Origin: Deltaproteobacteria bacterium
GTDB taxonomy: Bacteria; Desulfobacterota; Desulfomonilia; Desulfomonilales; Desulfomonilaceae
Direction of reading: 5' to 3'
DNA length: 54,823 nucleotides
Assembly (NCBI GenBank): GCA_026388665.1
Contig: JAPLJJ010000056.1
Span: forward strand, 1-54,823
A program made the translations under genes and the position numbers. Shown here in pieces: positions 1 to 54,823 of the stretch; position 1 is the first letter of the stretch; the number at the start of each line of letters is the position of its first letter. Under the pieces are notes generated by a model. That model had not been told where the DNA came from and made no database searches. It was given only the letters and a program-made list of their open reading frames with translations.

Positions 1-43
1 ACACTTTGATATAGCTAGACTAGCCAGATGAGGGGATAACATA

Positions 44-559
44 TTGAAGACCTATTCACAGGAGGAAATCGACCGTTTAATTTCTTGTCCCAAGGTCATA
101 ACTGAACCGCCAAGAAAAGAGATGCGACAAGAACGAGGCAGCCAACGCAACACCATGTTCCTTCGATCAGCAGACGGTGTAATAGAATTTTCGGTATTTA
201 TGAGAGTCAACGACGACTTCAGAGAGAATTTCTCGATTGGACTAGTTTATCATCCTGGGGATGAACGTGACGCTTTACACTTGCTACGCTGCAATGGACC
301 GCACGGCGATTTTATTGGCAGTTACGGACATTCTGTTTCCCATTTTCACTATCACTTCCATCGGGCAAAAGCCGAAAATATTGTGGCAGGATTGCCTGCG
401 GAATTCGGAGGAGAAGTCACCGAAAGATACGGATGTTATAAAGACGCCCTTTCTTTTTTTCTGAGGGAAATAAACCTTATTAACGCAGGGGAATATTCCC
501 CGGAACTTAGTCAGCCAGGGCTTGATCTAAACTTTGTGGAACAGGAGCGTGAGCCATGA
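44..559 (+). CDS. Hypothetical protein, DUF6978-like
   Basis: A 171-residue soluble protein with no signal peptide or membrane segment. The TTG start follows an AGGGGA ribosome-binding stretch at about 31-36. The middle carries a polar NGPHGD motif (about residues 84-89) followed by a histidine-rich stretch (HFHYHFHR, about 100-107). I associate this pattern from memory with the unknown-function family DUF6978. The stop overlaps the start of the next gene by four bases (ATGA), so the two are almost certainly translationally coupled. No function is known to me. The clustered histidines could bind metal, but that is a guess. I am sure it is a real gene and moderately sure of the family. Confidence 0.7.
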   Translation: MKTYSQEEIDRLISCPKVITEPPRKEMRQERGSQRNTMFLRSADGVIEFSVFMRVNDDFRENFSIGLVYHPGDERDALHLLRCNGPHGDFIGSYGHSVSHFHYHFHRAKAENIVAGLPAEFGGEVTERYGCYKDALSFFLREINLINAGEYSPELSQPGLDLNFVEQEREP

Positions 560-1314
560 ACTACCTTGATCTGCTCAAAGAACAGTTCAACAGTCAAGTC
601 TTGTTTCGGGAGAGACGCCCCGGAGTAATACAACTGGTTGCTCCTCTGTATCATGAAGACGGAGACATGGTTGATATCTTTCTGGAAACCATTAACGGAG
701 GACAAGAAAAGATAAGAGTGTGCGACCACGGTATGACTCTAATGAGGCTATCATATCATTTTGATCTTGACACCCCAAACAAGGAACGAATTTTTCAGAG
801 AATCCTCTCGGAAAATCGAATCACTGAAGAAAATGGAAACCTATTCATTAATACCGATCAGGAAAGCCTCTATCCCTCTGTGCTTCAATTCGCCCAAGCC
901 ATAGCCAAGGTATCGAACATGCGGCTTTTCAAAAGAGAGGTAATTCAGAGCCTTTTCTATGAAATCCTCACTGAGTTTATAGAAGATGCACTAAGGAAAT
1001 ATAGCCCAAGACCAAAAGTTTTCCCTATTCAAGATCGAGACGATCTGGAGGTTGATTTTGAGTTCGACATTCAACCTCGTCCCATCTACCTTTTTGGTGT
1101 GAAAGATTCGGCAAAAGCAAGGCTTGCGACAATTTCTTGTTTGGAATTCCAGCGAGCCAAAATACCATTTAAGAGTTTTATGGTTCACGAAGACTTTGAA
1201 AACCTGAGCAGGAAGGATAGAAGCCGAATTACCAGCGCTGCTGATAAGCAGTTCATATCTTTGGACGACTTCAAAGCCAACGCAGAGCAGGTGCTAGAAC
1301 GCGAGGCAGCCTAA
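556..1314 (+). CDS. DUF1828/DUF1829 domain protein
   Basis: A 252-residue soluble protein. Residues about 15-100 resemble DUF1828: predicted beta strands around 'VDIFLETINGGQEKIRVCDHG', here ending in the CDHGMTL signature that replaces the more usual DDGYTL. The C-terminal half (about 150-245) looks like the companion domain DUF1829. These families are common in accessory regions, beside phage or defence genes, but their biochemical role is unknown to me. The gene overlaps the preceding DUF6978-like gene by four bases, so the two products probably act together or in balance, for example as a two-component stress, defence or toxin-antitoxin type unit. That last point is inference from the coupling only. 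Confidence 0.7.
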   Translation: MNYLDLLKEQFNSQVLFRERRPGVIQLVAPLYHEDGDMVDIFLETINGGQEKIRVCDHGMTLMRLSYHFDLDTPNKERIFQRILSENRITEENGNLFINTDQESLYPSVLQFAQAIAKVSNMRLFKREVIQSLFYEILTEFIEDALRKYSPRPKVFPIQDRDDLEVDFEFDIQPRPIYLFGVKDSAKARLATISCLEFQRAKIPFKSFMVHEDFENLSRKDRSRITSAADKQFISLDDFKANAEQVLEREAA

Positions 1315-1547
1315 CAATTGTTCAATAACCTTGAGCGTTTTTAAATGGTAAAATCGAATTATTTCTACTACGTAGCCTAGAATTAAAAAAGGCGTCTCGG
1401 GAACGGCTCCATTAGTTCATGCGCAGTTGTAATGGCGCCGAAAAGAATTAGCGGAGCCTATATGTGTCTCGGTGCATTCCAGAACTTATTACATCTCCTT
1501 GAAAAACCTCTTACGGATTGGCGCGTGGAATCTGCAATGAAGCCCTC

Positions 1548-2504
1548 TTAGAGTTGATTTTCAGAACCAGAAGCATCCGGTTTCCGGCACAAGAAATCGA
1601 GTTGGTGAGCAATATACACTAGCTCACGATCCTCAACCTGAGCGTGTCTTTTCTCGATCCAATTCTTGAACCGTTTACGGTCGAGTTCCGGCCTATCTCT
1701 AAGCGCAAGATACATTGTGTGGATTATGAAGTGTAAGAAATAACCTTCGTCCTCACGATAACCGTCTTTCCCTGCAAATACAGCCCAATCGGAAGATCCC
1801 GCTTCCAGAATCTCCAGACCATTTTTCCTCGCAACCTCAAAGAAATGCCTGCCGGTCTTGCTGTCCCCGGAAATAGATCCATCCGTTATTCGACTATCCA
1901 TGGTCTGGTGATATAATCGTTCAACTAGAGCATCAAATTCAGCGTCGATCTCCGGTTCAATTATGGTGGCGCCATCGAAGTTTATCGTGAAATATAACAA
2001 TCCCCCTGGCTTCAACAGATTCATCGTGATCGGTAATGTTTTTCTAACATCCACAAGATCCAGAAAAGCATTCGCAATGATTAGATCCCAGGTTGAAGCC
2101 GCTTGTTCAACCCTTGCAAACTCAAAGAAATCGCCCGCTTCCAGCTTCAACGCGACGTCTGTTCCTGAACCGGATAATTTTAATTCACTGTCTGCAATTT
2201 CTTTAACGCAATAGCCAACATTATACGCCCAACCAGGTATCCTAGCCTTGGCCTCCGACACATTGTCAAGCATTGCGTCTATGGCAGTGTAATGAGCCCG
2301 GTTAAACAATCCCCAATCGATAGAACGCTCGAACATCGTTCCGATTCCGGCCCCTATTTCCAGAATCTTCAAGGTCTTCTTCGAATATTCAGAGGCAATG
2401 ACTGACCGTAATTTTCCCCAGACGCATCTGTTTAAGGATCTGTCATCAACACTTTTCTTGGAAGATAAATATCTGGCAAAAGAATAATCTGATTCGTTAA
2501 ACAT
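1548..2504 (-). CDS. Class I SAM-dependent methyltransferase
   Basis: 318 residues with a Rossmann-type methyltransferase core. The SAM-binding motif ILEIGAGIGTMFE lies near residues 47-59, an acidic motif (AIDAML) follows, and LIIANAFLDLVD sits at the position of the catalytic-loop strand. It is the last gene of a leftward operon and overlaps the upstream glycosyltransferase gene by eight bases. The N-terminal FNESDYSFARYLSSKK segment is, as I recall, typical of methyltransferases found beside a pterin-synthase homologue, an MDR dehydrogenase and a RibD-type reductase. The substrate is unknown. By context it would methylate the small molecule made by the operon. The C-terminal ~70 residues are not part of the core fold. 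Confidence 0.85.
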   Translation of the reverse strand: MFNESDYSFARYLSSKKSVDDRSLNRCVWGKLRSVIASEYSKKTLKILEIGAGIGTMFERSIDWGLFNRAHYTAIDAMLDNVSEAKARIPGWAYNVGYCVKEIADSELKLSGSGTDVALKLEAGDFFEFARVEQAASTWDLIIANAFLDLVDVRKTLPITMNLLKPGGLLYFTINFDGATIIEPEIDAEFDALVERLYHQTMDSRITDGSISGDSKTGRHFFEVARKNGLEILEAGSSDWAVFAGKDGYREDEGYFLHFIIHTMYLALRDRPELDRKRFKNWIEKRHAQVEDRELVYIAHQLDFLCRKPDASGSENQL

Positions 2505-3588
2505 GAGTCCTGTCGACCATTTCTTTCATGAAATTAAATATCTTTTCGGAACTCTGTTCCCAGGTAGGGTGAGCGATAAAGTGATCCAAAGCAGCCAACC
2601 CCATCTCGATCAAGAGTTTTCTGTCAGCAGTCAGGCGGGCAATTTTTTCAGCTATACCCCTAGCGTCACTCGGCGTCACAAGAAAACCGTTTAGGCCATC
2701 TGTTATTATTTCGTGCGCAGCCCCAGCAGTAGATGCTAGGGGAGGCGAACCAAACCCCATCGATTCAAGATAAACGATCCCAAACCCCTCATAAGAAGAA
2801 GGAACCGCCAGCGCCTGGCAATTGCGATATTCCGCTTCAAGCTTCTCTCCCGACATTGAGCCCAACAACGTCACGTTATCCGCTAGCTCAAATCGCCTTA
2901 TACGATCCAGTATCTCAGCGCTGTATGCCTTGTCGGTCTCGAGACTCCCTACCACTCTCAAAATCCATTCCTTTTTAGGAATATATGAGAGCGCTTCCAG
3001 AAGAGTGTGCAACTCTTTCCTGCGAATCAGGCTTCCAACAAACAATAACCTGAGTGGACCGGTTTCTTCGGCTCTTTTTCTAATAAATGCCGGATCAATT
3101 CCTGGATTAACAGAATTTCTCCCCGGATAAGCGATGACATAAGGCTTTGGACCAAGACCAAGTTTCTCAACACTATCTCGAGTGGTGTAACTATTAAAAA
3201 CTAAACCATTGGTCGATGCTAAATATTTTTTTTCCACCATTCGGTAGAATCGGTTAGCCGCTTCTGATCGCAGCTCACTGCACCTCAGATGATGAACTAT
3301 GGAGATTATGGGATATTTAATCGAATGGGCTAGAATACGGTTCGTAATTAACAGTGAGGGGTGATTTAGTTCATCCTCCAAGAGTATGTCACATTTTGAG
3401 CTTCTTAATCGTCTTAAAAACTTGCAGGAAAGATTGTCCGTCAGGTGAGCGGCATAATCACGCCAAGGTAGGGAAAATATTTCGACAGACGCTCCCTGCT
3501 CCCTTGAATAATCGACTAATTTTCGATCATAGACAAAGCCACCGGTCAGGATATCCAGGCTGCCGTAAATTACCAGTCCAACTTTCAA
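2497..3588 (-). CDS. Glycosyltransferase family 4 (GT-B fold)
   Basis: 363 residues. The N-terminal acceptor domain starts with GLVIYGSLDILTGGF, in which TGG replaces the usual glycine-rich loop. The C-terminal nucleotide-sugar domain has LRLLFVGSLIRRKEL (about 177-191) and the EX7E motif EGFGIVYLE near residue 267. These features identify a retaining GT4 enzyme that moves a sugar from an NDP-sugar. No signal peptide or membrane anchor is visible. It overlaps the pterin-synthase homologue upstream by four bases and the methyltransferase downstream by eight. The surrounding genes have no polysaccharide or O-antigen character, so the acceptor is more likely a small molecule such as a pterin than LPS. 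Donor sugar and acceptor cannot be read from sequence. Confidence 0.88.
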   Translation of the reverse strand: MKVGLVIYGSLDILTGGFVYDRKLVDYSREQGASVEIFSLPWRDYAAHLTDNLSCKFLRRLRSSKCDILLEDELNHPSLLITNRILAHSIKYPIISIVHHLRCSELRSEAANRFYRMVEKKYLASTNGLVFNSYTTRDSVEKLGLGPKPYVIAYPGRNSVNPGIDPAFIRKRAEETGPLRLLFVGSLIRRKELHTLLEALSYIPKKEWILRVVGSLETDKAYSAEILDRIRRFELADNVTLLGSMSGEKLEAEYRNCQALAVPSSYEGFGIVYLESMGFGSPPLASTAGAAHEIITDGLNGFLVTPSDARGIAEKIARLTADRKLLIEMGLAALDHFIAHPTWEQSSEKIFNFMKEMVDRTHV

Positions 3589-3989
3589 GAACGTTCTCTT
3601 CGGTACCCAGCCCAGGCTATATCATTTTCCCAGATTCGGACTGTTATCGCCGTAATATTGGAAGCAGTAACACCGTTCCACATCTTCTCACAAAAAATGC
3701 GTGAGAAATGTTCTATGCTCGGGTTCAATCCAGCAAATTCGGGCAATTCATTCAGGGAGTTGTCGCGATATCGATCTACAAGGCCATCGAGCAGACTTTC
3801 TATTTCCACTATATCGACGAGATATCCGTGCTGATCAAGCTCTCTTCCCTCTAATCGCGCTTCCACTCGATAATGATGGGAATGAACTTCGTTCTCTGAG
3901 CCCCAGTCCCCACCAAAAAGAAAATGGCGAGCCACAAAATTTCGTTGAACCGCTACCGCATATACAGAGTCGCCCTGATGACAGGTCAT
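3585..3989 (-). CDS. 6-pyruvoyl-tetrahydropterin synthase / QueD homologue with Cys-to-Glu change
   Basis: 134 residues, the usual size for the T-fold PTPS/QueD family, which acts on dihydroneopterin triphosphate. The zinc triad is His22 (VARHFL), His36 and His38 (EVHSHHY, matching the family HGHNY). The pterin-anchoring region NPSIEHF corresponds to the family NPTxEN, and the C-terminal VRIWENDIAWAGY matches the conserved VxVxET...A.Y segment. The catalytic cysteine expected four residues before the first His of the HxH pair is missing, and Glu32 is there instead. A similar replacement defines PTPS-III enzymes, which release 6-hydroxymethyl-dihydropterin. It overlaps both neighbours by four bases. 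A dedicated pterin-modifying role fits better than queuosine synthesis. Confidence 0.85.
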   Translation of the reverse strand: MTCHQGDSVYAVAVQRNFVARHFLFGGDWGSENEVHSHHYRVEARLEGRELDQHGYLVDIVEIESLLDGLVDRYRDNSLNELPEFAGLNPSIEHFSRIFCEKMWNGVTASNITAITVRIWENDIAWAGYRRERS

Positions 3990-5047
3990 GCGTTCTCCTC
4001 GTATGTAAGAATAACCTGGATTACTTTGTCAGGCGTTTCATCTAGAAGTTTGTACGCCCTCTCAGCCTCAGAAAAGTTGATTCTATGAGTAACCAGTCTG
4101 TCTGGTTCTAATTGGTCTAACATCTTCAATACAAAACCTAACCTCCTCGTCTTGGACCAGCGACCGGCCAGATGCGGAGCTATCGAACTCACCTGACTGC
4201 TTATTATCTTTATCCGGCTCCTATGAAACCAGCCACCTAGTTCAATTGAAGCCTTTTTTGAACCATAGAAAGATCCAACCACTATCCTACCATCAAATCC
4301 CGTTATGGAAATAGCCTGATTCAGGACTTCGGGCCGCCCGGAAAGTTCATACGTTAAGTCTGCCCGATCATCATCAGTCCACACATCCTCAAAAAAATCC
4401 TCGAAACGGTCGGCTCCAAAATCAGTAGTCGAATCAATGGACAAATCCGCTCCCAGGAGTAACGATGCTCGCCTGCGCATGAGATGTTTGTCAAAGGTAA
4501 CAACTTTTCCCAAAGACATTCTCGCCAGTAAGGCGGTAGTCAAGAGCCCAACCACCCCCTGTCCGAAGACTGCTACAACTTCACCTATTAGAGGACTACC
4601 GTCCATGACAAGGCTAACAGCAGTTTCCATGTTTGGTAGGAAACATGCCCCTTCGGGTGTGATACCTTCAGGGATAAGAGTCAACTTTTTGGTAGAGGAA
4701 ACAAAATGTGTTTCGTGAGGGTTAAAAGCGAAGACCAGCCTTCCAATCCATTCAGGGGTAACACCCTCCCCGACCTCAATCACCCGTCCGACTGCGGCGT
4801 AACCGTACTTCAGCGGATACGAGAATTTTCCGGAAAGTGTCGGTATGCTCTCGTCGATGACCAGCCCTGCAGGCCATTCACCTCTGTAGACAAGAGATTC
4901 GGTTCCCGAACTGATGGCTGAAAACAACGTTTTTACGAGCACCTGTCCACGACGAGGAGCGACAACAGATGTCTCTCGTATCGCAACACGACCAGGCCCT
5001 TCAAAGTAGAGAGACTTTGCTCTCATTTCATGCCTGGAAGCACTCAT
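3986..5047 (-). CDS. Medium-chain (MDR) dehydrogenase, probably zinc-independent
   Basis: 353 residues with the two-domain MDR layout: a GroES-like N-terminal domain (about 15-140) and a Rossmann NAD(P)-binding domain with AVFGQGVVGLL near 159-169. The position that holds the catalytic zinc cysteine in alcohol dehydrogenases reads SAISSGTES here, and the structural-zinc Cys loop is absent. It may therefore not bind catalytic zinc and could be a reductase, like the distant BchC-type members. The start is uncertain: an internal ATG at 5026 follows an AGG-containing stretch and is equally plausible. It overlaps the pterin-synthase homologue by four bases, so it should act on the same pathway, probably in a redox step on the side chain. 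Confidence 0.83.
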   Translation of the reverse strand: MSASRHEMRAKSLYFEGPGRVAIRETSVVAPRRGQVLVKTLFSAISSGTESLVYRGEWPAGLVIDESIPTLSGKFSYPLKYGYAAVGRVIEVGEGVTPEWIGRLVFAFNPHETHFVSSTKKLTLIPEGITPEGACFLPNMETAVSLVMDGSPLIGEVVAVFGQGVVGLLTTALLARMSLGKVVTFDKHLMRRRASLLLGADLSIDSTTDFGADRFEDFFEDVWTDDDRADLTYELSGRPEVLNQAISITGFDGRIVVGSFYGSKKASIELGGWFHRSRIKIISSQVSSIAPHLAGRWSKTRRLGFVLKMLDQLEPDRLVTHRINFSEAERAYKLLDETPDKVIQVILTYEENA

Positions 5048-5086
5048 TTTCTATCAAATTTCATGTTTGGGATAAAGTCACTTGCG

Positions 5087-5828
5087 TTAAAAGCAAGCGC
5101 CTCCTACTGCGGTGGGTAGTTGAGCATGGTCCTCACAATTTGACGTGAGATTCCCCCACAGAATCAGGTCCTTCCCCAACCATCGGTGCCCTTGATTCTG
5201 AAGCCGCAGAAACTGACTTGGATCCGATTCTCCTAAATCACTGACAGCCCTCAATCCTCCGACCAAACAGCACAATGAAATCGGCCAATTTTTCCATCAG
5301 GAAACTTGTGATAATCCGCGCGCCGCCTTCAACCATCAAGCTGTTCACGGATAGATCTCCCAGAACTCCCAGCATCTCGGTTAAGTTGATCAAGCCGTTG
5401 CCATTAGACGTGACTTTGACAACCATAGCCCCCCTACTCTCCAATATCTTGACCTTCTTATCATCAGCTTTATGACTGGTTACGATTATTGGACCGCGAG
5501 AGCGTTCGGTCAGAATATTGCTATCGAGTGGGGTTCTAAGGAAACTGTCAACTACTACAGGCCGGGGACTTGAACCGTTAACGAGACGGACCGTAAGTCT
5601 GGGATTATCTGAAAAAACGGTTCCGATACCGACTAGGATGGCGTCATGAGCAGCTCTAAGCTGATGAGTCAAGCGTAACGACCTTTGTCCACTTAATGCC
5701 AGGGGCTCTCCTGGACGCGCTGATATACAACCGTCCAGACTCTGAGCGTAACTCAATGTGACAAAAGGTCTTCCATTACGTTTTCTGTAATCCGGAGCAA
5801 GCGCCAACAAAGGCCTAATGAAATCCAT
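5087..5828 (-). pseudogene. RibD C-terminal-type (DHFR-fold) reductase, frameshifted
   Basis: The first reading frame (5828 down to 5238) gives about 196 residues of a stand-alone RibD_C/DHFR-like reductase: RPFVTLSYAQSLDGCIS near the start, DAILVGIGTVFSDNPRL in the middle and MVEGGARI late. At ADFIVLF the frame runs into an unrelated tail and stops. The expected ending (VGGLRAVSDLG ... WLGKDLILWGNL) is present in a second frame from about 5275 to 5087. Against the family, roughly four residues around the junction are missing, so a short deletion that is not a multiple of three near 5255-5275 is likely. There is no deaminase domain, so this is not the riboflavin RibD, which lies at 19592. It heads the pterin-type operon and could reduce a pterin. 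It is either broken or carries a sequencing error. Confidence 0.8.
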
Positions 5829-6282
5829 TTTCCACTAATTCAGGCGTTTCGCCTTCCTCTCTTACTGAACAAATAAGATTATCAAATTTCCCAACCACAT
5901 CGGGAAATCAGCACATGTCTAATAGAATCTCCAACGCCTTGAATTGTTCCAATAGTTTTCCCGTAATTTCAATATTTTCGCACGAGCGCAACATATATTT
6001 TGGCCGGAAACTTAACTACTTTTCTCATGGGATCATATTCACCCGGCCGGCAGCGCTCAGGAGTCACATAATATGCTTCCCCAGGAAGTGTCTTGTAACA
6101 TGAAGACTATAGCAAAACAATATCATATCAAAGATTCACCAGATGTATCAATGAAATTCAAGAATTTTTTGCTACGAAAACTACATTGTCGTTGCTACGA
6201 GATAATGTTTTTCGTATCATGTGAGATTACGTTTTAAGTGATATGATTCTGGAGAGTCATATATAAACACGCGCAGCGAAGC
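5829..6282. other. Intergenic region between divergent operons
   Basis: 454 bases between the leftward pterin-type operon and rightward tsaE. It should hold both promoters. I see no convincing -35/-10 pair for tsaE; TATGAT at 6242-6247 is a possible -10 without a good -35. A short leftward open frame at 5969-6067 (listed separately) is the only coding-like stretch. No repeat, tRNA or riboswitch fold was recognised. Confidence 0.5.
5969..6067 (-). CDS. Possible 32-residue small ORF upstream of the RibD-type gene
   Basis: A GTG codon at 6067 is preceded, nine bases upstream, by a strong GGGGAAG Shine-Dalgarno-like stretch. It opens a 32-codon frame ending in TGA at 5969. The product is basic, with the segments TPERCRPGEYDPMRK and VVKFPAKIYVAL, and looks more protein-like than random intergenic sequence. 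The frame stays open upstream to a TAG at 6107-6109. It might be a leader peptide, a small protein or the tail of a decayed gene. I do not recognise a family and rate it as a candidate only. Confidence 0.25.
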   Translation of the reverse strand: MTPERCRPGEYDPMRKVVKFPAKIYVALVRKY

Positions 6283-6765
6283 ATGTTAACCAAAATCCGG
6301 GTCAAGACAGATTCCGAGGAAGAAACGATAACCGTGGGCAAAAACCTCGGTGTTGTATTGCAGCCCGGTGACCTAATCACGTTGAAGGGAAACCTGGGAT
6401 CAGGAAAAACACGATTGGCAAAGGGGATTATTTCCGGAGCCTTAGGAATCCCTATCGATGATGTCATTAGCCCCAGCTTCACGCTAGTGAATCGCTACGA
6501 GGGTGACTTGATAATAGATCATGCAGACCTCTACAGAGTCGGCCCCCAAGCTATAGAAGAACTCGGATTGATGGAGGTTGTCTATACAAACGGCGCGTTA
6601 CTAATAGAATGGGCCCCTGATGATATCCCGATTCTAGACTCTGAACTCAGGGTAACAGTTCTCAATGGAGAAAGCGAAGATTCAAGAGCCCTGGAATTCG
6701 AGTATGAGGTATCAGGCTCGTGGGATGGGAGATTCCCAGAAGAGATCAGAAATCGTTCGGGTTAA
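6283..6765 (+). CDS. tsaE: tRNA threonylcarbamoyladenosine biosynthesis ATPase TsaE
   Basis: 160 residues, normal for TsaE, the ATPase that powers the TsaB-TsaD complex in making t6A37 on ANN-decoding tRNAs. The Walker A motif GNLGSGKT is near residue 44. It is followed by the family signatures SPSFTLVN (about 64-71), IDHADLYRV (about 78-86) and IEWAPD (about 108-113). It is cytoplasmic. It starts a rightward run with lysC and cimA, about 80 bases ahead of lysC. TsaC, which makes the threonylcarbamoyl-AMP precursor, is encoded separately at 20724 in this window. The family assignment is firm. Confidence 0.93.
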   Translation: MLTKIRVKTDSEEETITVGKNLGVVLQPGDLITLKGNLGSGKTRLAKGIISGALGIPIDDVISPSFTLVNRYEGDLIIDHADLYRVGPQAIEELGLMEVVYTNGALLIEWAPDDIPILDSELRVTVLNGESEDSRALEFEYEVSGSWDGRFPEEIRNRSG

Positions 6766-6846
6766 TTAGTAAATTTTCACTCCACCATGAGGCCTGGGAT
6801 TGATGAAAAGTTTTGAAGCGTTTTTGAGTTGTGTTGGAGAAAACTG

Positions 6847-8067
6847 ATGGCTGTTATAGTTCAGAAGTATGGAGGAACGTCTGTAGGCGCCCTTGACCGG
6901 ATCGCCAATGTTGCACGCAGGGTGGCTGCTCGTAAGGACCAGGGTAATGACATGGTTGTCGTTGTATCTGCCATGGCCGGTGAAACCGATCGATTGATCA
7001 ACATGGCGAAAGAGATTACCCCTATACCAAACGAGAGGGAAATGGATGTTCTCGTTTCAACGGGGGAGCAAGTTACCATAGCCCTGCTCGCAATTACCCT
7101 ACAAAGCATGGGATATAAAGCGAAATCTTATTGCGCTTGGCAATTGCCACTCGCAACGGACGCGGCTTTCGGAGCAGCAAGGGTAACAGACATTGATACA
7201 CAAAAGATCAGTGAAGATCTTTCTAATGGCGCTATCGTAATAATCGCCGGATTTCAAGGCGTTGACGAGAACGGTGACATAACCACTTTGGGTCGTGGCG
7301 GGTCAGACACTTCCGCCGTTGCCGTGGCTGCCGGCCTGAAAGCTGATCTATGTGAGATTTTTACTGATGTTGATGGTGTTTACTCAACGGATCCCAATAT
7401 CGTTCCAGAGGCCAAGAAGATCTCGAGTATCGCTTATGAGGAAATGCTTGAAATGGCCTCCCTCGGCGCAAAGGTCTTGTACATTCGCGCAGTCGAATTC
7501 GCGATGAGACACAAGGTTCCTCTAATCGTTAGGTCTAGCTTCAACGACAACGAGGGGACCCTGGTTACGGAGGAAAGTTCAGATATGGAAAAAGAATCGG
7601 TCAGAGCAGTCACTTGTAGCTCCAAGGAAGCCAAGATTACTTTTTCAGGAATCCCTGATGTTCCGGGCACTGCCTCACAGCTTTTTTTGGCGCTAGCTGA
7701 ATCCAATGTAGTAGTCGATATGATAATTCAGAACTCCAGTGAGGAAGGCAAAACTGACATTTCTTTTACTGTTCCATCGGCCGACCTTGAGAAGGGGCTC
7801 GAGATTTGTCAGGGAGTCAGAGAAATACTGGGAGCGGAAAAACTGACCGGTTCCAAGGACATGGCCAAAGTTTCTATAATCGGCCTCGGGATGCGTTCTC
7901 ATACCGGTGTGGCTTCAAGAATGTTCGCTGCTTTAGCGAGGGAGGGAATAAATATTGAAATGATCTCCACATCAGAAATAAAGATTTCGTGTGTGATCAA
8001 GAAGAAATATGCCGAATTAGCCGTGCGTGTTTTACATGACGTTTTTGAACTTGAAAAACCGCTCTAA
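6847..8067 (+). CDS. lysC: Aspartate kinase (aspartokinase)
   Basis: 406 residues. The enzyme phosphorylates aspartate as the first step towards lysine, threonine, methionine and diaminopimelate. The N-terminal kinase domain has VQKYGGTSVG at the start, GRGGSDTSAVA near 165 and FTDVDGVYSTDP near 180. Two ACT domains at about 265-400 indicate feedback control by end-product amino acids, and the layout is that of the monofunctional alpha/beta type. An upstream in-frame TTG at 6829 is possible, but ATG at 6847 has GGAG seven bases before it and starts exactly at the family's N terminus. It is followed after 24 bases by citramalate synthase, pairing two branches of amino-acid synthesis. Confidence 0.96.
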   Translation: MAVIVQKYGGTSVGALDRIANVARRVAARKDQGNDMVVVVSAMAGETDRLINMAKEITPIPNEREMDVLVSTGEQVTIALLAITLQSMGYKAKSYCAWQLPLATDAAFGAARVTDIDTQKISEDLSNGAIVIIAGFQGVDENGDITTLGRGGSDTSAVAVAAGLKADLCEIFTDVDGVYSTDPNIVPEAKKISSIAYEEMLEMASLGAKVLYIRAVEFAMRHKVPLIVRSSFNDNEGTLVTEESSDMEKESVRAVTCSSKEAKITFSGIPDVPGTASQLFLALAESNVVVDMIIQNSSEEGKTDISFTVPSADLEKGLEICQGVREILGAEKLTGSKDMAKVSIIGLGMRSHTGVASRMFAALAREGINIEMISTSEIKISCVIKKKYAELAVRVLHDVFELEKPL

Positions 8068-8091
8068 TTGGGTTCAGGCTGGAGGATATAG

Positions 8092-9663
8092 TTGGGCTTC
8101 ATCGAGTTGTACGACACAACCTTAAGAGACGGCGCTCAAACCTGGGGTATAACGTTCTCCCTGGACGATAAGCTTAGAATCGCGCAGAAGCTTGATGAGG
8201 TAGGGATAGATTACATCGAAGGAGGCTATCCAGGGTCAAACCCAAAGGATAGGCGCTTTTTCGAACTTGCCCAAAAACTCAATCTTAAACACTCCAAAAT
8301 TGTGGCCTTTGGGAGCACATGCAGGTCGGACCTAACACCCCGAAAAGATCCCCAGGTTCAGAGTCTCCTACAAACCGGCGCGTCGGCAGTTACAATAGTC
8401 GGCAAGAGTTGGGACCTTCACGTCACGAACATCATTTCGGTTTCGCTTGAACGTAACCTTGAGATGATAGGGGAAACGATTGATTTTCTTAGACCACATT
8501 TTAGTAAGGTGATTTTCGACGCTGAACATTTTTTTGACGGTTTCAAGAGAAACAGGGATTACGCTATCAAGACTCTAGAAGCCGCAGGTTCCGCCGATCT
8601 CCTGTGCCTTTGCGACACGAATGGCGGGACATTGCCTTCGGAAACCGCAGAAATCATCCGGTACACTCAGCGACAAATTAAGCTGCCGCTCGGTATTCAT
8701 AATCATAACGATTCGGAAACCGCTGTCGCATGTTCTTTGATTGCCGCCGAAGTTGGGATCAAACAGATTCAGGGAACCATAAACGGCATAGGAGAGAGAT
8801 GCGGAAACACCAATTTGATATCCATAATTCCCGCCCTTGCCCTGAAAATGAAAATATTGGAGTACGATCCGGCAAAGTTGAAACTCCTTAGGCATTTGTC
8901 AGAATTTGTTGATGAGATGGCAAATCGTACGCCTTATAAAGCTCAACCTTATGTCGGCACCGCTGCCTTCGCCCATAAAGGAGGGTTACATTCAAGCGCC
9001 GTCCTAAAAATCCCTTCGGCTTACGAACACATCGACCCCGCCCTGGTGGGGTCTTTCAGGCATCTTCCAATTTCGGAACAGGCTGGTCGCGCGGCGTTAG
9101 TTCAAAAAGCGGCTGAGTTCGGAATAGACTTGGCGCCTGATGACCCGCGTGTTGGTGAAGTCCTGAAAATTGTGAAGGACCTTGAAGCCCAAGGCGCCAG
9201 ATACGATATCGCTGACGGCTCTTTTCAATTGTTGCTCAAAAGGATGCTTGGCCTTCACAAGAGATTCTTTACTCTACACGGATTCAGCGTAACCAGCTCT
9301 AAGAGAAAGGGAGACACAAAGACCTATTCAGACGCGGTTATCAGAATCGTCGTAAGAGATAAGATGGAGTTTTCCGCAGCAGAAGGAAACGGTCCTGTAA
9401 ATGCGTTGGATAACGCGTTGAGACAAGCCCTCACGACATTTTACCCTAATGTTGGCGAAGTGCGTCTGACCGATTTCAAGGTTAGGGTCCTGGAAGGCAC
9501 GTCTGGTACCGGCGCTACCGTCAGCGTGTTAATTGAATCCACTGACGGAGAAGATGTGTGGTGGACCGTAGGCTTTAATGAAAATGTAATACAGGCGTCA
9601 TGGAACGCTCTAGTGGATAGCATTGACTATAAACTTCAGAAAGACCTTGTCGGAAAAAATTGA
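8092..9663 (+). CDS. cimA: (R)-citramalate synthase
   Basis: 523 residues. The enzyme condenses pyruvate and acetyl-CoA to citramalate, the threonine-independent entry to isoleucine. The HMGL-type TIM barrel begins LYDTTLRDGAQTWG, has the metal-binding HNHND near residue 203 and a conserved GNTNL segment. A LeuA-type dimerisation/regulatory domain occupies about 390-510, normally the site of isoleucine feedback inhibition. Length and the AQT sequence after LRDG fit the long CimA family rather than 2-isopropylmalate synthase (LeuA) or homocitrate synthase. The start is TTG at 8092 with GGAGG six bases upstream. The stop overlaps the start of the next gene. Confidence 0.93.
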   Translation: MGFIELYDTTLRDGAQTWGITFSLDDKLRIAQKLDEVGIDYIEGGYPGSNPKDRRFFELAQKLNLKHSKIVAFGSTCRSDLTPRKDPQVQSLLQTGASAVTIVGKSWDLHVTNIISVSLERNLEMIGETIDFLRPHFSKVIFDAEHFFDGFKRNRDYAIKTLEAAGSADLLCLCDTNGGTLPSETAEIIRYTQRQIKLPLGIHNHNDSETAVACSLIAAEVGIKQIQGTINGIGERCGNTNLISIIPALALKMKILEYDPAKLKLLRHLSEFVDEMANRTPYKAQPYVGTAAFAHKGGLHSSAVLKIPSAYEHIDPALVGSFRHLPISEQAGRAALVQKAAEFGIDLAPDDPRVGEVLKIVKDLEAQGARYDIADGSFQLLLKRMLGLHKRFFTLHGFSVTSSKRKGDTKTYSDAVIRIVVRDKMEFSAAEGNGPVNALDNALRQALTTFYPNVGEVRLTDFKVRVLEGTSGTGATVSVLIESTDGEDVWWTVGFNENVIQASWNALVDSIDYKLQKDLVGKN

Positions 9664-10196
9664 GTAATCCTTCCACTAGAGGCCTCGCAATAATCATCGT
9701 TTTATTTGTGTTTACGTCTCTTTCCTGGCTAAACATCATGAACGATGAGTCTTCCTCTCGCTCCACGACATCCCTCTCGCAACTCGGAGATTGCGGATAT
9801 CAGGTCATTCTCAACGGGAAAATATTAGGAACTGTTTTTCTTCAGGGACCATCCACAATTAAAGAGATAGCAGCGGCGCTGGAAACAAATCGCCTCGGTC
9901 TGGATCGAGCGGAGCAGGTTTTCCCTTGCAGTTCTGTAATGGTTTTTCAGGATGATAAGCTGATCAGTGTTGAGAGACTACCGGGCGCTCAAACTATTGC
10001 ATGCGGAAAAAGAATTGACCTGAACTCAGCCTCTGGGGAAGACCTCGAAAGTGTTCCCGGTATAGGACCGGGTCTGGCCAAAAGAATAGTGGAATATAGA
10101 AATACTTTCGGTAGTTTTAACAGTGCAATGGAACTTGCCAAAGTAAAAGGGATAGGCCCCAAAAAGTCTCATGAATTTCAGCTTTATCTCAAATAA
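9660..10196 (+). CDS. ComEA-like helix-hairpin-helix protein, membrane anchored
   Basis: 178 residues. An N-terminal hydrophobic segment (about 8-26) acts as anchor or signal. A middle domain follows (about 45-115, possibly SLBB-like). The C-terminal ComEA-type helix-hairpin-helix pair has LNSASGEDLESVPGIGPGLA and a second FGSFNSAMELAKVKGIGPKK. Such proteins bind double-stranded DNA without sequence preference outside the inner membrane and feed DNA uptake where a competence system exists. None is visible here. The start TTG lies inside the cimA stop (TTGA overlap), so the two are cotranscribed, although their functions are unrelated. Confidence 0.8.
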   Translation: MSNPSTRGLAIIIVLFVFTSLSWLNIMNDESSSRSTTSLSQLGDCGYQVILNGKILGTVFLQGPSTIKEIAAALETNRLGLDRAEQVFPCSSVMVFQDDKLISVERLPGAQTIACGKRIDLNSASGEDLESVPGIGPGLAKRIVEYRNTFGSFNSAMELAKVKGIGPKKSHEFQLYLK

Positions 10197-10254
10197 GAAT
10201 CTCTGCGGTCCACGTTTAGCAAACATAATATTACTTTGATTTTTACGTGGCGCC

Positions 10255-11067
10255 TTACAATTCCCGGTCACGATTCATCACGCTGGCAGCATACGCGGCA
10301 CCGAAACCATTATCTATGTTCACCACGACTACTCCCGGCGCACACGAATTGAGCATCCCCAGGAGCGCTGCAATCCCCCCGAAAGAAGCCCCATATCCTA
10401 CAGAGGTCGGAACCGCTATTACAGGCCGATCGACAAGCCCCCCAATCACGCTGGGAAGGGCCCCTTCCATGCCTGCCACAACTACTATCACGGACGATGA
10501 ATTGATTACATCAATGTGCTCAAGAACCCGATGGATTCCAGCTATGCCAACATCATAAAGGGTGTTGACTCGGTTCCCCAAGGCTAAGGCAGTCACTTTG
10601 GCTTCTTCGGCTACCGGTAGATCGGAAGTGCCCGCTGCTATCACAAGAACAGACCCTCTACCACGAATCGGTATCTCTTCAGGCGAATAAAGGATTGTCC
10701 GTGCGAGCGGATTATGGTCCATCTTAACCCCGGTTTGATCAATCAAATATTCAGACTTTTGAGAGTCGATCCGAGTTATCAATACTACATCATGCCGTGC
10801 GCATAGCCGTTGGAATATGCTTACAATTTGATCCGGCGTTTTTCCCTCACCATAAATCACTTCGGGAAACCCGAGCCTTAGGGCCCTGTGATGGTCGACA
10901 CTCGCAAAACCAAGATGTTCTGTTTCGATTCTTTGGAACAAAAGACCGGCCTGCTCTACCGTCAGTTCGCCCGTTCTCACTTGTTCTAGAATTTGCTTAA
11001 GATGATCTCTGTTCAATTTGGATTCGCTATGCGGTACAAAGTAAAGCCCCGTTAAAGGAGGATTCAA
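10255..11067 (-). CDS. larB: LarB, pyridinium-3,5-biscarboxylate mononucleotide synthase
   Basis: Up to 270 residues. LarB carboxylates and hydrolyses nicotinate adenine dinucleotide as the first step of the nickel-pincer cofactor pathway. The C-terminal PurE-like domain is clear: VIAAGTSDLPVAEEA (about 144-158), VVVAGMEGALPSVIGGL (about 195-211) and PTSVGYGASFGG (about 219-230). The N-terminal EQVRTGELTVEQA is typical of the family. The TTG at 11067 lies inside an inverted repeat and has no Shine-Dalgarno sequence, so the real start may be further in, for example the TTG before NRDHLK. No larC, larE or larA lies nearby, so the partners must be elsewhere. The gene converges with the comEA-like gene. 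Confidence 0.9.
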   Translation of the reverse strand: MNPPLTGLYFVPHSESKLNRDHLKQILEQVRTGELTVEQAGLLFQRIETEHLGFASVDHHRALRLGFPEVIYGEGKTPDQIVSIFQRLCARHDVVLITRIDSQKSEYLIDQTGVKMDHNPLARTILYSPEEIPIRGRGSVLVIAAGTSDLPVAEEAKVTALALGNRVNTLYDVGIAGIHRVLEHIDVINSSSVIVVVAGMEGALPSVIGGLVDRPVIAVPTSVGYGASFGGIAALLGMLNSCAPGVVVVNIDNGFGAAYAASVMNRDREL

Positions 11068-11077
11068 ACCGGGGCTT
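11044..11077 (-). promoter_or_regulatory. Perfect inverted repeat spanning the larB start region
   Basis: AAGCCCCG at 11044-11051 and CGGGGCTT at 11070-11077 form a perfect 8-bp GC-rich stem with an 18-base loop. The stem and loop enclose the annotated TTG start of larB. In the mRNA this hairpin would hide the start, or, if translation starts further downstream, would sit in the leader. No run of U follows it, so it is not a simple terminator. A role in translation control is inferred. Confidence 0.4.
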
Positions 11078-11136
11078 CACGAGAGAAAAGGTATGTTGAG
11101 CGGCAAGCACGCCTACCCGCCGCTTGATGAAGACGG

Positions 11137-11165
11137 CTTAAACCATAATAACAAATAGTTGTCAA
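11137..11165 (-). promoter_or_regulatory. Possible sigma-70 promoter for larB
   Basis: Read on the minus strand there is a perfect TTGACA (11165-11160), a 17-base spacer and TTTAAG (11142-11137) as a weak -10. Transcription would start near 11130 and give a leader of about 60 bases that includes the inverted repeat at 11044-11077. The -10 match is poor, so this is only a candidate. Confidence 0.3.
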
Positions 11166-11249
11166 CGTTTTTTAAAGTTTCAATTTATATTTTATTATAT
11201 CTTGTTCATATTGTATAGGTTTTTACCTATATATATTATAGATGTGGCG

Positions 11250-11702
11250 CTATGAGAACGCCAGCGATCTCACGATGTCTACCTTACCAATGACACCTAC
11301 TAGCTTTCCATCTTCTTCTACAGGAATGGTATAGTATTTCGTTTCAGACATTATTCGCGCTATCTCAGCAACATCGGTGTCGGGATTTACGATCGTAGCG
11401 GGTTGCGAATAAATGTCACCGACTTTCGTCGCGGCAATTCTCTTGAAATCTTTGTGTAGACGCCAGGGATTCTCAAGAGGGATGACGGAATCCAGTATCA
11501 CAAAGACTGTCGGGATGTGTAATGGCTTGTTAAATTCCACAAGATCAGAATCGCAAACGACTCCAATCACTGTGTTTTCATCATCAACAACAGGGACTCC
11601 GTTTATGTTTTTTTCCAAAAGGATCCTGGCCAACTCCCGAATTGGGGTCTCCTTGGTGACGGTAATAACTTCTTTGGTCATTATGTCCGAAGCTTTTGGC
11701 AT
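11250..11702 (-). CDS. Tandem CBS-domain protein
   Basis: 150 residues made almost entirely of two CBS domains. The first begins ASDIMTKEVITVTKETPI and contains GVPVVDDENTVIGVV. The second runs from VGDIYSQPATIVNPDTDV to the LVGVIGKVDIVRSL end. Paired CBS domains form a Bateman module that binds adenine nucleotides and reports energy state to a partner. The linker between the pair (about 60-95) is longer than usual and may bind the partner. An in-frame TTG twelve bases upstream exists, but ATG at 11702 has GGAG six bases before it. It stands alone and its partner is unknown. A small AT-rich hairpin (11214-11231) follows the stop. Confidence 0.88.
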   Translation of the reverse strand: MPKASDIMTKEVITVTKETPIRELARILLEKNINGVPVVDDENTVIGVVCDSDLVEFNKPLHIPTVFVILDSVIPLENPWRLHKDFKRIAATKVGDIYSQPATIVNPDTDVAEIARIMSETKYYTIPVEEDGKLVGVIGKVDIVRSLAFS

Positions 11703-11840
11703 TACTGACTCCAACCTTGTTTAGAAAATTTTTTACGTCATGACTTTTCATGTAGCCTATCGATCTCAACCACAACATGCGTTGTGATATATTTACACGA
11801 CTTCGAGCCCGACAAGCTCCATCAATTACCAGAGGCCATC

Positions 11841-12062
11841 ATGAAAAGTTACCGGAAAGAATTATGGTTCAATATAAACAAGCGTCGTCAGTTCGTCAAC
11901 ATCACTCGAGATGTCGAAAATACTCTAAAGGAGTCGGGAATTCAGGAGGGATTGGTTCTGATCAATGCTATGCATATTACCGCTTCAGTTTTTATCGAGG
12001 GATGTCAACCCGAGAACCAGCCAAACTTGTGCCGTATTCGGGTTGACAATCCTGGCCTTTAG
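11841..12062 (+). pseudogene. Truncated YjbQ/UPF0047 family gene
   Basis: ATG at 11841 with AGAGG upstream starts a good YjbQ N terminus: [20 protein letters not shown], then [19 protein letters not shown]. Full-length members have about 135-140 residues, with a C-terminal half carrying the conserved His/Glu metal site. Here similarity stops at residue ~54, and the rest is an unrelated tail ending next to the clpB stop. I found the missing half in no other frame before 12062. The lesion is therefore a deletion of the 3' half rather than a simple frameshift. YjbQ proteins have been linked to thiamine-phosphate synthase-like activity. This copy should be inactive. Confidence 0.7.
12003..12048. 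terminator. Inverted repeat beyond the clpB stop
   Basis: TGTCAACCCGA (12003-12013) and TCGGGTTGACA (12038-12048) form a perfect 11-bp stem with a 24-base loop, eleven bases past the clpB stop codon and inside the decayed end of yjbQ. It could end clpB transcription from one side and the yjbQ remnant from the other, although neither side has a strong T-run. It also lies where yjbQ similarity breaks, so it could mark the rearrangement. Confidence 0.4.
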
Positions 12063-14647
12063 TTGGATTTCACAAACTTGAAGTGATCTCCATCTACAGT
12101 TACTTCTATGTTATCGTCAGGACTGTAATTTCCGCCCAGGATTTCAGACGCCAGCGGGTTTTCGATAAGACGCTGGATCGATCGTTTCAAGGGCCTGGCC
12201 CCATAAGCAGGATCAAAGCCTTCAGCGGCTAACATCTTTCGAGCCTGCGGGCTTAGCGTTAGCGTAAGCTTACTGTCGGCCAATCTCCTGTTTAGTCGTC
12301 CTATCTGGATATCAACTATTTTCTCTATGTCTTCCCTGCTCAACGCATGGAAAATTATTATGTCATCGAGCCGGTTCAAAAACTCGGGCCTGAAATGGAA
12401 ACGAAGCGCCTCCATGACTCGGGATCTCATGGCATCCTCGTCTTTTCCCGCATAATCCCTGATCTCTGTGGACCCAATATTCGAGGTCATGATTATGATA
12501 GAGTTCTTGAAATTAACAGTCCGGCCTTTGCCGTCCGTAAGTCTCCCGTCATCCAGTATTTGAAGCATAGCGTTGAAAACTTCCGGATGCGCCTTCTCTA
12601 TTTCGTCAAAGAGCACCACCGAATAAGGGCGACGACGGATCGCCTCAGTAAGGTGTCCCCCCTCATCGTAACCAACATAACCTGGAGGGGCGCCTATCAA
12701 TCTTGCTACCGAGTGTCGCTCCATGTATTCTGGCATGTCTACCCGGATCATGGCTTGCTCGTCATCAAACAGGAATTCAGCAAGGGCTCTCGCAAGTTCA
12801 GTCTTGCCTACCCCTGTCGGACCAAGGAATATAAAAGAGCCAATTGGTCGATTTGGGTCCTGCAATCCGGATCTGGATCGTCGAACCGCGTTCGATACGG
12901 CCACAATTGCTTCCTTCTGTCCAATGACTCTTTGCGCTATTCTCTCTTCCATGTTCAACAGTTTGCTGACTTCGCTCTCGAGCATTCTGGAGACCGGGAT
13001 GCCTGTCCATTTAGCCACAACATCAGCTACATCTTCCGCGTCCACCTCTTCCTTTAGAAGTCCTCCATCTTTTTGGATTTCAGCTAACTCGGCGTTTTTT
13101 TGTTTAATATCTTTTTCCAAAGAAATCAGCATGCCGTACTTCAACTCAGCCGCCTTGGCGAGATTACCCTCTCGTTCGGCTTGAGCCGCTTGTACTTTGG
13201 CCTGCTCAAGTCGCTCCTTAAGTTGCCTTATTTGGCCGATAACTTCTTTTTCTCTACGCCACTTCCCTTTAAACCCCTCAGATTCGTCGCCGAGTCTGTT
13301 TATTTCTTCCTCAACTTTTTCAAGTCTATCCCTGCTGTTAGGGTCGGATTCTTTTTTCAACGCCTGCTGTTCGATTTGAAGCTGAATGATCTTTCGATCT
13401 ATTTCGTCAATTTCCGTGGGCATTGAATCAATTTCGATCCTAAGCTTTGATGAAGCTTCATCAATTAGATCTATCGCTTTATCCGGCAAGAACCTGTCCG
13501 TAATATATCTATTTGAAAGAGTGACAGCCGCGATGATAGCGGCATCCTGGATTCGGACCCCATGATGCAACTCGTAACGTTCCTTAAGGCCTCTCAGGAT
13601 AGATATGGAATCCTCGACCGAGGGTTCAGCCACATAGATCGGCTGAAATCTACGTTCAAGGGCCGCGTCTTTTTCGATGTATTTCCTGTACTCGTTGATA
13701 GTAGTAGCGCCGACAGCTCGAAGCTCTCCTCTGGCCAAGGCGGGCTTGAGCATGTTTGAAGCGTCTACGGCCCCTTCGGCTGCGCCGGCGCCTACAAGAG
13801 TATGCATTTCATCAATAAACAGGATTATTTCGCCAGCAGCGGTTGTTACTTCTTTAAGAACAGCCTTTAGGCGGTCTTCAAATTCTCCACGGTATTTAGC
13901 TCCTGCGATCAACTGACCTATATCAAGAGCCAAGACCTTCTTTCCGCGTAGGGTTTCGGGAATATCGCCTGATACTATCCTGCCGGCGAGCCCCTCAACA
14001 ATTGCAGTTTTCCCCACACCGGGGTCGCCAATCAGTACCGGATTGTTTTTTGTCCTTCGAGATAGGACCTGAATTATCCTCCTGATCTCGTCATCCCTTC
14101 CTATTACCGGGTCCAGCTTGCCTTTACGGGCCAACTCGGTGAGGTCCTTGGTAAACTTTTTGAGCGCCTGATATTTTTCCTCGGGGGCTTGATCAGTTAC
14201 TCGCTGTGTTCCCCTGATGTCGGTCAGAACTGTATATATCTTGTCCTTTGTCACACCTTTCGAATTGAGGATCTTTGCAGCAGTGGTTTCTGAAGCTTGA
14301 GCAATTGCGATAAGAAGATGTTCCACGGACACGTATTCGTCGTGTAGCTGTTCCATCTCCTTAAATGCGCTTTCCAGGACTGCACGGAGACTGTTTGAGA
14401 AGTATCGGTCAGCCACTGCCCCGGTCTGTTGTGGAAAACGTTCAACTGCCTGGAGAGTTTCACCCATTATTCGTTCCAGATCAGCTCCGAGCTTTTTGAC
14501 TATTTCAACGCAAATTCCTTCATCGTCAGAAAGCAGGGCCAAAAGAAGATGTTCCGTGTCAACTTGAGGGTTTCCCCTTTTGGAAGCCATATTTTGAGCC
14601 GTTTCCAGGGCTTCTTGAGATTTCAATGTGAACTTGTCCAAACGCAT
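12059..14647 (-). CDS. clpB: ATP-dependent disaggregase ClpB
   Basis: 862 residues, the normal ClpB size. It is a cytoplasmic hexamer that works with DnaK to pull proteins out of aggregates. The Clp N-terminal repeats (about 1-145) are followed by AAA-1 with Walker A GDPGVGKT and Walker [10 protein letters not shown], the long coiled-coil middle domain (about 410-525) that marks ClpB, and AAA-2 with GPTGVGKT and FDEIEKAHP. The protein ends in the ClpB small domain without a ClpP-binding IGF loop. ATG at 14647 is preceded by AAGGAGG, a strong ribosome-binding site. I saw no CIRCE element upstream, so heat control, if any, must use another signal. Confidence 0.97.
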
Positions 14648-14960
14648 GTTTTGCCTCCTTGAACAATTTCTTCATGCAAAGGATTCCGCCTAAACTGACG
14701 AATTCATACAACATCTACATAAGGAGTTGGACAGACGGAATATTACATAAAGAGGAGGAGTTCGCGACTGACGAACTCATGGTTCACAGTTAAGGCGCCT
14801 GAGCAGGTCTGTCAATTGAGTGAAGGATTTATTTCGTAGTTTAGGTTTGACTTGTGACCACCTCATAGATAGGATTCAGTTTGAGCGCCGTGAAGAAAAT
14901 CGTTTATATTTTTCCTATAACTGCTTGTGGTTACCTTTGTGAACCCCCTGGAGACAGACA
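14648..14960. other. Intergenic region between divergent clpB and the HD-GYP gene
   Basis: 313 bases that must contain both promoters. I looked for a CIRCE inverted repeat and a clear heat-shock sigma-32 motif and saw neither. TATAAC near 14915 could be a -10 for the rightward gene. No coding sequence or RNA gene was recognised. Confidence 0.4.
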
Positions 14961-16517
14961 TTGGATCCGGACATTGTAAATCCTCCATCCTCTGCGCAAG
15001 AAACCGCTCTTCGAGATAATCAAGAGGACCTTTTAAGGATTTTGGTAGCCGACGACGATTCCGCTGCGTTGGAAAGCCTTTCTGAGTTACTCGAACTCAG
15101 TGGTTATGATGTCATTTCGGCAAACGGCGGAAAACAAGCGTGGAAAATGTTTTCAGACAAAAAGCCCAATCTCGTTATTACTGACATTCTGATGCCTGGC
15201 CTAGACGGCATCGGTCTCCTGAAACTAATAAGGGAAGCCGACGACCTCATTCCTGTCGTCATAATCACGGGTCATGGTGAAATAGAAAGCGCTGTCAGCG
15301 CTCTGAGACTGGGCGCCTACGATTTCCTCCTTAAGCCGATCAATGGAGAAATATTGATCTCCACGGTCCAAAAAGGGCTGGAGCACTACAGGCTTAAGCT
15401 CCTTGAGAAAGAATACACCGATCGTCTGGCGGTTCAGGTCGAGAATAGAACCAAAGAATTAGCAAAAACTAATGAATTTTTACGAGGCATACTTGAGAGT
15501 TCTCGAGGCGTGTCGATTGTAGTTACCGACCTAGATAAGCAGATAGTGTTCTGGAATTCAGGATCCGAAAATATATTCGGCTACACTGAGGACGAAATGG
15601 TTGGGCAATCGGTCTTGAGACTTTCTCCGCCCAACATGGGCCCCCATGACGTCGAAAACGTTCTTAGAGAGGCTCTGGACAGTAAAGCCGGGGCAATACA
15701 AAAGATCATCAAACAGGTCTCAAAGGATAAAAAAGAGGTCACTCTGTCTCTGGCCATATCACCCATGTTAGACCGAAAGGGACGCATGACCGGAGTGGTA
15801 GGTCTTGGGCAGGACATCACGGAACAATTTCGACTTCATGAAGAGTTGTTGGCGTCTTATATAAGGATTAGAAAGATTCAGGGCGCTTCTATTTTTGCCC
15901 TTGCGGCACTGGCGGAAGCTCGAGATGGGGAGACCGGAGAGCATCTGAATCGACTACGGGTGTACTGCGCCATTCTATGTAAAAGCCTACGTATGCGACC
16001 TTTTTACGGCAAGCAGATGACATCCGAGTTTATCGAAGACTTGGTGCAGTGTTCGGTATTGCACGACATAGGGAAAATCGTGATACCTGATAGCGTATTG
16101 TTCAAACCAGCGAAATACGAGACGGAAGAATTTGAAGTCATGAAGCAGCATGCCCTGTATGGAGGACGAGCGCTGTCAGAGGCGGCGAAGGAAACTGGAG
16201 AAGAACAGAGTTATCTGACCGTCGGGGCCGAGGTCGCTTACTATCATCATGAACGTTGGGATGGCGCAGGATATCCTTTCGGATTCAGTGAACTTCAAAT
16301 TCCTCTATCAGCACGCATTGTTGCATTAACTGACGTTTACGACGCGCTAACATCCAAGAGACGTTATAAGGAAGGCTTCTCACACGAAAAATCCATGAAG
16401 ATGATAGTTGAAGGAAGGAGAAAACATTTCGACCCTGAAATAGTTGACGCTTTCTTGGATGTTCACGAAGAATTTAGACGCGTTCGCAACATTCCGACCA
16501 GTGAGCAGATGGTCTAA
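14961..16517 (+). CDS. Response regulator with REC, PAS and HD-GYP domains
   Basis: 518 residues. The receiver domain (about 25-140) has the acidic cluster D31-D33, phospho-acceptor Asp75 in ITDILMPGLDG and Lys125. After a coiled linker comes a PAS domain (about 172-290) with a following C-terminal PAC-like GVVGLGQDIT. The HD-GYP domain (about 305-510) has the HD pair at 368-369 and HHERWDGAGYP at 429-439, an intact GYP motif. HD-GYP enzymes hydrolyse cyclic di-GMP, so the protein probably lowers c-di-GMP when phosphorylated or when the PAS ligand is sensed. TTG at 14961 has GGAG about ten bases upstream. No histidine kinase is adjacent, so it is an orphan regulator. Confidence 0.92.
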   Translation: MDPDIVNPPSSAQETALRDNQEDLLRILVADDDSAALESLSELLELSGYDVISANGGKQAWKMFSDKKPNLVITDILMPGLDGIGLLKLIREADDLIPVVIITGHGEIESAVSALRLGAYDFLLKPINGEILISTVQKGLEHYRLKLLEKEYTDRLAVQVENRTKELAKTNEFLRGILESSRGVSIVVTDLDKQIVFWNSGSENIFGYTEDEMVGQSVLRLSPPNMGPHDVENVLREALDSKAGAIQKIIKQVSKDKKEVTLSLAISPMLDRKGRMTGVVGLGQDITEQFRLHEELLASYIRIRKIQGASIFALAALAEARDGETGEHLNRLRVYCAILCKSLRMRPFYGKQMTSEFIEDLVQCSVLHDIGKIVIPDSVLFKPAKYETEEFEVMKQHALYGGRALSEAAKETGEEQSYLTVGAEVAYYHHERWDGAGYPFGFSELQIPLSARIVALTDVYDALTSKRRYKEGFSHEKSMKMIVEGRRKHFDPEIVDAFLDVHEEFRRVRNIPTSEQMV

Positions 16518-16629
16518 CACCAATTCATGTTTCAGCATGCAATTTATCAGAAGCGACAGGACAGGACTTCCAAGACAGTCGCAAATTGTGTAAAGTAAAT
16601 AATCCTAATTTTTCAGAGAGTGTTTTTTC

Positions 16630-17841
16630 ATGAGTCAGAGTTGGGTACCTATTTCAACTATAATAAAGACCGCCCCTAAACTGTTGGAGATCCCTAAATA
16701 CGCCAAGAATGTTGCGATGATACAGATCGACAAGTTCATGAGGAATCTTTCCTCCAAAGCAAGTGACGGGGCTGCGGATCGAATAAGGCAGTGTAGCATT
16801 CGCATAACAGATTACTGTAACCTCCGATGTCATACCTGTGGGCAGTGGGGTGATAGAGGTTTTTTACGTTCCTGTTCTCTCAAGGAATTGAAAGAACACG
16901 AAGTTTCTCCGGACAGATATATAGCTCTGTTGCAAGACCTGGCCGACCATGGACACACCCCTTCGGTATACCTCTGGGGTGGCGAGCCTATGCTTTACAA
17001 AGGCTCAGTAGATATAATCGAAGAGGCCGCCCGGTTGGGAATGCCGCCAAGTATCGCTACTAATGGAACCGGATTGTATGAACACGCTGAACGTTTAGTT
17101 CAAGCGCCCATGTTCGTGGTCCAGATTTCCGTGGATGGACCGGATGAGGCTACGCACAACACGAGTCGGCCAGGAGCTGCTCCAACTGTGAACAACTTCC
17201 GAACCATAAACAAGGCCATCGACGCATTAACGCAATTGAGAAAAGAAAAAGGTCAGCGACTGCCCCTGATTGCATCCTTAACCACCATCAATAATGTGAA
17301 TTACCAGAGGCTAGTTGATATCTATGAGGTTTTTCGAGATCGAGTGGATGTCTGCGTCTTTTACCTCGCGTGGTGGATAGACGAGGAATCTGCTGAAAAA
17401 CATACTAGTGATTTCGAGGAACGGTTCGGATTCAAACCTCAAAAGCATTACGGTTGGATAGGAAACTGGCGGCCACCTAATATCGACGCGTTGTCTCAAC
17501 AACTGAAGCGACTTAATGATCTGGCCAAGAAATTTTCAGGGCCTGCGGTTATCGTAATGCCTTCTCTGTATGAACCGGGCGACCTTGAAAAGTATTATAC
17601 CGATCATGATTCCCGATTCGGTTTCGATCGATGCGTGTCAATTTTTAGCGCCGTTGAAATAAATTCCAATGGCGACATGTCACCCTGCCGGGATTATCAC
17701 GATTACGTAGTAGGTAACGTTAAGGAAAATACGATAACCAATCTTTGGAATTCCGAGCGGTATCGAGATTTTCGGAAGAGTTTGTCATCTAAGGGATTAA
17801 TGCCGGTTTGTTCTCGTTGCTGTGGCTTGATGGGTTATTGA
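16630..17841 (+). CDS. Radical SAM / SPASM domain protein
   Basis: 403 residues. The radical SAM cluster motif CNLRCHTC (Cys63, Cys67, Cys70) lies in the usual CxxxCxxC spacing, followed by a WGGEPML strand (about 117-123) and a DGPDEATHN segment. The C-terminal SPASM-like region has DRCVSIFS, MSPCRDYH and CSRCC, enough cysteines for one or two auxiliary clusters. SPASM proteins modify peptides, assemble cofactors or mature enzymes. No small precursor peptide or partner lies beside it, so the substrate is unknown. The ~50-residue N-terminal extension before the core is longer than usual. The gene follows the HD-GYP gene by 112 bases and may have its own promoter. Confidence 0.85.
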   Translation: MSQSWVPISTIIKTAPKLLEIPKYAKNVAMIQIDKFMRNLSSKASDGAADRIRQCSIRITDYCNLRCHTCGQWGDRGFLRSCSLKELKEHEVSPDRYIALLQDLADHGHTPSVYLWGGEPMLYKGSVDIIEEAARLGMPPSIATNGTGLYEHAERLVQAPMFVVQISVDGPDEATHNTSRPGAAPTVNNFRTINKAIDALTQLRKEKGQRLPLIASLTTINNVNYQRLVDIYEVFRDRVDVCVFYLAWWIDEESAEKHTSDFEERFGFKPQKHYGWIGNWRPPNIDALSQQLKRLNDLAKKFSGPAVIVMPSLYEPGDLEKYYTDHDSRFGFDRCVSIFSAVEINSNGDMSPCRDYHDYVVGNVKENTITNLWNSERYRDFRKSLSSKGLMPVCSRCCGLMGY

Positions 17842-17937
17842 GACTTAAGGAAGGTCAAGCTACATTCCAAATTGGTTTAGGAATCTGTAGGCATGTAGGG
17901 ATCGAACACGGCCTATCAGCCGCAAATAGCTTTGGGT

Positions 17938-18447
17938 TCAATATCCCAATGATTTCATTCTCTTAATCAGGAACTTACCGGCTAATCCGTTGATGACACC
18001 GGTCCCGATCGCCGCAAGAATCATTATCGGCGCCAGAAGAAAAATACTCTCATTCTTTACGAGCAGGGCGTACGCCACCAATAGTTGCGCCATGTTATGT
18101 GAGACAGCGCCTAGTACGCTAACCCCTATTTCACTTAGAAATTTCCCGGCTAACCAATAAGCCAGTCCCATTACTATTATCGAACTGAGCCCACCGGCGC
18201 CGGCAAGCAAAAATCCAGGTGATCCAAACTGCCCTGAAATAAGACCGCCCAGCGCTATTCTTCCTATTGTCAGCAGCGCCGCATCTTTAAAACCAAAAAT
18301 GTATAGGGTCGCCAAACCAATTATGTTCGCAAATCCAAACCTGAACCATCCAACCGTAAAGGGAATAAGGGCTTCCATGGAATGGATAGCTGTAGCCAGC
18401 GCCAACAGCAGGGCCAATCTGGCGAGTTTCTGCGTTCTGTCAGTCAT
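17938..18447 (-). CDS. Gx transporter / heptaprenyl diphosphate synthase component I-like membrane protein
   Basis: 169 residues with about five transmembrane segments and many small residues, matching the Hpre_diP_synt_I (Gx transporter) family. Recognisable stretches are LATAIHSMEALIPF near the start, FRFGFANIIGLATLY, and VLGAVSHNMAQLLVAYAL. The old family name is misleading, because the fold resembles small-molecule ECF-type transport components. It overlaps the upstream NusG-II gene by four bases, a pair seen widely next to Rnf or flavin-transferase genes in anaerobes. No such partner is nearby. The transported substrate is unknown. Confidence 0.85.
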   Translation of the reverse strand: MTDRTQKLARLALLLALATAIHSMEALIPFTVGWFRFGFANIIGLATLYIFGFKDAALLTIGRIALGGLISGQFGSPGFLLAGAGGLSSIIVMGLAYWLAGKFLSEIGVSVLGAVSHNMAQLLVAYALLVKNESIFLLAPIMILAAIGTGVINGLAGKFLIKRMKSLGY

Positions 18448-18836
18448 CGACTGATGGCGTCCAATTCGCTTGATTCCTTGCCGCCAAGCCGCACTACGAT
18501 TTCATTCGGCACACAGACTAGCGCGGCCCCACCATCCCCCAATTTTCCCATTTTCACGCAGTATTGATTGGGACAGGGTGATCCTGAGATACTAACCTTG
18601 CCGGCTCTTATGAGGACTTTCGTCTCTCCGAGTGGCCCCGCAACTGAAACGTCACGATCCTGATTCAATGAATAGCGTCCAACTAGTTTTTGCCCTGACT
18701 GAATAAAAACCATATCTCCTGCCGTAATAATTTTTTGCGGCAGAAATATAGAAAGGAATATGACTACAATCCCCATAAGGAGAATAAGAATTATATCCGC
18801 CAGTGTGAAATATCGTAACCACACGCTTGTTCCCAA
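18444..18836 (-). CDS. NusG domain II-containing membrane-anchored protein
   Basis: 130 residues with one N-terminal transmembrane segment (about 12-32) and an extracytoplasmic NusG_II-type beta domain. The conserved SGSPCPNQYCVKMGKL carries two cysteines, and GALVCVPNE-type sequence follows (here AALVCVPNEIVV). The cysteines could form a disulfide or hold a ligand. It is not a transcription factor despite the family name. The start is TTG, with a weak GGGA-type ribosome-binding site overlapping the start region. It is translationally coupled to the Gx transporter-like gene by a four-base overlap, so the two form a unit of unknown function. Confidence 0.85.
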   Translation of the reverse strand: MGTSVWLRYFTLADIILILLMGIVVIFLSIFLPQKIITAGDMVFIQSGQKLVGRYSLNQDRDVSVAGPLGETKVLIRAGKVSISGSPCPNQYCVKMGKLGDGGAALVCVPNEIVVRLGGKESSELDAISR

Positions 18837-19101
18837 AGTATTTTAAACTTCCTGGTTCGAACTTGATCCCAACATCTTCATTGTCGCCAACATCATCAGG
18901 TAAATCAAGCCCCAACATTAAAAACAGAATTCACAATAGACAAAATTCACCATCAATATTATCATCATCATTAAATATATTAATTAGTAAAGTAATTAAA
19001 TTTATGTCGTTATTTAATTTTTTCTTGCACCATATTAAACTTGAATATAAATACTGTTCCATTACATTCTCTTGGGAATTTCATTTTCCAGGCGGTTTAC
19101 C

Positions 19102-19623
19102 ATGAAATGTCCAGTTTGCGGCGAAATCGAAGACAAAGTGATTGACTCCCGACTCGCGAAAGAAAACACGGCAATTCGTAGACGACGCCAGTGCCTGAAT
19201 TGCATGAAACGGTTCACGACTTACGAACGAATCGAAGAGATCGTGCCTTTTGTGATAAAAAAGGACGGACGCAGAGAGGCTTTTGACAGGCGTAAGATAG
19301 TCGAGGGAATGTTGAGGGCCTGTGAGAAAAGGCCCATAAGCGTAGAGCAAATAGAGACTGTAGCTGATAGTATCGAACAGGACCTGATGGAAAAGTCAGA
19401 GAAGGAAATACACGTTTCCTACGTTGGAGAGCGAGTCATGGAAGCCTTGAAACAAATGGATGAGGTCGCATACGTAAGATTCGCTTCAGTTTATAGGTCC
19501 TTTCGAGATATAGAAGAATTTGTTAACGAGATAAAAGAACTGTATGAACTTAAAGAAACAAAGGAACAACAAGTAGAGCATGGACATATAGATGAACCAG
19601 AAATTCCCCAAGGCGTCTTATGA
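19102..19623 (+). CDS. nrdR: Transcriptional repressor NrdR
   Basis: 173 residues. NrdR senses ATP/dATP and represses ribonucleotide reductase genes. The N-terminal zinc ribbon uses Cys3, Cys6, Cys31 and Cys34, the RRRRQC segment contacts DNA, and an ATP-cone domain spans about 49-139 ([18 protein letters not shown]). An upstream TTG or ATG would add ten residues, but ATG at 19102 with AGGCGG before it gives the invariant MKCPxC start. Its 3' end overlaps ribD by 32 bases. The nrdR-ribD order is widespread in bacteria. The C-terminal ~30 residues are acidic and extend past the family core. Confidence 0.95.
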
Positions 19624-20749
19624 AACGCTCAAGTTTATGTCCCGGGCCATTTCGTTAGCTCGAAGAGGTCTGGGCAGGACTTCTCCCAATCCTATGGTAG
19701 GCGCTGTAGTAGTTAAGGATGGAAAAATTGTCGGGGAGGGTTTTCACCGAGCGCCGGGAGAGCCTCATGCAGAAGTTGACGCTATTCGAGCCGCGGGAAC
19801 TCAGACAGAAGGGGCAGAGCTTTTCGTAACGCTGGAGCCTTGTAATCATTACGGTCGGACGCCTCCTTGCACTCAGGCCATTATGGCGGCCGGGATCAAG
19901 AAGGTATATTATGGTATAGACGATCCAAATCCGTCGGTAATAGGCGGTGGAGCTGACTTCTTGCGCAAATCAGGAATCGAGGTTGTGGGACAACTTCTTG
20001 AAAACAGATGCAGAGCCCTTAATGAGGTGTACTTGACCAACGTTACTCTCAAAAGGCCACACGTTTATCTGAAATTGGCCATGAGTCTCGATGGTCGAAT
20101 AGCCACCCGCACTGGTCAATCCCAGTGGATAACCTCAGACCAGTCCAGGATGAAGGTGCATCGTCTGAGAGACAAGGTCTGTGCGATCATGGTCGGCATA
20201 GAGACCATCCTTGCCGATAATCCTTTTCTCACGACTAGATTAAAGGGGCGCGCGGGACGAGACCCAATCCGGATAGTAGCGGATTCCAACTTGAGAACCC
20301 CACCGGATGCAAACATTTTCAACCAGACTTCTCCTAGCGGGGTAATTATTGCTACCCGTAACAATCCACCGTCCCGTCTAAAAGCGAGACTAGAAAAGAA
20401 AGGCGCCAGGATCATCCAGACCGCTAATTCTGACAGGGTCGATCTGAAAGACCTGTTAACAACCCTGCACAAGATGGGAATAACGTCTCTGCTGATCGAG
20501 GGAGGCGCAGGACTGGCGTGGGGAGCGCTTGAAGCGAGGATCGTCGATCGATGTGTGTTCTTTTATGCGCCTATTATTATCGGTGGTAAATCAGCCCCGA
20601 GTGGAATCTCCGGGACGGGTATCAACAGACTAGATGAGGCCCCTCGCCTCGTGGAAATGAAATCGTTCAAAATCGGTCCAGACATTCTTGTGGAAGGAAG
20701 AGTCGTTTATCCAGGCGAACCAAATGATCTTACAGATAAACCCCATTAA
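19592..20749 (+). CDS. ribD: Bifunctional riboflavin biosynthesis deaminase/reductase RibD
   Basis: 385 residues covering the two consecutive steps (deamination, then reduction) after GTP cyclohydrolase II. The N-terminal cytidine-deaminase-like domain has [17 protein letters not shown] and [13 protein letters not shown] (zinc ligands). The C-terminal RibD_C reductase domain (about 150-370) has [38 protein letters not shown] and [10 protein letters not shown]. It is intact and so contrasts with the frameshifted stand-alone reductase at 5087-5828. The start at 19592 lies inside nrdR, and ATG at 19637 is an alternative closer to the family start. The rest of the riboflavin pathway is not in the window. 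Confidence 0.95.
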
Positions 20750-21338
20750 TCCACAACCAAGGCACATTTCCAAAGTCATCGAAATTCTTCGAAAAGACGG
20801 TGTCATAGTGTACCCGACGGATACCGTCTATGGCCTTGGATGCGACATTGCAAGCAAGAAGGCCCTGGAAAGGGTGCGCCGAATAAAAAAGTTCGATAAC
20901 AAACGACACCTGTCTTTTGTTTTCGCCGACTTGAAAACAATTTCTCTATATGCGCAGGTGGCGGATAGTGACTATAAGTTGCTGAAACGCTATTTGCCCG
21001 GAGCTTATACTTTCATTCTCAAGGCTACCAGACTTGTTCCGCGAATTGTTCTCACCAAAAAACAGGAGGTTGGAATTCGAATTCCAGATAACCGCATTTG
21101 TCAGGCACTGCTAGCGGAATTGGGAAACCCTATCCTGAGTTCGTCGGTGAGGCTGCCGGATGATCAATTGTTGGACGATCCACGCGAGATTGAAAGGATA
21201 TACAGAGGCCAGGTAGACCTCGTTATAGATGGGGGGACTTTCTTGCCCGAGCCATCAACGGTGATAAGCCTTCTTGATGGCCCTCCCACTGTCCTGCGTC
21301 AAGGAAAAGGCGATGTTATGCCTTTTCAGCAGGACTGA
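20724..21338 (+). CDS. tsaC: L-threonylcarbamoyladenylate synthase (TsaC/YwlC type)
   Basis: 204 residues. The enzyme makes threonylcarbamoyl-AMP from threonine, bicarbonate and ATP for tRNA t6A. The YrdC/Sua5 fold shows VIVYPTDTVYGLGCD near the N terminus, the nucleotide-binding KKFDNKRHLSF, VGIRIPDNRI in the middle and ILSSSVRLPDD late. The protein lacks the extra Sua5 C-terminal domain, which fits TsaC/YwlC. ATG at 20724 gives the usual length. It overlaps the end of ribD, and its own end overlaps the convergent waaA by 23 bases. TsaE at 6283 belongs to the same pathway. Confidence 0.92.
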   Translation: MILQINPINPQPRHISKVIEILRKDGVIVYPTDTVYGLGCDIASKKALERVRRIKKFDNKRHLSFVFADLKTISLYAQVADSDYKLLKRYLPGAYTFILKATRLVPRIVLTKKQEVGIRIPDNRICQALLAELGNPILSSSVRLPDDQLLDDPREIERIYRGQVDLVIDGGTFLPEPSTVISLLDGPPTVLRQGKGDVMPFQQD

Positions 21339-22629
21339 CCAGGTCAAACAATAGGTGTGCCGTTGTTTTAGCGCTTCCAGAGTGCCGGGCCAATTCTTCG
21401 CGGCCAAGGCTCCCTAACTTCATGGAATGTTTGACATCTTTAAGCGCTTGAGAGACTGAAATACACAGTTCGTCAAGGTCTCGAGCTTCGCTAGCCGCCC
21501 CCACGGCTGTCATCAAATCACGAGCGTCCCTGAAATCCTCCATCGATGGACCAAAAAATACCCTCTTCCCCCAGACTATTGGTTCCAATATGTTTTGCCC
21601 ACCTCTAGGGACAAAGGAACCACCCATGACAACCACGGTAGCGACCGAGTAAAACTTGAACAACTCACCTGTCGTGTCTAACAATACTATGTTACTACTT
21701 CCGCGACGTGCTCCCGATTCAAATGAGCTTCTTACGAACGGAGCTTCAAGCTTTCGATCATTGATAGCTGTCAATATTGATGGGACCGTTTCCACATGAC
21801 GTGGCGCTATGACCAAAATAAGATCCGGGAACCCTTTTCGTAGCTTGATGAAACAATCTAGTATCTGTTCATGTTCTCCAGGATGAGTGCTACCAGCCAT
21901 CAAAACCATGTCATTTTCATCAACGTCAAGAATTCCCTGCGCCTCACGCAGAGTCTCTTCTGAAAAGTTGCGTAAGGCCGCGTCAAACTTGGTGTTTCCG
22001 ACAACCTGGACGCGCTCGCTGGGAGCGCCCATGTCGAGAATACGCTCCTTGTCGGTGGCCGACACCATCAAAAAGGCGTCAATCTTTCCTAACATTCTCG
22101 CGAGAAAGGGACGAATTTTCATATATCGGGGAAATGATCGGTCGGAAATTCGCCCGTTCGCCAGAGCGATAATAGCGCCTTTGGCTTTGAGCCCATGGAG
22201 CAGGTTCGGCCAGATTTCAGTTTCCATAAGAACAAACAGATCGGGCATTATCCTATCGATCACCGGATTCACGAATACAGGAAAATCTATCGGTAGGTAT
22301 ATGAAGGCATTGACGTCATTAATACTTGTTGTCGCCTTTTCCTGGCCCGTTTCAGTGCCTGTTGAAACAATAATTGTGTAATCAGGAGCCAGTTTTCTGA
22401 ATTCTCGGACAACCGGGGCAAGCGCCACTACTTCACCAACCGAAACTGCATGAAACCAAACAACCGGGCGAATCAGGGAATCTTCAGGAAATGTGTCCGG
22501 TAGCCTACCCAATTTCCCCCTGAGTGAACGGCTGTACTTACCATTGAATATTATTTTCGGCGCATAATAAGCCAAAATGATCGGGGCACCGATTGTGTGA
22601 ATTAGCAGATTGTAGAAAAAACGGACCAT
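21316..22629 (-). CDS. waaA: 3-deoxy-D-manno-octulosonic acid transferase (Kdo transferase)
   Basis: 437 residues, typical for WaaA/KdtA, which adds Kdo from CMP-Kdo to lipid IVA at the inner face of the cytoplasmic membrane. An N-terminal hydrophobic anchor (about 5-22) precedes the GT-B N-domain with WFHAVSVGEVVAL, which holds the catalytic Glu. LFVLMETEIWPNLL follows. The C-domain carries MLAGSTHPGEHE-type sequence (MAGSTHPGEHE) and GGQNILEP. It shows that the organism makes LPS. The gene follows a LolA-like periplasmic protein by about 20 bases on the same strand, so both may serve the outer membrane. Confidence 0.94.
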   Translation of the reverse strand: MVRFFYNLLIHTIGAPIILAYYAPKIIFNGKYSRSLRGKLGRLPDTFPEDSLIRPVVWFHAVSVGEVVALAPVVREFRKLAPDYTIIVSTGTETGQEKATTSINDVNAFIYLPIDFPVFVNPVIDRIMPDLFVLMETEIWPNLLHGLKAKGAIIALANGRISDRSFPRYMKIRPFLARMLGKIDAFLMVSATDKERILDMGAPSERVQVVGNTKFDAALRNFSEETLREAQGILDVDENDMVLMAGSTHPGEHEQILDCFIKLRKGFPDLILVIAPRHVETVPSILTAINDRKLEAPFVRSSFESGARRGSSNIVLLDTTGELFKFYSVATVVVMGGSFVPRGGQNILEPIVWGKRVFFGPSMEDFRDARDLMTAVGAASEARDLDELCISVSQALKDVKHSMKLGSLGREELARHSGSAKTTAHLLFDLVSPAEKA

Positions 22630-22649
22630 TAGGAGTGTGTCTTTAAAGG

Positions 22650-23435
22650 TTATCGGCAGTTCTCGGTCTTTACCGAGAACGTGGAGTCTATCTGAAAATT
22701 CTTCTCCACTAAGAACGGGTTAGGCTCGATCTTAGAGATTTTTGCTAGGGTGCGCCATCCTCCAACCGGTGACACAATTTCAAATTTTCTCGGTAACCAT
22801 CCGTCGTCACCTTGCTTGAAATCGCCAAAATCAGCGGTCAGGTCAATATCACCTCTAGGGTTTATTCTCACCAGGCGAATAAGATTCATACTCTGGCTTT
22901 CAAGGGTCGCTCCCCAGACCCTGCCCTGGAATGTTATTCTTATAACCATCTTTTCTGAATCACGGGATAATACTCGGTCAAAACGGACGTCGCGCCACTG
23001 CAACAAGAGCATTGGGATCAGGCCTTCGATTTCAGCGACATCAGGAAACTTTCGACCAAAACATTCCTTGTCACCTTTAATTATCTTTCCTTCTTGCGGA
23101 ACATATAGCTCAAACATATTAGTCTTGATAACCAGTTCAAAAAGCGTACTCCCGCTGGGCCCCAATCCCTGGAATCGGAAATCACTTGGTCTGCGATAAA
23201 GCAGGAAACCCTTTATTTCCTGGCGTGATTTGTCAACTTCATTCATAGTGGTAACATTCATCACCGCTTTGAATGCTGAGAGATTTTTGCCGCGGTTCAA
23301 GAGTAACGTAAGGATTTCTTCAGGTTTAGTGACCGTTTGGGCTGCACAGAGCCCGAAAGATGAAAAAAAGAGTGTTAACAACAGAATGCAGATTGAGCAG
23401 GGTTTGCTTTTATTTATAAGAAGGGTGTTAGACAT
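22650..23435 (-). CDS. LolA-like periplasmic lipoprotein-carrier-type protein
   Basis: About 261 residues from the ATG at 23435; an upstream in-frame start at 23477 adds 14 poorly placed residues. A signal peptide (hydrophobic core ICILLLTLFFSSFGL, cleavage likely after CAA) leads to a domain with repeating beta-strand patterns such as IKGFLLYRRPSDFRFQGL and IDLTADFGDFKQGDDGWLPRKFEI. These are typical of LolA/LppX-like half-barrels that bind lipids or lipoproteins (also annotated as outer-membrane lipoprotein-sorting or DUF4292-like proteins). It lies directly upstream of waaA. It is not a classical LolA by length, so transport of another lipid is possible. Confidence 0.72.
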   Translation of the reverse strand: MSNTLLINKSKPCSICILLLTLFFSSFGLCAAQTVTKPEEILTLLLNRGKNLSAFKAVMNVTTMNEVDKSRQEIKGFLLYRRPSDFRFQGLGPSGSTLFELVIKTNMFELYVPQEGKIIKGDKECFGRKFPDVAEIEGLIPMLLLQWRDVRFDRVLSRDSEKMVIRITFQGRVWGATLESQSMNLIRLVRINPRGDIDLTADFGDFKQGDDGWLPRKFEIVSPVGGWRTLAKISKIEPNPFLVEKNFQIDSTFSVKTENCR

Positions 23436-23581
23436 AATTACAGTGTTACCCGATTTCGAACATTGATCACGACACATGACCGGTTCTCATAGCAGACCGG
23501 ATCATCTGATGCAACAGATACAGATCCGCTATCAATCGGGTAGCTTTTTAGTGGAGGCAGGATCCGACTTGCAGAAAAAAG

Positions 23582-24394
23582 TTATCGGCGCCTTCTCTTA
23601 TTAGTCATTGCCTGCCGAGGATAAATAATGATCCTTCTAAGAGGTCCCTCCCCATAACTCTTGGTGTAAACCTCTCTGTCCTCCGCCAAGATCATATGAA
23701 TGATTCTACGTTCATTGGCAGGCATAGGATTTAAAGGCACCGGCTTCAAGGTTTTTCTTGCCTTCATGCTCATTCTAACAGCCATATCACGAAGACTGTC
23801 ATATTTCCGGCGGCGATAATCCTCAGTATCGACTATGACTTCGGTCTTATCTTCAAGGGGGCTTTCTTTGTTGACTGCCTTGTTCACTATGTATTGGAGC
23901 GCATCCAGGGTCTGTCCACGTTTGCCTATCAAAAGACCGCTTCGATCTCCCATAATATTAAGGCACACTGCTCCGTTGGATACCGAGACCTCAACCGAGG
24001 CTTCGACGGGGATGCGGTTGAGAATGCCTTCTAGAAGTTCTTTGGCCTGAGAGATAATCTCCGTTTTGTCGATGTCTACAGAACCTGGTTCCGCTTCACT
24101 GCGTGTCGGTGAAACCGTTTCTGGAAGCATGTCGTCGGTTTCTCGCTTCGTGACCGGCTTAGGTTTCGAAGGGGATTCTTTGGTTTCTGCTGGAGAAATT
24201 TCTAGAACCTCCTTAAGGGTGTCACGTTTTCGGACACGAACTCTCGCGTTTCTGTGTCCGACCAGTCCCAAGAATCCTCGTGCGCTCTCCTCAAGGACCA
24301 CCACCTCCAGAAGGGCCTCCTCAACGTTCAATTCCTCGCAGGCTCTTGCAATCGCATCCTTTACGGTCTTCCCAGTAAATTCCATATAACTCAT
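23582..24394 (-). CDS. khpB: RNA-binding protein KhpB (Jag)
   Basis: 270 residues in the standard Jag order. The N-terminal Jag_N domain (about 3-52) has EFTGKTVKDAIARACEELN and ARGFLGLVGHRNARV. A charged linker follows (about 60-115). The KH domain has the GKRG loop in LLIGKRGQTLDALQYIV, and the C-terminal R3H domain ends NERRIIHMILAEDREV. Jag/KhpB binds RNA and affects cell division and envelope synthesis. It lies directly downstream of yidC, the classic yidC-jag order. The start may instead be the ATG three codons later. Confidence 0.94.
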   Translation of the reverse strand: MSYMEFTGKTVKDAIARACEELNVEEALLEVVVLEESARGFLGLVGHRNARVRVRKRDTLKEVLEISPAETKESPSKPKPVTKRETDDMLPETVSPTRSEAEPGSVDIDKTEIISQAKELLEGILNRIPVEASVEVSVSNGAVCLNIMGDRSGLLIGKRGQTLDALQYIVNKAVNKESPLEDKTEVIVDTEDYRRRKYDSLRDMAVRMSMKARKTLKPVPLNPMPANERRIIHMILAEDREVYTKSYGEGPLRRIIIYPRQAMTNKRRRR

Positions 24395-24409
24395 ATCTAA
24401 ATTCCTACC

Positions 24410-26131
24410 TCACCGGGTTAGCCTATTTGTCATAACTTGTTGGCCTATGGACAACATGTTGCTAACTAGCCAATAGAGGACTAAGCCCGAGGGAAAACTC
24501 AAAAACATGTAGGTAAAAACGACCGGCATCAATAGCATCATCTTTTTCTGCATCGGGTCCCCTGCCGAAGGAGTCATCCACTGCTGCAGCACCATTGTTC
24601 CACCCATCAAAACAGGAGTGACATAATAGGGGTCGGGAGCGGACAAGTCCTGAATACAGAAATAGATCGATGGAAAACAAACAAAATATGCGTGCCGAAG
24701 TTCTATTGCATAAGAAAGGGCTTGATACAGGGCTATGAACACCGGGATCTGCAAAAACATCGGCCAACAACTACCAAGAGGATTTACCTTATTATCCCTA
24801 AACAACTCCATGGTGGCCTTGTTTAGCGCGGACTTGTCATCCTTCAATTTTTCTTTGAGTTTGGCTATTTGGGGTTGCAGATCCTGCATTCTCTTCATTG
24901 ATTTCATACTCTTATGAGTTAAGGGAATGAACAGAATCTTTATCAGTATTGTCAGGATAATAATGTCAATTCCATAATTCCCGGTCCCTGGAATCTTGAG
25001 ACCGAGCACGGTAAAACCGGAGTTACAAAATCTTAAGAATTTCATCAGGTACTCGGACATTATGTTCAGTGCCTGATAGTGACTGTAAACCAAGGCCTTA
25101 CCTATGTTTCCACCCGCGGCATGAAGGTCGTTCGCTTCTTTGGGGCCCACATAGAGCCCTAGTACTGTTTCCTTGGACTTTCCTGCGGGTATTTCTATCG
25201 AACCGTACCTGACCAAGATTTCAGCGATCCCATCCTGCGTCGCTTTTAGCAATGTAACCTTACCGGCAGGATGTTGAGAAAAAATTAGAGATTTAAAGAA
25301 GAAAGCCTCACCAAGCCCAGCCCATTCCACGTGGCCGGAAAGCTCCTCATCCCCTTTGATATCCTTGAAGTAGTAGTCTTTAAGGACCCCATCAAGCAGG
25401 ACCTCCACACTGTTCCAACTGAACTGTTTGGCGTCATCCGAGAAGTGTTTACGCAACGGGTACGTAACCAGGTAGTCCCTATCTTCACCTGAGTTATTTT
25501 CGATACGATAGGACAAATCAACTAAATAGGTGTCCGCATAAAATACAAACTTCTTATTGATAACCAAACCGCTCGGCGTAACCCCCTTGAATACAATGGT
25601 TTTATTTACCCCAGGTCTATTAAGTTGAACGGTTGAATCGCTTGTGTCACTGGTGTAGGCAAGATACGCGTCCGACAAAACTTCGTTTGTCCGGGTTAAC
25701 CTGATCGTAGGGCCTGACGTGTCACCGCCCTCAGGTGGGAAAAGATTAACCAGATCGGAACTATCAACTTTAATGGTGTAATCTTTAAGTCTGAAAGAGA
25801 CGATCTTACCCCCAACATTGGTTAAGATAGCCTCGTATTTGGGGGTCTCGACCTTGATCCTTGACTCCTGAACTGGAGCAGACACGGCGCTTTGGCTCCC
25901 ATTCGCGCCGGAACCAACGGATGTTGATAGTTCAGCTTCGGTCTTCACCAAGTCCTTTGTAGGTTTGGCCCCTTCAACGACGGGTTTTCCCCCGGTTTCC
26001 GATTTTTTCGTCAGTTCTATTTTAGAAGGCGCGTTGACGGGAGTAGGTGGTGAGAATGACTGAAAAAAATATTGAAAACCTACAATAATCAACACCGACA
26101 AAACGATAGATAACAGTAAATTTCGATCCAT
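24410..26131 (-). CDS. yidC: Membrane protein insertase YidC
   Basis: 573 residues, the Gram-negative size. TM1 is near residues 6-24. A large periplasmic beta-supersandwich domain (about 85-340) follows, then the conserved 60KD_IMP core with four further TM segments beginning about 365. The core holds PLTHKSMKSMKRMQDLQPQ on the cytoplasmic side and the MFLQIPVFIALYQAL segment. YidC inserts membrane proteins alone or with SecYEG. A proline/lysine/serine-rich linker (about 28-80) separates TM1 from the domain. It belongs to the rpmH-rnpA-yidD-yidC-khpB operon. Confidence 0.97.
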   Translation of the reverse strand: MDRNLLLSIVLSVLIIVGFQYFFQSFSPPTPVNAPSKIELTKKSETGGKPVVEGAKPTKDLVKTEAELSTSVGSGANGSQSAVSAPVQESRIKVETPKYEAILTNVGGKIVSFRLKDYTIKVDSSDLVNLFPPEGGDTSGPTIRLTRTNEVLSDAYLAYTSDTSDSTVQLNRPGVNKTIVFKGVTPSGLVINKKFVFYADTYLVDLSYRIENNSGEDRDYLVTYPLRKHFSDDAKQFSWNSVEVLLDGVLKDYYFKDIKGDEELSGHVEWAGLGEAFFFKSLIFSQHPAGKVTLLKATQDGIAEILVRYGSIEIPAGKSKETVLGLYVGPKEANDLHAAGGNIGKALVYSHYQALNIMSEYLMKFLRFCNSGFTVLGLKIPGTGNYGIDIIILTILIKILFIPLTHKSMKSMKRMQDLQPQIAKLKEKLKDDKSALNKATMELFRDNKVNPLGSCWPMFLQIPVFIALYQALSYAIELRHAYFVCFPSIYFCIQDLSAPDPYYVTPVLMGGTMVLQQWMTPSAGDPMQKKMMLLMPVVFTYMFLSFPSGLVLYWLVSNMLSIGQQVMTNRLTR

Positions 26132-26194
26132 TATTGGATTTCCCGCCTTAGATGGTCCGCTAAGAAAACATTTAACGCTATGATCGCCGAATCG

Positions 26195-26407
26195 TCACGG
26201 AACAGGATCATAACCGGCCGGCCCCAAAGGTCGACACCGCATCAAACGGCGTATCGCCAGACATGAACCTTTGAAGGCCCCGTGTACTTTAACAGCCTCC
26301 ATCGCATATTCAGAGCAACAAGGTACAAAACGACAAGATGAGGGGAATATGGGGGAAAGAAAAATCTGATAAGATCTTATTAGTCCGATTAAAAGCTTTC
26401 GGGTCAA
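26195..26407 (-). CDS. yidD: Membrane protein insertion efficiency factor YidD
   Basis: 70 residues. YidD is a small amphipathic protein at the inner membrane that helps YidC-dependent insertion. The diagnostic [16 protein letters not shown] lies near 24-39, with one cysteine more than the usual CRFxPTCS, followed by [17 protein letters not shown] at the C-terminal end. The start is TTG three bases after the rnpA stop, so it is tightly coupled to rnpA. A 63-base gap separates it from yidC. Confidence 0.93.
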
Positions 26408-26409
26408 TA

Positions 26410-26811
26410 CTAAAACCCTTGATTGATGGCCCGGTTAAGCTCTTCAAAAATTTCTCGAGTTTCCAAACCTGACGAGCCCTTCGCCGCAATTATAACTACG
26501 TCAATACATGTAGGCATTTTGTGCCTGTTATGTCTGAAATACTCTCTCAGTCTTCTCTTTACCCTGTTCCTAACGCAAGCGTTCCCCACTTTCTTGCTTA
26601 CTGAAATCCCGAGTCTCCGATTATCAACACTATTTACGCGCCACCGAATAACAAAATGAGGCGTTCTTATTTTCCGCCCCTGGGCCATGACTTTTCGATA
26701 GTCCCCGGATCGGCGTATTCGGTCCAATTTGGTGAGCTTAAGATCGCTGGAATTATACGGAAAGCCTCTTGCGTCCTTTGGCTCGTCTCCTCTGGAGGAC
26801 AATACGTCCAT
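26410..26811 (-). CDS. rnpA: Ribonuclease P protein component
   Basis: The protein subunit that helps the RNase P RNA bind pre-tRNA. The family core is clear: [47 protein letters not shown] (basic RNR signature helix) and [10 protein letters not shown]. The start is a problem. The open frame reaches ATG at 26811, which lies inside rpmH and gives 133 residues with ~25 unconserved residues. A TTG at 26727 gives 105 residues, close to the usual length, but without a visible Shine-Dalgarno sequence. Either the gene starts within rpmH or it uses a weak internal start. Confidence 0.9.
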
Positions 26812-26887
26812 TCTTTGTGCTCATACGAACTCGAAAACCGTGAGTTCTTTTTCGTGACAGATTGCTCGGTTGAAATGTCCGTTTCAC
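26753..26887 (-). CDS. rpmH: 50S ribosomal protein L34
   Basis: A 44-codon gene. The GTG start at 26887 gives a near-perfect bL34: (M)[17 protein letters not shown], then [20 protein letters not shown] and RKRLSV, ending in TAA at 26753-26755. Length and the dense Arg/Lys content match the family. It heads the rpmH-rnpA-yidD-yidC-khpB operon, the order found next to dnaA/oriC in many bacteria, although no dnaA is in this window. A promoter candidate lies at 26929-26957. The last 59 bases overlap the longest possible rnpA frame. Confidence 0.95.
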
Positions 26888-26928
26888 TGTACAATCACCA
26901 ACCTTCGAACTTTTTTTCTAAAAGAACA

Positions 26929-26957
26929 ATTGAATCAGATGTGGCAGCCTAAGTCAA
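26929..26957 (-). promoter_or_regulatory. Probable sigma-70 promoter for the rpmH operon
   Basis: On the minus strand TTGACT (26957-26952) is followed by a 17-base spacer and TTCAAT (26934-26929). The -35 matches five of six consensus bases and the -10 four of six. The predicted start near 26922 would leave a ~35-base leader with a purine-rich GAAGGTTGG stretch before the rpmH GTG. Position and spacing are right for the operon promoter. It is a sequence match only. Confidence 0.4.
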
Positions 26958-27144
26958 GCCCCTTTTCCTCGATTTTGAAAGCTGACATCGACAGACAGGC
27001 CCAAAGGGAAATTTCTCGCCATACAACAGTCCAAGTGTATAAATATTTCCCATAGAATGTACCCAATCAATTAGCTTCGGCCAAAACGCGGCTCCGATCT
27101 CCAGAATTATTTATCCAACCTAATTAACATGTTGTGGCTATACC

Positions 27145-27170
27145 AAAAAAAAAGCCCTCGTTAGGGGCTT
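27145..27170 (-). terminator. Intrinsic terminator, leftward, with no obvious upstream gene
   Basis: Read on the minus strand, AAGCCC (27170-27165), a seven-base loop and GGGCTT (27157-27152) are followed directly by a run of nine T (27153-27145, partly overlapping the stem end). This is a standard Rho-independent terminator. The nearest leftward gene upstream is glyS, whose stop is over 1 kb away beyond an opposing gene. The terminator therefore either ends a small RNA transcribed from about 27180-27400 or stops antisense read-through from glyS. Confidence 0.55.
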
Positions 27171-27295
27171 AAATAGGTATGGTTTAGTTTCTTCTTTGTG
27201 CCCTTTAAGGTAGCAATTATCATACCAAACATATGACATCCCGGATACCTCAATCACTATTTAGCACAAATATAGCATCTTTAAACAGTAAGCTG

Positions 27296-27320
27296 ATATA
27301 TATAAGGTTGTTATATATAT
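27296..27320. repeat. Perfect 10-bp AT inverted repeat
   Basis: ATATATATAA (27296-27305), loop GGTTG and TTATATATAT (27311-27320) are perfectly complementary. The element sits about 90 bases before the SH3 protein gene. Its pure A/T stem could extrude or melt easily and may mark a promoter region or a weak terminator. No protein-binding role can be assigned. Confidence 0.4.
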
Positions 27321-27406
27321 TTTATTAATTAGTTTCTCAATTATTCTTGCATTTGTTCATTTGTAATGATAATTCCCAGCAATAATACTTATAAGAGGTG
27401 CTGGCT

Positions 27407-28213
27407 GTGACTCTCCAAATTATCTTCTCCATAATACAGATCGCATGCCTCGTTATCTTCCTCGTTCTCTGGCGGCTTTGGATTAAGAAAAAACTCGCTT
27501 CTTCCTTTCTTATCGAGGATGAGGACCGACTCCTATTCCCATTTCGCTATCTTTCATGGATCCTCGGTGGCGTAGTCCTGATCACCGCTCTTGCCCAGGC
27601 GCATTTTCTGTGGGTCTCCACTACGGAAAAGAAAGAAACCTCAAAAATAAAGGCCCTATACACGAAAGTGGAAGAACAAGGCCGTACCATAGACGAAATG
27701 AAAAGAATTATGGAAAAGTTGGGCCGTGACGTTGAACTTAATTTTAAGGCCCTGAAGGTTTTTGGAAAAGATCAGTTGAATCAGATGAGATCCAACAAGC
27801 TTACAAACGACCTCAGACTCCAGCAGAATGAACCGGCGACAAAGGACGGTTCTGCGGCAAAATCCAACACAATTAAGTCAGCTTCGCTCCAAGGAGGTTT
27901 CGCTCAGGAGGCTAAGGCATCATCAGCGTCAGCTTCGACTCCGTCTCCAGAACTCACTAAGAATAATGATCAGTTCTCGGACAACTCTTCTATGCACTTG
28001 AGCCGAAAAGGAAAATCTATTGCAGACAATTTGAGAGTAAGAAAGCAGCCCAGTGAGGACGCTCCGATTGTGGACAGACTTATGGCTGGGCAGCCCATTA
28101 AGATCACGGAGAAAAAAGTATTGGGAGAAAAAGTCTGGTTCAGAGTGGTTACGCCGTCTGGAAAAGCCGGATGGGTAGAATTTAATTACATAAAGCTTGA
28201 AGGCGCCGTTTGA
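27407..28213 (+). CDS. Membrane-anchored coiled-coil protein with C-terminal SH3 domain
   Basis: About 268 residues from the GTG at 27407, which has AGAGG eight bases upstream; a GTG three codons earlier overlaps that site. Two N-terminal hydrophobic segments (about 4-24 and 48-66) flank a short basic loop. They are followed by a coiled coil (EEQGRTIDEMKRIMEKLGRD), a Ser/Ala/Gln-rich linker and a bacterial SH3 domain at the C terminus (about 205-268, with DNLRVRKQPSEDAPIVDRL and GKAGWVEFNYIKL). Bacterial SH3b domains commonly bind peptidoglycan. The layout suggests an envelope protein tethering membrane to cell wall. No closer family was recognised. Confidence 0.75.
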   Translation: MTLQIIFSIIQIACLVIFLVLWRLWIKKKLASSFLIEDEDRLLFPFRYLSWILGGVVLITALAQAHFLWVSTTEKKETSKIKALYTKVEEQGRTIDEMKRIMEKLGRDVELNFKALKVFGKDQLNQMRSNKLTNDLRLQQNEPATKDGSAAKSNTIKSASLQGGFAQEAKASSASASTPSPELTKNNDQFSDNSSMHLSRKGKSIADNLRVRKQPSEDAPIVDRLMAGQPIKITEKKVLGEKVWFRVVTPSGKAGWVEFNYIKLEGAV

Positions 28214-28254
28214 TCTGCCGTAAAGATCGATTCCCTATATCATTATTTATTGCA

Positions 28255-30327
28255 TCAAGCCGTTGAACCGATAAACGAAAAATCGGCCACTACAGTGAAC
28301 AATTGGAAAATATTACCCAGAAGCGCCAGCCTGTTTCGTCTTATGTCAGGATCTTCAGCCATGACCAGAACTGAGTCAAAAAATACATCGATGGGTCGTC
28401 TCAACTCAGTCATTATTTCCAACGCCGCCGAATAGTCCCCATTAGTAAATGCGACCCCGCATCTGTCACTGACAGTCTTCAGCGTTTCATACAGATCTAT
28501 CTCAGAGGGGGCTTGCAGTAGTTCCGGTCTCAACTGAGCGGGAGCCTGATCTTTCAATATATTCATTACCCTTTTGAAACCAACGAGTATCAATTCAAAG
28601 TCGTCTCTTTTTTTCCATGCCGCCAGGGCCTCCAACCGGCGTCTCGCATCAACCATGTCGTAAAAATCAGCCCTTACAACCGCTTCAACAACATCGAGTG
28701 GAAAATCTCGCCCTGCATGGAAGTTCACAAACCTCGCCCTGAAGAAATCTAATACGTCGGCTTCAACTTCATCTCTGGATCGAGAACGTTTGGATTCAAC
28801 GAGCCCAACAGCCTCTTTAATCAACCATGTCAGATCAACTTTCCATTCGTGTCGCATCAGGATCTGAATGATCGATATTGCGTGCCTCCTCAGAGCGTAT
28901 GGATCAGCCGCGCCTGAAGGAATCAACCCAACACTGAAACATCCGCAAATGGTGTCTATACGATCGGAAATGGACAATACGGCCCCTATAACGCTTTCAG
29001 GCAGGTCATCGCCGGAATGAGTGGGGAGATAATGCTCTCTAATCGCTGTAGCAACCTCATCCGACTCACCGTCCATTCGTGCGTAATAACTGCCGATGAT
29101 GCCTTGCAGTTCCGGAAACTCGTAGACAATGCCTGTTTCCAAATCGCACTTGCACAACAAAGCGGCCCGCTCAACCTGCGAAATCTTTTCAGGCGCCCAC
29201 ATACCAGCCAGCATACGGGCTATGGCTGCGAACCTTTCAACCTTTTCAAACGCGGTCCCGAGCCTGGAATGAAAAACTACCCCCTTTAGAGCGCCCAATC
29301 GATTGAAAAGCGGTTGTTTTCTATCTTCTTTGAAATAGAACCTGGCATCTTCAAGTCTTGCCTTTAGAACTCGCTGATGTCCCCGCCTGGAAACTTCTTC
29401 GTCTTTCACCGGGGTATTGTTGACCGCAATGAATCGATTCCTGATTCTTCCCTGCGCGTCCTGAAGACAGAAATATCTCTGGTGTTTCTTCATGCACGTG
29501 ATCAGGATGGATGCGGGAAGTTCAAGAAAATCTTTGGAAAAAGAACCCATGATGGGATATGGGCTCTCAACAAGGAAAGAGATCTCATCCAGCAGCGCCT
29601 CATCTTCGAAAGGCATCAATCCTTCCGACTCGGCCATCTGCTTGACTTCGTTTTTTATGATCGCAGCGCGCTTTTCAAAATCGATTTCAATCCCCTGATC
29701 ACTTAATTTGTCTCTAAAATCATGAAAAGAGGCGACCATGAAACTTTGAGGATGAGTGAACCTGTGGCCAAAACTGTAATTCGCGCTCGAGATATTTCCA
29801 AAACTGAACGGTATTACAGTCCCGTCAAAGATTGCGATGATCCAGTGGATAGGACGCACAAATCTTACGTCAAGATCCATCCACCTCATTGTCTTGGGGA
29901 AATAAATTTTTTCAAGGATTTCCGGAATTGCCTGAGAAAGGGCTTCTATTGTGGAGCTGCCCTCTTCTGTTTTCCTAACGCCGACGACTTCACACTTTGG
30001 AGTTTGTATTCTTATCAGGTCCCCAACCGAAACCCCCTGGCTCCTGGCGAAGCCCTCAGCAGCCTTTGTCGGTTTCCCCAAGTCGTCAAAAGCAGAGGCG
30101 ACAGGAGGACCTGTTTTTTCGAACGTTCTCGAATCGGATGACTCCGCCACATCGGATATTCTCATTATGAGACGACGTGGCGTGGCAAATGTCTCAATCG
30201 GGCCGTGGGAAATCAAAGAGTTCTCAAAAAAGCGTGAAAAAAGCTCCGAGACTGATCGCAACGCCGGTTTTATATAACCGGCTGGTATTTCTTCTATCCC
30301 AATTTCAAGTAAAAACTCGCCTTTCAT
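28255..30327 (-). CDS. glyS: Glycyl-tRNA synthetase beta subunit
   Basis: 690 residues. Together with GlyQ it forms the alpha2beta2 bacterial glycyl-tRNA synthetase, and the beta chain recognises tRNA-Gly. The start is LLEIGIEEIPAGYIKPAL, a family hallmark. ATPRRLIMRI (about 50-60), SFGHRFTHP and the MKKHQRYF segment (about 270-277) are present, and a DALR-type anticodon-binding domain closes the protein. ATG at 30327 has AAGGG eight bases upstream and is preferred to ATG at 30342, which has none. glyQ ends about 23 bases upstream, so the two form the usual operon. Confidence 0.96.
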   Translation of the reverse strand: MKGEFLLEIGIEEIPAGYIKPALRSVSELFSRFFENSLISHGPIETFATPRRLIMRISDVAESSDSRTFEKTGPPVASAFDDLGKPTKAAEGFARSQGVSVGDLIRIQTPKCEVVGVRKTEEGSSTIEALSQAIPEILEKIYFPKTMRWMDLDVRFVRPIHWIIAIFDGTVIPFSFGNISSANYSFGHRFTHPQSFMVASFHDFRDKLSDQGIEIDFEKRAAIIKNEVKQMAESEGLMPFEDEALLDEISFLVESPYPIMGSFSKDFLELPASILITCMKKHQRYFCLQDAQGRIRNRFIAVNNTPVKDEEVSRRGHQRVLKARLEDARFYFKEDRKQPLFNRLGALKGVVFHSRLGTAFEKVERFAAIARMLAGMWAPEKISQVERAALLCKCDLETGIVYEFPELQGIIGSYYARMDGESDEVATAIREHYLPTHSGDDLPESVIGAVLSISDRIDTICGCFSVGLIPSGAADPYALRRHAISIIQILMRHEWKVDLTWLIKEAVGLVESKRSRSRDEVEADVLDFFRARFVNFHAGRDFPLDVVEAVVRADFYDMVDARRRLEALAAWKKRDDFELILVGFKRVMNILKDQAPAQLRPELLQAPSEIDLYETLKTVSDRCGVAFTNGDYSAALEIMTELRRPIDVFFDSVLVMAEDPDIRRNRLALLGNIFQLFTVVADFSFIGSTA

Positions 30328-30350
30328 AGCATGGCCCTTCATCCGGAAAA

Positions 30351-31238
30351 TTAAACGTTTTCTTCTCTGAGTAACGGAAATCCCATAACTTCACGTTGGT
30401 TCAAGTACGCCTGTGCGGCCTTTCGGGCCAGATTGCGAACCCGATGTATATAAGAGGTTCGTTCGGCAACGCTAATTGCGCCCCTAGCGTCAAGGACATT
30501 GAATACATGAGAGCATTTCAGACAATAATCATATCCTGGTAATGCAAGCGGCTCATCACTATCCAATAAAGCCTCGGCTTCGGCTTCGTACATTGAGAAC
30601 AGTTTAATCAACATTCCAGCGTCAGCTCTCTCAAAGTTATAGAAGGAACCTTCCACCTCTGATCTGTGATGAATATCCCCATAGGTAATGTTTTGTGTCC
30701 ACTTCAGGTTGTATACGCTCTCCACACCCTGAAGGAACATGCATATTCGCTCAATTCCATAAGTCAACTCCACGGAAACCGGCTTCAGATCGAAACCACC
30801 CGCCTGTTGAAAGTAAGTGAATTGTGTAATTTCCATACCATCCAACCAGACTTCCCATCCGACTCCCCATGCGCCGAGTGTTGGGGATTCCCAGTCATCT
30901 TCCACAAACCTGATGTCATGAGACAAAGGATCTATGCCTAACGACGCCAGTGATTCGATGTACAATTCCTGAATCTCGAGTGGAGATGGCTTCAATATAA
31001 CTTGGTATTGGTAATAGTGCTGAAGCCTGTTAGGATTTTCTCCGTATCTGCCATCCGTGGGACGTCTGGAGGGTTCGACATAAGCCACATTCCAAGGCTC
31101 TGGTCCCAATACTCTAAGAAAAGTCGCAGGATTCATCGTGCCTGCGCCCTTTTCAACATCATAAGGCTGCTGAATCACGCAACCATGATCCGCCCAAAAC
31201 CTTTCCAAACCAAAGATTAACTCTTGAAACGTGAGCAT
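30351..31238 (-). CDS. glyQ: Glycyl-tRNA synthetase alpha subunit
   Basis: 295 residues, standard length. This is the catalytic class II aminoacyl-tRNA synthetase subunit that forms glycyl-adenylate. The signatures are [14 protein letters not shown] near the start, [20 protein letters not shown] (motif 2 region), [20 protein letters not shown], and [12 protein letters not shown] as motif 3. It is the first gene of glyQS and faces a divergent TPR gene across a 191-base gap that should hold its promoter. Two-subunit glycyl-tRNA synthetase is typical of most bacteria, including Desulfobacterota. Confidence 0.97.
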
Positions 31239-31429
31239 TGACAGGGCCTTCCTGAGCTTGATTGTGTCCCGACTCTCCGTGTGGCCTTTCGGCTGGAATC
31301 GAGCTATCCCTTCTTCGTAACATTAGAGCTTTTAACAAGTCAAGGTCCGCTCTCGGATTTGATTAATGTCTCATAACCGCGTATAATTCGCTGAACTGCC
31401 ATCGATACAAAAAAACCGGAAAGGACTTC

Positions 31430-31993
31430 ATGCGAAAAGATAGTGTTTCACCTTGGCTTATCTGCGTCTTCCTGACGCATGCGCTCCTGACCGTCGTGAC
31501 CCCTGTTCTTGGGCAATCGGAAACGCTTGATCCGACCAAATCCGATTACTATGTAAAAAGAGGCTTGGCCTTTATGGAAAAGGGTCAAACATCAGAGGCG
31601 ATAGCTGACTTCACTGCCGCCTTGGAGATTAAACCAGGCTCAATAACAGCTTTGAGTCAAAGGGCTAGGGCCTTTTTCTTCACCGGTCAGGCATCAAGGA
31701 GCATGGATGACCTTAATCGGGCGATCCGACAGGTGCCTTCAAACGCTGATCTCTTTAAATTAAGAGCTGATATACTTTCGACTTCGGGCGACTTCGAGAA
31801 TGCGATCAAGGATTATAACAAGGCAATAAGCTTGTCGCCGTACACCGCTGCGGCTTATAACAACAGAGCGGTAGCTCTGGCAAACCTAAACAAAGCGAAA
31901 GAGGCGGTGGAAGATCTTAACACTGCTATGGAACTTTCCATCACTAAGCCCAGTTCTCCAGCGCCATCCGTTTTTCAGGGATCGCAATGGTAA
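31430..31993 (+). CDS. Secreted TPR-repeat protein
   Basis: 187 residues. A signal peptide (about 1-29, hydrophobic core WLICVFLTHALLTVV, cleavage after VLG) precedes about four tetratricopeptide repeats. They start YYVKRGLAFMEKGQTSEAIADFTAAL and continue at about 34-residue steps to AAAYNNRAVALANLNKAKEAVEDLNTAM. TPRs form protein-binding superhelices, so this is probably a periplasmic assembly or scaffolding factor. The C terminus is short and lacks another domain. It stands alone between glyQ and the electron-transfer cluster. Confidence 0.82.
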   Translation: MRKDSVSPWLICVFLTHALLTVVTPVLGQSETLDPTKSDYYVKRGLAFMEKGQTSEAIADFTAALEIKPGSITALSQRARAFFFTGQASRSMDDLNRAIRQVPSNADLFKLRADILSTSGDFENAIKDYNKAISLSPYTAAAYNNRAVALANLNKAKEAVEDLNTAMELSITKPSSPAPSVFQGSQW

Positions 31994-32148
31994 TAATGCT
32001 TTAACTTTTCCTGCCACCGGAGAGAAGTCTTCTTAATCAGAAATAAATTCTTCGAATCATGGCCGGGTTTTTGGGCTATCGACGCGCTTTGGTAATTTAA
32101 TCAACGCAAGACCTTTTTAATCAAGATCGAGAGGTTTTGGGATCTGTG

Positions 32149-33207
32149 ATGATTGGAAACCATGATAGACGGGTAATAATTGTGGGAGGCGGGATAGCCG
32201 GCTTGGCTGTCGCCAGGTTGCTTTCAGAAAATGGGCTGCCGTTCACTCTGGTTGAAAGATCCGACAAATTAGGCGGCCACACGAAGGATTGGGCTTGCAT
32301 GGCCGTAGATGAGTGCAAGAACTGTTTCTGCTGTTTGGTATTCGATTACGAGGACACAGTGGCCTCTTGCCGGAACAGCGAGATATTGGTCGGTTACGAA
32401 CTGTCATCGGTCGTCAGCTCTGATTCAGGAATCCAGCGAGTTAAAGTCCGACAGGTCGATTCCGGAGCGGAACAGGAAATTCAAGCCTCTGCTCTAGTCC
32501 TTGCAATAGGTTTTGACACCTTTGACCCGGTTGACAAGGGTTTCTGGGGATATGGGCAGATTGACGGGGTGCTTACACTGGCTGATCTTAACCATATTAT
32601 ACGATCAAATGATTTGGGGAAATTATCCCCTGTTCCCGAAGGTGCGTTAGATGTAGCTTTTTTCCAGTGTATCGGGTCACGTGATAAATCTATTGGAGCG
32701 AACTATTGTTCTCAGTATTGCTGTGGGAGCGCAATCAGGGCAGCCTTGAAACTTATCCATGAAGTCCCAGGCTGCAACGTTTCCATCTTTTATATTGACC
32801 TGCAACTCCCCGGTAAAACTACTCGGGACTTAATGGAGGAAGCCCAAGAAAAAGGCGTTCGTTTCCTGCAAGGGGTCCCTGGTGAAATCCGGCCGCTTCA
32901 GGAAGGCGGACTCCAGGTAATCTCGGAGATAGATGGTCAGAACGTGGCTGAACGGTTTGACCGGATTGTGCTCTCTGTTGGGCAACGCCCATCTGCATCT
33001 GCCGCTGCCATCTCAAAAATATTGGGAGCGCCCTTGAATGAGTTTGGCTTTTTTGAAACACGCACTTTGTTTGACGCCGTTCGTTCTCCCGCTAATGGCG
33101 TATATATCGCTGGTAGTTGCTCTAGCCCGGCAAGCATCCCGGACGTTGCGGTTAGTGCTGGAACAGTAGTCTCAGCCATAATTGCCGACATCGAAAAGGC
33201 AAGTTGA
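32149..33207 (+). CDS. HdrA/QmoA-like FAD-dependent oxidoreductase
   Basis: 352 residues. The N-terminal FAD Rossmann motif VIIVGGGIAGLAVA lies at residues 9-22, with LVERSDKLGGH following. A cysteine-rich DECKNCFCC (Cys56, 59, 61, 62, plus Cys50) sits where QmoA has its conserved PPTCG stretch. The HdrA signature FFQCIGSRD...NYCSQYCCGSAI is near residue 175, and the late GVYIAGSCSSPASI closes the FAD site. QmoA and HdrA pass electrons between quinone or Fe-S partners and a flavin, and HdrA can bifurcate. Start ATG 32149 is preferred over TTG 32137. It is the first gene of the electron-transfer cluster, eight bases before the QmoB-like gene. About 350 residues is shorter than usual QmoA (about 410). 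Confidence 0.85.
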   Translation: MIGNHDRRVIIVGGGIAGLAVARLLSENGLPFTLVERSDKLGGHTKDWACMAVDECKNCFCCLVFDYEDTVASCRNSEILVGYELSSVVSSDSGIQRVKVRQVDSGAEQEIQASALVLAIGFDTFDPVDKGFWGYGQIDGVLTLADLNHIIRSNDLGKLSPVPEGALDVAFFQCIGSRDKSIGANYCSQYCCGSAIRAALKLIHEVPGCNVSIFYIDLQLPGKTTRDLMEEAQEKGVRFLQGVPGEIRPLQEGGLQVISEIDGQNVAERFDRIVLSVGQRPSASAAAISKILGAPLNEFGFFETRTLFDAVRSPANGVYIAGSCSSPASIPDVAVSAGTVVSAIIADIEKAS

Positions 33208-33214
33208 GGTAATT

Positions 33215-34825
33215 ATGCTTAACTCTAAACTTCAAACAAATACGCTTCAAGAAACTCGTGCTAATCAATCGGCGTTGGTTGTGGGTAATGGATTGACCGC
33301 TTCAATCGTGACCGCCGCCGTCAAGAGCCTTGGAATCGATGTAACTCGATCCAAATTTGGATTAGATTCCGCGCTTCTGTTTCATAGTGGTGGACGCGGA
33401 CCATTCGAGGCTTTTGTCAGGTTTCTAAATGAAGGAGCGTTCCGGTGCGAGACAACGGCAAGTTCGACCCCCGTCGAGATAATCCCTGTCGAAAAAGGAT
33501 TTGTCGTAACTTTTGATGATGGAAGTAGATCTGAATTCGGCTGCGTTTTTTTTGCGACGGAGGGAAACCTGAAACCGATTCCCAACGATCTTCCCGATGG
33601 TGTCAACATTGTAACACCTGGAATATTGAAAGTCCCCTCGAGCCAATCCGCATGTTTTGTCCTCGATTATGAAGAAATTACAGATCCGTCAATTGGCATG
33701 AACGCTATGCGTATGGCTCTGGATAATCAACTCTCCGGCGGGAATTCGTTCGTCCTTCTGCGCCATGCCCCGGTCCAGGGAATGCTCGGAGAGACCTTGT
33801 ATGAAACGGCCCGTCTGGCAGGGGTAAGGTTCCTTAGATTTGGAAATATAGCGCCTAGAATTGAGCGCCTACAAACATCCAACGACTTGTCGATTAAGTT
33901 TCAAATATCCATTCAGGACATTATTGAACGAGGAGAAGATATTCTCATCGAATGTGATCGGGTGTTTGTGACAGTGAATCCTCTCCCGGCCGACATTCCG
34001 ATTGCTTTCAAACATCTCTTAAGCAAAGAGACCGACCCGTTGGGATTTCTGATCCAAGACAGCGTTCATTGTCTAACAGGAAAATCCTTTCGAAGAGGAT
34101 TATACTGCGTAGGACCTTCAACCGGGTGTATGGATCTCCTTGAAACTGTTTTTTCGGCCTCGGCGGCAGCAGCCGATGCGAGATCATGGCTCGGTCTCCT
34201 TGAACAGGCGCCATCAAGCTCGAAAATGTCCGTGTCAGAACAATGTATCAGATGCTTGACATGCTTGCGGTTGTGCCCGCATGCGGCAATATCCCTAAAA
34301 TCTCAGCCGTCCAAGTCCAGTGTGAACATTACAGGGGCCAGATGTTTGGAGTGCGGAATATGTGTCGCTGAATGCCCACGAAACGCTCTTGATCTGAAGG
34401 GTTTCCCGGAAGAGGACTTTGTGACCCTGATTGAGAGACTCCGGGCACAGAATGCTCACGACTCGACTGTAGTTTTTGGCTGCCATCGATCTGCCGGCCG
34501 AGCGCTATCCGAAATTGAACTGCCGGAAAAGGTGATCTTCTTTCCTGTTTCTTGCGCTGGCAGACTGTCTGAATCAATCCTGTCAGCCACTCTGCTTGCC
34601 GGAATCAAGGGGATCTTGGTGCTCGGTTGTCACCACGGGAACTGCCGGTCGAAAAACGGAACCGATTGGGCAAAGGCCCGTCTTGATACAATGACAACCA
34701 GGTTGAACACCATGTTTAAGGACATAGGTTCATTTTCATATAAGACAATGGCCGCCAATGAATCCCCAAGGATGCTAAAACTAATTAATGAATTTCTAGA
34801 TTCAGTTGATAGAATTCCCGATTGA
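33215..34825 (+). CDS. QmoB-like protein: degenerate HdrA domain, two 4Fe-4S sites and MvhD-like domain
   Basis: 536 residues. The N-terminal HdrA-like domain keeps only a partial dinucleotide motif (ALVVGNGLTAS, residues 20-30), so FAD binding may be weakened. The 2x[4Fe-4S] ferredoxin module is intact, with CIRCLTCLRLCP at about 343-354 and CLECGICVAECP at about 376-387. The C-terminal MvhD/FlpD-like domain (about 410-500) keeps SCAGRLSES and LGCHHGNCRSKNG but has lost the first FCCNWC cysteines (FGCHRSAG instead). This order of domains is that of QmoB. It probably relays electrons between the QmoA-like flavoprotein and the HdrD-like partner. ATG at 33215 has GAGG before it. Confidence 0.82.
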   Translation: MLNSKLQTNTLQETRANQSALVVGNGLTASIVTAAVKSLGIDVTRSKFGLDSALLFHSGGRGPFEAFVRFLNEGAFRCETTASSTPVEIIPVEKGFVVTFDDGSRSEFGCVFFATEGNLKPIPNDLPDGVNIVTPGILKVPSSQSACFVLDYEEITDPSIGMNAMRMALDNQLSGGNSFVLLRHAPVQGMLGETLYETARLAGVRFLRFGNIAPRIERLQTSNDLSIKFQISIQDIIERGEDILIECDRVFVTVNPLPADIPIAFKHLLSKETDPLGFLIQDSVHCLTGKSFRRGLYCVGPSTGCMDLLETVFSASAAAADARSWLGLLEQAPSSSKMSVSEQCIRCLTCLRLCPHAAISLKSQPSKSSVNITGARCLECGICVAECPRNALDLKGFPEEDFVTLIERLRAQNAHDSTVVFGCHRSAGRALSEIELPEKVIFFPVSCAGRLSESILSATLLAGIKGILVLGCHHGNCRSKNGTDWAKARLDTMTTRLNTMFKDIGSFSYKTMAANESPRMLKLINEFLDSVDRIPD

Positions 34826-34880
34826 TCAAATCAGCATTCTGTCAAACTGTCGATGATGTTATCCGTAAATGGAGCGACTA

Positions 34881-36098
34881 ATGGATCGTGGAACCATTTC
34901 TAATTCTGCTCAGAACATGAACCGGACAAACAGCGATGAGCATTCTAAAAATATTGACATCTGTTTCACGTGCGGGCAATGCGTTTCCCGTTGTTTCCTC
35001 AGTCAAAGTTATCCGGATATCAATCCTAGAAAGATAATTCGAAAGACCTTGCTTGGGCGGGAACGGGAGATAATAGATTCAGAGTTTATCTGGGCATGCA
35101 CTCTATGTGGAAGATGTACTACGGATTGTCCCCAGGGATTGCATATGGATGTAATAGTCAGGCGGTTGAGATTTCTTGCCTGCGGCCTGGGCAAAGGTCC
35201 AAAAAGAATATTGCAGGGAATTGGTAAGGCCCTTGAGGTCGGAAATAACGTCGGCATGGAACCGGAAGCCTTTGTTGACATGGTTGAATGGCTGGTGGAA
35301 GAAACCACCGAAGAAATGGAAGGCTCGGAAAATAACAGCATATCGGCGCCGTTTGACAAGAAGGGCGCAGAGATCCTCTACCTCCCTAATCCGAGGGAAT
35401 ACACATCGAATCCGAAGATGTTCCAGACCTATTTGAAGTTTTTTTCGTACACTGAGGCGGACTGGACACTTTCGTCAAGGGTCTTTGACATCACAAACTG
35501 GGCCTATTACATGGGTGACGCTGAAGCCGCGACAACCTTGGTTCGAAATATAGTTGAAGAAACCCGGCGCCTTGGAGCCAAGATTCTCCTCTCCACGGAG
35601 TGTGGTCACGGATTCAAGATCTTGCGCAAGGACGCCGAGACATGGCTAGGAGAGCCGTTAGGCTTCGAAGTGCTTGGGATCGTGGAATTGGCTCATCGTT
35701 ATCTGAAACAAGGCCAACTATCAATCAAGCCGGCTTCCATAGAAGGCAGGGTTACATACCATGATCCATGTAATGTGGGTCGGAAACTGGGGGTGTTTGA
35801 GGAGCCCCGTCAGTTGATCAAAGCCATCACCGACGATTTTGTCGAGATGTGGCCCAATCGAAAGTATAGCATCTGCTGTGGAGGAGGTGGATCGGTTGGG
35901 CAAAACACCGACATGGGGCAAAAAAGGCTTGAACACGCGCGGAAAAAGATTGACCAGATAATCAAAACCGGCGCAAATGTTGTCGCCACCTCGTGCCAGA
36001 ATTGCCTCAGTCAGCTCGATGATTTACAGGCTGGCAATGATCTTCCGATACAGGTAAAATCGGTGATTGAGCTGGTGGTTGAATCAATTGAAGCTTAG
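34881..36098 (+). CDS. HdrD-like Fe-S oxidoreductase (first paralogue)
   Basis: 405 residues. The N-terminal HdrC-type module has two complete 4Fe-4S motifs, CFTCGQCVSRC (Cys28, 31, 34, 38) and CTLCGRCTTDCP (Cys73, 76, 79, 83). An HdrB-type module with two CCG-like halves follows. The second half is canonical (YHDPC, CCGGGG near 333, SCQNC near 372), whereas the first has a single cysteine (STECGHGF), so a non-cubane cluster there is doubtful. HdrD-type proteins exchange electrons with thiol/disulfide or other partners. ATG at 34881 with GGAG six bases before is preferred over ATG 34869. It is about 60 per cent identical by eye to the gene at 39070. Confidence 0.87.
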   Translation: MDRGTISNSAQNMNRTNSDEHSKNIDICFTCGQCVSRCFLSQSYPDINPRKIIRKTLLGREREIIDSEFIWACTLCGRCTTDCPQGLHMDVIVRRLRFLACGLGKGPKRILQGIGKALEVGNNVGMEPEAFVDMVEWLVEETTEEMEGSENNSISAPFDKKGAEILYLPNPREYTSNPKMFQTYLKFFSYTEADWTLSSRVFDITNWAYYMGDAEAATTLVRNIVEETRRLGAKILLSTECGHGFKILRKDAETWLGEPLGFEVLGIVELAHRYLKQGQLSIKPASIEGRVTYHDPCNVGRKLGVFEEPRQLIKAITDDFVEMWPNRKYSICCGGGGSVGQNTDMGQKRLEHARKKIDQIIKTGANVVATSCQNCLSQLDDLQAGNDLPIQVKSVIELVVESIEA

Positions 36099-36180
36099 AA
36101 ATAGGGAATGGATCGCCTGGGGGTCATACAGTCTTTTTTCTACTGAAGAGACATTATAATAATTCACGGGAGATTGGAAT

Positions 36181-36915
36181 ATGGCGGATAACATCTGGTA
36201 TTTCGTTATGGTTCCGATGGTTTACCTCGCTGTGGCGTGGTGCGCTGTAGGCATAGCGCTAAGGATTACTGAGGTTCTTAAAGCGCCCAAGCTCCCTCGT
36301 ACCCTGAGGATTTTTCCTGAGGGCAAGGGACCCGATGACCCACCTGTTTCCAGTCTGGTGGGAGCAGTGTGGGACGCGTTTACGATGCCGTCGTTGAAAC
36401 GCTATAAGCCTTTGTTGTGGTTTTTCTTGATTACGTTCCACATCGCCTTATTCCTACTAGTGTTGGCTCACCTGGATCTTCTACCACAAATTAACATCAT
36501 GTCAGCCGAATCAGAGCACATGATCGGAAACGGAGCCGTCGGCGTAGTCTTTACGGTTTGCCTACTTTACTTTCTCTTCCGAAGATTCGTCGGGCCAGTA
36601 CGAGAAGTTTCCGTGCCGGCCGACTATTTGACACTGCTGCTACTCCTGTCCATTGCAATTACCGGAGATATGATCAGTTGGGGAAACTCCTGGAGCGAGA
36701 ATGGATTTGTGATGACAAAAAAGGACTTTGGGGCCTATCTGGATAGTCTGATCAAGTTCACATTTGCAGACCCCCGTCAGTTTTTGACCGGCTCTCACCT
36801 GGCAATTGCGGGTACCCATGTGCTCCTGGCCAACTTGTTTCTTCTTGTGCTGCCGTTCAGTAAGATCATGCACGTTTTCTTTGCTGTACCGTTAAATAAG
36901 TTGAGGAGGGGATGA
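36181..36915 (+). CDS. Cytochrome b-type membrane subunit (NarI/DsrM/TmcC-like)
   Basis: 244 residues with about five transmembrane segments (roughly 6-27, 78-100, 118-137, 150-166 and 200-222). Histidines suited to haem b ligation lie in TFHIALF and LAHLD (TM2) and in SHLAIAGTHVLL plus the terminal KIMHVFFA, matching the NarI/DsrM pattern. Such subunits oxidise or reduce menaquinone and pass electrons to a cytoplasmic Fe-S partner. It sits one base before the DsrK/TmcB-like gene, mirroring dsrMK and tmcCB. Without a periplasmic cytochrome c gene nearby, the direct electron source is the quinone pool or an unlinked cytochrome. Confidence 0.85.
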   Translation: MADNIWYFVMVPMVYLAVAWCAVGIALRITEVLKAPKLPRTLRIFPEGKGPDDPPVSSLVGAVWDAFTMPSLKRYKPLLWFFLITFHIALFLLVLAHLDLLPQINIMSAESEHMIGNGAVGVVFTVCLLYFLFRRFVGPVREVSVPADYLTLLLLLSIAITGDMISWGNSWSENGFVMTKKDFGAYLDSLIKFTFADPRQFLTGSHLAIAGTHVLLANLFLLVLPFSKIMHVFFAVPLNKLRRG

Positions 36916-36916
36916 C

Positions 36917-38164
36917 ATGGAAGACTCCGAAAAAAAACAACTTCTCGGGCTGCTGGCTGAAAAGCTAAACCAGTCCGTGCGTATGTATATGGACAATTGC
37001 ACCCGTTGCGGCGCCTGCATAGAAGCGTGTCACGCCTACGCTTCGACAGGTGATACACGTTATACTGCGGTTGCCAGAGCCCAGAACATACGCAGGCTCT
37101 ACGAAAAATACCACTCTTTCACCGGCAAGACGGCTCCGTGGCTCAACGAGGCCGTCGAACTCGATGAACGATGGATGGAAAAAGTTTACGAGACAGCGTT
37201 CACATGCACAGGGTGTCGCCGATGCATGACATACTGTCCTTTCGGCATCGATACCCAACAGATCCAGGTCATCGCCAAGATGATGCTCATAGGGGCTGAC
37301 ATGGAACCCAGACCACTTTCCATGAAAGCCAAGGGGTCCATAGCGAAGGGAGAGAAACTAGAGGCCACCAGAGAGAAATTTGTGAAGGAGCTTGAGAAAA
37401 TAAAACCGGACGTGATTGAAAAGTGGCCCGGAAAAGTTGGCGACGATGTTATTCCGCTCGATGTCAAGGGCGCAGACGTGCTGTTCGTTTCAATGGCCGA
37501 AAAACCTTCAATTGTCCCCGCCGCAGCCATCCTGAACGCTGCCGGAGAGAACTGGAGCCTCAGCTATTTTGAAGCTGTCAACTTCGGGGCCTTTCTAGGC
37601 AGCCCAAAGATGACTCAGCAGATATACGAGCGGATAGTGTCAGAGGCCGAACGCCTGGGCGTCAAGGAGATGGTAATCTGCGAGTGTGGAACAGCTTACC
37701 GCATCATGAAACATGTGATCGGCAAACGTGATTTTAATGTTATTACTTTCATGCAACTCATCGACAGATACCTTAAACAAGGCAGAATCAAGCTTGACAA
37801 GTCTAAGATAAAGGGGCGAATCACCTACCACGATCCTTGCCAGATCGCTCGTAATGGTGGGATCTACGAAGAACCTCGGAACTGCCTGAAAGCCATGACC
37901 GACGATTTTGTCGAAATGACGCCGAACCGTCAGTCGAACTGGTGTTGCGGTGGTGGTGGAGGCCTGGTGATCGCCGCCGAACCTGAATTCCGCTTGATGA
38001 CATCCAGAGTGAAGGCGGAACAAATAAAAGCTACGGGGGCCAAAATATTGGCCACGGCATGCGAGATGTGCTTTGCCCAACTCAAGGACTTGAATGATGA
38101 GTATGAACTTGAACTGAAGGTAACAATGGTGTCCGACCTCGTAGCAAATGCTCTTGTTCAATAA
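36917..38164 (+). CDS. DsrK/TmcB-like Fe-S oxidoreductase
   Basis: 415 residues. Two complete 4Fe-4S motifs, CTRCGACIEAC (Cys28, 31, 34, 38) and CTGCRRCMTYCP (Cys97, 100, 103, 107), precede a CCG region with CECGTAY, then YHDPC, CCGGGGG and ACEMC near the C terminus. This is the HdrD-type layout of DsrK, HmeD and TmcB, the cytoplasmic partner of the NarI-like cytochrome b. It follows that gene by one base, with AGGAGGGGA upstream. It therefore forms the quinone-linked arm of the cluster. The catalytic CCG site in this family is thought to act on a thiol/disulfide carrier such as DsrC, which is not encoded here. Confidence 0.88.
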   Translation: MEDSEKKQLLGLLAEKLNQSVRMYMDNCTRCGACIEACHAYASTGDTRYTAVARAQNIRRLYEKYHSFTGKTAPWLNEAVELDERWMEKVYETAFTCTGCRRCMTYCPFGIDTQQIQVIAKMMLIGADMEPRPLSMKAKGSIAKGEKLEATREKFVKELEKIKPDVIEKWPGKVGDDVIPLDVKGADVLFVSMAEKPSIVPAAAILNAAGENWSLSYFEAVNFGAFLGSPKMTQQIYERIVSEAERLGVKEMVICECGTAYRIMKHVIGKRDFNVITFMQLIDRYLKQGRIKLDKSKIKGRITYHDPCQIARNGGIYEEPRNCLKAMTDDFVEMTPNRQSNWCCGGGGGLVIAAEPEFRLMTSRVKAEQIKATGAKILATACEMCFAQLKDLNDEYELELKVTMVSDLVANALVQ

Positions 38165-38270
38165 CGAAGTTCAAGACACTTTTCCTTAGCAGTCCTTCCG
38201 GTAGGCGTATCAATATTGGGCACGGAAAGAGCAGTGCCCTCAAGTAATTTCTTAGGAGATAGAGATTGTC

Positions 38271-38981
38271 ATGTACACGATATATCCTTTAGCTGTGGGG
38301 TTCAACGAGACTGATCAGGGAATAATGACTTATCAGCGCTTTTACGGCAAACGCATAATCTTGCCAATTTATGTGTTTGCTATTAAAGGCGGAGAGAAAA
38401 AGATCCTTGTGGATACTGGGTTGGAGGACTTCATGGCCCCTTCGGATCTTGAAGAGAGAATCGGATTCCCTGTAATGGATTTCGAGGAAGCCTTGGAGAC
38501 CGTAGGCTGGAAACCCGATGAAGTGGACATCATCGTTCACACGCACCTTCATAACGACCACTGCGAAAACGACTCGCTTTGCACGAACGCCGATATTTAC
38601 GTACAGCAGGCCGAACTCGACTTTTGCCTCAATCCTCATCCCATCGATCACCGGTACTATCCGGAAATCCTTGAAGGCCTGAACATCAAGACCGTTAAAG
38701 GAGACGCCAAAATTGTCGACGGGATCGACGTCCTTTTTACGCCCGGTCACACCCCGGGAGGGCAGTCGGTAGTCGTGGAAACTTCCATGGGAAAAGCAAT
38801 CATCACTGGACTATGTTGCAACTCTGAGAATTTTCCATCAGGTGGAGGGGTTATTGCCCCCGGCGTTCACATAGACGCTATACAGGCCTACGAGAGTATG
38901 ATCCGAATAAGGGAATCGGCAGACATTCTCATACCCATTCACGATCTCGAGATAGGCAGGAAGAAAAGCATACCAAGCTGA
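38271..38981 (+). CDS. Metallo-beta-lactamase-fold hydrolase (AHL-lactonase-like)
   Basis: 236 residues. The metal motif HLHNDH is at residues 92-97 in IVHTHLHNDHCEND, with LVDTGLED earlier and TPGHTPGGQS near 160, all placed as in N-acyl-homoserine lactonases and relatives. There is no signal peptide, so it is cytoplasmic. The enzyme should hydrolyse a lactone, ester or thioester. It lies between two iron-sulfur protein genes of the cluster, so a metabolic thioester or lactone is more likely than quorum quenching. AGGAG precedes the ATG. Substrate assignment is open. Confidence 0.85.
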   Translation: MYTIYPLAVGFNETDQGIMTYQRFYGKRIILPIYVFAIKGGEKKILVDTGLEDFMAPSDLEERIGFPVMDFEEALETVGWKPDEVDIIVHTHLHNDHCENDSLCTNADIYVQQAELDFCLNPHPIDHRYYPEILEGLNIKTVKGDAKIVDGIDVLFTPGHTPGGQSVVVETSMGKAIITGLCCNSENFPSGGGVIAPGVHIDAIQAYESMIRIRESADILIPIHDLEIGRKKSIPS

Positions 38982-39069
38982 CATCGGGCTTGACCGGATG
39001 CAACGGCAAGTCCCACCCCCTGTACCTTAGGTACCATCATTTAGCTACTTCCTAGGAGACAATGTAACC

Positions 39070-40284
39070 ATGACTGTTGAGAATATTATTACAGAGCAAC
39101 AGGCGTCCTCCATAGCCGCGACATGCGGCGGAGAAGACCTTCGGGAATGCCTGACTTGCGACAAATGCCTTTCGACATGTTTTCTGAAGGACGCATACCC
39201 CAACATGAACCCGCGGGAACTCCCAAGAAAAATTTATCACGGTCGCATACAAGAACTGGTTGATTCCGAATTCATTTGGGCTTGCACGCTCTGTTCCAGG
39301 TGTACCGTAGACTGTCCCAAAGGCCTTCAAATGGACCTAATTGTAAGGACACTGCGCCATTTGGCGGAAAGTCAAGGAAAGGCGCCCAAGCGTCTTGTAG
39401 AAGGTATTGAGAAAATCAATGAAGTCGGCAACAGCGTCGGGATTGATTCTCAGGAATTCGTGGAGACCCTGGAATGGCTGGGCGAAGAAGCAGCGGCCGA
39501 AATCGATTACATCGACGAAGAAACCTTCTCAGTTCCCATTGACAAAAATGGCGTCGAGTTTCTGTACATTCCCAACCCGCGAGAATACACTTCTATGCCA
39601 CACATGTTCTCTGTTTACCTCAAGTTCTTTTCTGCGGTAAAGGCCGATTGGACTTTTGCCTCGGACGTTTGTGACATATCCAACTGGGCTTATTTTATGG
39701 GAGACCAAGAAACTTGTACCAAACTCCTTAGAAACATCGTGGACGCGGCTGGGCGCCTCGGCGTAAAAACTCTCGTTTCAACAGAATGCGGACACGGTTT
39801 CAGTATTCTTCGCAGGGACGCCGAGAAAATGCTGGGGCAACCACTTGGCTTCGAGGTCGTTTCAGTCGTAGAACTGGCGCATCGTTATTTCGAGGAAGGT
39901 CGGTTGAGGCTTAAGCAAGGCCATGTGAAAGAAAGAGTGACCTATCATGATCCCTGCGAAGTCTCTAGAAAACTTGGAGTTTATGAGCCGCCTCGGGAAC
40001 TCCTCAAGTTCGTAGCTCAAGACTATATTGAAATGTCCCCTCACGGAAAATACGGCCTCTGCTGCGGCGGAGGCGGAGGCGTAGCGCAAAATGCCGACAT
40101 GGGACGCAAGAGACTCGAGAATGCCAAGGAAAAGCATGATCAGATAGCCCAAACAGGGGCCGCTATTGTCGCCACTTCCTGCCAGGCGTGTCTGGCTCAA
40201 CTAAACGATATTGTAACTTTCTACAACATGACTGTGAATGTGAAGTCTGTGATGGAACTGGTTGTGGAATCTCTTGCGGATTGA
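39070..40284 (+). CDS. HdrD-like Fe-S oxidoreductase (second paralogue)
   Basis: 404 residues, closely similar along its whole length to the product of the gene at 34881. Shared stretches include EFIWACTLC, YIPNPREYTS, STECGHGF and LGFEV. Two complete 4Fe-4S motifs, CLTCDKCLSTC (Cys27, 30, 33, 37) and CTLCSRCTVDCP (Cys72, 75, 78, 82), and the C-terminal CCGGGGG and SCQACL are kept. As in its paralogue, the first CCG half has a single cysteine. AGGAG precedes the ATG. Duplication with retention suggests two alternative partners, for example different thiol or CoA-linked substrates. Confidence 0.87.
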   Translation: MTVENIITEQQASSIAATCGGEDLRECLTCDKCLSTCFLKDAYPNMNPRELPRKIYHGRIQELVDSEFIWACTLCSRCTVDCPKGLQMDLIVRTLRHLAESQGKAPKRLVEGIEKINEVGNSVGIDSQEFVETLEWLGEEAAAEIDYIDEETFSVPIDKNGVEFLYIPNPREYTSMPHMFSVYLKFFSAVKADWTFASDVCDISNWAYFMGDQETCTKLLRNIVDAAGRLGVKTLVSTECGHGFSILRRDAEKMLGQPLGFEVVSVVELAHRYFEEGRLRLKQGHVKERVTYHDPCEVSRKLGVYEPPRELLKFVAQDYIEMSPHGKYGLCCGGGGGVAQNADMGRKRLENAKEKHDQIAQTGAAIVATSCQACLAQLNDIVTFYNMTVNVKSVMELVVESLAD

Positions 40285-40576
40285 TTCATAGATACTATTG
40301 AGCGCCAGTTTTTCAATTTATTAATCCATTACATTAGATTTTGGTTATAATATATTACAATAATATCATGTTTTATGCATAAATGTCTTGACTTTGTCCC
40401 GCGTTTGGGTTAGGCATCATAGGCATAGTTTGAAAATCCGCTTTAGCGAAGTTTCAAACCTTAGGGGAACAAATTGGTGCGGCCCGGGGAGAACTAAAGC
40501 CCAGTCCCAATAAAACAGATAGAGTACAATAAATGGTTTTAGACACTTCGGTTCATCACCGGCTGGAGGTATGCTT

Positions 40577-41545
40577 ATGGTAGCAAGGGGCAAAAACCGA
40601 ATTCCTTGTTTTTTAGCAATAGTCCTAATTTTGGTATTAGGCATGTCGGGCTTCGCGCTGGCTTGGGAACAGGCCTATCGTTATCCAGTCAAAGTGAATG
40701 TCTCCGAAGCCCACAGACAAAGTCCCAATCTGGCTTCGACCGGCTGTCTCCCTAGCGACGGAGGATCAAGTTGGGATGTAGCGGCAGGCCAGGCGAAAGC
40801 TGAGATACTTTGCCCCAAACGAGGCTACAGTTTCGAAATGGGCATGCGGCCTTTCTTCTCCTCATTGATCGGGTCAGCGAAACCGGTCAGCAGGGGTGGC
40901 GAAGGATCGTTTCTCAGTCTGCGCGGTCATCTGCGAATCCCGGACGAGAAAACACTCTGGGAGTTTTATTCCCACCTCAGACTATGGGATAAAATAGCTC
41001 TTCGGATCGAATACGCCCCATGGACTTGGTCCGGTCCAGGTCACATGCCGATCGACGCCAACTTCGCCGGTATGGCTTTGAAGAGCGGAGACGCTATTCA
41101 GTCAGACCTGGGAATCACTACCTTCACTATTGGCGGTGATTACGATGTGGCTTTCGGTAGAGACATCGTATTCGGTCCCAATGCGGACCTAAATGTGATC
41201 AAGTGGACCCAGAAGGTCCTCAAAGATCAGGGCACATCGATGGATTTCTCGCAAACCATTCTGCAGCCCGCAATTGGCGCTCACTTACGTTATGAGCCTA
41301 CAAACACCGGTTATTTCTCATGGTTCAAACCGTTTCTTCAAGCAAGATTCAGTTGGATGAGTTTTGATGGTCTAGGGCTCTCAACTTGGGACATGTGCGC
41401 CGGTATTGCGCCGCCTGTCAGCAGGAATGTGGACGCCGGTTTCAAGTTGGGCTACAAACAATGGCGACTTGACGGGAACCGTGCCAGACTGTTCGCTGAC
41501 GTGAGCGTAGAAGGCCCATACATGGATCTCTCCCTTCAATTCTGA
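40577..41545 (+). CDS. Hypothetical outer-membrane beta-barrel protein
   Basis: 322 residues. ATG at 40577 has GGAGG seven bases before it; ATG at 40571 is too close. A signal peptide (hydrophobic core CFLAIVLILVLGMSGFALA) leads to a mature protein with alternating beta patterns rich in Phe, Trp, Tyr and Gly, such as YSFEMGMRPFFSS and RIEYAPWTWSGPG. The last residue is Phe (DLSLQF), the classic C-terminal signal for outer-membrane barrel assembly. No specific family was recognised, so porin, receptor or adhesion roles are all open. A strong terminator follows at 41576. It is probably a single-gene unit. Confidence 0.72.
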   Translation: MVARGKNRIPCFLAIVLILVLGMSGFALAWEQAYRYPVKVNVSEAHRQSPNLASTGCLPSDGGSSWDVAAGQAKAEILCPKRGYSFEMGMRPFFSSLIGSAKPVSRGGEGSFLSLRGHLRIPDEKTLWEFYSHLRLWDKIALRIEYAPWTWSGPGHMPIDANFAGMALKSGDAIQSDLGITTFTIGGDYDVAFGRDIVFGPNADLNVIKWTQKVLKDQGTSMDFSQTILQPAIGAHLRYEPTNTGYFSWFKPFLQARFSWMSFDGLGLSTWDMCAGIAPPVSRNVDAGFKLGYKQWRLDGNRARLFADVSVEGPYMDLSLQF

Positions 41546-41575
41546 TATCGACGCTGCCCCCGCTACTAGCCTCCC

Positions 41576-41604
41576 AAAAACAGGGCGTTTAGCCCTGTTT
41601 TTTT
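41576..41604 (+). terminator. Intrinsic terminator after the outer-membrane protein gene
   Basis: AAAAACAGGGC, loop GTTTA and GCCCTGTTTTTTT form a 9-10 bp stem followed by an uninterrupted T-run. It lies about 30 bases past the stop. This is a textbook Rho-independent terminator. The A-run on the 5' side makes it able to act on the opposite strand too, but no leftward gene ends here. Confidence 0.9.
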
Positions 41605-41726
41605 ATTATAATTACTGACCGTACTTAAAAAAACTTGAATCAGTTTTCTAGAAATAGTGTCATATGTGATGTGAAAGCTGTGTTACTTTATGGTCGGATC
41701 GGCCTCGTGTTTCGGGTGAATTTCAC

Positions 41727-42785
41727 ATGCCTTTAGTAAAAAGCATTACCTCGTTGATCCTTGCAATACTTTCCGTCGGTCTGTTTTCATCAGCGCTACA
41801 ATATGAGTGCCAAGCGGAACCCGTTGCCTTGAACGGCCGTTCATCGACTGATGGGTTGAGATATGGCCTGCCGCCCCAGATCGAGAAGGATGGCTTGAAC
41901 TTCGCAAACCAGGATGTTCCACTGAACCGCGGGGATGTAAGAAATCGTATTCTTAAAGAAATCAATTACTTCTTGCTGGACAAGCGATCACGCGTTTTCT
42001 ATTGGCTGTCACGAGCCGACTCCCTAAAACCTACAATCGGTCCAATTCTGAAGGGTTACGACCTACCACCGGAATTCATATATTTGGCCGCAATTGAGAG
42101 TAATTACAACAGCAGGGCTCTGTCTTCCGCAGGCGCATTCGGTTACTGGCAGTTCATCAAGTCCACCGCTCTATGCGGACCCGCAGGATGCCCGGATTAT
42201 GATTGGAAGCGTGTCATCAACAGTTGGAAGGATGAACGCGCGGACCTCGTAAAATCGACCCATTCCGCCGCTCGGTATCTGGCGTGGTTAAACAGGGTAA
42301 AAAAGGTTAGTCTCACTGGTCTTTCCGACCGTGAAGGATTCAATGATTGGTTATTAACCACCGCATCATATAATGCGGGGCCCACCCGAGTTGTCCAGAG
42401 GCTTAACGCGTATGGGACGACAAGCTACTGGGACGCGCCGCTTCCGATTGAAACGGAAAAATATGTGCCCCGTTGGATAGCTTTAGGGATCATTAGCCAG
42501 TACCGTGATTTTTATGGGCTGAAAATCAGACCTGGATCGTCAGCGTCTTTTGATACGTTGGGGCAAGTCAAGCTCACGAAGGATCTCGGCTTCACGGAAA
42601 TGGCGAAGATCCTGAATACCACCCCTCGAATGATCTGGTCCTTAAATTCTCAGGTCCCTTCCGACAAGGCGGTTTTCCCAGCTCGTCATGGCGGCGTAAC
42701 GATAAGTCATACGATTCATGTTCCCAAAGGCTCTGAGAAGAAGTTCTTGGCTCAGTTAGAGGCTCGTGGATTCAAGAAGAAATAG
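41727..42785 (+). CDS. Lytic murein transglycosylase, MltD-like
   Basis: 352 residues. A signal peptide (about 1-30) is followed by a family-1 lysozyme-like (SLT) domain. The catalytic Glu124 is in YLAAIESNYNS, with the diagnostic AGAFGYWQFI about ten residues on, and the late SYNAGPTRV completes the active-site cleft. The enzyme cleaves peptidoglycan to 1,6-anhydromuropeptides in the periplasm. The C-terminal ~75 residues (GQVKLTKDLGFTEMAKILN onward) resemble one degenerate LysM-type repeat, fewer than MltD usually has. The gene converges with the XRE-cupin regulator, leaving two bases between stops. Confidence 0.88.
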   Translation: MPLVKSITSLILAILSVGLFSSALQYECQAEPVALNGRSSTDGLRYGLPPQIEKDGLNFANQDVPLNRGDVRNRILKEINYFLLDKRSRVFYWLSRADSLKPTIGPILKGYDLPPEFIYLAAIESNYNSRALSSAGAFGYWQFIKSTALCGPAGCPDYDWKRVINSWKDERADLVKSTHSAARYLAWLNRVKKVSLTGLSDREGFNDWLLTTASYNAGPTRVVQRLNAYGTTSYWDAPLPIETEKYVPRWIALGIISQYRDFYGLKIRPGSSASFDTLGQVKLTKDLGFTEMAKILNTTPRMIWSLNSQVPSDKAVFPARHGGVTISHTIHVPKGSEKKFLAQLEARGFKKK

Positions 42786-42787
42786 TG

Positions 42788-43339
42788 TCAATTGGTAGTG
42801 TGAGTTACCAGCACTCTTGCGGAAGTTGATCCCCGATTCTCTAATTTGGCTTCCGCGTCAGGAGCCAGGTAAACCCCCTGCCCTGCCGTTAATTGTGCGT
42901 TCTCGTCATCACTTGTCAGCAACAAATCGCCCATTAGCACAAAAACAAAACGGTCAGTATTCTCGAGCGGCGCCGATATAGGCCCGCTATCAACAGGAAA
43001 AGTCAGTAATTTGGCTTCGAGCCTGTTCAGTATGGCGTCAGACGTTAGGACATATTCCGAAACTTGATTTCGACGCCTTCCGGACCGCCTGGTTTCATAC
43101 GGTTCACAGATGACAACCTTTTTGTAAAGTATGCCATTGAGGAATTCGCCGATCTTGACTTCAAAGACGTCCGCTATTCGCGCCAGAGTTTGAAGCGTAG
43201 GTGATGTCTTGTTCAATTCAATCGAACTCAGGTTTGAAGCTGCTATGCCCGTGAGTTCGCTCAACTTGTGCAAGGAGAAACCTTTCTTTTTTCTATAAGA
43301 CCTTATTTTGGCCCCAATATTCATTTCAGATAGGTTCAT
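42788..43339 (-). CDS. XRE-family regulator with cupin sensor domain
   Basis: 183 residues. The N-terminal helix-turn-helix (about 9-65) shows IRSYRKKKGFSLHKLSELTG and the recognition region ASNLSSIELNKTSPT. A linker follows, then a C-terminal cupin beta-barrel (about 115-180, with GQGVYLAPDAEAKLEN). Such proteins are usually repressors that sense a small metabolite in the cupin. The usual cupin metal histidines are mostly missing. Targets are unknown, and divergent neighbours are absent because radA lies behind it on the same strand. Start ATG 43339 or the ATG five codons later. Confidence 0.87.
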   Translation of the reverse strand: MNLSEMNIGAKIRSYRKKKGFSLHKLSELTGIAASNLSSIELNKTSPTLQTLARIADVFEVKIGEFLNGILYKKVVICEPYETRRSGRRRNQVSEYVLTSDAILNRLEAKLLTFPVDSGPISAPLENTDRFVFVLMGDLLLTSDDENAQLTAGQGVYLAPDAEAKLENRGSTSARVLVTHTTN

Positions 43340-43430
43340 GATGTTGATCCCGGGTATCCTGATTCCATCGATTTACTATTATAACATAGTTGACGGAGAT
43401 GAATCGCCAAGCTACGCTCCTGATTGTTCT

Positions 43431-44795
43431 CTATTCCCCCTCGAATAAAATCGCCGGCAGTTCCCTAATGTGGGATATGGGTATAAACTTGGCCCCTTCG
43501 GGAAACGCACACGAATCCAGGTTCTTTTTCGGACCCACGATTCTACTATAACCGAGCCTTGCGGCCTCGTTAATACGAGCAGCCGCCTTCGCAACGGGCC
43601 GAACCTCGCCTGATAGCCCCACCTCACCGAAAATCATCGACGAAAACGGTATGACCCGATCACAGAAGGACGAAATCACGGAAGCCACAATACCCAGATC
43701 TACCGCTGGTTCCGTAGCCCTCACACCCCCAACGGCATTCAAGAAAATGTCGTGGTCGTTTAATAGAAAGCCGAGTTTCTTTTCAATTACCGCTAACATG
43801 AGCGCCAGACGTTGAGGATCGGTCCCAAGACAGGTCCTCCGACCGGAACCAGGCGTGGGACCCGAAACTAGGGCCTGAACTTCAGCGAGAATCGGTCTCG
43901 ATCCCTCCACGAGCGCCGTCACAACGGAGCCTGAGGCCCCCTCCGGTCGCTCAGACAGGAAAAACTCCGAGGGATTAACAACCTCCGAAAGCCCAGCGTC
44001 CGTCATTTCAAAAACCCCGATCTCGCTCACGGACCCGAAACGATTCTTGACCGCCCTTAGAATCCTGTACGGATGCCCTCTGTCGCCTTCGAAATACAGT
44101 ACCGTGTCAACCATGTGTTCCAATACCTTGGGTCCCGCAAGTGCGCCGTCTTTGGTCACATGCCCGACTAGAAAACAGGCCGACTGGCTTCTCTTAATTA
44201 TCTCTATGGAAGCAGCCGCAACATGCCGCACTTGACTCACACTACCAGGATGTGAATCCACCGATTGACTGGATACCGATTGAGCTGAATCGAGCACAAC
44301 GACTGACGCCCCGGTAGTTCTCATTAATTCCAGTATGCGTTCAAGCTCATTCTCCGCCACTACGAGAAATGACTTTGAACTGACCCCCAACCTGTCAGCT
44401 CTAATTTTAATCTGCTCCAAGGATTCTTCACCAGACACGTACAACACGTTTTCCCCTCGGGCTGACATTGTTCCCAACGCCTGCATCAATAGCGTGCTCT
44501 TGCCGATGCCGGGGTCTCCTCCGACTAAAATTACGCTTCTTCTGACCAACCCTCCGCCAAGCACACGATCCAGTTCATCCATGCCTGTAAATAGCCTCGG
44601 GCTGCGATCATGCGATATTTGATCAATCGGAATGGGTGCCACGACATTCTCTGATTGACGGGATCGCCCCTTAGGTATGACCTGGGAGACCTTCTCCTCT
44701 ATTGAATTCCACTGGCCACACTGCGGGCAACGTCCCATCCACTTCAAGAGTCTTGCGTCACATTCCCGGCACACAAATACGACTTCAGTCTTCAT
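43431..44795 (-). CDS. radA: DNA repair protein RadA
   Basis: 454 residues. RadA is a RecA-like ATPase that drives branch migration in recombinational repair. The zinc finger uses Cys9, Cys12, Cys23 and Cys26. The Walker A GGDPGIGKST follows near 91-100, and the RadA-specific KNRFGSVSEIGVF lies near 248. A Lon protease-like C-terminal domain ends with SRIVGPKKN but lacks peptidase activity in this family. The length is normal. It lies behind the XRE-cupin gene with ~90 bases between them, and has a 128-base divergent promoter region with the TIGR01212 gene. Confidence 0.96.
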   Translation of the reverse strand: MKTEVVFVCRECDARLLKWMGRCPQCGQWNSIEEKVSQVIPKGRSRQSENVVAPIPIDQISHDRSPRLFTGMDELDRVLGGGLVRRSVILVGGDPGIGKSTLLMQALGTMSARGENVLYVSGEESLEQIKIRADRLGVSSKSFLVVAENELERILELMRTTGASVVVLDSAQSVSSQSVDSHPGSVSQVRHVAAASIEIIKRSQSACFLVGHVTKDGALAGPKVLEHMVDTVLYFEGDRGHPYRILRAVKNRFGSVSEIGVFEMTDAGLSEVVNPSEFFLSERPEGASGSVVTALVEGSRPILAEVQALVSGPTPGSGRRTCLGTDPQRLALMLAVIEKKLGFLLNDHDIFLNAVGGVRATEPAVDLGIVASVISSFCDRVIPFSSMIFGEVGLSGEVRPVAKAAARINEAARLGYSRIVGPKKNLDSCAFPEGAKFIPISHIRELPAILFEGE

Positions 44796-44938
44796 TAAAC
44801 GTCCTCACGCGTCACCCTCCGAACCACCTAATTAGACAAGCATACCACTTTTGTGCCGATTCTCTCCATTGAGAGAGTAATTCTTTTGTGATGGATGTAT
44901 GTTATTAATCATTAAGTGAAACGGTGCTAGAAATACAG

Positions 44939-45859
44939 ATGTCACAGCCAAGATATAGGTCCCTATCCTCGTGGCTCAAAGAGCTTTTTTCGGAGTCAGT
45001 CAGAAAGATTACCATTGACGCTGGTCTTGGGTGTCCGAACCGTGATGGAACGTTCGGTGTGGGTGGATGTATATACTGCAATTCCAGAGGATCCGGTACC
45101 AACGCCCTCAACCAAGGGCAATCCGTTGTTGAGCAGGTTGATCGCGGAATCGAGTTTCTATCCCGACGCTACAGAGCACGGAAGTTCATCGCCTATTTTC
45201 AGTCGTTCACCAATACCTACGGCGATCCGGAACTTCTCAGAGAACTTTATTCCTCAGCTACCACACGACAGGAAGTAGTTGGTTTAGCTATTGGAACGCG
45301 ACCGGACTGCGTTCCCAACGAAGTTCTTGATACACTTTCTGATCTTAACCGTGAAAAACTTGTCTGGCTCGAACTCGGTCTTCAGTCAATACACGAGAGG
45401 ACCTTGGGACTCATTAATAGAGGTCACGGACCTGAAGCTTTCTTAGACGCAACGGAGCGAGCACTCAAGAGAGGATTGTTTGTCGCGGCTCACATCATTT
45501 TAGGGCTACCAGGTGAATCCGTTGATGACATGGTCCTGACAGCAAGAACTGTGGCCCGCTCAGGGATTCAAGGCATAAAGATACATCCGTTATATGTGAT
45601 TTCGGGGACCCCGTTGGAGAATATGTTTCAAATGGGAGCCTACACCCCGATGACTATGGAACAAGCCATAGAAGCGACCTTGACCGTGCTGGAGGTCTTA
45701 CCCAAGGAGATGATCATCCACAGGTTGACATCGGATCCCCACCCCGAAGAACTCGTAGCCCCAGCATGGATGCTAGATAAGAACCTCGTGAGAAACTCTC
45801 TGGCTTCTGAGATGGAGAGACGAAATATTTCCCAGGGTTCAAAGCAGGATAATAATTGA
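44939..45859 (+). CDS. TIGR01212-family radical SAM protein (YhcC-like)
   Basis: About 306 residues from ATG 44939; GTG at 44924 is an in-frame alternative. The characteristic GCPNRDGTFGVGGCIYCNS holds the three cluster cysteines in the spacing particular to this family. AYFQSFTNTYG and GLAIGTRPDCV follow, with the EWLGLQS-type motif (here ELGLQSIHE) and HIILGLPGES further on. The family is widespread and conserved, but its reaction is not well established, and tRNA or cofactor modification has been suggested. It is cytoplasmic and divergent from radA. Confidence 0.88.
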   Translation: MSQPRYRSLSSWLKELFSESVRKITIDAGLGCPNRDGTFGVGGCIYCNSRGSGTNALNQGQSVVEQVDRGIEFLSRRYRARKFIAYFQSFTNTYGDPELLRELYSSATTRQEVVGLAIGTRPDCVPNEVLDTLSDLNREKLVWLELGLQSIHERTLGLINRGHGPEAFLDATERALKRGLFVAAHIILGLPGESVDDMVLTARTVARSGIQGIKIHPLYVISGTPLENMFQMGAYTPMTMEQAIEATLTVLEVLPKEMIIHRLTSDPHPEELVAPAWMLDKNLVRNSLASEMERRNISQGSKQDNN

Positions 45860-45906
45860 TGTTTGGTGAGGCAGCGTCGAGACATTGGTATGAATAGACG
45901 CAATAC

Positions 45907-46113
45907 CTATTCTAAAACGAAGATCACCTCAACCCGAATACGGTATTCCTGTATCTCTCCCGCCTCACACATGACACTCATATCAACAATTTTCATTCCG
46001 GTTATGTTTCTTAAAGTCTTGTTTGCGCGTTCAAAAGCCAGCTTTACCGCCTCATCAAAGCTGTTAGGAGAACCCGCAATTACCTCAGTAACTCGAGCGA
46101 CTCGTCCTGCCAT
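45907..46113 (-). CDS. Dodecin-like flavin-binding protein
   Basis: 68 residues from the ATG at 46113, which follows AGGAGG eight bases upstream; an upstream frame adds 19 residues without support. The segments RVARVTEVIAGSPNSFDEAV, VDMSVMCEAGEIQEYRIRVEVIF and overall size match dodecins, twelve-subunit shells that store flavin or CoA and protect it from light. The conserved Trp that stacks on the flavin in many dodecins is not visible, as the position after VDMS reads VMCE. Flavin binding here is therefore less certain. Confidence 0.83.
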   Translation of the reverse strand: MAGRVARVTEVIAGSPNSFDEAVKLAFERANKTLRNITGMKIVDMSVMCEAGEIQEYRIRVEVIFVLE

Positions 46114-46224
46114 ATTATCCTCCTGACTAGCGTGCCTCACCATGTTAGAGAGTATGGAATCAGGCGCCAACTTGTCAACTACACAAGTTGATCAAGCGTA
46201 TTTTATTAGAGCGGTAGATTGATT

Positions 46225-47044
46225 CTATTCCGCGCGACGTGTCTGTCCTCCACCTGGTCGCCTTGGTTGACGAGTAGAGAATTTTGGTCGCTCCAAAGAT
46301 TTGGAAGCTCCATCACGTCTGGGTTGTGGTTCTTTTTCAAGGAGTTCCATTAGTTTTCTACGTTCCTCTGAGGTTGCCAGTCTCCATGCGCCAGTTTCCA
46401 GGGTCCCTAGAGTAATAGGGCCGAAGCTAATCCGCCTGAGCTTTCTGACTGGATAATTGATCCGGAAAAAGATCCGTTTAATCTCATTTTTTTTGCCTTC
46501 AAAGAGAACCACCTTGAGCCATGATGTGGTTCCCTGCGCGCGCAAAAAAACGCAACTAATATCGCCGACGCGCTGTCCGTCATCGAGTCGCATCCCTCTT
46601 CGAATCATTTTTAGTGATTTCTCGTCCGGCACTCCTCTTACTTTCACAAGATAAGTGCGTGGAATTTTCTTTGAGGGGTGTGTCAACGCCTGTGCCAATT
46701 GGCCATCATTCGTGAGAATCATCACCCCTTCGGCGTCAAAATCGAGGCGACCCCTTGATCTGGCGTGTGACGTCACCCAGACAGGGCCGCTCCTCAGGGT
46801 CTTTCATGGTTGAGACTACGTTTCTAGGCTTATTAAAAATGTAAATTAGTTGCGTAGAGCCCACTCTCTTCAACAATTTGCCATCAACTTTTATGTGATC
46901 CGTCTGAGGGTCCGCCATGAATGCCGGGTCTTGGATCACCTGTCCGTTCACGGTAACTCGGCCTTCCCTTACAACTTGTTCGGCGAATCTCCGGGAACCA
47001 GCTCCGGAGTTACGAATACTCAACTGAAGTTTTTCTTGTGTCAT
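46225..47044 (-). pseudogene. RluB/RsuA-type rRNA pseudouridine synthase, frameshifted
   Basis: From ATG 47044 the first frame gives an S4 RNA-binding domain (GSRRFAEQVVREGRVTVNG) and the start of the synthase domain (IFNKPRNVVSTMKDPEERP). It then breaks at GDVTRQIKG. The catalytic part resumes in another frame: GRLDFDAEGVMILTNDG (with catalytic Asp), then LTHPSKKIPRTYLVKV and IKRIFFRINYPVRKLRRISFG, ending in a basic tail. Compared with the family, the RVYPV residues before GRLD are missing, so a short out-of-frame deletion near 46755-46762 is likely. The enzyme would make pseudouridine in 23S or 16S rRNA. It is inactive if the sequence is correct. Confidence 0.8.
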
Positions 47045-47211
47045 GATTCGTTCCACATCCGTTCGATTAGAATCAGGGACAGGCCTCGGAGCTTGACAAT
47101 CAGAATGCAATATCCCATTTTATGAATATGAATAGAATTAATTGTTTACCTAAGCCAATCGTGTTATACGTTCAGGAAAACTGTTAAGAAACATCGGGAT
47201 CGGAGTTTTTG

Positions 47212-49134
47212 TTGAACAACATATACAAAAATTTGGGGTTGTGGCTTGTCATCTTTCTTGTGATGATCTTCCTTTTTCACCTGTTTAATCAAACAAAATC
47301 TCCGCAAAAGGAAATTTCTTACAGTCAGTTCAGACAGGATATGGACCAGGGGGCCATAAAATCCGTTGTGATCCAGGGGAACCGAATCAAAGGGACTTAC
47401 CTGGATGGGAGCGGAGCGTTCAGGGTCCTCGCTCCGACCGATCCTGATCTGATTCCTTCACTCATGAAGAACAGAGTAGATATACAGGTTGCGCCGGAAG
47501 ATGACAATCCCTGGTATCTCACTGCTCTAATATCATGGCTGCCAATGATATTCCTGATAGCCATATTCGTTTTTTTCATGAGACAAATGCAGGCTGGCGG
47601 CGGCAAGGCCATGAGTTTTGGCAAGAGTCGCGCACGCCTCATTTCTGAAGACCAGAACAAGTTCACATTTGCCGACGTTGCAGGAGTAGAAGAAGCAAAG
47701 GAAGAACTCGAGGAAATAATAGAGTTTCTGAAAGACCCGAAAAAGTTCACACGTCTTGGCGGTAAGATCCCAAAAGGTGTGCTCTTGATGGGCGGTCCGG
47801 GAACTGGCAAGACATTGCTTGCCAGGGCGGTAGCTGGTGAGGCGGGGGTACCGTTTTTTTCAATTTCCGGATCGGATTTTGTTGAAATGTTCGTCGGCGT
47901 GGGGGCTTCTCGTGTTCGTGACCTGTTTATTCAGGGCAAGAAGAATGCCCCCTGTATTATTTTTATCGATGAAATAGACGCAGTAGGACGTCACCGCGGG
48001 GCAGGACTCGGTGGCGGACACGATGAACGAGAACAAACGCTAAACCAGTTACTAGTAGAAATGGACGGCTTTGAAACCAATGAAGGGGTCATATTGATCA
48101 GCGCCACAAACCGACCGGATGTTTTGGACCCAGCATTGCTGCGGCCCGGACGATTTGACCGGCAAGTAGTGGTCCCACCACCGGACGTGAGAGGTCGGGA
48201 AGCCATTCTGAAGGTTCACACTCGTAAGACCCCTATTAGTGATCAGGTGGATCTTCGTTCTATTAGTCGAGGCACACCGGGTTTCTCAGGGGCCGACCTT
48301 GCCAACCTGGTGAACGAAGCGGCCCTTAACGCAGCGAGACTCAACAAGAATATAATTGATATGACCGACTTTGAATTCGCCAAGGACAAAGTACTCATGG
48401 GAGTGGAACGGCGCAGTCTTGTAATCAGCTTGGAAGAGAGGCGTAACACTGCGTTCCATGAAGCCGGTCACGTGTTTGTTGCGCGAAAGGTCCCCGGTAC
48501 GGACCCAATACACAAGGTGACTATTATACCCAGAGGCAGGGCCTTGGGAATAACCCAGCAACTGCCGCTGGACGACCGGCACACTTATGGAAAGGAATAT
48601 TTGCTGGCCCAGATTTCCGTACTAATGGGAGGACGGGCCGCTGAGCAAATTTTCCTCGATCACATGACGACCGGGGCAGGCAATGACATAGCACGCGCCA
48701 CTGAACTTGCCAGGAAAATGGTTTGTGAATGGGGCATGAGTGATGCATTAGGCCCATTAACCTTTGGACAGAAGGAAGAACAAATCTTCCTGGGCAAAGA
48801 ATTATCCCGGCATCGCGATTACTCCGAAAGCACGGCCATCTTGATTGATGACGAAATACGCTCAATCGTGAACCAAAATTACGAACGGGCTCATAGAATC
48901 ATTCAGGCAGACCAGGACACGGTTCGTAAAATCGCGGAGGCCCTACTCGAGAGAGAAACCCTAGATGCTACTCAAATAGAAACCATCATGGAAGGTCGAG
49001 ATTTGCCAAAATTGGAAACCGGACCGGATGAACCACCGTCTGAGCCTCGTGAACCAAGCAACCCGCCGCTGAAAGAGGCGGATCAGACTGTGATTGAGAC
49101 ATCACAAACAGCGCCTGATCCTGAAAACGCCTGA
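47212..49134 (+). CDS. ftsH: ATP-dependent zinc metalloprotease FtsH
   Basis: About 640 residues. Two TM segments (about 8-26 and 103-123) flank a small periplasmic domain. The AAA domain has Walker A GGPGTGKT near 194 and Walker [12 protein letters not shown]. The zinc-protease motif HEAGH is near 416, with the second-zinc ligand region [10 protein letters not shown] later. FtsH degrades damaged membrane and regulatory proteins, including LpxC in LPS makers. Two adjacent TTG codons are possible starts; the one at 47212 has GGAG six bases upstream. The C-terminal tail is Pro/Glu rich. It is followed by folP and acpS on the same strand. Confidence 0.97.
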
Positions 49135-49345
49135 GATTTCACAGGCATGAAGATGGCAGATGTGGTGATCTGGAAGGTAGATGACAACCGGGCTTCCACG
49201 GCTATGCAGTGGGGAAATTGGTTTCTCGTGGCTGCATGGCACCGCTCATGCGTATTCGGGCGCCAGGATTGATACACCGTCACGGAGACCGGCGCTACCA
49301 AGTAAAGACAACGGCGGGCATGGACGACTGCTACTACTATGATGA

Positions 49346-50266
49346 ATGCAGTGTCGGGTCAAAGCCCGATCAATGCTCAAACAAATTCCAAACTTAATGG
49401 CGAAGCAAAACAAATCCCTAATCGATAAATTTTCCAAGCTATTGTTTGAGACGCCCCGGACAAAAGTCATGGGCGTTATAAACACCACCCCTGATTCATT
49501 TTCAGATGGAGGGATTAATTTCGAGTCCGATATTGCGATCTCGAACGGTCTGAGAATGCTCGACGACGACGCCGATATTCTGGACGTCGGTGGTGAATCG
49601 ACTCGTCCAGGATCACTCCCGGTGGACATCGAAGAAGAGCTTCGGAGAACGATCCCCGTAATATCCGGTATTTGCTCTCAAAAGCGAGACGCATTGATAT
49701 CAATAGACACACACCGTAAAGTCGTGGCTGAAGCCGCTCTTGAAGCCGGGGCAATTATTATCAATGATGTGTCGGGTTTCAGAGATGACCCTGAGTTGGC
49801 TTTATTGGCGCGAGATAGTGGGGCTTTCCTAGTGGTTATGCACATGCTTGGAGCGCCTCGCACTATGCAGACCGAGATTCATTATGATTCATTCCCAGGC
49901 GATATTTACACCTTTTTTCAAGAGAGAATTGTCGAATTGGAGAGAATCGGGGTCGCCCCGGAAAAAATTATAATCGACCCCGGGATAGGTTTTGGCAAAA
50001 CATTTGATCAAAACCTTATCCTGATCAACCGACTTAATGAATTCCTGAAACTCGGAAAACCTTTGCTTATGGGACCATCACGCAAGGCATTCATCGGAAA
50101 GATCATAGGTGAGCCGGAAGCTTCGAAGCGTGATACAGCAACAATGGCGGCAATATCGATGTCGATTTGCAGGGGAGCGTCTATCGTGAGGGCGCACGAC
50201 GTAAAATCGACTGTCCAGGTTTCCAGGGTTACTGACGCGATAATCAGAGAAAAGATCGAATTGTGA
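49346..50266 (+). CDS. folP: Dihydropteroate synthase
   Basis: Up to 306 residues. The enzyme joins p-aminobenzoate to dihydropterin pyrophosphate in folate synthesis. The TIM-barrel signatures are VMGVINTTPDSFSDGG near 41-56, DVGGESTRPGS, the ISIDTHRK strand, NDVSGF, IDPGIGFGK and GPSRKAFIGK. The start is unclear: ATGs at 49346, 49373 and 49397 are all in frame and none has a good Shine-Dalgarno sequence, and the family usually starts shortly before the GVINTTP strand. It ends in a GTGA overlap with acpS. A 200-base gap without recognisable features separates it from ftsH. Confidence 0.94.
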   Translation: MQCRVKARSMLKQIPNLMAKQNKSLIDKFSKLLFETPRTKVMGVINTTPDSFSDGGINFESDIAISNGLRMLDDDADILDVGGESTRPGSLPVDIEEELRRTIPVISGICSQKRDALISIDTHRKVVAEAALEAGAIIINDVSGFRDDPELALLARDSGAFLVVMHMLGAPRTMQTEIHYDSFPGDIYTFFQERIVELERIGVAPEKIIIDPGIGFGKTFDQNLILINRLNEFLKLGKPLLMGPSRKAFIGKIIGEPEASKRDTATMAAISMSICRGASIVRAHDVKSTVQVSRVTDAIIREKIEL

Positions 50267-50646
50267 TCGTTGGTATTGGAATAGATTTGGTCAGCGTATC
50301 AAGAATGAAAAGAGTTTTGGACCGGAATTGGGCGGCTCGATTCATTAACCGAGTTTTTACATCAGAAGAGACAGCCCACTGTCTGAAAAGCGCAAGACCT
50401 GAAGAATGCTTCGCTGCCAGGTTCGCAGCCAAGGAAGCCGTCGTCAAGGCCCTGGGGACCGGCTTTACTAGGGGAATAACGCCAGTTCAAATCATGGTTT
50501 GCGGGGGCGAAAGGCAAAAACCGTCCATCGCATTGTCCTCGAATGCCCGTGAAATAGCGGAATCCATGAATATCAACCATACGTCGGTTTCCCTATCCCA
50601 TACCGACGGTATGGCCTGCGCCATTGTTGTCCTGGAAAAGAGCTGA
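50263..50646 (+). CDS. acpS: Holo-[acyl-carrier-protein] synthase
   Basis: 127 residues, standard for AcpS, which moves phosphopantetheine from CoA to acyl carrier protein. IVGIGIDLVSVSRMKRVL opens the protein, with the magnesium-binding Asp in GIDLV. FAAKEAVVKALGTG near 54-67 is the second signature, and SLSHTDGMACAIVV near the end is also conserved. The start GTG overlaps the folP stop (GTGA). It converges with the small leftward gene at 50648, with one base between the stops. Confidence 0.95.
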   Translation: MIVGIGIDLVSVSRMKRVLDRNWAARFINRVFTSEETAHCLKSARPEECFAARFAAKEAVVKALGTGFTRGITPVQIMVCGGERQKPSIALSSNAREIAESMNINHTSVSLSHTDGMACAIVVLEKS

Positions 50647-50647
50647 G

Positions 50648-50929
50648 TTAGTCCTTCTCTATTTCATCCATCTCCTTTTGCCATTCCTTCCAAAACTTTT
50701 TCTCGCACCTGTCGATACACATGAAGTAAAGACGCCAGTCGCTGGTTCCTCCCCCACCCCTGAACATCATATCAATTCCAAATTGATCCTTACAATCTCT
50801 GAGACACATTGTGCGGTCCTGGTCTACGCTTTCATACGAAATCGCAGGGGCCACAAAAAGACCAAAATCCGTCAACAAGATTGCGACCAGCATTGACCCT
50901 ATAATTAGCATGATATTTCTTGTCTTCAT
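50648..50929 (-). CDS. Small secreted protein with twin CX3C motifs
   Basis: 93 residues. An N-terminal signal peptide or anchor (hydrophobic core IMLIIGSMLVAILLTDFGLFVAP) leads to a short mature domain. Four cysteines form two CX3C pairs, CLRDC at 42-46 and CIDRC at 71-75, in helical-looking sequence. The rest is charged (EKKFWKEWQKEMDEIEKD). Twin CX3C helices stabilised by two disulfides are the design of the CHCH/small-Tim-like fold, though spacing here (24 residues between pairs) is wider. Location is predicted periplasmic or membrane-anchored. No known family was recognised. ATG 50929 follows AAGGAG-like sequence. Confidence 0.7.
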   Translation of the reverse strand: MKTRNIMLIIGSMLVAILLTDFGLFVAPAISYESVDQDRTMCLRDCKDQFGIDMMFRGGGGTSDWRLYFMCIDRCEKKFWKEWQKEMDEIEKD

Positions 50930-51069
50930 GGCGCACGCTCCTTATCTTACGGGCCGGGCGGCGTGTTTTGTATTTTCCGAAATCAGGTTACTACATTAAA
51001 TTAGATGCCGCAAATGAGTGGATGGTTCCAAATCGTGGGGATTGCAACCGTAACAATGGAAAAAACGGA

Positions 51070-52233
51070 TTAGATCGCCTGAGCGATTATTACTTTTAGG
51101 TATCTGGTTTCCGGCATGGTCATGAGAGTGGGGTGATCAGGTCCCTGGCCTAACACCTCAAGGATCCTTAGATCTCTGCCGTTACGATAAGCCGCAATAT
51201 TAATTGCCTCTAGAAAATCCGGCAGCCCCATATGACCGGAACATGAACAGGTCACAAATAATCCACCAGGTTTTAATCTCCCAAGGGCCTTCCTGTTGAC
51301 ATCAATGTAACCCTGCCTTCCTTCACGAACCTTAGAGCGACTCTTGATGAACGCCGGTGGATCTAAGACAATCACGTCCCATTGATCTGAACAGTGGCCC
51401 AGGAATTGACCGACATCCTCACGAACGAAGTTGATCTTAGATTCGCAGTGATTCAGACTAGCGTTATCGAAGGCAAGTTCAAGCGCGGCGCTCGAAGAAT
51501 CAACAGCCGTTACCGTATCGGCCCCGGCCTCGATCGCGTTCATCCCCCATGCCCCTGAATAACAATAGAGATCCAGCACGGAAGCGTTGCTTGAAATGTG
51601 TCGCTTCAGGATAGTCCTGTTGAATTCCTGATCCAAAAAAAAGCCTGTTTTCTGACCATTGATCAAATCAGCCACGAAGCTTAGTTTTTCCGATCTGAAC
51701 TCAATCCTGTCAACGTTGGAGCCACGTTTGATTTCCTTGTAAATCGGGACCCCTTCAAGATTCCTAATTGATGAATCATTTCTGAAAACAATTGATTGTG
51801 GAGAGAAAAGGTCGTCTATTGCGTCGACTATCTTATCGAGCAGCAGATCGACCCCGGCAGTGGAACTCTGAACAACAATATGAGGTCCATACCTGTCCAC
51901 GACAAGCCCAGGCAAAAGATCCGCTTCGCCAAAAAAAATCCTGTGAGCCTCGCGATCCCGGCAAAACGCCTGCCTGCTTTGAAAGGCATTTTCGAGCCTC
52001 ATCCGAATAAAATTCGAGTCTATCTCGATTTTTCGTCGTGAAAGAACCCTCGCCGTGATCAGGCTCTTTGGGTTGACGTAAACTACACCAAGGAATTGAC
52101 CGGAGAAATCCATGAGGTCGTAGATCGCGCCGGGGATAAGGTCCTTAACGGGAGGATCTTCAATCTCATTTGAGAAAATCCATAACCCCCCACGTCTGAC
52201 CTTGCGATCGGCCTGTTTCTTGAGCCTAATCAC
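51070..52233 (-). CDS. RlmI-type class I SAM-dependent rRNA methyltransferase
   Basis: 387 residues. The N-terminal PUA-like domain begins RLKKQADRKVRRGGLWIFSNEI, and a central RlmI-type domain has FGEADLLPGLVVDRYG and LINGQKTGFFLDQE. The Rossmann methyltransferase carries VLDLYCYSGAWGMNA (about 211-225) and IVLDPPAFIKSRSKV with the catalytic NPPY-like DPPA. VDVNRKAL-type sequence (here DVNRKAL) follows. Homologues methylate cytosine 1962 of 23S rRNA. It lies 27 bases downstream of serS and is probably cotranscribed. The exact target base is inferred from the family only. Confidence 0.9.
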   Translation of the reverse strand: MIRLKKQADRKVRRGGLWIFSNEIEDPPVKDLIPGAIYDLMDFSGQFLGVVYVNPKSLITARVLSRRKIEIDSNFIRMRLENAFQSRQAFCRDREAHRIFFGEADLLPGLVVDRYGPHIVVQSSTAGVDLLLDKIVDAIDDLFSPQSIVFRNDSSIRNLEGVPIYKEIKRGSNVDRIEFRSEKLSFVADLINGQKTGFFLDQEFNRTILKRHISSNASVLDLYCYSGAWGMNAIEAGADTVTAVDSSSAALELAFDNASLNHCESKINFVREDVGQFLGHCSDQWDVIVLDPPAFIKSRSKVREGRQGYIDVNRKALGRLKPGGLFVTCSCSGHMGLPDFLEAINIAAYRNGRDLRILEVLGQGPDHPTLMTMPETRYLKVIIAQAI

Positions 52234-52260
52234 GTGAATTGTTCCTGACAGGGAAACTGA

Positions 52261-53541
52261 TCATTTGGTTTTCTTCGGTTCTATTCTTTCCCTTCCCCCC
52301 ATGAGTGGACGCAGAACTTCCGGGATCGTGACGCTACCATCAGCGTTCTGAAAGTTTTCGAGCAGAGGAATCATGATCCGGGGCGACGCCACAGCCGTAT
52401 TGTTCAGAGTATGACACGGCTTCGTTTTTCCATCGGAGCTGCGATACCTTATCCTGAGACGCCTGGCCTGAAACTCATGTAAAGATGAACAAGAATGAGT
52501 CTCGGAATACTTTCCTCTACTTGGCATCCATGTTTCTATCTCATGTTTAAGGACTTGGCCCTGGCCGATTTCGCCACTGCAAGCTAGGGCGACACGGTAT
52601 GGCAACCCTAACGCTTGCATTATCTCCTCGGCGTTCTGCAATAATAGCAGATGTTCCCTCATGGAAACCTCCGGGTCATTCGCGCAGATCACCACTTGTT
52701 CAACCTTGTTGAATTGGTGCAGCCTATAAAATCCTTTTGTATCTCGGCCATAGGAACCGGCTTCCCGTCTGAAACAGGTTGAATAGCCGCAGTAACGCTT
52801 TGGTAGTTCAGCCTCATCTAGGATCTCATCCATGTGATACGAAACGAGTGATACCTCGGCAGTGCCGACAAGGTACAGATCATCCTTAGTGACACAGAAT
52901 GTATCCTCTTCGCCCAATGGAAAGAATCCTGTTCCAATCATGGCTTCCCTACGAACCAATTGCGGAACGATCATAGGTTGGAATCCCTTGGAAGCCAAAA
53001 GATCCAGCGTAAACTTGAACAATGCGAATTCGAGTAACGCTCCTTCGTTCTTCAGAAAATACATACGGGCGCCGGCAAATTTGACGGCCCTGGGCATATC
53101 CACTATGTCAAGGCTTTCAGCCAGTTCAAGGTGATCCTTGGGGGTAAAATCAAATTGGGGAGGCTCTCCAACTTTTCTGACAAGAACATTGTCCTCATCC
53201 GAGTCGCCTTCCGGCACCTCCGGCGCAGGCGGATTCGGGACAAAGAGCATAAGTTCTTCGAAACGTTCCCCGAGTTCTTTTAGCGTCGGCTCTTTTTCAG
53301 TCAGACTATCCTTGATAAATTTTATCTGTGTGATCAGTTCATCTCTTTCAGGCCCGGATGTTTTGGAAACATCCTTCGAAATTCGGTTTCTATCCGCCCT
53401 TAGTGTTTCCACCTCGGTCTTCAACCGCCTCATCTCCTTGTCCACAGATAGAAGTTCGTCGATGTCCACTTTCATTCGCTTCTTTCGGACACCTTCTTTA
53501 ACTACTTCGGGATTATTTCGAATAAATGCGATATCTAACAT
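52261..53541 (-). CDS. serS: Seryl-tRNA synthetase
   Basis: 426 residues, standard length. The N-terminal long-helix coiled coil (about 1-105) that grips tRNA-Ser opens with MLDIAFIRNNPEVV. The class II catalytic core has motif 2 CFRREAGSYGRDTKGFYRLH and motif 3 LNNTAVASPRIMIPLLEN. It charges tRNA-Ser and also tRNA-Sec. It heads a leftward pair with the RlmI-type gene and follows the small unknown gene at 53576 by 34 bases. Confidence 0.97.
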   Translation of the reverse strand: MLDIAFIRNNPEVVKEGVRKKRMKVDIDELLSVDKEMRRLKTEVETLRADRNRISKDVSKTSGPERDELITQIKFIKDSLTEKEPTLKELGERFEELMLFVPNPPAPEVPEGDSDEDNVLVRKVGEPPQFDFTPKDHLELAESLDIVDMPRAVKFAGARMYFLKNEGALLEFALFKFTLDLLASKGFQPMIVPQLVRREAMIGTGFFPLGEEDTFCVTKDDLYLVGTAEVSLVSYHMDEILDEAELPKRYCGYSTCFRREAGSYGRDTKGFYRLHQFNKVEQVVICANDPEVSMREHLLLLQNAEEIMQALGLPYRVALACSGEIGQGQVLKHEIETWMPSRGKYSETHSCSSLHEFQARRLRIRYRSSDGKTKPCHTLNNTAVASPRIMIPLLENFQNADGSVTIPEVLRPLMGGRERIEPKKTK

Positions 53542-53575
53542 CTAAATCTCCAATTTCTATTAAAGGCCCGATCAA

Positions 53576-53884
53576 CTATTTTCTAGTGGGCGGTTTAGAA
53601 ATTAGCGCCTTTTTAAAAACAGCCTTCAGGCTATCCGACGGGGTTGACCATACCATTCTTTCCATTCTCGTAATAGGATCATTGGCTTGATCCGTTTCGG
53701 TTTCTTTGTCTTTACCAAACTTGGACTTGATGTAATCTAAGAGTTCCTGCTGCTCCTGGGGTAGCATGTCTGCGTAAAGCCTTTCAAGAGTCTGTCGCTC
53801 GGTCGGGGTAATTGCGCCAGGACCAATCTTCTGAGATGCCTCAAGCCACCTGCGCTGTTTCTGGGTAAGTTCGTTTTCGTTCAA
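53576..53884 (-). CDS. Small hypothetical protein upstream of serS
   Basis: 102 residues, soluble, charged and helix-rich, for example RRWLEASQKIGPG and ERLYADMLPQEQQELLDYIKSK. No signal peptide, cysteines or membrane segment. The C terminus is basic and ends in PPTRK. It is on the same strand as serS with a short gap, so the two are probably cotranscribed. I recognise no family. The regular hydrophobic spacing supports a real helical protein and not a chance frame. Confidence 0.55.
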   Translation of the reverse strand: MNENELTQKQRRWLEASQKIGPGAITPTERQTLERLYADMLPQEQQELLDYIKSKFGKDKETETDQANDPITRMERMVWSTPSDSLKAVFKKALISKPPTRK

Positions 53885-54121
53885 TTATGGTGTCTCCCTG
53901 TAAAGAGGAAATTTGTCAGCCGATTTCTTTTTAAGCATATCCGGTAACTTATCAAATTGGCATTTGTTTAGGCAATGGTTTAGTACCGCTTGTACCACGA
54001 ACTTGCGCTTGGCCTCAATAATAGAATAATAATGTAATCAGCAGTCGATCTGTTGACATCTTTAATACCTCGCGGTAGTCCGTCTATCGGTACAGTGAAA
54101 CTTCAAATCAAGAGAGGCTTG

Positions 54122-54823
54122 ATGGCACGGAACAAATTTTTCCTAATAATTATAATAATCCTGTTGGCCTTTTCAGCAGGCTGCAACGAAAAAACAACTC
54201 AAGATAACTCGGCCCAAGCCGGGGCTAAGACTGATGGTCAAAAACCTGCCTCGGCCGGGGATTCAAAACCCGATTACGGCGATATGCTGATCAGAGGCAG
54301 TATAGGTGACGCCTCGGTTCTCCTGCCGGTATTGGCTTCCGATTCCGCGAGCGGGGATATAAACAGTCTCATTTACAACGGACTGGTGAAATATGACAAG
54401 GATATCAACCTGATTGGTGAACTTGCCGAAAGATGGGACATCTCGGAAGACAAGCTGAGAATCCGGTTTTTTCTGAGAAAAGATGTCAAATGGCATGATG
54501 GTAAACCGTTTACGGCAAAAGATGTTGAATATACTTATAAAGTCTACGTAGATCCTAAAACGCCAACTGCTTATTCAACCGATTTTCTCAAAGTCAAGGA
54601 ATTGCGGGTGATTGATGATTACACAGTAGAGATGGTTTATGAAAAACCCTACGCGCCGGCTCTAGGGTCATGGGGACAGGGGATATTGCCCAGTCATCTC
54701 CTTGAAAATGTGGACATCACGGAAAGTCCTTTGAAAAGACATCCCATCGGCACTGGACCATACAAATTCAAGGATTGGGTAAAAGAAAAAAAAATCACTG
54801 TGGATAGTTTTCACGATTATTTT
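54122..54823 (+). CDS. Oligopeptide-type ABC transporter substrate-binding lipoprotein (partial)
   Basis: The first 234 codons of a gene that runs off the right edge. A lipoprotein signal peptide (hydrophobic IIIIILLAFSAGC, lipobox Cys near 22) predicts a lipid-anchored periplasmic protein. An Ala/Asp-rich linker is followed by the family-5 solute-binding fold: LASDSASGDINSLIYNGLV, WDISEDKLRIRFFLRKDVKW and HDGKPFTAKDVEYTY, with IGTGPYKFKDW late. Such proteins bring peptides, nickel chelates or sugars to an ABC importer. The transporter genes would lie beyond the window. GAGAGG precedes the ATG. The substrate class cannot be told from this half. Confidence 0.9.
   Translation, partial: MARNKFFLIIIIILLAFSAGCNEKTTQDNSAQAGAKTDGQKPASAGDSKPDYGDMLIRGSIGDASVLLPVLASDSASGDINSLIYNGLVKYDKDINLIGELAERWDISEDKLRIRFFLRKDVKWHDGKPFTAKDVEYTYKVYVDPKTPTAYSTDFLKVKELRVIDDYTVEMVYEKPYAPALGSWGQGILPSHLLENVDITESPLKRHPIGTGPYKFKDWVKEKKITVDSFHDYF

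Follow-up and report, generated by a model that had tools for sequence, protein, structure and literature searches.

Complexes of the HdrABC-MvhD type and the QmoAB-HdrBC variants combine HdrA flavin domains, a FlpD/MvhD domain, HdrC and an HdrB-type CCG protein. The seven-gene cluster described here, in a window of 54,823 nucleotides (the whole stretch of DNA that was analysed) from the genome of an uncultured sulfate reducer of the family Desulfomonilaceae, contains the HdrA flavin, HdrC and HdrB-type parts of such complexes; however, its HdrA is split in two, HdrC and HdrB are fused in one protein (HdrD1), one CCG motif is degenerate and no hydrogenase, formate dehydrogenase or apr gene adjoins the module. 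The cluster also resembles DsrMK of DsrMKJOP and TmcBC in having adjacent genes for a NarI-type cytochrome b and a DsrK-type Fe-S/CCG subunit, but the cluster lacks J, O, P and any multihaem cytochrome, its proteins score well under the family cut-offs, and its relatives are accompanied by DsrE2 and TusA. With EtfD/EMO/HdrF, in which a NarI-like cytochrome b is fused to an HdrD-like part, it shares a menaquinone-facing cytochrome b, CCG Fe-S domains and a structural match of HdrD1, whereas in the window the genes are split, ETF genes are not nearby and the DsrK-like protein has Thr for the capping His. Db. autotrophicum HRM2 possesses an hdrA4-hdrD2 locus and a selenocysteine-containing HdrD4 (PMC2702500): HdrA adjoins a fused HdrCB protein there and a sulfate-reducer HdrD carries Sec, but without a joined CytB-DsrK. 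Finally, sulfur oxidisers have DsrE2-TusA clusters in which, as in the YTD cluster, genes for sulfur carriers are found together with genes for redox or transport proteins; relatives of the window pair DsrE2 and TusA with CytB-DsrK, whereas the window has neither. Each part has known enzymes among its relatives, and the combination occurs in no other genome examined.

The order and content given by the sequence-only reading were confirmed by ORF and domain analysis: seven ORFs, all on the + strand, which are real and not chance frames since they are open and conserved in relatives. The first three form module A. The QmoA/HdrA-like flavoprotein (32137..33207, 352-356 aa, probable start ATG 32149) has an HdrA flavin region (167.6 bits against NF040770), full-length profile matches to PDB chain 6tjr (349 aa) and methanogen HdrA, and conserved Cys54/60/63/66 and CSxxCC motif. 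The QmoB-like protein (33182..34825, probable start 33215 by orthologues) corresponds to the second HdrA half, with two [4Fe-4S] sites and a C-terminal FlpD/MvhD domain. HdrD1 (34869..36098) joins an HdrC-like part with two [4Fe-4S] sites to an HdrB-like part, and its model matches EtfD and HdrB; only one of the two CCG motifs is complete, the first being reduced to a lone Cys245 (ECGH). Module B starts with CytB (36181..36915), a NarI-family membrane cytochrome b (Nitrate_red_gam, 45.9 bits; profile matches to NarI chains) in which His87/97/206/213/231 are invariant in the alignment and include one 10- and one 18-residue spaced pair, spacings which we take to be those of NarI. It continues with the DsrK-like protein (36917..38164, two [4Fe-4S] sites and CCG, with an ECGT motif), an AiiA-lactonase-like MBL-fold hydrolase with an HxHxDH motif (38271..38981) and HdrD2 (39070..40284), a paralogue of HdrD1. 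HdrD1, the DsrK-like protein and HdrD2 each carry two CxxCxxCxxxC motifs and one complete CCG. Between the longest ORFs the gaps are -26, 43, 82, 1, 106 and 88 bp, and the promoter and terminator signals that would support one transcript are no more frequent than expected by chance. The cluster is flanked on the left by glyS and glyQ (- strand) and a TPR gene (+ strand) (28255..31993), and on the right by an outer-membrane-type protein gene (40571..41545, + strand), both flanks being syntenic. A cobalamin-type riboswitch in the leader 5' of this last gene was considered and is unsupported by Rfam.

The sequence-only reading had regarded the cluster as incomplete Qmo and Dsr sets in which HdrD-type proteins and a cytochrome b replace QmoC. 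Against the curated NCBIfam cut-offs, the best cluster scores were 260 of 400 bits for DsrK (the DsrK-like protein), 208 of 735 for TmcB, 210 of 750 for HmcF, 31 of 300 for DsrM, 34 of 240 for TmcC and 37-38 of 300 for QmoC. By this score no cluster protein qualifies as QmoC, the membrane subunit with HdrC and cytochrome b domains, and DsrJ, O and P are absent among the ORFs of 31.4-41.5 kb. That reading correctly found no apr or dsrAB in the window, yet the same genome encodes canonical QmoABC (contig C9) and a dsrA with an adjacent second dsrA-like match (contig C154). Moreover, the QmoA-like protein and canonical QmoA form separate clades (100/100 each). Because of these genes elsewhere in the genome and this separate clade, the seven genes are not a modified or incomplete Qmo or Dsr set. 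A related explanation, in which QmoAB-HdrD1 would serve APS reductase with CytB-DsrK in place of QmoC, has a precedent in other sulfate reducers, where QmoC is replaced by HdrBC according to the part of PMC13416013 that cites Pereira 2011. We consider it highly improbable: besides the resident canonical QmoABC and the distinct QmoA-like clade, the window's QmoAB genes adjoin glyQS with no aprAB nearby, and module A lacks a neighbouring CytB-DsrK in every other genome seen.

Nor do the seven genes form a single conserved cluster, and the evidence is of a kind that the sequence-only reading had itself named as refuting: QmoA-QmoB-HdrD1 and CytB-DsrK are each conserved as a unit of their own, and no other genome of the family has them joined. 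Module A adjoins glyQS in all six same-genus genomes (in one, G005, the locus is split over two contigs), with the outer-membrane-protein gene directly 3' of it, and QmoAB group with the genus in the tree (100/100; vertical descent). In this genus, module A was the original set of genes at the glyQS site. Module B lies between HdrD1 and the outer-membrane gene only here (0/17 other family genomes). CytB-DsrK is found as a separate pair in eight family genomes including the window's own (nine copies), and is missing from the six same-genus genomes, two of which are 97% and 99% complete. In G017, the MBL-fold gene also follows the DsrK-like gene (the L029 counterpart is 82% identical), and the HdrD2 located beside this CytB-DsrK-MBL is sister to that of the window (100/100).

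Two separately conserved modules have been joined by insertion of module B. The right edge of the inserted block falls at 40285..40330 (+), and the DNA from about 40328 is 83-86% identical to the HdrD1-outer membrane gene spacer of most same-genus genomes. On the left, HdrD1 looks mosaic: residues 1–105 are genus-like and residues 106–345 resemble other family members (G008, G009 and G017), with an approximate recombination breakpoint at 35150..35260 (+) placed by sliding identity and partition trees. Grouping of HdrD1 with the genus is disfavoured (AU p 0.0086 for the whole gene, 0.016 for the C-terminal part). The case for a mosaic is built on short partitions and an approximate breakpoint, and the topology test was run once the tree was known. 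Module B apparently came from another family member, by recombination inside HdrD1 ending in the spacer after it. The joined arrangement is known from a single MAG assembly and occurs in none of the other genomes examined; in a check for mis-assembly made on the assembled sequence, the right junction matched genus DNA and the composition of the block was even with its flanks. Mis-binning of the contig was considered and rejected, GlyQ being 92-94% identical to same-genus genomes against 81-88% to other family genera.

CytB-DsrK is a phylum-wide gene pair, and the window's DsrK-like protein is nested in a family of such pairs linked to DsrE2-TusA (100/99 for the 20-row clade). The order DsrE2-TusA-CytB-DsrK is present in 15/15 loci outside the window's subclade, with the identity of DsrE2 confirmed by PF13686; the recurrent association of this family is with the sulfur carriers DsrE2 and TusA. 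The five loci devoid of both, including the window, form one clade (100/100) nested inside the family, and this five-member subclade has lost DsrE2 and TusA; no DsrE2 occurs in the window's own genome. We found no description of a DsrE2-TusA-cytochrome b-DsrK cluster in the open-access literature.

These associations bear on the proposal that the cluster served acyl-CoA or aromatic-acid oxidation. One form of it would make CytB-DsrK a split ETF:menaquinone oxidoreductase of the EtfD/EMO type (NarI-like cytochrome b and CCG protein) acting in acyl-CoA oxidation. Among solved structures, mycobacterial EtfD (9ojn) is indeed the nearest homologue of the CCG proteins, a His corresponding to EtfD His583 is retained in both HdrD1 and HdrD2, and sequence reading placed an enoyl-CoA hydratase-like gene and an acyl-CoA-synthetase-like gene near CytB-DsrK units, in single genomes each (L234, L034). 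However, no locus of either module carries an EtfA or EtfB signature, the 15/15 loci have DsrE2-TusA instead, the DsrK-like protein has Thr at the His583 position, and EtfD is one fused chain where the genes here are separate. The neighbours of module A that were examined have housekeeping functions or fall into no single category (glyQS, arg genes, rsmA/ksgA, rpsB), and Pfam searches of 19 neighbours of it or its relatives (arginine biosynthesis, ksgA, rpsB, PocR sensors, Band-7 proteins, others and one AMP-binding enzyme) revealed no recurrent catabolic gene. The oxidation role is not borne out, and we regard the split EtfD as unlikely. A more serious alternative, which we would still place below even chances, is that the modules are merely neighbours, B having landed by recombination between homologous HdrD genes with each module working alone. 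The modules are apart in all other family genomes, an HdrD homologue is a ready recombination target, and G009 has both modules on different contigs. On the other side stand the tight spacing on one strand, the presence of HdrD2 with CytB-DsrK in G017 too, which makes an HdrD-type partner a repeated companion, and the occupation of the glyQS-TPR site by CytB-DsrK in G009 as well (L028).

The explanation we prefer, at roughly even chances, is a two-module composite that brings together a menaquinone-linked CytB–DsrK disulfide/persulfide oxidoreductase and a soluble flavin complex of the HdrA type. Module A would yield a soluble flavin/Fe-S complex built on a split HdrA, which would include a FlpD domain and a protein with fused HdrC- and HdrB-like parts. 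CytB-DsrK would most likely exchange electrons, via haem b, between menaquinone and the CCG cluster of DsrK, where the disulfide or persulfide of a cytoplasmic protein would react. The ancestral substrate was probably a carrier of the TusA/DsrE2 type, which may not apply to the window's subclade because both genes are gone from its loci. HdrD1 and HdrD2 share an E-C-G site (with Sec in HdrD1 relatives). We propose that through them the flavin complex could reach the carrier used by CytB-DsrK, or one like it, and that a thiol/disulfide relay would in this way bring together electrons from the quinone level and from the FlpD/ferredoxin level. The carrier or substrate, the direction of electron flow, physical association and any bifurcation are put forward here conditionally. 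The earlier suggestion of a link to the quinone pool is supported as a possibility: the genes of the Qmo/HdrA-type flavin module, those of the HdrD type and the DsrMK-like pair lie side by side on one strand, and their products could connect the pool to a cytoplasmic flavin/Fe-S chain. It is rather unlikely that all seven proteins make one membrane-tethered assembly in which CytB-DsrK and the split-HdrA complex share two HdrD thiol/disulfide subunits; such an assembly would be a quinone-coupled persulfide/disulfide oxidoreductase that bifurcates or confurcates electrons, and nothing comparable has been described. For Qmo, too, confurcation is suspected (PMC10553843). The way in which sulfate reducers link their menaquinone pool with cytoplasmic carriers of low potential is not yet settled in the field, and a quinone-linked DsrMK-like pair naturally joined to a flavin module of the HdrA type would offer a case in which to study it. 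The comparison also suggests that the DsrE2-TusA-CytB-DsrK gene set is spread across the phylum.

The degenerate site of HdrD1 can be read in two ways. His247 aligns with EtfD His583, a ligand rendering the EtfD cluster non-catalytic (PMC13083937), and HdrD1 could for this reason be only an electron wire. In QmoA-QmoB-HdrD units outside the family, 7/7 HdrD homologues checked have an in-frame TGA at the Cys245 position, a probable selenocysteine, and on this ground Sec/Cys at position 245 points to thiol/selenol chemistry. We found no description of an HdrD family with Sec at this Cys in the open-access literature. The comparison suggests that there is an HdrD family with selenocysteine in place of a single conserved cysteine, which makes this position a target for mutagenesis in the members that have Cys.

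The seven open reading frames of the sequence-only reading were borne out, in order and strand, by ORF reading of the window. According to Pfam and NCBIfam, the QmoA-like protein is an HdrA-type flavoprotein, the QmoB-like protein is a further HdrA half that carries two [4Fe-4S] along with a FlpD domain, the HdrC-HdrB-type proteins HdrD1 (34869-36098, +) and HdrD2 (39070-40284, +) contain one complete CCG (cysteine motif binding an Fe-S cluster) apiece, and the cluster also encodes a DsrK-like protein (36917-38164, +). CytB (36181-36915, +) is a Nitrate_red_gam cytochrome b (Pfam) and the MBL protein an AiiA-like MBL hydrolase. None of the seven proteins reached the curated NCBIfam cut-offs for DsrK, DsrM, TmcB, TmcC, HmcF or QmoC.

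The window corresponds to contig C63 of a 3.28 Mb MAG (completeness 83%). Elsewhere, this genome encodes a canonical qmoC over cut-off, preceded by QmoA- and QmoB-type genes, so the suggestion that HdrD and cytochrome b replace QmoC is unsupported. It also contains a dsrA over cut-off, with an adjoining weaker match read as dsrB. The host looks like an ordinary sulfate reducer whose Qmo and Dsr are distinct from the seven-gene cluster. A replacement of QmoC by HdrBC is already known (PMC13416013).

Considering 18 family genomes, the cluster is composed of two modules, joined in the window only: module A (QmoA-like, QmoB-like, HdrD1) and module B (CytB, DsrK-like, MBL, HdrD2). In G001-G004 and G006, all of the window's genus, module A lies at glyS-glyQ-TPR (28255-31993 in the window), with OM (outer-membrane-type protein; 40571-41545) and lytic-transglycosylase genes directly after; in G005, the same pieces are spread over two contigs. 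It is also found at glyQS in G012 and G014 and on contigs other than the glyQS site in G008, G009 and G017, and in G010 QmoAB is ~1 Mb away from HdrD1. The module A QmoB frame of G006 (L125, contig C95, 8341-10194) is broken into two ORFs, by decay or sequencing error. The CytB-DsrK pair is present in eight family genomes, the window's counted, and in none of the six same-genus genomes; MBL and HdrD2 come after it in G017, as in the window, and in G009 it occupies the glyQS-TPR site without module A. A ksgA/rsmA-like gene (Pfam-confirmed for L130 only) was observed near CytB-DsrK, HdrD2 or HdrD1 at L028, L029, L030 and L130, in four family genomes, a hint that module B may once have resided beside ksgA. 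Among the module A neighbours examined, which are housekeeping or mixed genes, no recurrent catabolic gene was found; a role in aromatic or acyl-CoA oxidation, as once proposed, is unsupported.

From ~40328 on, the window DNA resembles the spacer between HdrD1 and OM in same-genus genomes, at 83-86% identity for five of them and 80% for G005, and QmoAB groups with the genus (100/100). Grouping HdrD1 with the genus was rejected (AU p 0.0086): by sliding identity and partition trees, residues 1-105 side with the genus (93/96 in the tree on 20-105) and residues 106-345 fall outside it, nearest to G008, G017 and G009 (p 0.016), the breakpoint being approximate, the partitions short and the tests carried out once the trees had been seen. 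The simplest reading of these sequences is that the native HdrD1 received, by recombination, a block that starts inside an HdrD gene and bears CytB-DsrK-MBL-HdrD2. Upstream of the OM gene, a leader (40390-40565) is strongly conserved in seven family genomes and has no Rfam match. Its predicted hairpin set has 42 pairs, 5 of which show compensatory changes in one or more sequences; since the net covariation term is unfavourable, this structured leader is a mere candidate.

A clear CytB was detected in 12 of the 297 phylum genomes sampled, including the window's. Five of its His are invariant in the alignment, including pairs spaced 10 and 18 residues, the spacing of NarI's haem ligands. Outside the window's subclade, DsrE2 and TusA precede CytB-DsrK in all 15 loci examined (L234-L244 from 11 other phylum genomes' loci and L032-L035 from the family), DsrE2 being PF13686-confirmed for one locus and TusA assigned by the motif CPMPVVK. 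A MarR- or ArsR-type regulator, read from sequence, often precedes the set. In the DsrK-like tree, the five family loci without DsrE2/TusA, the window's included, form one clade (100/100) nested inside the carrier-linked family. Together with this precedence and nesting, the zero matches to PF13686 in the entire window genome indicate that the ancestral setting of CytB-DsrK was sulfur-carrier chemistry and that the window's clade later lost the carriers. The DsrE2-TusA-CytB-DsrK set, conserved in many genomes of the phylum, has no description in the literature searched.

Coupled electron transfer by the cluster, as initially envisaged, could occur, but each module is conserved on its own and their joined arrangement is so far seen in one MAG. 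Beside the observed parts, motifs, modularity and insertion, we infer a coupling, direction and substrate as follows. CytB-DsrK would mediate electron exchange of menaquinone with a disulfide or persulfide in the cytoplasm, and QmoAB-HdrD1 (with HdrD2) would be a soluble flavin/Fe-S complex with the same type of site; once joined, quinone-level and ferredoxin-level electrons could connect via a thiol/disulfide relay.

HdrA loci with HdrD, and Sec-HdrD, are already reported in sulfate reducers (PMC2702500). The QmoA-QmoB-HdrD order recurs beyond the family, and all seven HdrD genes checked there (L196, L197, L199, L200, L207, L208 and L209) have an in-frame TGA exactly at the HdrD1 Cys245 position (E-C-G-H), the frame being open on either side. 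Most simply, this TGA would encode selenocysteine, and the seven HdrD are probable selenoproteins. In HdrD1, Cys245 is the only Cys between ~165 and 245; this makes the first CCG degenerate and leaves Cys245 alone, adjoining the site of the complete CCG cluster. A selenocysteine here speaks for redox catalysis. On the opposite side, HdrD1 His247 aligns with His583 of EtfD (a mycobacterial fusion of NarI-like cytochrome b and HdrD-like CCG part), which caps the noncubane cluster and renders it non-catalytic (PMC13083937); the DsrK-like protein has Thr at the aligned position. A structural model predicted for HdrD1 (pLDDT 73, built on a six-row alignment) has matches in EtfD and HdrB chains. A PocR-domain sensor gene lies just upstream in two of the seven TGA loci (L196 and L199).
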